Source: a virus
DNA length: 22,877 nucleotides
IMG/VR virus record: IMGVR_UViG_3300023179_000540
Coordinates: 1 to 22,877 of that record
Strand: one strand, 5' to 3'
A program made the position numbers and the translations under genes. This document shows, piece after piece, positions 1-22,877 of the stretch (its first letter is position 1; the number at the start of each line of letters is the position of its first letter). Below the pieces are notes generated by a model that saw only the letters and a program-made list of their open reading frames with translations, was not told where the DNA came from and did not search any database.

Positions 1-3
1 AAG

Positions 4-540
4 TTAACTTGCCTTCTTTACGAAACTATCACGAAGTGCTTCTAGTTTCTTACGACCTTCGGTTACTACTGCAACCTTGGTACGAGCAAGATCCATCTTG
101 TCTGCAGCAAATTCTGCAATTTCATTTTGTAAGTTTTCAGCAACAAATGCTTCCAACTTACTAATTGCATTTTGCATATTGGCACGATCACTACGAAGTT
201 CAGCAACTTCACTTGCAAGTGATTCACTTAGATAAGCATCAAAATTTTGAGCCTTATCCATCATTTGCTTTGTGAATTTTACACGGTCTTCGCTAACCAT
301 TTCACGTTCAGTACGAATTTTTGACAATTCGTCTGTAAGTGATTCGTTAACCATCTTGTCCAGAGCCTCAACCATATTAGCACGGTCGTGTTCATAACGA
401 CTAGCCATTTCCTCACGAATTTCATCACGAATCTGACCACGAGCTTCTTCAAGTTTAGCATTCCATGCTTCTTCAAGTTGTGCCTTGGTATCTTCGTTCA
501 GAAGTCCGCTTTCAAGTAATGGTTTTAGAGCTTCGAACAT
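4..540 (-). CDS. 22: Prohead core scaffold protein gp22 (possibly 3'-truncated)
   Basis: 178 aa, almost entirely charged alpha-helix with heptad-like spacing (LEEARGQIRDEIREEM and similar), as expected of the T4 gp22 major scaffold, which fills the prohead and is later cut up by gp21. The call rests on composition and position: it follows gp20, the acidic core protein and gp21 in the T4 head-gene order, and 15 nt separate it from gp21. T4 gp22 is about 269 aa, so this copy is short. Its TAA stop lies three bases from the window edge, after KKAS, where I would expect the helix to continue. The stop may be an end-of-contig sequence error. The major capsid gene 23 would be expected next, outside the window. 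Confidence 0.72.
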   Translation of the reverse strand: MFEALKPLLESGLLNEDTKAQLEEAWNAKLEEARGQIRDEIREEMASRYEHDRANMVEALDKMVNESLTDELSKIRTEREMVSEDRVKFTKQMMDKAQNFDAYLSESLASEVAELRSDRANMQNAISKLEAFVAENLQNEIAEFAADKMDLARTKVAVVTEGRKKLEALRDSFVKKAS

Positions 541-555
541 TAATTTCTCCTGAAC

Positions 556-1179
556 TTATATCTTTAATTCAGCAATAAACTTAGCAACTTCTTGCTTAAG
601 ATATTTCTGAACTCGTTGATCTTGATTTAAATCTTTAGCCATTTCCAAAATGCGATGACCACCGTTCATATTCATTAGTCCTTCATAGACTGCAGTTGGG
701 TAGGCATTTGGTGCACTTGGCTGTGCTACTATATCAACAGTAACGATATCAAAATCGCTTACTGCACCGTCGTTTTCGTTTACATTACCACTTCCACGAC
801 TACTTACTCCTAGTTTAACACCACTTTCTAACATGGTGCGAACTAAATTGCCCATTGGTGTAGGCAAAATCTTCATCTTACCATAACCGTTTGGTCCATC
901 TAACCACATTTCTGTAATCATATGACTTACACGGTCAAGGTTGATGCGTAAGTTTGTTGGGTGATCTACTTCACCCAACACACTATAACCTGTTCTAATT
1001 TGCTTATTGAGGGTTTCTATAGCACGACTAATTTCATTAACTGGATAAACACGTTGATTTGCGTTCTTTACACCACCTTGGATGCAAATGCCCTTCATAT
1101 AAAGGTTTTTGCCTTCATCAGTTGATGTTTCCATCTTTGCTTGGTCGTAGCTTAAATTTTCAATAAGCAAATTATTCAT
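556..1179 (-). CDS. 21: Prohead protease gp21 (S77-type)
   Basis: 207 aa, close to T4 gp21 (about 212 aa). This serine protease of the herpesvirus-assemblin-like fold matures the prohead by cutting scaffold and capsid proteins. Recognisable blocks are NQRVYPVNEI (residues 41-50), the His block LGEVDHPTN with His73, and the Ser block GVSSRGSG (residues 124-131) with Ser126/127 as nucleophile candidates. Next come DFDIVTVDIVAQPSAPNA, typical of T4-like gp21, and a C-terminal tail NQDQRVQKYLKQEVAKFIAELKI. It sits between the acidic core protein and gp22, 12 nt from the former, in the T4 order. ATG start at 1179. Confidence 0.92.
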   Translation of the reverse strand: MNNLLIENLSYDQAKMETSTDEGKNLYMKGICIQGGVKNANQRVYPVNEISRAIETLNKQIRTGYSVLGEVDHPTNLRINLDRVSHMITEMWLDGPNGYGKMKILPTPMGNLVRTMLESGVKLGVSSRGSGNVNENDGAVSDFDIVTVDIVAQPSAPNAYPTAVYEGLMNMNGGHRILEMAKDLNQDQRVQKYLKQEVAKFIAELKI

Positions 1180-1191
1180 AATTTTTTAACC

Positions 1192-2040
1192 TTACTTTGG
1201 AAGATTGCTCTTCTTGTTTACGTTTGGACCACCGCCAGTTGCAAACTTGCCTTCCGCACTTTGTGGCTTCTTAGCATTTGAGAAACCTTTTTTACCAGCG
1301 TCACCGCCTGGTGTATTAAGGAACTTACCAGAATGTGGGAAATTACCTGACTTTGGACCAGTATATTGCTTGCCATTTGGATCTACTTGTTCACTTTTTT
1401 GAGCAATATTCTTTGCAGTGCCACCCATGTCGTTCTTGCCAGCAACAACGCTCTTTGGATTTGTTTCACCAGTCTTTACAAATTCACCAGTGCCTGCGCC
1501 TACTGGCTTACCACTTGGACCTGCGCCAAACTCGCCCTTGTAGAACTCACCAACTTTTTCAACGTATTCACGAACAACGCCTTCTTCAGCGTGTTCTGGT
1601 TCTTCTTTTTCTTGTGCCATTAGTTTTTCAAATTCAGCCTTAAGGTCGTCAAGAGCATCTTCAAGGTCCATTACACGATCTTCAACGTCACCTTCTTCAC
1701 CAGCTTCGTCGCCCATGTCCATGTCATCACTGTCCATGCCCATGTCATCGTCTGCACCGTCCATACCATCATGATCTGCTTCAATATCGTGCATCATGTC
1801 ATCAGTCTGGTCCATGCTCATGTCGTCACCAGCTTCTTCCATGCCGAAGTTTTCGTCAACTGAATCTTCTTCAACTGCTTCTTCGTCCATGTCTTCTACT
1901 TCTTCTTCCATTTCTTCTGCAACAATTTCGTTGTAGATATCACGGCTTTTTGCTACAACAAGGTTATGAAATAATTCTTTTGCCTTGTCTTGTTCATCAT
2001 TAATGATGTATTCTATAAGTTGTTCGTACTGACTACGCAT
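1192..2040 (-). CDS. Acidic prohead core protein, gp67/gp68-like
   Basis: 282 aa in three parts. Residues 1-40 (QYEQLIEYIINDEQDKAKEL) form a helical domain of the kind found at the N-terminus of T4 internal core proteins gp67/gp68, as far as I recall that family. Residues about 41-125 are extremely acidic and Met-rich (DDMGMDSDDMDMGDEAG). The C-terminal third is rich in Gly, Lys and Pro and low in complexity, ending in NVNKKSNLPK. It lies between gp20 and gp21, where T4 has genes 67 and 68. The likely role is a scaffold constituent cut by gp21. It is much longer than T4 gp67 (about 80 aa) or gp68 (about 141 aa). The start is supported by CAGGAG 6-11 nt upstream of ATG 2040. The homology claim is inferred from position and the N-terminal pattern. 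Confidence 0.65.
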   Translation of the reverse strand: MRSQYEQLIEYIINDEQDKAKELFHNLVVAKSRDIYNEIVAEEMEEEVEDMDEEAVEEDSVDENFGMEEAGDDMSMDQTDDMMHDIEADHDGMDGADDDMGMDSDDMDMGDEAGEEGDVEDRVMDLEDALDDLKAEFEKLMAQEKEEPEHAEEGVVREYVEKVGEFYKGEFGAGPSGKPVGAGTGEFVKTGETNPKSVVAGKNDMGGTAKNIAQKSEQVDPNGKQYTGPKSGNFPHSGKFLNTPGGDAGKKGFSNAKKPQSAEGKFATGGGPNVNKKSNLPK

Positions 2041-2049
2041 ATAAAAAAC

Positions 2050-2077
2050 TCCTGTGGAATTATATCCTGTGATTATA
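2050..2077 (-). repeat. Imperfect tandem repeat carrying two SD-like motifs
   Basis: Plus-strand TCCTGTGGAATTATA (2050-2064) is followed directly by TCCTGTGATTATA (2065-2077). On the minus strand this gives two copies of a TATAAT-like box followed by ACAGGA, just upstream of the acidic core protein start. The proximal ACAGGA is the likely ribosome-binding site. The TATAAT boxes could act as -10 elements. The rest of the 100-nt gap (2041-2142) shows nothing else I recognise. Confidence 0.35.
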
Positions 2078-2142
2078 TTTAAACTATGGTTATAATATGT
2101 GCCTGAAATAGCCGTATTTTTCGATTTTTTATGAGAAATAAA

Positions 2143-2367
2143 TTATAAGCCTGGTTGGCCGCCACTTGGCGCACCATATTGTTGGCGCACTAACTTGATT
2201 TTTTCAACATATTCGACCGTGCGCTGGTCATTCATTTTACGTAATTGGTTAATTTGAGCAAGTGTTAAACGTGTTTTACGCAAATCATGAATCTTATCTA
2301 CACTATTATCACGTGATAGATCTTGATAGGCTCCATTATTTGCATTAAACATTTCACTTAAAAACAT
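2143..2367 (-). CDS. Small head-module protein downstream of gp20, function unknown
   Basis: 74 aa, MFLSEMFN... to ...PSGGQPGL. Mostly charged helix (KTRLTLAQINQLRKMNDQRT) with a flexible Gly/Pro tail. It has no membrane segment or known motif. It has a clear Shine-Dalgarno (GGAG about 7 nt upstream of ATG 2367) and lies 24 nt after gp20, in the slot where T4 carries gene 67. It may be a small prohead core or portal-associated protein, but I do not recognise the family. It is real by its start signal, its reading frame and its place in the head operon. Confidence 0.6.
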   Translation of the reverse strand: MFLSEMFNANNGAYQDLSRDNSVDKIHDLRKTRLTLAQINQLRKMNDQRTVEYVEKIKLVRQQYGAPSGGQPGL

Positions 2368-2391
2368 AACTGCTCCACTTTTTATTTAGGT

Positions 2392-4179
2392 TTATGCACC
2401 ACCTAATGCCGCACCAGCAGTTTGTCCACCTGCGGCACCACCACCTGCACCACCTGTTGGACTTGGAACACCAGCTGCACCAACTTCACCACCAATTGGT
2501 GGAGCGCCTGGCACACCTAAACCACCGCCTTGTTCTGCCGCTTGTATGTCACTTACAGTTTCAAGGTCAGTGCTTATGGCACCTGGTGTTACACCAACCG
2601 TGCGCAGATCAGCACCTTGAACCTTACTTTCTGGAGAATCTGTACCACGTTCTTCGTGCCACATCTTATCATTTTCAGCAAGTTCCATATCAGTAAGACC
2701 AAGATATTTCTTTAACATAAAACGCTTACTCAAATAATCAGTTTGATTGATTTGTGTAAATGCAGTGATTCGACCAGCATTTAATTCAAGTTCACGATAT
2801 GCGGCAAAGTTTTGTGGTTCAGTAAATTTAATTTCAAATAAGCTGTTGTCAAGGTTGAAACCACGATGTTTTAAAAACATCTTAAATTCTGTATCAAACT
2901 TTGGACTTATATAACGTTGTAATCTCTTGCAATATTCATTAAAACGATGCTCTTGTATAAGTGCAGTAGTTACTTTACCATCAACAAATGCACGGTCACT
3001 GTCTTCTGGACCAGTTGGTAGATAACTACTTGGAATACGAAGACTACGATACATCTTGTTTTGGAAATAACGCAAATCATCAATTTCACCAAGATTTTGA
3101 CCACCAGGTAGAACTTCTACAGATGAGCCACGACCTTCTGCGCTTTGTGGAAAGAAGAAATCTTCATTCATGCTCATAGGATTATATGAAGCATCCATTA
3201 AGTTACTACCACCACCACTTTGTGTTGGTATTCTGCGTTGATTAATTTCATTCTTTACACGTTCAACAAATTGCATTGCAAGATGTGCTGGCATGTTGCC
3301 AACATCAATCTTAAACATTCTGCGTTCTGGTGCACGACTGATACGATATATTAGAATTGCGTCTTCAAGCAATTCTTTTTGTTTGAATACTTTAAAAATT
3401 GCTTCAAATATACTAACACCGAATGGCCAGTTGACATCTAAACCTTCTGTTAAACTTAAATGAACAACGTGTTCTGCACCTACTGGAAACTCATTATTGC
3501 CAGCACCAAAACGTGTATTTGGTGAAAATACTTCACCACCTGCTGTGTAAGAACGTGATCCACCCATATAAGGAGCAAAAGCATAACTGTCATTTGGACC
3601 TGGTGGACGAGTAATAGTATTATTCTGTAGATTTGGATTCAAATCACGAATATAATAAATTTCAGGTTCTTTACCTTTAGATTCATTAACAATGACTTTG
3701 CTAACACGATTCATTTCAGTCCAGAACCACTTATAAGTTTCTGGATCACGAACAAATACTTGGTCACCATACTTTAGCGTATTACGGAAAATCTTAAAGA
3801 TACGTTGTTCAAAATCTTGTAGTTTACACCAAGACTTTAACTGTTCTTTAAGAATCATTACTTCATTTTCTGTAGCTTCTTCATTAAAATGAACATTAAA
3901 TGGTGTATGTGTTTCTTCACTGCGTTGGGTGCAGAACTCACTTAAAATATCAAGTGCGCTGTTAGCTTCACTATCTAAATCCATATTCTCATACTGAGTA
4001 TAACGGTCAATACGATTTGGATGACCACTATACACATCAGGTAACATAGATTGATAGTTACGATATGCAGCGTTTGCTTGTGAACCAAGATAATTGTAAC
4101 TGCTATAGTCTGTTACACTACCATTTACAGGGCTATATGAACCATCACTTACAATACGCCAATGTTTGCGCCAACTCAT
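2392..4179 (-). CDS. 20: Portal vertex protein gp20
   Basis: 595 aa (T4 gp20 is 524). It forms the dodecameric portal through which DNA is packaged and to which the neck and tail attach. The call rests on gp20-type blocks: NRIDRYTQYENMDLDSEAN near residue 60, LDILSEFCTQR, GDQVFVRDPETYKW, HVVHLSLTEGLDVNWPFG, YRISRAPERRMFKIDVGN, and the portal core SYNPMSMNEDFFFPQS followed by EVLPGGQNLGEIDDLRYFQN. RIPSSYLPTGPEDSDRAF comes next. The last 60 residues are a Gly/Ala/Pro-rich extension (GGAGGGAAGGQTAGAALGG) absent from T4. It heads the head operon, and a late-promoter match lies 20 nt upstream of its ATG at 4179. Confidence 0.96.
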   Translation of the reverse strand: MSWRKHWRIVSDGSYSPVNGSVTDYSSYNYLGSQANAAYRNYQSMLPDVYSGHPNRIDRYTQYENMDLDSEANSALDILSEFCTQRSEETHTPFNVHFNEEATENEVMILKEQLKSWCKLQDFEQRIFKIFRNTLKYGDQVFVRDPETYKWFWTEMNRVSKVIVNESKGKEPEIYYIRDLNPNLQNNTITRPPGPNDSYAFAPYMGGSRSYTAGGEVFSPNTRFGAGNNEFPVGAEHVVHLSLTEGLDVNWPFGVSIFEAIFKVFKQKELLEDAILIYRISRAPERRMFKIDVGNMPAHLAMQFVERVKNEINQRRIPTQSGGGSNLMDASYNPMSMNEDFFFPQSAEGRGSSVEVLPGGQNLGEIDDLRYFQNKMYRSLRIPSSYLPTGPEDSDRAFVDGKVTTALIQEHRFNEYCKRLQRYISPKFDTEFKMFLKHRGFNLDNSLFEIKFTEPQNFAAYRELELNAGRITAFTQINQTDYLSKRFMLKKYLGLTDMELAENDKMWHEERGTDSPESKVQGADLRTVGVTPGAISTDLETVSDIQAAEQGGGLGVPGAPPIGGEVGAAGVPSPTGGAGGGAAGGQTAGAALGGA

Positions 4180-4198
4180 TTGTGAAATCCTTGTAGAA

Positions 4199-4205
4199 TA
4201 TTTAT
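4199..4205 (-). promoter_or_regulatory. T4-type late promoter before gp20
   Basis: The minus strand reads CATAAATA, matching the NATAAATA late element of T4-like phages that gp55 recognises. It lies 20 nt upstream of the gp20 start, leaving a leader of about 14 nt. Confidence 0.6.
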
Positions 4206-4228
4206 GGATATATGCGGTGTTTTAATTA

Positions 4229-6508
4229 TTATGCAACACGAGCAGCTGTCATTTCAGTATGACCACTGATACTGTTTAATATTTCAATCATATTATCAAA
4301 CTTTGCACTAATATCAGAAAGCAAGTCTTCACTTGCATTTCTTGCATTAATAGCAGCTGGCAATTGTTCTTTAACAGTCTGTGCTGATTTAGCAGCATCC
4401 ATTAGCATATCTGTTAGATTTTCTGGTAAGACAGCTTCTGTGCCATGAAGTTTGGCAAGATAACCAGTAGTTGGACCACTTAATATACCACCCAATGCTT
4501 GACCACTACCAAAACGTTCAAGATGTATACCTGGATGAGACGTTAAAAAATCAATTACTCTTTGATCAGATGGATTTTCACGAATATAGTCTACTACATC
4601 TGGCGGACTGGTTCCAACACCTAAACTTCTACCTAATTCTTGAACATCAATATTTTCACTACTCAATATTGGTGATTGTTGTTGAACAGTCATTCTACCA
4701 CGTAAACGGGATATTTCTGTATTTTGTTCTTGTTGTGAAATATTATTACGAAGATAAGCTGCATTTGCCGCTTCTGCTTCAGGACCGCCAAAGTGTTCAC
4801 GTATAAATCTACTAAGAGTTCTCATACCCTCTGTTAAAAGTTCAACAGGAGTATTCAATGCACTAACAATTCTCAAATATTCTTTCATCTGACCATTTAC
4901 AAGATTTTGTAAATCTACTTGTTGTTGCATACCTTTACGTTCTTCTTCTCGTAAAAGTTTAGAACTTGGATCATCACGACCAGCTTGTTCAAGTTGTTTT
5001 CGCACTTCATCAATTTTGTTAAAATCTATTGCATTAAGTGTTTTAAAAGATTCTGCAAGTTTTTGACCAACTTCTTGATATTCTGGTAATACAGCTGCGG
5101 CCCTTGCAAAACTTTGCAAGTTTTTGATTTCTTCTTTTGCTGTCGTGCCTATATCTTTTAATATTTCAATAGATGTATCTTTTGTAACACCACCAGTTTC
5201 AGCAGCACTAAACAATCTACGTGCCATTTCAGCAATCGCTGGCGCTTGTTGTGCAAGTATATTACCACTTTCACTGAATATTTGACCACCAGTCTGTGCC
5301 ATTTCCTTAAACAAATCTTGTGAAGCGGCTGGCAATAACTCCAATTGTCGTCGTATTTCTTCAGCTTCGGCTGGTGATTTAGCAGCAAGAAACTGTTGAA
5401 ATGCCAAATCACGTTCATTGGCATCACGTTTTGCTTGCAATGTTTTAGCATCTTGACCAGTTAGTTCTGCAATTAATCGCAAGTTCTGTGCATATTTTTC
5501 TGTTTGACGTGCAACTTCCACATCAGTTACAGAACCACTGCGGCGCATACGTGCACCAACTTCTGCAATCAAACCTGGTATTTCATCCAGACCAACACCA
5601 AGTTGTTGTAATCTATCTACATCAATTTCTTTAACAACACGACCAACACGACGAGCACCCTCAGTCATGCTACCGCCAAATTGCATTACTGCTTCACGAT
5701 TTTCAAGTAATGCTTTTGAAAAAATATCAGCAGTAAGACCAGCATTAGTTGCCGCAGTTCGTAATCCTGTTAAACCATCAGCAAATACAAATCCAGCACT
5801 ACTTGTTTGTTTTAATGCGCCCGCAAGTTTGACTGCTTCTTTACCAAAAAAGTCAAGTAATGCTTTACCACCTTCACCAATTTTGGTTACTAACTCTTTT
5901 GCCGAATCTCCAATTATTGGTATTGCACCAGCCGCAGAAGCCGCAAGTTTGAAAGCAGTTTCAAAAGTAGTGCTTGCTATTTGAATACGTGTTTCTAAAC
6001 CACTTGCACTTTGAACACCAGCAGTAAAAATACCTTTAACAAAACCATTTAAAGTTCTTGTAAATTCATTATTCAAAAAATCATTTACTTTACCAAGATT
6101 TCTTGCAAAAAATACTTGAGCATTAAGATAGCTTACTGAATCTCTGTTAACTCCCTCTAATGAATCTGCATAGTTCTTTGTATTCTCATTTAATAGTCGT
6201 TGGGCTTCTTCACCAGTAATTTCTTGATTTTTCTTTGCTTGGCGGATTCTTCTTTCATCTTCAATATATTGACGTGCGTTTCTTCTTAGTGCTTGGTCAA
6301 ATTGTGTTCTTGCAGCCAATTCTTTTTTGGCTGCTTCACTATTTTTGTTTAATATGTCCGTATTTTCTTTTTCTGCTTTTACCAATTCATCAAAAGAGTT
6401 TTGTAATTTAAGAGAAGTTTTACCTAAACTCAAATAAACATCTTCTTGCTCACGAATCGATCTGACGAGCACTTCCTGTAATCGTTTAAGTTCTTCAGAA
6501 TCAGCCAT
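4229..6508 (-). CDS. Probable tail tape measure protein
   Basis: 759 aa. Residues 1-130 are coiled-coil-like and rich in Lys, Glu and Gln. A hydrophobic small-residue stretch near 185-205 (KLAASAAGAIPIIGD) follows. Further helical segments contain many Ala and Gln. Near residue 685 is GPTTGYLAKLHGTEAVLP, the 'GY.A.LHGTEAVxP' signature common near the C-terminus of tape measure proteins. A tape measure sets tail length and occupies the tube lumen. The T4 counterpart would be gp29 (590 aa), but I cannot show direct homology. Context supports the role: it is divergent from gp26, whose product appears to be a frameshifted tape-measure chaperone. ATG start at 6508, with a perfect late promoter 31 nt upstream. 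Confidence 0.65.
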   Translation of the reverse strand: MADSEELKRLQEVLVRSIREQEDVYLSLGKTSLKLQNSFDELVKAEKENTDILNKNSEAAKKELAARTQFDQALRRNARQYIEDERRIRQAKKNQEITGEEAQRLLNENTKNYADSLEGVNRDSVSYLNAQVFFARNLGKVNDFLNNEFTRTLNGFVKGIFTAGVQSASGLETRIQIASTTFETAFKLAASAAGAIPIIGDSAKELVTKIGEGGKALLDFFGKEAVKLAGALKQTSSAGFVFADGLTGLRTAATNAGLTADIFSKALLENREAVMQFGGSMTEGARRVGRVVKEIDVDRLQQLGVGLDEIPGLIAEVGARMRRSGSVTDVEVARQTEKYAQNLRLIAELTGQDAKTLQAKRDANERDLAFQQFLAAKSPAEAEEIRRQLELLPAASQDLFKEMAQTGGQIFSESGNILAQQAPAIAEMARRLFSAAETGGVTKDTSIEILKDIGTTAKEEIKNLQSFARAAAVLPEYQEVGQKLAESFKTLNAIDFNKIDEVRKQLEQAGRDDPSSKLLREEERKGMQQQVDLQNLVNGQMKEYLRIVSALNTPVELLTEGMRTLSRFIREHFGGPEAEAANAAYLRNNISQQEQNTEISRLRGRMTVQQQSPILSSENIDVQELGRSLGVGTSPPDVVDYIRENPSDQRVIDFLTSHPGIHLERFGSGQALGGILSGPTTGYLAKLHGTEAVLPENLTDMLMDAAKSAQTVKEQLPAAINARNASEDLLSDISAKFDNMIEILNSISGHTEMTAARVA

Positions 6509-6518
6509 TTTTTATCCG

Positions 6519-6526
6519 TGTAAATA
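6519..6526 (+). promoter_or_regulatory. Weak late-promoter-like element before gp26
   Basis: TGTAAATA differs from TATAAATA at one position and lies 31 nt upstream of the gp26 ATG. It is the only late-like box on this strand in the divergent gap. Confidence 0.3.
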
Positions 6527-6538
6527 ACTTATACTATA

Positions 6539-6546
6539 TATTTATA
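6539..6546 (-). promoter_or_regulatory. T4-type late promoter before the tape measure gene
   Basis: The minus strand reads TATAAATA, a perfect match to the T4 late consensus, 31 nt upstream of the tape measure ATG at 6508. It lies in the 49-nt gap between divergent tail genes. Confidence 0.65.
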
Positions 6547-6557
6547 GGTGTAAAAAT

Positions 6558-7397
6558 ATGCAAAATTCAATGAACCCATTAGCGAAACATTTTCGTCAAC
6601 CATCAGTATACTTGAAACTTCCAAGCGGTGGCAAATACTGGCCAGAAGGCACAATCAACTTACCAGCTAATGGTGAAGTTCCTATTATGGCAATGACAAC
6701 CAAAGATGAAATTACAATCAGAACACCTGATGCACTTATGAATGGTCAAGGTGTAGTCGATCTAATTCAAAGTTGCTGTCCTAATATTACCAATGCTTGG
6801 GCTATGCCTACAATAGATAGTGATGCAATACTTGTTGCTATACGTATCGCAACTAACGGCAGTAACATGGATATTGATAGTAAATGTCCACATTGTGAAA
6901 ACGAAAACCGTCACGGTTTTGATCTAAACAATTACCTTTTGCGAATCAAAGCACCTGATTATAATAAAACTCATGTCATTGATAATTTAACATTTAAATT
7001 TAAACCAATTAATTACCTACAATATACAAAAAACAGTTTGATTGAATTTGAAAGCGAAAAAATTATTGATATGGCACTAAATCCTGACATACCAGTTGAA
7101 GCTAAAAAAGCACAATTTGATGTTCAATTACAAAACATTATCAAACTAACACATAATATGATTTCTCAGAATACAGAAAGTATTACCACAGAAGATGGTG
7201 TAGTTGTGACAAATCCTGAACACATAATTGAATTTTATAACAATGCAAGTAAAAATATTATACGTGAAGTTCAGGACATTATTATAGATTTGAATAATAG
7301 TGTCAAACAACAATCAACCAAAGTAATGTGTGAATCTTGTGAAAAAACTTATGAGGTAGCCGTAACATTCGATTACGCAAATTTTTTCGAAGACTAA
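6558..7397 (+). CDS. 26: gp26-family baseplate hub assembly protein / tape measure chaperone
   Basis: 279 aa in the unshifted frame. The N-terminal block LKLPSGGKYWPEGTINLPANG and the following MTTKDEITIRTPDALMNG, DLIQSCCPNI and LVAIRIATNG are typical of the T4 gp26 / T4 baseplate protein family. Two CxxC pairs (Cys110/113 in KCPHCENEN, Cys258/261 in MCESCEK) would make a zinc ribbon; the region between them is helical. In T4, gp26 and gp51 are needed to build the hub but are absent from the virion, which fits a chaperone role. The last sense codons carry a slippery run followed by a hairpin, so part of translation probably shifts to -1 and gives a 353-aa fusion. ATG 6558 has AGGTG at good spacing. 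Confidence 0.85.
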   Translation: MQNSMNPLAKHFRQPSVYLKLPSGGKYWPEGTINLPANGEVPIMAMTTKDEITIRTPDALMNGQGVVDLIQSCCPNITNAWAMPTIDSDAILVAIRIATNGSNMDIDSKCPHCENENRHGFDLNNYLLRIKAPDYNKTHVIDNLTFKFKPINYLQYTKNSLIEFESEKIIDMALNPDIPVEAKKAQFDVQLQNIIKLTHNMISQNTESITTEDGVVVTNPEHIIEFYNNASKNIIREVQDIIIDLNNSVKQQSTKVMCESCEKTYEVAVTFDYANFFED

Positions 7398-7411
7398 TCG
7401 TAAAATACGAT
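7379..7411 (+). promoter_or_regulatory. Programmed -1 ribosomal frameshift signal
   Basis: The zero-frame codons are GCA AAT TTT TTC GAA GAC TAA. Two overlapping X XXY YYZ heptamers are present, A AAT TTT (7379-7385) and T TTT TTC (7382-7388). Eight nt after the latter comes a perfect hairpin: ATCGTA (7397-7402), loop AAA, TACGAT (7406-7411). Slippery site, spacing and stem match the classic -1 layout. A shift joins gp26 to a conserved-looking 76-codon frame that has no start codon of its own in the right place. Confidence 0.75.
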
Positions 7412-7618
7412 ATTTCCCAAATTGAAGCAGAAATTTCACAATATGAAAGTGAAGTTAAACGTATTAAACATAATGCGTTAAAGATTTGTTGGTATATGCG
7501 TGGTGGTGTCACTTATGATGAGATTATGGAAATGAGTGTGACTGAACGTGATATTATGGGTAAGATTATTGAAGAGAACTTAGAAACTACTAAGAAATCA
7601 GGTATGGCTTTCTTCTGA
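7388..7618 (+). CDS. -1 frame extension of gp26 (gp51-like C-terminal domain)
   Basis: 76 codons in the -1 frame relative to gp26, ending at TGA 7616-7618. The product reads RRLIVKYDISQIEAEISQYE..., then KICWYMRGGVTYDEIMEMSV and ERDIMGKIIEENLETTKKSG, ending in MAFF. This is a compact helical domain that looks like real protein. The open frame begins after a TGA at 7352-7354 and has no ATG, GTG or TTG before the mid-domain ATG. It therefore seems to depend on frameshifting from gp26, giving a 353-aa fusion. The arrangement parallels lambda G/GT tail chaperones. The gp51 label is inferred from T4 gene pairing (26 next to 51) and a vague memory of similar short ORFs in marine relatives. A direct homology search is needed. 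Confidence 0.7.
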   Translation, partial: RRLIVKYDISQIEAEISQYESEVKRIKHNALKICWYMRGGVTYDEIMEMSVTERDIMGKIIEENLETTKKSGMAFF

Positions 7619-7627
7619 TCAGTTTTA

Positions 7628-7664
7628 AGATGCCTACGGCATCTGTTCAGGGACTATCGTCCCT
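7628..7664. terminator. Tandem perfect hairpins ending the gp26 unit
   Basis: AGATGCC/GGCATCT with loop TAC (7628-7644), then AGGGAC/GTCCCT with loop TATC (7649-7664). They begin 10 nt after the stop of the gp26 extension and are followed on the plus strand by a pyrimidine tract with a TTTC repeat (about 7670-7683). They plausibly mark a transcript end between convergent units. No long T-run follows, so termination could be inefficient. They could also cap the structured RNA on the minus strand. Confidence 0.45.
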
Positions 7665-7721
7665 TCACCTTCTTTCTTTCTTTGATTTCTCTTCAAGAAT
7701 TAATATTAGTTTCATTTAGAC

Positions 7722-7996
7722 TGGATTTTGGACATAGATTTCCTTAAGCAGGAAATCCATATCCAAATAGCTTCATTTGAGCTATCATAAGGACATTAGC
7801 AAACGGAACTTGAAACCAAGTGGGGCGGTTAGCCTGTACCCCTTCACATCCTGTAGATTTTACCAACGGACCTACTATAAACCCTTGCTAACGAACTTAT
7901 ATTAGTAGAGGTTGCTTTTTCTCAGAGCCTCAATCATTTAGCCTAACGTTTGGCCAAACGATTCCATCATAGCAATGTCGGGGTGCTACCAACCTT
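7722..7996 (-). ncRNA. Candidate structured non-coding RNA of unknown class
   Basis: The 407-nt gap 7619-8025 has no credible ORF but many complementary segments. Helices seen: 7727-7743 with 7751-7767 (17 bp on the minus strand, counting two G-U pairs); 7766-7772 with 7780-7786; a long-range stem 7794-7803 with 7884-7893; inside it 7808-7812 with 7817-7821, 7822-7826 with 7838-7842, and 7853-7856 with 7872-7875; a second long-range stem 7909-7914 with 7990-7995; inside it 7969-7974 with 7984-7989 and the palindrome 7947-7960. At several helix positions the plus strand would have A-C mismatches where the minus strand has G-U pairs, so the RNA is probably minus. It would then be the 3' part of the accessory operon transcript. 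I see no tmRNA, RNase P or group I core. The boundaries are approximate. Confidence 0.55.
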
Positions 7997-8025
7997 CAGT
8001 TAATACCTATTTGTGGATATGCTGC

Positions 8026-9132
8026 CTAAAATGCCTGTCGATTTCTTAAAAAGTATTGTTTTGAGATTATAGTTTTATCAGCCAGTTGATTGCCATATAG
8101 TCGTGCATTATGTAAGCCTTCTGTATATATCTTGTAAGTGCCACTATCATGTTTTTTAATGTATTCTAATAAGCCTATTGCATCCTTGCTATTTTCATCG
8201 TTGGTATGAAAAAATTTCATTGCACCATTAATACTATACAAATGCGCATGTGGTATAGGTAATCTACCCATGTTTAAATTCCATGCAGCATAGTATTTGA
8301 CAAGTGCACCATGTTCATTCTTATCACGCCCTTGTATATCATGTATTAAATCTTCATTCAAATCGTGTAGCGATTCAAACCAACGCATTACCATATAACA
8401 TTGTTTTATATGTAATTGCGGTAAATCACTGCTGTAATAAAAATTTTCTTGATTACTGCCACTGTGATCAATTTGAACATCTGGGCAGAAATTATACCAA
8501 TTATTATCACGCAGTATCATTTTAGGTTTATCAACTGCCATGATATTACCACGATTTTTACCAGTCATGGTAATTAAAAAATCTTCCATGTGATTAGTAG
8601 AAAAATAACGATTGGTCTTGGTTAATTTTAAACTGCAATTAGGATGAAATATCCAATCTTGATTCAACTTTGAATAAAACTGCGCAACAGACTTGTGATT
8701 TACACGCACTACATTTATTTTTAAGTTTGGATAATATGTATCTTTAATATGTTGTGCATGTGCAATAGCATGTGGAATTTCTGGGTCATCAAACCAATCA
8801 CGTCGATCATATATCAATAACTCATCTACTATAAGTTTATTATCAATAAAGTATTGTAGAATAGTATAGCTATCATATCCACCACTATAATAAAGCGCAA
8901 CATAATCATATTTGTCACGGATCTGGTGGCAACGTATACTCATAAGTTGGTCCCAACTTAAATCTGGTTCAACGGTCCAATCAATGTTATCCCATGTATC
9001 TTCCATCCAATGAAATTTTATACGTGAAAAATCACCCTTGGTTCTATGTATAGCTTCTACCTTACTGTATACACGATTACCATCAACACTATAATAAATG
9101 TCATCGTTAGCAACGATATGAAACTTATTCAA
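8026..9132 (-). CDS. PP-loop ATPase (N-type ATP pyrophosphatase), specificity unknown
   Basis: 368 aa. The PP-loop SGGYDS is at residues 83-88 after a hydrophobic strand (YVALYY), followed by helix TILQYFIDNK and strand DELLIYDRRDW. This is the nucleotide-binding layout of the asparagine synthetase C-domain / QueC / ThiI superfamily, which adenylates a carbonyl or similar group with release of PPi. The first 75 residues and the C-terminal half (about 200-368) match nothing I know. It is the last gene of the accessory operon and overlaps the oxygenase gene by 8 nt. The start is TTG at 9132 inside that overlap, suggesting translational coupling; the next Met is residue 43. The pairing with an oxygenase suggests joint modification of a small molecule, nucleic acid or peptide, but no substrate can be named. 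Confidence 0.68.
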   Translation of the reverse strand: MNKFHIVANDDIYYSVDGNRVYSKVEAIHRTKGDFSRIKFHWMEDTWDNIDWTVEPDLSWDQLMSIRCHQIRDKYDYVALYYSGGYDSYTILQYFIDNKLIVDELLIYDRRDWFDDPEIPHAIAHAQHIKDTYYPNLKINVVRVNHKSVAQFYSKLNQDWIFHPNCSLKLTKTNRYFSTNHMEDFLITMTGKNRGNIMAVDKPKMILRDNNWYNFCPDVQIDHSGSNQENFYYSSDLPQLHIKQCYMVMRWFESLHDLNEDLIHDIQGRDKNEHGALVKYYAAWNLNMGRLPIPHAHLYSINGAMKFFHTNDENSKDAIGLLEYIKKHDSGTYKIYTEGLHNARLYGNQLADKTIISKQYFLRNRQAF

Positions 9133-9715
9133 TGTTTAACCCATCTAAACTAAAAAAACCTGCTTGTATACCACGTCTTGGCTTAACCATGTTGTGCACA
9201 GCATGTAATATAGTAGCATTAACTAAACACCACTTACGAACTGGAATAACTGTTTCAGCTAACAGTGTTAACTTTCTATGGTCATCGCATCGTTCACCAC
9301 GACCACGAACAATAGGTTTGCATTCTTCATGATACCAAGCAGTTCGCACATTATCACCGCCCGTATCTACCATATACATTAAGGTATAATCACGACTCAT
9401 GTCACGGTGTGCAGCTTGTGTATCTTTTAAAAATCCATCTGGTTCAGTAGTGCTTACACGTAAATTATGAAAAGTTTGATTTACATTTTTACGAAACCAG
9501 TCAACAATCTCACCTTCTAAATCCCAACTTATAGTAGGAGCATTTTTCTTTTCCATACCATCAGTATGAATCATGGTGTTTCTGGCATGATCCCAATTAA
9601 TCTGCATGTCATTCTGCGGCATTTGAAACAATTCTTTACTATAAAGTTGTGCTAAAGCACCGTCAAGCAAACTATCTGGTATGTGAGGCAAATCTAAAAA
9701 TTTATAAAACCACAT
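9125..9715 (-). CDS. 2OG-Fe(II) oxygenase-like protein
   Basis: 196 aa. A candidate iron-binding HxD occurs at His103-Arg-Asp105 in QAAHRDMSRDYTLMYMV. A distal His (171 or 174, in ILHAVHNMV) is followed by KPRRGIQAGFF, whose Arg could bind 2-oxoglutarate. The order H-x-D, about 66 residues, H, then R is that of the double-stranded beta-helix dioxygenases frequent in marine T4-like phages. Such enzymes hydroxylate proteins, nucleic acids or small molecules. It starts at ATG 9715 with a Shine-Dalgarno (TAGGAAA) that overlaps the permease stop, 9 nt after it. It overlaps the PP-loop gene at its 3' end. It does not look like TauD beyond these generic motifs. Confidence in the fold is moderate and the substrate is unknown. 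Confidence 0.55.
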   Translation of the reverse strand: MWFYKFLDLPHIPDSLLDGALAQLYSKELFQMPQNDMQINWDHARNTMIHTDGMEKKNAPTISWDLEGEIVDWFRKNVNQTFHNLRVSTTEPDGFLKDTQAAHRDMSRDYTLMYMVDTGGDNVRTAWYHEECKPIVRGRGERCDDHRKLTLLAETVIPVRKWCLVNATILHAVHNMVKPRRGIQAGFFSLDGLNIE

Positions 9716-9724
9716 CGTAATTTC

Positions 9725-10480
9725 CTACCAATTAACTTTTGTTCTTAAACTCTCAATAAAAGAATTAATTATAACACCTGTTACGGCAATGACAATTAAT
9801 ATAACATACATTATTGCAACATCTAATTTATTTTTAACTTCTATCATGTAACTACCAAGACCATAATAACCACCAATAGCACCATATGCTACTTCTAGTG
9901 AAACTAACACTCTCCACATATAAGTCCAACTCATACTGCTTAGTGAAAGTAATGTAGGCGCAGCGGCTGGTATATACACTCTTGTTATACTTTCATAAAA
10001 ATTCCATTTTAGATTTGCAATTTGTTTATCCCATGTTAACCTTACTGTATCAAACGCACCTAACAATTGGTAACTCATTGACCAAAAAACACTAAACACC
10101 ATTACTATTAGCAATGAAAGTTTACCTAACCCTAATAGCAGTGTAACAAATGGAATAATAACAAAACTTGGCAGCGGCATAAAGTAACTGCAGTATCTTT
10201 CAAATATTTTTCTAAAGTTATGTGATACAAAACAAACACTCACAACTATACTAACAATAACTAATGCTATCAACCATGCTTCCAACAATGTTAATAGTGT
10301 TTGTGAATAAGTTGACCAAAAAAGTTTTGTTGGTATGACTTGGATTGCAGTAACAGCAACGGTAAACAAATCTGGAAAAATTATTGGCTCATGTGCAATA
10401 TAATAAAAACATTGCCATACTAACAACAATAATAGGATAGCAACAATATTAGTTCTCCATTTGTTTAATAAATTTATCAT
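9725..10480 (-). CDS. ABC transporter permease (SsuC/TauC-type)
   Basis: 251 aa inner-membrane permease. Hydrophobic segments lie near residues 12-28, 62-86, 105-136, 177-200 and 221-242. The cytoplasmic coupling loop that docks on the ATPase (EAA loop) is at about 149-173: QIANLKWNFYESITRVYIPA followed by APTLLSL, where the family has the 'G.....+..+PaalP' pattern. The tail WRVLVSLEVAYGAIGGYYGLG and the closing ...FIESLRTKVNW closely follow SsuC/TauC/NMT1-associated permeases. It overlaps the ATPase by 32 nt, starts at ATG 10480 with AAGGAAG upstream, and is followed 9 nt later by the oxygenase. A single permease gene would act as a homodimer in the importer. Confidence 0.9.
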   Translation of the reverse strand: MINLLNKWRTNIVAILLLLLVWQCFYYIAHEPIIFPDLFTVAVTAIQVIPTKLFWSTYSQTLLTLLEAWLIALVIVSIVVSVCFVSHNFRKIFERYCSYFMPLPSFVIIPFVTLLLGLGKLSLLIVMVFSVFWSMSYQLLGAFDTVRLTWDKQIANLKWNFYESITRVYIPAAAPTLLSLSSMSWTYMWRVLVSLEVAYGAIGGYYGLGSYMIEVKNKLDVAIMYVILIVIAVTGVIINSFIESLRTKVNW

Positions 10481-11069
10481 ATGTTACTTCCTTGTCTAGG
10501 TTAATAAAATTGTTTTGGGTTAACAGCTTTATAGAATTACCAATATATTTTGCTTCTGACAAATCATGGCTTACCCACAAACAACTTAAATTTAAATCTG
10601 CAATCTTCTTTTTAAAATCACTTAATACTGTATAACGTGTTACACTATCTAATCCATTTAATGGTTCATCACACAATAGCAATTTACATCCGCTATACAT
10701 TGCTCGTATAAGTGTAAATCTCTGTCTTTGACCGCCACTTATTTTGTTTGGATAGCAATCTAACAGTTCTAATAAGTTCCAATCATATACCGCACCAATA
10801 TAATCCTTACTGCATACCAAATTTAAATTCTGTTTAATTGTATACCATGGAAAAAGTTGATGGGTATCCTGAAACACTGTGAAACTTTTACTAGATGTTA
10901 TTTTACCGCTATATGGAATGTTATTGGCAATTGCATTTAGTATGCTAGTCTTACCAATACCACTAGCACCCATTATAACTACGATTTCATTATTTCCTAC
11001 CGTTAAATCAATGGGCGAGAATAAATCTCGCCCACCAAAATTAACTGTAAGATTAATAATATCTAACAT
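10449..11069 (-). CDS. ABC transporter ATPase subunit
   Basis: 206 aa from the ATG at 11069, which I prefer to the TTG at 11087: it sits 2 nt after the binding-protein stop and begins the family's first strand (MLDIINLTVNFGG). All catalytic motifs are present: Walker A GASGIGKTS (34-42), Q-loop VFQDTHQLFPW with Gln67, signature SGGQRQR (111-117), Walker B LLLCDEP with Asp134 and Glu135, D-loop NGLDS and H-loop VSHD with His168. It should therefore hydrolyse ATP. It is short compared with SsuB/TauB (about 240-260 aa), ending soon after the H-loop region, so it is a compact version lacking C-terminal extensions. Gene order is binding protein, ATPase, permease. Confidence 0.93.
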   Translation of the reverse strand: MLDIINLTVNFGGRDLFSPIDLTVGNNEIVVIMGASGIGKTSILNAIANNIPYSGKITSSKSFTVFQDTHQLFPWYTIKQNLNLVCSKDYIGAVYDWNLLELLDCYPNKISGGQRQRFTLIRAMYSGCKLLLCDEPLNGLDSVTRYTVLSDFKKKIADLNLSCLWVSHDLSEAKYIGNSIKLLTQNNFINLDKEVTYDKFIKQMEN

Positions 11070-11071
11070 TA

Positions 11072-12067
11072 TTAATGTTTTACCCAACTACGATTGTAAA
11101 TCGCATCGGCACCAATCTTTTTATTTGGTCCTGTTAATACACCGCTATCAATCATAATCTGAACTGTTGCAAACCCTGGTATTAATGAAGTATCATATAC
11201 ATCACGGTTTTCAACTTTCATATCATATACTTCTTTAGCTGTAACATTTGGAATATTATCACGCTTGATATATTCTTCAATAATTGGTAGTGGTTCTTTT
11301 TCATATGCCTTAATAGCTTCAACTTCTGCTTCAAACAAGGCTTGTGCAAGTTTTGGATTTGCTTCTAACCACTTTGTTGTAGCATATAGTGCAGTTGGAT
11401 AACCAAAACTTACCTTATTATCTGGTTTAGCTACGACATGTGCTTTACCGTTTTTTGTAAGAATGTTTTGACCTGGTGAACCAAGTATTGCACAATCTAC
11501 GGTAGGTTTTTCAGTGCTCATAGTAGCTAGAATTGCATCACGTGCCATCACAACAATATTGCTATTCAACTTTTCACTTTCTTTAGGACCGTATGCTGCC
11601 ATTGCATATTCACGTAACACAATATGGTCACCGCCATTAATTGCCTTCATAGCAATCTTGGTATCAGCTTTAATATCATTCATAGTTTTAATGCTTGGGT
11701 TTGCACATACTAACCAATTCTCAAGAGTTTGTACGCCACTTATAACCTTGACTTTAGTTGGGTCTTTGTCCCAAATATATGCAAATGTTCCAATGCCGCC
11801 ATAGTTTACATCTATATTACCTACAAGCATTTCTTGGTTAGCAACAGTATCATCTGCAATATCTACATATGTTACTTTTAAATCTTTAATACCATGCTTT
11901 GCGGCAATGACTGGTAGTAAATCACCAATCTTGTAAAGTAGTGGTTGTGTGGTGGCTTGTTTAAGTTTACGATTAAACTTAATTTCATTTGCATCAGCAA
12001 ACGCAGTTGTTGCCGCAATGGTTGCTGCGGCAGTAATAAGAAATAGTGTTTTTAGTCTGTTAAACAT
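11072..12067 (-). CDS. Periplasmic substrate-binding protein, NMT1/SsuA/TauA-like
   Basis: 331 aa from the ATG at 12067, preceded by a strong Shine-Dalgarno (AAAGGAG). The longer TTG start at 12115 is rejected because it lies inside the terminator hairpin. The N-terminus is a textbook Sec signal peptide: MFNRLK, hydrophobic TLFLITAAATIAATT, cleavage after AFA. The mature part shows SsuA/TauA/NMT1 features: KQATTQPLLYKIGDLLPVIA, then VTYVDI, a 'GNIDVNYGGIGTFAYI' block (substrate-site region) and VISGVQTLENWLVCANPSIK. Later come KMNDIKADTKIAM-like strands and FGYPTALYATTKWLEANPKL. Members bind sulfonates, taurine, nitrate, bicarbonate or thiamine-precursor pyrimidines; which one cannot be told here. 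It is the first gene of the operon, behind a structured leader. Confidence 0.9.
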   Translation of the reverse strand: MFNRLKTLFLITAAATIAATTAFADANEIKFNRKLKQATTQPLLYKIGDLLPVIAAKHGIKDLKVTYVDIADDTVANQEMLVGNIDVNYGGIGTFAYIWDKDPTKVKVISGVQTLENWLVCANPSIKTMNDIKADTKIAMKAINGGDHIVLREYAMAAYGPKESEKLNSNIVVMARDAILATMSTEKPTVDCAILGSPGQNILTKNGKAHVVAKPDNKVSFGYPTALYATTKWLEANPKLAQALFEAEVEAIKAYEKEPLPIIEEYIKRDNIPNVTAKEVYDMKVENRDVYDTSLIPGFATVQIMIDSGVLTGPNKKIGADAIYNRSWVKH

Positions 12068-12075
12068 ATTTTTTT

Positions 12076-12083
12076 CTCCTTTC
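12076..12083 (-). promoter_or_regulatory. Shine-Dalgarno of the binding protein, with upstream anti-SD
   Basis: GAAAGGAG lies 9 nt before the ATG at 12067. It is perfectly complementary over 8 nt to CTCCTTTC at 12157-12150 on the same RNA, directly at the 3' strand of the leader's closing stem. The CTCC can pair either with the leader's 5' GGAG or with this SD, a typical translational switch arrangement. Confidence 0.55.
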
Positions 12084-12103
12084 ATAACGTTAACAGATAA
12101 CAC

Positions 12104-12130
12104 AAAAAACATCAATTAATAATTGATGTT
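12104..12130 (-). terminator. Terminator-like hairpin before the binding-protein gene
   Basis: On the minus strand, AACATCAATT pairs with AATTGATGTT (12130-12108; about 9-10 bp, loop about 3 nt), followed at once by six T residues (12109-12104). The stem is AT-rich, so moderate in strength, but the shape is that of an intrinsic terminator. It stands between the structured leader and the SD, 40 nt before the ATG, where an attenuator would be. Confidence 0.5.
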
Positions 12131-12153
12131 AAAGTATTAAATTTTACAAGAAA

Positions 12154-12265
12154 GGAGCTTGCAGTGTGGGATACTGCTACGGTTGGCGTTCTACGTGTAT
12201 CACAGTAGTAAAAGAGTAATTACTCTAGGCGTCATATATGGTCCGAGGTCTTGCGGCCTTGCTCC
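12154..12265 (-). promoter_or_regulatory. Riboswitch-like structured leader of the ABC operon, class unknown
   Basis: Minus-strand RNA closed by GGAGC (12265-12261) and GCTCC (12158-12154). Inside are four hairpins. (1) GGCCG/CGGACC with one bulged A and loop CAAGACCT (12258-12240). (2) AGAGT/ACTCT with loop AATT (12226-12213). (3) CTAC-T-GTG, ATA, CAC-GTAG (12208-12191). (4) GCAGT/ACTGC with loop ATCCCAC (12177-12161). The two joining stretches both carry ACGCC (GACGCCT and AACGCCA). The late promoter at 12271-12277 would place +1 on the first G of the closing stem. A terminator-like hairpin and an anti-SD follow before the transporter start. The layout is that of a cis-regulatory aptamer plus expression platform. 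I do not match it to TPP, cobalamin, guanidine or other classes from memory. Confidence 0.55.
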
Positions 12266-12270
12266 AAAAA

Positions 12271-12277
12271 TATTTAT
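12271..12277 (-). promoter_or_regulatory. T4-type late promoter of the ABC transporter operon
   Basis: The minus strand reads AATAAATA, matching NATAAATA. It overlaps the TAA stop of the upstream nuclease gene. Placed at about -13 to -6, it predicts transcription starting at 12265, exactly the first base of the leader's closing stem. Confidence 0.6.
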
Positions 12278-12792
12278 TATGAACAAGCTATTGAAACAAA
12301 ATCTTTGTTTAATGACCAGAAACGATCATAATCCATGATTGCCCAACGAATATCTTTATATGTATAAAGCATATGATATTCTACAAATAGCGGAACATCA
12401 TAATGTTGGTCAAATTCTAATGCCACAAACTTACCAATGCGTGTAAACTTCATAAACAAAATATTAAAGTCACCTTCATCAGCAACATCCATAAGCTGAT
12501 CAATCCAATTGTTTAATTGTTTACACTCACCTTGAAATAGTTGATGAAACGGAAAGTCAGCATAGTTTTTACATTCGCAGTTAAACTTTGGGAAACTTTG
12601 ACCAGGTATAATATCGCCCTTGAATGAACGTATTTGCCCTTCGTGTAGTATTTCTTTACGTTTTGTATTGGCACCACCGATATATGCGCCACTGTTAGGA
12701 ACACGTATAAAAGGTTCGCCATATAGTTCTGTAAGGTGTTTGGCAACTTCACGTTCCCAACTATTACCTTTTGTTTTACTTTTACTTGTCAT
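12277..12792 (-). CDS. PD-(D/E)XK nuclease, Holliday-junction-resolvase-like
   Basis: 171 aa. The motifs of restriction-endonuclease-fold nucleases occur in order: KGNSWEREVAKHL with Glu13, VPNSGAY (31-37), a loop with KGD (Asp60), and FNCECKN with Glu73 and Lys75. This E...D...ExK pattern with a preceding R-x-x-x-S-G segment (RVPNSG) resembles archaeal/phage Holliday junction resolvases and related DNA nucleases. A role in recombination or DNA end processing fits its place after gp46/gp47 and the radical SAM gene. Its ATG overlaps the radical SAM stop in an ATGA, so the two are translationally coupled. T4 uses an unrelated resolvase (gp49). A VRR-NUC-like or RecB-like nuclease is the alternative. 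Confidence 0.65.
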   Translation of the reverse strand: MTSKSKTKGNSWEREVAKHLTELYGEPFIRVPNSGAYIGGANTKRKEILHEGQIRSFKGDIIPGQSFPKFNCECKNYADFPFHQLFQGECKQLNNWIDQLMDVADEGDFNILFMKFTRIGKFVALEFDQHYDVPLFVEYHMLYTYKDIRWAIMDYDRFWSLNKDFVSIACS

Positions 12793-13679
12793 ACAAAATA
12801 TTCTTCTCTAAACCACTGTTGTCCAAAATTAGTTTTATCATTATTAACACTACACGAACTAACACAATTACTTACTGGATTTTGTGTTGTCCACGAATTT
12901 ACTATTTGCGGAAAATCTTGCAATAAAAATTTTGTATTACTAAGCCAACAGCATGGTAATAATTGCCCACTATAATTCATGAATATAGTTTTTTCATTTA
13001 GTGCATAGCACGAAATTTTATTATTATACTGTACGGTTGGTTTATAAATTTCTGGTGGTTGTAATTCATAAAAGGGTCGTTTAATAAAACGTTTACTTAC
13101 TTTGGCACGAAATGCTACAAATCCTAATTCTTTAGCTAGTTTCATACACTCATCTACCTGATGCTCGTTATGTTTGAATACTAACATATCCCAATGCGCA
13201 CGACCACCAACCTTAATAAACTCAATAGCATTTATAATAATTTTATTCCAATTGGTATTACGGCGATATAAATGATTGGTATCTTCTAGTCCATCAATAG
13301 AAAATACACAGTAATCACGCTCACGATTAAGTCGTTGTCCAAGTGCATTCCAAAAATGCGTATTACGTAGACTACCATTGGTATTCATACCTAATGTGAT
13401 TTCTGGATTAATTTCACGAAACCAATCATATATTTGAATTGCTTGTTTGTGCGCAGCTGGATCACCATAATTACCACACATAAACATTTTGTCTAGTTGT
13501 CTTACAAAATCTAGTGATAAATTTTCTTTTATTGTTTGTAATTTTAAATCAGTGATGCGAATATTTTTATTAATAGTATATCCATCATGTTCATATCTTT
13601 CGCACTGTGGACAAGCTGCATTACACTTACTAGTAGGTTCTAAGTGCAATACACGAACATCTGCTATATCAAAACTCAT
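12789..13679 (-). CDS. Radical SAM enzyme with SPASM/twitch-like C-terminal cysteines
   Basis: 296 aa. The [4Fe-4S]-SAM motif CxxxCxxC is Cys19, Cys23, Cys26 in LEPTSKCNAACPQCERY. Barrel strands follow, including MFMCGNYGDPAAH (the GGEP-like SAM-binding strand, here GDP) and LGMNTNGSLRN. The C-terminus has five cysteines (224, 243, 244, 272, 276), including LLPCCWLSN and NCVSSC, the pattern of an auxiliary Fe-S cluster as in SPASM/twitch proteins. These often modify peptides, sometimes sugars or cofactors. It is coupled to gp46 upstream and the nuclease downstream by 4-nt ATGA overlaps. No precursor peptide gene is visible next to it. The substrate is unknown. Confidence 0.85.
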   Translation of the reverse strand: MSFDIADVRVLHLEPTSKCNAACPQCERYEHDGYTINKNIRITDLKLQTIKENLSLDFVRQLDKMFMCGNYGDPAAHKQAIQIYDWFREINPEITLGMNTNGSLRNTHFWNALGQRLNRERDYCVFSIDGLEDTNHLYRRNTNWNKIIINAIEFIKVGGRAHWDMLVFKHNEHQVDECMKLAKELGFVAFRAKVSKRFIKRPFYELQPPEIYKPTVQYNNKISCYALNEKTIFMNYSGQLLPCCWLSNTKFLLQDFPQIVNSWTTQNPVSNCVSSCSVNNDKTNFGQQWFREEYFV

Positions 13680-15448
13680 ACTGTAGTTATATCACTGCCA
13701 TAGCTAGTAAAGCCATTTTCTTTGGTAACAGTAAGGATATTATTAACACGACCACTAAGTTCTTCACGATGTGATACAAGGAAGATACTTTTACCACGCT
13801 CACGGTTCATGCGTTTAAGGATAGCCAAACTGTTTTCCACGCCACTTGCATCCATACCACTATCAATCAATTCATCGATGAACAATAAATTAATGTTTTG
13901 GTACAGGTTTTCCCAAACATCACGAAACGCCCAACTCAATGATAGAATAAGACGATTGCGTTCACCACGACTAAGATTATCAAAGTCAAGGTCACGACCA
14001 AGTTCAGTAATTTCTACGGATAAGTCATTGATAAACTTAACTTCATGCGGTAGTCCAATAGAACTTAAGTAAGCACCAAGGCGACTATTAAGATATGCAA
14101 GATTCTGGTCGATAATCTTCTTACGAACAAAGCTATCTTTACTGGTCAGCATCTTTAGTAAGAACTCTTGGTGTTCTTGCATCTGTGTAAGATTATTGAT
14201 AGTATCCCAACTGATTTCAACAAGTGCAGTTGACTCCATATCGCTAATTTGTTCACTATATGGATCAGTTTCTGTTGCTTTCTTTTCTAACGTGGCCGCA
14301 AGATTGTCAACCGTGCTACGATGTTCTAATGCTTGTTCAAGTGTATCATATATTACAGTGGGTGCATCACCAATATCTGCAAATTGTTCAAGCACAGCCA
14401 TGTGTTCCCAACGTTGTGTTTCATTTGACAGTATTTGTGCTACGCTTTCACCAAGTAATTTCTTTTTAGACTCAATCATTTTTTCTTGATTACTATCATG
14501 TAACTCACCACCACAAGCATAACAACGATGATCTTTGAGTTGTGCTATTTCTAGCGTTAGTTTATCACGTGTTCTTTCTTCTTTTACATTAGCAGCATCA
14601 ATAGATGCAATCCATTTCTTGGCTTGGTCACGGCGTTTTACACCTTCATGGTATAGCGCAAGTGCACGATGATTGACAATTTCTTCATCAATATCAATAG
14701 CAACAAGTTCACGTAGATGTTTTTCTAGCGTAAGAACATCTTCTTCATGTTTACTATGCCATAGTTTCTGGCGTTTCTTTAAGTTTTCAATTTGTTCAGC
14801 AATACGTAGATTAGCATCTTGTTGTGCTTTAATACGAATCTTTTCTTCTGTAATTGCATCTTTAGTTGATTTTATTTGTGATTTAAGTTGTTCAGCCTTT
14901 TCACTTAAGATTGTAACACCAAGTAGCTGCTCAATGATTTGACGTTGGTCATTGGCCCTCATAGCCAAGAATGGTTCTGTATAAGTGTTAAGAGCCACAA
15001 CATGCTTGAACATATCGTGAGTCATACCAAGTAGACGTTCAATATCAGCCTGTGTTTCACGGCTGTCGCCTTGGCTATCATCTACATAATCAGTTTGTTC
15101 ATTGCCATCAATATACAATTTAGTAAACGTAGGCTTACGACCACGTTCGATGCGATAATCTACCCCACCAACTTCGAAGTCAACCGTAACAACCATGTTC
15201 TTAGCATTGGTTTTATTAATAAGGTTATCTTTCTTGATGTTGGTAAGGGCTTGACCGTAGAGACCATAACTCAAAGCATTAATAATGGTTGTCTTACCTG
15301 TTCCATTACGTGCTCCAGTATCATCACCTCCTAAATCCAAGTTCTCTCCGAGTACAAGAGTTAGGTCACTACGGTCAAAGTGTACAGCTTGGGTTGCATT
15401 ACCCACGCTCATAAAGTTTTTAGCGGTAAGACTTTTTAATTTCAGCAT
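13676..15448 (-). CDS. 46: Recombination endonuclease subunit gp46 (SbcC/Rad50-like)
   Basis: 590 aa (T4 gp46 is 560). SMC-like ATPase that, with gp47, resects DNA ends for recombination-dependent replication and host DNA breakdown. The N-terminal ATPase half has Walker A GARNGTGKTT (45-54). Two coiled-coil arms flank a zinc hook CYAC (Cys309, Cys312, followed by GGEL). The C-terminal half has signature LSRGERNR (492-499), Walker B LLFIDEL near 520-526, D-loop DSGMD and H-loop SHRE. All catalytic parts are intact. It lies 18 nt after gp47, and its TGA stop overlaps the radical SAM ATG. Confidence 0.96.
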   Translation of the reverse strand: MLKLKSLTAKNFMSVGNATQAVHFDRSDLTLVLGENLDLGGDDTGARNGTGKTTIINALSYGLYGQALTNIKKDNLINKTNAKNMVVTVDFEVGGVDYRIERGRKPTFTKLYIDGNEQTDYVDDSQGDSRETQADIERLLGMTHDMFKHVVALNTYTEPFLAMRANDQRQIIEQLLGVTILSEKAEQLKSQIKSTKDAITEEKIRIKAQQDANLRIAEQIENLKKRQKLWHSKHEEDVLTLEKHLRELVAIDIDEEIVNHRALALYHEGVKRRDQAKKWIASIDAANVKEERTRDKLTLEIAQLKDHRCYACGGELHDSNQEKMIESKKKLLGESVAQILSNETQRWEHMAVLEQFADIGDAPTVIYDTLEQALEHRSTVDNLAATLEKKATETDPYSEQISDMESTALVEISWDTINNLTQMQEHQEFLLKMLTSKDSFVRKKIIDQNLAYLNSRLGAYLSSIGLPHEVKFINDLSVEITELGRDLDFDNLSRGERNRLILSLSWAFRDVWENLYQNINLLFIDELIDSGMDASGVENSLAILKRMNRERGKSIFLVSHREELSGRVNNILTVTKENGFTSYGSDITTV

Positions 15449-15466
15449 TTTTCTACCATATCACAA

Positions 15467-16480
15467 TTAAAGGCTGTTGTAAATTTCCATCAACAACTTG
15501 GTGTCATAATGTTGTGTATCAAGTGTTTGTATTTGATTTAATACAATCTGATCTACAGATTCAAACTTAACATCACCAAGCGTATCTTCACGTAGCACTT
15601 CACCACGTTGTTGTATAAGACTTAATTCACGAACAGCAAAAGTTTTTACCATTTCTTCTTTAATGAAAGTAGCTTCTTCATAAGAAATGTTAATATCAAT
15701 GTTTACACGTGCATAGGTTTTATCATTAAGATGTTTATCAGCTTCATCAATAAGCTGTGATAGTGTGAGGACACGGTAACGTGGAGCATGCGGCCAATCA
15801 TGATAAACTGGTTCTTCATCCCATGCGAGAATCATTGCACCACGAGCATCGTCCCAAGCATCAGCATAATTATGAGGAAAGGCGTTGCCAATATAATGTA
15901 TGTTGCCCTTACGCTGACGTTTATGAAAATGTCCTGTAAAAACTGTTCCAACATTTGAAAACTCCTCACTATTTAATCCTCCGTGGTCAGGCATTTCTAC
16001 CATTGCGTTCATAAGAAACTGCGGCAATTCAAAATGACCCATAACATAACGTGACTTAATCTTACGTATGCTCTTATGCTCTTCACCAATCAACCATGGC
16101 ACAAATGTAACATCGCCTTCGGTATGTTGGTCCATAATTAATTCAATATTTTTGAATTTTTCAATATAACGAATACTTGTTATGGTTCGTCTGTCTTTGT
16201 GATAAAGATCATGGTTACCAGGAATAAAAAGTACACGTGTGCCAATATTATTAAGGCGTTCAAGAATCCGTATTGAATGATCCATAGTATTAATATTAAG
16301 ACTATTCCGTGTATCATGAAAATCTCCAAGAAACAGCACTGTGTCACATTCTTGAGTTTTAACTAGATCCAAGAACCAATCTATGTAACGATCACAATCG
16401 TTTAAGAACAGTTGACTATTTTGTTTGTATCCAAGGTGAAGGTCGGTAAAAACCGCAGCTTTTTTGAACAGGTTTGACAT
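15467..16480 (-). CDS. 47: Recombination endonuclease subunit gp47 (SbcD/Mre11-like)
   Basis: 337 aa (T4 gp47 is 339). Mn-dependent nuclease partner of gp46. The calcineurin-type phosphoesterase motifs are in order: FTDLHLG with Asp13 and His15, LFLGDFHDTRN, FIPGNHDLYHKD, MGHFE and TGHFHKRQ. A C-terminal capping region follows, with YADAWDDARGAMILAWDEEP and a helical Rad50-binding tail. It is encoded between gp55 (38 nt upstream) and gp46, a frequent order in T4-like phages. ATG at 16480. Confidence 0.96.
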   Translation of the reverse strand: MSNLFKKAAVFTDLHLGYKQNSQLFLNDCDRYIDWFLDLVKTQECDTVLFLGDFHDTRNSLNINTMDHSIRILERLNNIGTRVLFIPGNHDLYHKDRRTITSIRYIEKFKNIELIMDQHTEGDVTFVPWLIGEEHKSIRKIKSRYVMGHFELPQFLMNAMVEMPDHGGLNSEEFSNVGTVFTGHFHKRQRKGNIHYIGNAFPHNYADAWDDARGAMILAWDEEPVYHDWPHAPRYRVLTLSQLIDEADKHLNDKTYARVNIDINISYEEATFIKEEMVKTFAVRELSLIQQRGEVLREDTLGDVKFESVDQIVLNQIQTLDTQHYDTKLLMEIYNSL

Positions 16481-16517
16481 ATTACTAACCTAACAGTTTA
16501 GTGTTTAGTTGTCAATA

Positions 16518-17366
16518 TTAATCATTAAAACCAAAATCACCACCGCTACCGCCGCCTCTTATGGCGTTGTCTGTTTGACGGGTATAACTTGGATTAAGTC
16601 CATTTGCTTCAAGGATGTCGTCACGTAAATGTTGATTTCTCTTCTCAACATTAAGGACTCTAGTAAAACTATTGGTAATAGTAGCAGTATAATAAGCAAA
16701 AGGATTATTAGATTTGCTTTCGTCAAATTGCAACCCTACCTGTGATAACTGTAACAATGCTTGGCTTCGCATTTCATCATTATATGTATAACCACGCCAG
16801 TTACCTTTACTACCATACCGTTCACATAACTTAATAAACATACGTGCAAGGTTATTTGTTATCTTGCCATGGTCACGATTAAAGCAACCATTTTCTAGTC
16901 CACCCTCCCAATGTGATTTACCACAGCAGATAAGTTCACCTGCTTCATTATATCTATAATGTTGAAATGGTGGAAAGTTTACTTTGACGTGATGGTCAGC
17001 AGTTATCTTAAGACTTTTCTTACGACCAGGCGCAAGTGGAATATGATCCCATGTAGTAATACGAAAAACTACTTCTGTTTTTGGAATTGCTTGCCAATCA
17101 ACCGTATGTTGGTCAAACTTAGTTTTCTTGCCGTCAACGTTTGAGGCTTCCCATGCTTGCTTTGCCAATCTATCAGCACGTGCACGTTTTGCTTCAGCAA
17201 CTGTCTTTTGATTTATTTTTGTAATACTTGGCAGAATCAAGTCATAAACACAGTCTTCTGGCGTTAAAAATTCACAGAAAGTATTTTTACTTCTAGCAAT
17301 TTCTTTAAGAAGTTCTTTATTTGTAAGATATGGAGTTCTTTTGGTTGGTGTTTTTGTTATTGTCAT
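16518..17366 (-). CDS. 55: Late-transcription sigma factor gp55, with insertion
   Basis: 282 aa (T4 gp55 is 185). It directs host RNA polymerase to TATAAATA late promoters together with the sliding clamp. The N-terminus TPYLTNKELLKEI matches the T4 start region. The core starts near residue 175: NNLARMFIKLCERYGSKGNW, then GYTYNDEMRSQALLQL, FDESKSNNPFAYYT, TRVLNVEKRNQ and LRDDILEANGLNPSY. Between them, roughly residues 45-170, is extra sequence absent from T4. It contains DHHVKVNFPPFQHYRYNEAG and a Cys/His-bearing block (ICCGKSHWEGG ... CFNRDHGKIT). A Gly-rich tail GGGSGGDFGFND resembles the acidic clamp-binding C-terminus. This gene explains the late promoters found in the window. Confidence 0.9.
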   Translation of the reverse strand: MTITKTPTKRTPYLTNKELLKEIARSKNTFCEFLTPEDCVYDLILPSITKINQKTVAEAKRARADRLAKQAWEASNVDGKKTKFDQHTVDWQAIPKTEVVFRITTWDHIPLAPGRKKSLKITADHHVKVNFPPFQHYRYNEAGELICCGKSHWEGGLENGCFNRDHGKITNNLARMFIKLCERYGSKGNWRGYTYNDEMRSQALLQLSQVGLQFDESKSNNPFAYYTATITNSFTRVLNVEKRNQHLRDDILEANGLNPSYTRQTDNAIRGGGSGGDFGFND

Positions 17367-17395
17367 GACTCAATTATATATGGTTATTTTAATAA

Positions 17396-17403
17396 AATAA
17401 ATA
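17396..17403 (+). promoter_or_regulatory. T4-type late promoter of the baseplate operon
   Basis: AATAAATA, 22 nt upstream of the gp48 ATG. The expected +1 is the G at 17409. Confidence 0.6.
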
Positions 17404-17425
17404 TTTTTGTTGAGAATTTTTTCAT

Positions 17426-18472
17426 ATGGCATCATTATTTAATTTCGCACCACAAAACTATTATAGTAGAACACCTGGATACAACCAAAATCCGCCTACA
17501 TTCTATAATCCGGGTGAATTACAGCCTACTGGTTATGGCAGACAACCTGATGTTGCTGGTTATCTTGGCTATGGTGCCGCTGTTGGTGCACTTACAGTTG
17601 GAACACAGGGTTATAGATTACCTACACAAAACTTTTACAATTACGGTGTTAACAATCCTGGTTTGTTTGGTGTACAAACGCTTAAAACAAGTGTAAAAGA
17701 TGTAGCTATTAATGCAGCACTTACAGGGTTAGTGTATGGATTAACTGGTGGACCTTCTACTGATCCTACTAATGGTCGTTTAAGTGGCACTGGGGTGCAA
17801 CAAGGTGCTACACCAAGACAATTGTTACCAGCACAAAATCCACGAGTAAATCCAGATGATGGCAAAGAAGATCGTGTTATTATCTATGACCAAACTGGTA
17901 GATTTATTGGTCAAAGTGATATATTTAAACCTCTTAAAAATACTGGTGGTGTATTGTTTCCATATACTCCGCAAATACAAGTTAATCATAAAGCAAATTA
18001 TGAAATGATGCATTTGGTTCATACCAATTATCCTACACCTGCTTATCAATATAGCAGTGTTGAAAGCATTAGTATTCAAGCTCTATTCACAGCAAATTAT
18101 CGTGCTGAAGCAGAATATATTGTAGCAATGATGCATTTCTTCCGTAGTGTTACAAAAATGTTTTATGGTCAAGATCAATTAGCTGGCACTCCGCCACCAA
18201 TTTTATTTCTTGATGGTTATGGTCCATATACATTTGATCATATACCAGTTGTTGTTACAAGTTTTGATTACACTCTACCTAATGATGTTGATTATATAAG
18301 TTGTAATGTAATGGGTTCACGTCAAAAAGTTCCTACAAATCTTAATGTAAGTTTAAGTCTAACTCCAACATACAGCCGTAATAAAGTTAGTAATGAGTTT
18401 GGTTTGGTTAATTATAGTCAAGGCACACTTAAAACAAGTGGAAATGGTAATCGTAGTGGAGGCTTTATCTAA
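17426..18472 (+). CDS. 48: Baseplate tail-tube cap / junction protein gp48
   Basis: 348 aa (T4 gp48 is 364). It sits on the baseplate hub and starts tail tube polymerisation together with gp54. The conserved core is in the C-terminal half: LFPYTPQIQVNHKANYEMM, LVHTNYPTPAYQYSSVESI, AEAEYIVAMMHFFRSVTKMF, YGQDQLAGTPPPILFLDGYG and FDYTLPNDVDYISCNVMGS, all typical of gp48 in marine T4-like phages. The first 150 residues are Tyr/Gly/Pro-rich and variable. It is first in the plus-strand baseplate operon and its stop shares one base with the gp53 start. SD sequence before ATG 17426 is weak (GAG about 14 nt away). Confidence 0.88.
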   Translation: MASLFNFAPQNYYSRTPGYNQNPPTFYNPGELQPTGYGRQPDVAGYLGYGAAVGALTVGTQGYRLPTQNFYNYGVNNPGLFGVQTLKTSVKDVAINAALTGLVYGLTGGPSTDPTNGRLSGTGVQQGATPRQLLPAQNPRVNPDDGKEDRVIIYDQTGRFIGQSDIFKPLKNTGGVLFPYTPQIQVNHKANYEMMHLVHTNYPTPAYQYSSVESISIQALFTANYRAEAEYIVAMMHFFRSVTKMFYGQDQLAGTPPPILFLDGYGPYTFDHIPVVVTSFDYTLPNDVDYISCNVMGSRQKVPTNLNVSLSLTPTYSRNKVSNEFGLVNYSQGTLKTSGNGNRSGGFI

Positions 18473-18786
18473 TGGCAAGCAACCCACAATATCATGCTGC
18501 AAGTTCTTATTATGGTACACCAAGTTTTGATAATAATCAGTTTCTTGATTTATTAAATTATCGTGCAATACCTAAATTGGTAGATGATGTGTTATTCACT
18601 ATACCACCACAATATGAAAATCGTCCAGATCTATTAGCATTTGACCTTTATGGTGATCCTACACTTTGGTGGGTATTTGCTGTTCGTAATCCTAATACAT
18701 TAATAGATCCACTATGGGACTTTACTGCTAATACTGTAATATACTTGCCAAAGAAAACTACGCTACAGAACGCATTGGGTATCTAA
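18472..18786 (+). CDS. 53: Baseplate wedge subunit gp53
   Basis: 104 aa (T4 gp53 is 196, with an added LysM-like domain). A wedge component needed to join wedges around the hub. Diagnostic segments are FLDLLNYRAIPKLVDDVLFT, YENRPDLLAFDLYGDPTLWW and VFAVRNPNTLIDPLWDF, the 'p....DrpD.lA...Ygd..lWWvia..N....P' pattern shared with LysM-fused baseplate proteins of other myophages. This copy ends after the first domain. GGAGG lies upstream of the ATG. It overlaps gp48 by one base, and the next gene starts right after its stop. Confidence 0.92.
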   Translation: MASNPQYHAASSYYGTPSFDNNQFLDLLNYRAIPKLVDDVLFTIPPQYENRPDLLAFDLYGDPTLWWVFAVRNPNTLIDPLWDFTANTVIYLPKKTTLQNALGI

Positions 18787-21700
18787 ATGGCATCAAGTTT
18801 GACTAAAGACCAACAATTAAGTGCCGCCAACGCCCAATATAAGAATTGGGTTAATCAACAGATTGCGGCCAATGGTGGTTATTATCCTACAATAAACCAA
18901 ATCAACCAATACAAAGCAAGTATTTTAAACACAGGACTATATCCTGATTTAGATATTGGTGTTCCACCACCTCCACCAGGTGTGGATATTAATGTTACAC
19001 CTGATCAATTCTTTATTGTGGGTAGTGGTGGATATAATGAAGACCGTAATAACGGTTATACTGGCAGTCCAATCTTTACAGGTGGTATAAGTGATAATAC
19101 AACATTAGAACAATTTACAGCTGCACAAGATGCATATGGTAGTGCACTACAAGCACAACAAGACGCACTGGCACGTAGTAGTGCTGGTGAAGCACAAGCC
19201 GCACAAAATGCACTTGCCGCCGCACAAGCACGTGTAAAGGCATTAGAAGCGCAATTAGCTGCTGATAGTCCAGTAGACCCTACATTGACAAGTAGTGCAC
19301 AAGTCCAAGCCGCAAGCAGTGCAGCAAATCAACGTCAAGGTCAAGAAATTTCGCCAACTGGTGCAGTCACTGATCCAACAACGCTTGCAGAACAATATAC
19401 TCAGTATCGTGCGAGTGGAACTGTGACTGAAAATAGTACACCTACATCTAATGTTAGTAGACAAGAACAATTAGATCGTATTAATGATTCTTATAATGCA
19501 ACGAGCAGTGGTAGTGGAACTGATGTAACAGCGCAAACACCAACTACAAATAATACAGCATTGCAAAATATCAACCGTAATAAATTTACTGATGCAACAG
19601 AAGTATCAAATGCACCATTAAATAAAACCAATAGTGTAGCTGAAGACAATCCGCAGAATGGTGCAACTGGTGGAATAAGTGATAACGCAGTTTATACTGA
19701 CCAACAAGTAAATGGTATGCGTGGACGTGGATTACCAGATAGTAGCCAAACTGATGCAAAGTCAAATACAAGCGGCAGCAATAGTGTAAACATATTAAAA
19801 AGTGGACCTGCTTATGGCAGTGATAAGATTAGTGGTAGTGATAGTTTTAAAGATAGTGGCGGAGGCGGAAGTCGTGATAACAAACTGCACAATTATGTAA
19901 ACTATACATATAGACTTTCAATATATGCTGTGCCACGTGATACTATTAATAGAATATATGAGAGCACATCACCAGTTACAAGTCAACAAATATTGGCAGG
20001 TAGTGTTTTCGTTTGTAGTGATAGTGGTAAAGGTCAGAACAGTCGCAGTCCCTACTTTCCTGTTGATCTAACAATAGATAATCTTGAATTGACTACAATA
20101 GTAAATTCAAATAGTAATCGCACACGTGGAACTGATGTCATTAAATTTAAGTTTGATATTATTGAACCATATACTGTTACATTTTTAGCAAGATTACAAA
20201 AGCTAAGTGCACAAATTAACCCTAAAGGTAATTGGAGCACTATGTTCTTTGTGCTAAAAATAGAGTTCATGGGATATACAGATAATGGTCAACCAATTAT
20301 TCCAGGTAATAGTGGTGATACTATTCCAAATACCACAAAGTTTATACCATTTACTATGATTAATATGAAATTCCATGTTAGCGGCAGTGGTGGAAAATAT
20401 ACTATAGATGCTATACCACCAAATGGTCTTGGATTAACTGCACTTGATAATCAAATACCATTTCACGTTGAAGTTAGTGGAACTACATTAAATGAACTTT
20501 TCAACGGTGATTTGAAGAGTACAACAACAGAAACTTCGACATCGACTGGTCGTGATCGTCAAGTGGAAATTAATACTACAACAACACAAGATACTGTTAA
20601 TGGTAATAAAACAACAGTAAAGAAAGGTTTAGCAAGTGCATTAAACGCAAATGAAAAATCTAAAGTAGATCAAAAAACACAAAAATATGCAAATAGTTTT
20701 AAATTTGTTTTTGATGGTGATATAGGTAATACAAGCGTGTTAGATCCTAAAGGTTACTTCAAAGTTCAGAATATACCAAGTGCTACTGGTAAAGATCAAA
20801 AAGAAGTTCAACAAGGTAAAGTGGGTTCACTGCAAGCCGACTTAGAGCAAAATGTTTTTAGAGTAAATCCTGGCACACGTATTACTGATTTTATAAACAG
20901 TTTAATGACAGTTAGTCAATATATGACAAGCCAATATCGCAATGATGCAAATGATAAAAATCCATTAAAGACTTGGAAAATTATACCTACAATTAGTTTT
21001 GGTGAAATTGATGGTGAAACAAATTATTATCAACGTAAAATTACATATTATGTAAAAAGTTATGAATCATATGGCAACGACAGTGTTGATTTTGGTCAAG
21101 GACCAGTAAGCAAAAGACAAATAGTTAAAACATACAAATACATTTATGGTGGTGATAACCGTGATGTGCTTGAAGCTAATGTTGATTTTAACATGGCATT
21201 TTTTGAATTAAAAAATGGAACGCCTGCAAATTATATTGATCAAGATGGTCAAACACCAGGCAAACCACAAAATGTTGTTGAAGCTAATAAAACTCAAATA
21301 CCTAAATTTTTTATGCCACGTTATCAATTTACAAATGGTCTTGCAAGTCGTCAAACATTTGGACCTGCAACAACAAACTTATCAACAATCAGTGTTCAAG
21401 ATTTAATGGAAAAACTGTATGATAATCGTGGTGATATGATTAAATTAGATTTTACAATCGTTGGTGATCCAGATTGGATTAGTCAGGATTATCCGTTAAT
21501 GAATCCTGCTATAGTTGGTAAAGACCCTTATCTGCAAAATGGCAGTATTAATTTTAGTAATGCAGTTTATTTTAACTTTTACTTTGCAACACCAAATGTT
21601 GATTATGATGATAACACTGGATTGTTTAATGTGCAAGGAAACTATAGTGAGTTTAGTGGAATATATTATACCAGTATGGTTAAAAGTTCATTTGTAAATG

Positions 21701-22020
21701 GTAAGTTTACACAGAAATTAACAAACTATCGTGTTCGTAATCAAGAGCAAGTTCAGAGCAGTGCTATTAGAAATGACAGCGTAAATCCTAATGCACCTAC
21801 AGCTACTAATAACAGTGGCAATGCTCCATTAGAACAAGCAACAAACAGTGTTGTTGTTCCTAGTGATCCACGTTTAAATATTCCAAGTGGAACTAATAGC
21901 GTTCCACAGAATAACCAACCAACTTATAATATAACTGATCCACGTGCAGGTTTACCGCCACCAAGAAATAATTGGAATGAAGATGCTGCAATAAGAGACT
22001 ATTACTTGGGAATAGAATAA
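18787..22020 (+). CDS. Large baseplate structural protein, gp53-gp5 interval
   Basis: 1077 aa, not recognised by T4 name. Residues 1-90 are Pro/Gly/Asn-rich. About 110-165 is an Ala/Gln coiled-coil (AQAAQNALAAAQARVKALEA). About 165-370 is Ser/Thr/Asn-rich low-complexity linker. A folded part follows from HNYVNYTYRLSIYAVPRDTI (near 373), including TIVNSNSNRTRGTDVIKFKF, ARLQKLSAQINPKGNWSTMF and FINSLMTVSQYMTSQYRND. The C-terminus is again linker-like, ending DYYLGIE. T4 places gp53 directly next to gp5, so this gene is an insertion in that order. Position suggests a hub protein (gp27-like role) or wedge-hub connector. ATG follows the gp53 stop immediately, so the genes are coupled. Confidence 0.6.
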   Translation: MASSLTKDQQLSAANAQYKNWVNQQIAANGGYYPTINQINQYKASILNTGLYPDLDIGVPPPPPGVDINVTPDQFFIVGSGGYNEDRNNGYTGSPIFTGGISDNTTLEQFTAAQDAYGSALQAQQDALARSSAGEAQAAQNALAAAQARVKALEAQLAADSPVDPTLTSSAQVQAASSAANQRQGQEISPTGAVTDPTTLAEQYTQYRASGTVTENSTPTSNVSRQEQLDRINDSYNATSSGSGTDVTAQTPTTNNTALQNINRNKFTDATEVSNAPLNKTNSVAEDNPQNGATGGISDNAVYTDQQVNGMRGRGLPDSSQTDAKSNTSGSNSVNILKSGPAYGSDKISGSDSFKDSGGGGSRDNKLHNYVNYTYRLSIYAVPRDTINRIYESTSPVTSQQILAGSVFVCSDSGKGQNSRSPYFPVDLTIDNLELTTIVNSNSNRTRGTDVIKFKFDIIEPYTVTFLARLQKLSAQINPKGNWSTMFFVLKIEFMGYTDNGQPIIPGNSGDTIPNTTKFIPFTMINMKFHVSGSGGKYTIDAIPPNGLGLTALDNQIPFHVEVSGTTLNELFNGDLKSTTTETSTSTGRDRQVEINTTTTQDTVNGNKTTVKKGLASALNANEKSKVDQKTQKYANSFKFVFDGDIGNTSVLDPKGYFKVQNIPSATGKDQKEVQQGKVGSLQADLEQNVFRVNPGTRITDFINSLMTVSQYMTSQYRNDANDKNPLKTWKIIPTISFGEIDGETNYYQRKITYYVKSYESYGNDSVDFGQGPVSKRQIVKTYKYIYGGDNRDVLEANVDFNMAFFELKNGTPANYIDQDGQTPGKPQNVVEANKTQIPKFFMPRYQFTNGLASRQTFGPATTNLSTISVQDLMEKLYDNRGDMIKLDFTIVGDPDWISQDYPLMNPAIVGKDPYLQNGSINFSNAVYFNFYFATPNVDYDDNTGLFNVQGNYSEFSGIYYTSMVKSSFVNGKFTQKLTNYRVRNQEQVQSSAIRNDSVNPNAPTATNNSGNAPLEQATNSVVVPSDPRLNIPSGTNSVPQNNQPTYNITDPRAGLPPPRNNWNEDAAIRDYYLGIE

Positions 22021-22021
22021 C

Positions 22022-22876
22022 ATGGCTGATACTTGGTTTACACAACAAGAAACAAGCAAAACTGCACCTAATACAAAAGCAGAAACTGCCAGCGGCACAC
22101 GTATTAATCCTGGTCCATATATTGGTATAGTTAAAAACGTTGTTGATCCAACTTATAGTGGGACTATTAATGTCTATATTCCTGAATTAGGTGGTGATCC
22201 AAATGATGCCGCCAGTTGGAAAAAAATGATGTATGCGACACCATTCTATGGTCGCACAAACATTCAAGATAATAAAACATATGATGGCAGTCCACACAGT
22301 TATGGTATGTGGTTTGTTGCACCTGATGTTGGTGGCAGTGTGCTATGTATATTTGCTGATGGTAAAAGCGATAAAGGTTATTGGTTTGCCTGTGTTCCTG
22401 AATGGCCATCACTACACATGGTACCATCTATTGGTGCACGTGTAGATGGTGGTGGTGTTGATCCCGTAGTTGAACACTATGACAGTGGAGATGATCCTAA
22501 AAGACTTGCAAATCCACGCACACTACCTAAATTTGTTCATGAAGAACAAAAGAAAATATGGACCAAGCAAGGACTAATACAAGATTCAGACCGTGGACCA
22601 GGTACCAGTAGTGCATTTCGTGAAACTCCAAGTGCTGTATTTGGTATATCAACTCCTGGTCGTCCAATACACAAAGATGATCCACAACTACAAGCAGACC
22701 CACTGAATCCTGGTAGTGAAATATATGGAGTAAAAGGTCGTAAAGGTGGTCATACACTTATAATGGATGATGGCGACAGCGATGGTAATAACCAAATGTT
22801 CCGTCTACGCAGTGCCGCTGGTCATATGATTCTTATGAATGATACCAAAGAGTTCATTTATATTATAAGTGTATGA
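22022..22876 (+). CDS. 5: Baseplate hub/spike protein gp5, apparently cut short at the window end
   Basis: 284 aa. The N-terminal OB-fold is clear (GPYIGIVKNVVDPTYSGTIN, VYIPELGGDPND, then DVGGSVLCIFADGKSDKGYW), as in T4 gp5, which builds the membrane-piercing spike. No lysozyme domain is evident between this and the C-terminal part (KGRKGGHTLIMDDGDSDGNN, FRLRSAAGHMILMNDTKEF). The latter is the usual lead-in to the triple-stranded beta-helix. Where the family continues with repeats of V.GN/S-type strands, this frame reads FIYIISV and then TGA, one base before the window ends. I think this is a real gp5 with a sequence error, or with a gene end caused by the window edge. T4 gp5 is 575 aa. Confidence 0.85.
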   Translation: MADTWFTQQETSKTAPNTKAETASGTRINPGPYIGIVKNVVDPTYSGTINVYIPELGGDPNDAASWKKMMYATPFYGRTNIQDNKTYDGSPHSYGMWFVAPDVGGSVLCIFADGKSDKGYWFACVPEWPSLHMVPSIGARVDGGGVDPVVEHYDSGDDPKRLANPRTLPKFVHEEQKKIWTKQGLIQDSDRGPGTSSAFRETPSAVFGISTPGRPIHKDDPQLQADPLNPGSEIYGVKGRKGGHTLIMDDGDSDGNNQMFRLRSAAGHMILMNDTKEFIYIISV

Positions 22877-22877
22877 C

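Follow-up and report, generated by a model that had tools for sequence, protein, structure and literature searches.

A leader RNA before auxiliary operons of uncultured jumbo phages, candidate for a new riboswitch class

The viral DNA analysed here, referred to as the window, is a stretch of 22,877 nucleotides (positions 1 to 22,877 of IMG/VR record IMGVR_UViG_3300023179_000540). Its minus strand carries an operon whose first gene (11072-12067) encodes a solute-binding protein of 331 amino acids that resembles SsuA/NMT1 (TIGR01728 at E 5e-8, below the cut-off; NMT1_2 at E 1.5e-3). An ABC transporter ATPase (10449-11087; PF00005, E 2e-19) and permease (9725-10480; PF00528, E 2e-11) follow, then a protein of context cluster 8 that has no Pfam match and is common to the operons of the related loci L003, L049 and L286 (9125-9715), and a PP-loop ATPase-like protein (8026-9132). 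The predicted structure of the solute-binding protein is too poor to infer a ligand (pLDDT 59), and the protein has no match in cultured phages. Its single close relative in viral contigs, at locus L003, is 80% identical, and there the whole operon is kept together with the leader RNA described below. No match to the PP-loop protein was found in Pfam, PHROG or cultured phages; the structures nearest to its predicted fold (pLDDT 81) are LarE-type ATP pyrophosphatases, with weak similarity (TM 0.3-0.4). Upstream of the operon, positions 12789-13679 encode a radical SAM protein whose nearest profile, that of tungsten-cofactor oxidoreductase maturases, scores far below its cut-off. Eight loci have relatives of this protein in the vicinity of the leader.

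A structured leader RNA of 112 nt precedes the operon (12265-12154; all leader features are on the minus strand). A T4-type late promoter, AATAAATA, at 12278-12271 is followed by five T, and T4-late spacing predicts +1 at 12265, as a preliminary description of this DNA had proposed. The 5' end, GGAGC (12265-12261), is one strand of the closing helix P1; the other, GCUCC, lies at 12158-12154, and four hairpins stand inside this GGAGC/GCTCC stem. P2 is the hairpin AGGCC-GCAA-GACCU (12259-12246), which includes a conserved C.A mismatch. P3, a helix missed by the preliminary description, pairs CGG (12245-12243) with CCG (12182-12180) and links the flank of P2 to that of P6. Within it lie GACGCC (12233-12228), in which GACGC is invariant, the P4 hairpin AGAGUAAUUACUCU (12226-12213), the junction UUUAC (12212-12208), the P5 hairpin with its apex GUGAUACAC (12208-12191) and the nearly invariant AACGCC (12190-12185). 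The UUUA of the junction is unpaired and 100% conserved, and the following C (98%) closes P5. GACG is able to pair with the CGCC of 12190-12185 to form a helix P3b. The P6 hairpin, GCAGU..ACUGC, occupies 12177-12161.

Downstream of P6, CTCCTTTC (12157-12150) is complementary to the Shine-Dalgarno sequence (SD) GAAAGGAG (12083-12076), which lies 8 nt ahead of the ATG at 12067-12065. The corresponding RNA segment, CUCCUUUC, is a candidate anti-SD that overlaps the 3' strand of P1, the CUCC being common to both. An AT-rich hairpin (12130-12108) occupies the spacer between anti-SD and SD and leads into a run of six T (12109-12104). The promoter, stem, hairpins and SD complement named in the preliminary description were thus all located in the window. 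Single-sequence folding of the window leader is mildly above chance (z -2.1 for 112 nt, z -2.7 for 200 nt), and the case for the leader therefore rests on comparison.

The leader at L003 is 79% identical to that of the window, and its P5 and P6 differ by compensatory changes (in P6, ACAGU/ACUGU stands in place of GCAGU/ACUGC). A profile made from these two sequences and run over pattern-fetched loci recovered further leaders at E 8e-25 to 5e-5; several reached E 7e-14 or better, and some precede quite different genes. Pattern scans and iterative profiles brought the number of distinct copies to at least about 87, every one from a viral contig. With a covariance model (R1), at least 85 matches (84 distinct) were obtained in 82 sources, all uncultured viral contigs, and the family is larger than these counted copies. 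The window leader scores 92 bits against R1 (E 2e-18), a model whose seed included it. For this reason an nhmmer profile was trained without the window's subgroup, the NMT1 subgroup; it recovers the window at 12268-12152 with E 1.1e-17.

Among 22 larger viral records searched whole, which are possibly incomplete, 20 hold one copy and one holds two neighbouring copies; the remaining record has none and had been a chance pattern match. At L296, a porin-like gene is preceded by a second, degenerate copy that has lost P4 (2680-2778, minus strand; 43.8 bits). A portal gene, found in 14 of the 21 motif-bearing records, encodes a protein 58-62% identical to the portal of the window, so in the records checked the family is known from one clade of uncultured, T4-like jumbo phages. 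The nearest cultured portals, in jumbo phages such as PA5oct, are 46-49% identical to that of the window. In one phage record of 342,865 bases, the stretch fetched round the leader also contains a permuted tmRNA gene of alphaproteobacterial type (L404, 2366-2809). A search of the core pattern in 85,000 bacterial species genomes returned four chance matches, unsupported by profile or model. Model searches of 369 gammaproteobacterial genomes, run with strict filters and no positive control, found no copy, and one family member searched against cultured phages gave no DNA match.

The fold is conserved throughout the family. In a MAFFT alignment of the copies, 92.8% of cells pair across seven helices, and 23 of 32 pairs show double changes. 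None of 500 shuffles reached any of five covariation measures on this alignment, and sliding the helix partners as a control lowered pairing to 29-48%. An alignment fitted to the covariance model, which leans towards that model, gave 94.9% pairing and 25 pairs with double changes. In an R-scape-like test, written for this analysis, substitutions were redistributed along a FastTree tree; at E<0.05 against this tree-aware null, 12 column pairs were significant, all of them in, or extending, four helices. Ten are pairs of the model, and 17/24 and 90/115 extend P2 and P5. Four significant pairs lie in P4 and three in P6, and P5 covaries at 88/118, 89/117 and 90/115. Covariation in homologous leaders, on which the preliminary description had made its proposal depend, is therefore present above shuffle, slide and tree-aware controls.

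Individual helices differ in how they vary. P1 exchanges GC/GC for GU/AC or AC/GU; its extension beyond GC/GC averages 1.15 pairs vs 0.68 in a shuffled null (0/1000), part of which would precede +1. The five-base-pair closing stem of the preliminary description holds in the window's subgroup, but most members have 2-3 transcribed base pairs (GC/GC, often AGC/GCU). P2 occurs as AGGCC/GACCU in the window's subgroup and elsewhere as ACGCC/GACGU or GCGCC/GACGC, with double changes from A-U to G-C and from C-G to G-C, around an invariant C.A mismatch (C13 and A28 of the alignment). P3 is compensated at L237 (CAG/CUG) and L263 (GGG/CCC), and it is preferred for this reason to an alternative helix from RNAalifold, ACG(95-97)/CGU(108-110), which is broken in L263 (CCCU). 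Since the strands of P3b (GACG/CGCC) are invariant and show no covariation, they are described here as putatively paired. P4, P5 and P6 vary freely in sequence (e.g., GGGU/ACCC and GACAU/AUGUC in P4). Across the family, the C.A mismatch and the unpaired GACGCY, UUUA and AACGCC hardly vary.

Two kinds of variant indicate that the three-way junction behaves as a unit. At L148 (about 3990-4195, minus strand), a single P3 (CGG/CCG) encloses two tandem copies of the inner P3b-P4-P5 module. In the short variants L258, L273, L275, L278 and L287, P2, P4 and P5 are kept, and CGG, CCG and P6 are lost together; all five retain, 3' of AACGCC, a GC with which P1 might be closed. The junction would then be the functional core of the RNA. 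It is nearly certain that the leader belongs to a real, new structured RNA family.

The position of the RNA relative to its promoter is also conserved. TAAATA stands ahead of 83 of the 85 copies listed and TAAGTA ahead of the other two (background 0.0005 per position), and TAAATA lies 5-6 nt before the GC of P1 in 71 of the 83, a nearly fixed spacing. A TATAAATA-like box thus stands some 6 nt ahead of the predicted +1, as in T4-type late promoters. In T4 late promoters, spacing from the late box sets +1, and the predicted start of these RNAs is accordingly the first base of P1. The reading of the motif as a 5' UTR common to late genes was abandoned, because it is present a single time per genome record. 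A predicted start at +1 in nearly all copies and a fold that ends a median of 26 nt before the start codon would also suit a constitutive, cap-like 5' element that exposes the ribosome site and shields the late message against decay dependent on its 5' end. Such a stabiliser or translation enhancer would profit all late mRNAs, yet it serves one operon per genome record; the conservation of loops and junction exceeds what stability needs, and an SD-blocking structure has been retained in the NMT1 subgroup. This explanation is accordingly considered improbable.

The SD-blocking structure is clearest in the NMT1 subgroup (the window, L003, L274, L049 and L286), in which the 3' strand of P1 doubles as the anti-SD. 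The CUCCUUUC/GAAAGGAG pairing becomes CUCCUUCU/AGAAGGAG in L049 and L286 through two compensatory changes. Cognate SD/anti-SD duplexes in this subgroup average -13.8 vs -5.7 kcal/mol for non-cognate ones (0/1000). In the other 68 leaders the values are -2.76 cognate vs -2.16 kcal/mol non-cognate (0/201), and the complementarity is obvious in about 15 of the 68. The mutually exclusive pairing claimed for P1 and SD/anti-SD therefore holds, with compensatory changes, in all five NMT1-type leaders, but is a weak trend elsewhere. Forced-state energies, which exclude P3 and tertiary contacts and are indicative only, are (P1 closed/SD blocked, in kcal/mol) -47.8/-46.4 for the window, -46.6/-47.1 for L003, -48.5/-56.5 for L274, -30.4/-34.8 for L286 and -31.5/-35.4 for L049. 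The blocked state is thus favoured by 0.5-8 kcal/mol in the four leaders other than the window, as would be expected of an ON switch lacking its ligand. Each of the five NMT1-type leaders also has UCUGUUAA, or a sequence close to it, 5' of the SD; its complementarity to the opening codons AUGUUUAACAGA (MFNR; 12098-12056 in the window) gives a further possible hairpin round the SD and start codon.

The intrinsic terminator read into 12104-12130 by the preliminary description is not supported. The stem is AT-rich, and although relatives keep the spacer hairpin at the same place, L003, L274, L049 and L286 have no equivalent T-run directly after it.

The genes behind the leader are diverse. By sequence cluster, the first genes (n=82) are DctP-like (29), TctC-like (16), PP-loop (9), NMT1-like (5), hexapeptide transferase-like (4), DUF2061 (3) and SBP_bac_8 (3), with two each of TauD-like, TctA, porin-like and unassigned exported proteins and five singletons. 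DctP, TctC, NMT1, SBP_bac_8 or TctA is the first gene in 55 of 82. The PP-loop family is the commonest neighbour, present in the examined surroundings of 61 of 85 loci, frequently with two or three members close to the leader. DctP proteins usually reside in the periplasm. The phage DctP-like proteins (e.g., L367, 3796-4734; about 29 first genes) start MKxxKIRWVIAHEP without an obvious signal peptide and may have a cytoplasmic role or another export route. At L247, L256, L338 and L353, the gene behind the leader encodes a hexapeptide transferase-like protein or a fatty acid desaturase rather than a transporter, which suggests envelope changes under the same leader control.

Related transporter genes lacking the leader, which would speak against the original proposal, did not appear among the related operons found, five of five carrying it. 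The proposal that the RNA controls uptake of its own ligand is right in placing a late leader before transporter genes; the same RNA also precedes desaturase, TauD-like and acyltransferase-like genes. With several unrelated solute-binding families and enzyme genes behind the leader, "uptake of that ligand" is too narrow. Where the contig allows, a close same-strand gene nearly always follows the leader, and no known ribozyme matched it at E up to 10. Both observations count against a ribozyme, trans-acting small RNA or other function for which the place before operons would be incidental; the conserved junction with its mismatch would suit such an RNA, a reading that is given very little credence here. 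The leader is very likely a cis-regulator of auxiliary operons.

Covariance models of Rfam 15 gave no match to the window leader at the gathering threshold and unrelated noise only at E up to 10. In seven other phages the leader copies were also unmatched, the tRNA and tmRNA hits lying elsewhere in those loci. The preliminary description could not assign the fold to a known class, and this judgement stands after comparison with NMT1/xanthine-I, ykkC/guanidine, TPP, THF, glnA, manA and wcaG. No earlier report of the leader RNA was found in the open-licence literature. To our knowledge, phage riboswitches are rare, and those reported belong to classes shared with bacteria. Competition between P1 and an anti-SD is familiar from translational riboswitches, e.g., the TPP and SAM classes in proteobacteria. 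The leader shares with these a P1 whose 3' strand serves as, or lies next to, the SD-sequestering strand; in contrast to them, its candidate aptamer fold is new and its P1 is the 5' terminus of an RNA made from a phage late promoter. The NMT1 motif (xanthine-I riboswitch) is named for NMT1-type transporter genes such as the one behind the window leader, but Rfam finds no match here and NMT1-type first genes are 5 of 82 in the family.

Structured RNAs have been described in related settings. The manA and wcaG motifs (RF01745, RF01761) and PhotoRC-II are candidate regulatory motifs of cyanophages (PMC2864571). Like the present leader, manA and wcaG are structured, lie in what are presumed to be 5' UTRs of metabolic genes in T4-like phages and are candidate regulators of host-metabolism genes. 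They differ from it in sequence and fold, and they are known from cyanophages and marine metagenomes and, for manA, from gammaproteobacteria as well (PMC2864571). The glutamine riboswitch (glnA RNA) is likewise a phage-borne RNA, present in Melnitz, Mosig and similar T4-like phages that infect aquatic bacteria; its fold and ligand are known, and in Melnitz it is tied to a tmRNA gene (PMC9004378). The window leader and its family do not match it.

The leader is a conserved, structured 5' UTR domain with covariation, as expected of a riboswitch. At the level of sequence, comparison establishes its fold, its promoter start, its place before transport and metabolism operons and, in the NMT1 subgroup, the alternative SD pairing. 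The leader is probably a translational riboswitch of a new class. In the proposed mechanism, late transcription would begin at the first base of P1, and the RNA would fold so that P1 encloses P2, the P3/P3b arm with its three-way junction, and P6. The junction, made of P4, P5 and the conserved GACGCY, UUUA and AACGCC, would bind a putative ligand and thereby stabilise the fold and P1. With its 3' strand held in P1, the SD would be free (ON). Without ligand, CUCCUUUC in the NMT1 subgroup would pair with GAAAGGAG around the spacer hairpin and block translation (OFF). That the signal is a small molecule, that its binding turns translation on and that other subgroups work in this way are assumptions of the model.

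Near-invariant unpaired bases and a C.A mismatch beyond what the helices need argue for a riboswitch, as do the covariation, the restriction to a single operon in each jumbo-phage record, the transporter-type first genes, the unit-like behaviour of the junction and the P1/SD competition in the NMT1 subgroup. Against it count the short transcribed P1 of most members, the weak SD complementarity outside the NMT1 subgroup and the diverse downstream genes, which fit one transported ligand poorly. Most riboswitch classes occur in bacteria, and the absence of a bacterial copy from the genomes searched is a further point against. Several of these features would suit a leader to which a late phage or host RNA-binding protein binds at the conserved junction, switching translation of the auxiliary operon: the copies checked come from one phage clade, each genome record has one such operon, the downstream genes are diverse, and conserved single-stranded bases serve a protein equally well. 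The compact junction, the C.A mismatch and the tandem duplication at L148 are more typical of aptamers, and a protein-binding leader is considered unlikely. A bolder version of the riboswitch reading, offered tentatively, is a class that arose in jumbo phages and is confined to them; it would respond to some general metabolic cue from the dying host cell and decide, late in infection, whether the phage's own uptake and metabolism operon is translated, whichever transporter family had been captured.

The leader RNA occurs once per genome record, before the operon by which these giant phages alter the nutrient uptake of their hosts. If it binds a ligand, the phages control auxiliary genes by metabolite sensing of their own, and the identity of that ligand would show what these uncultured phages require of their hosts late in infection. 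The family would then represent a new kind of gene switch, apparently exclusive to phages, acting on genes that steer host metabolism.
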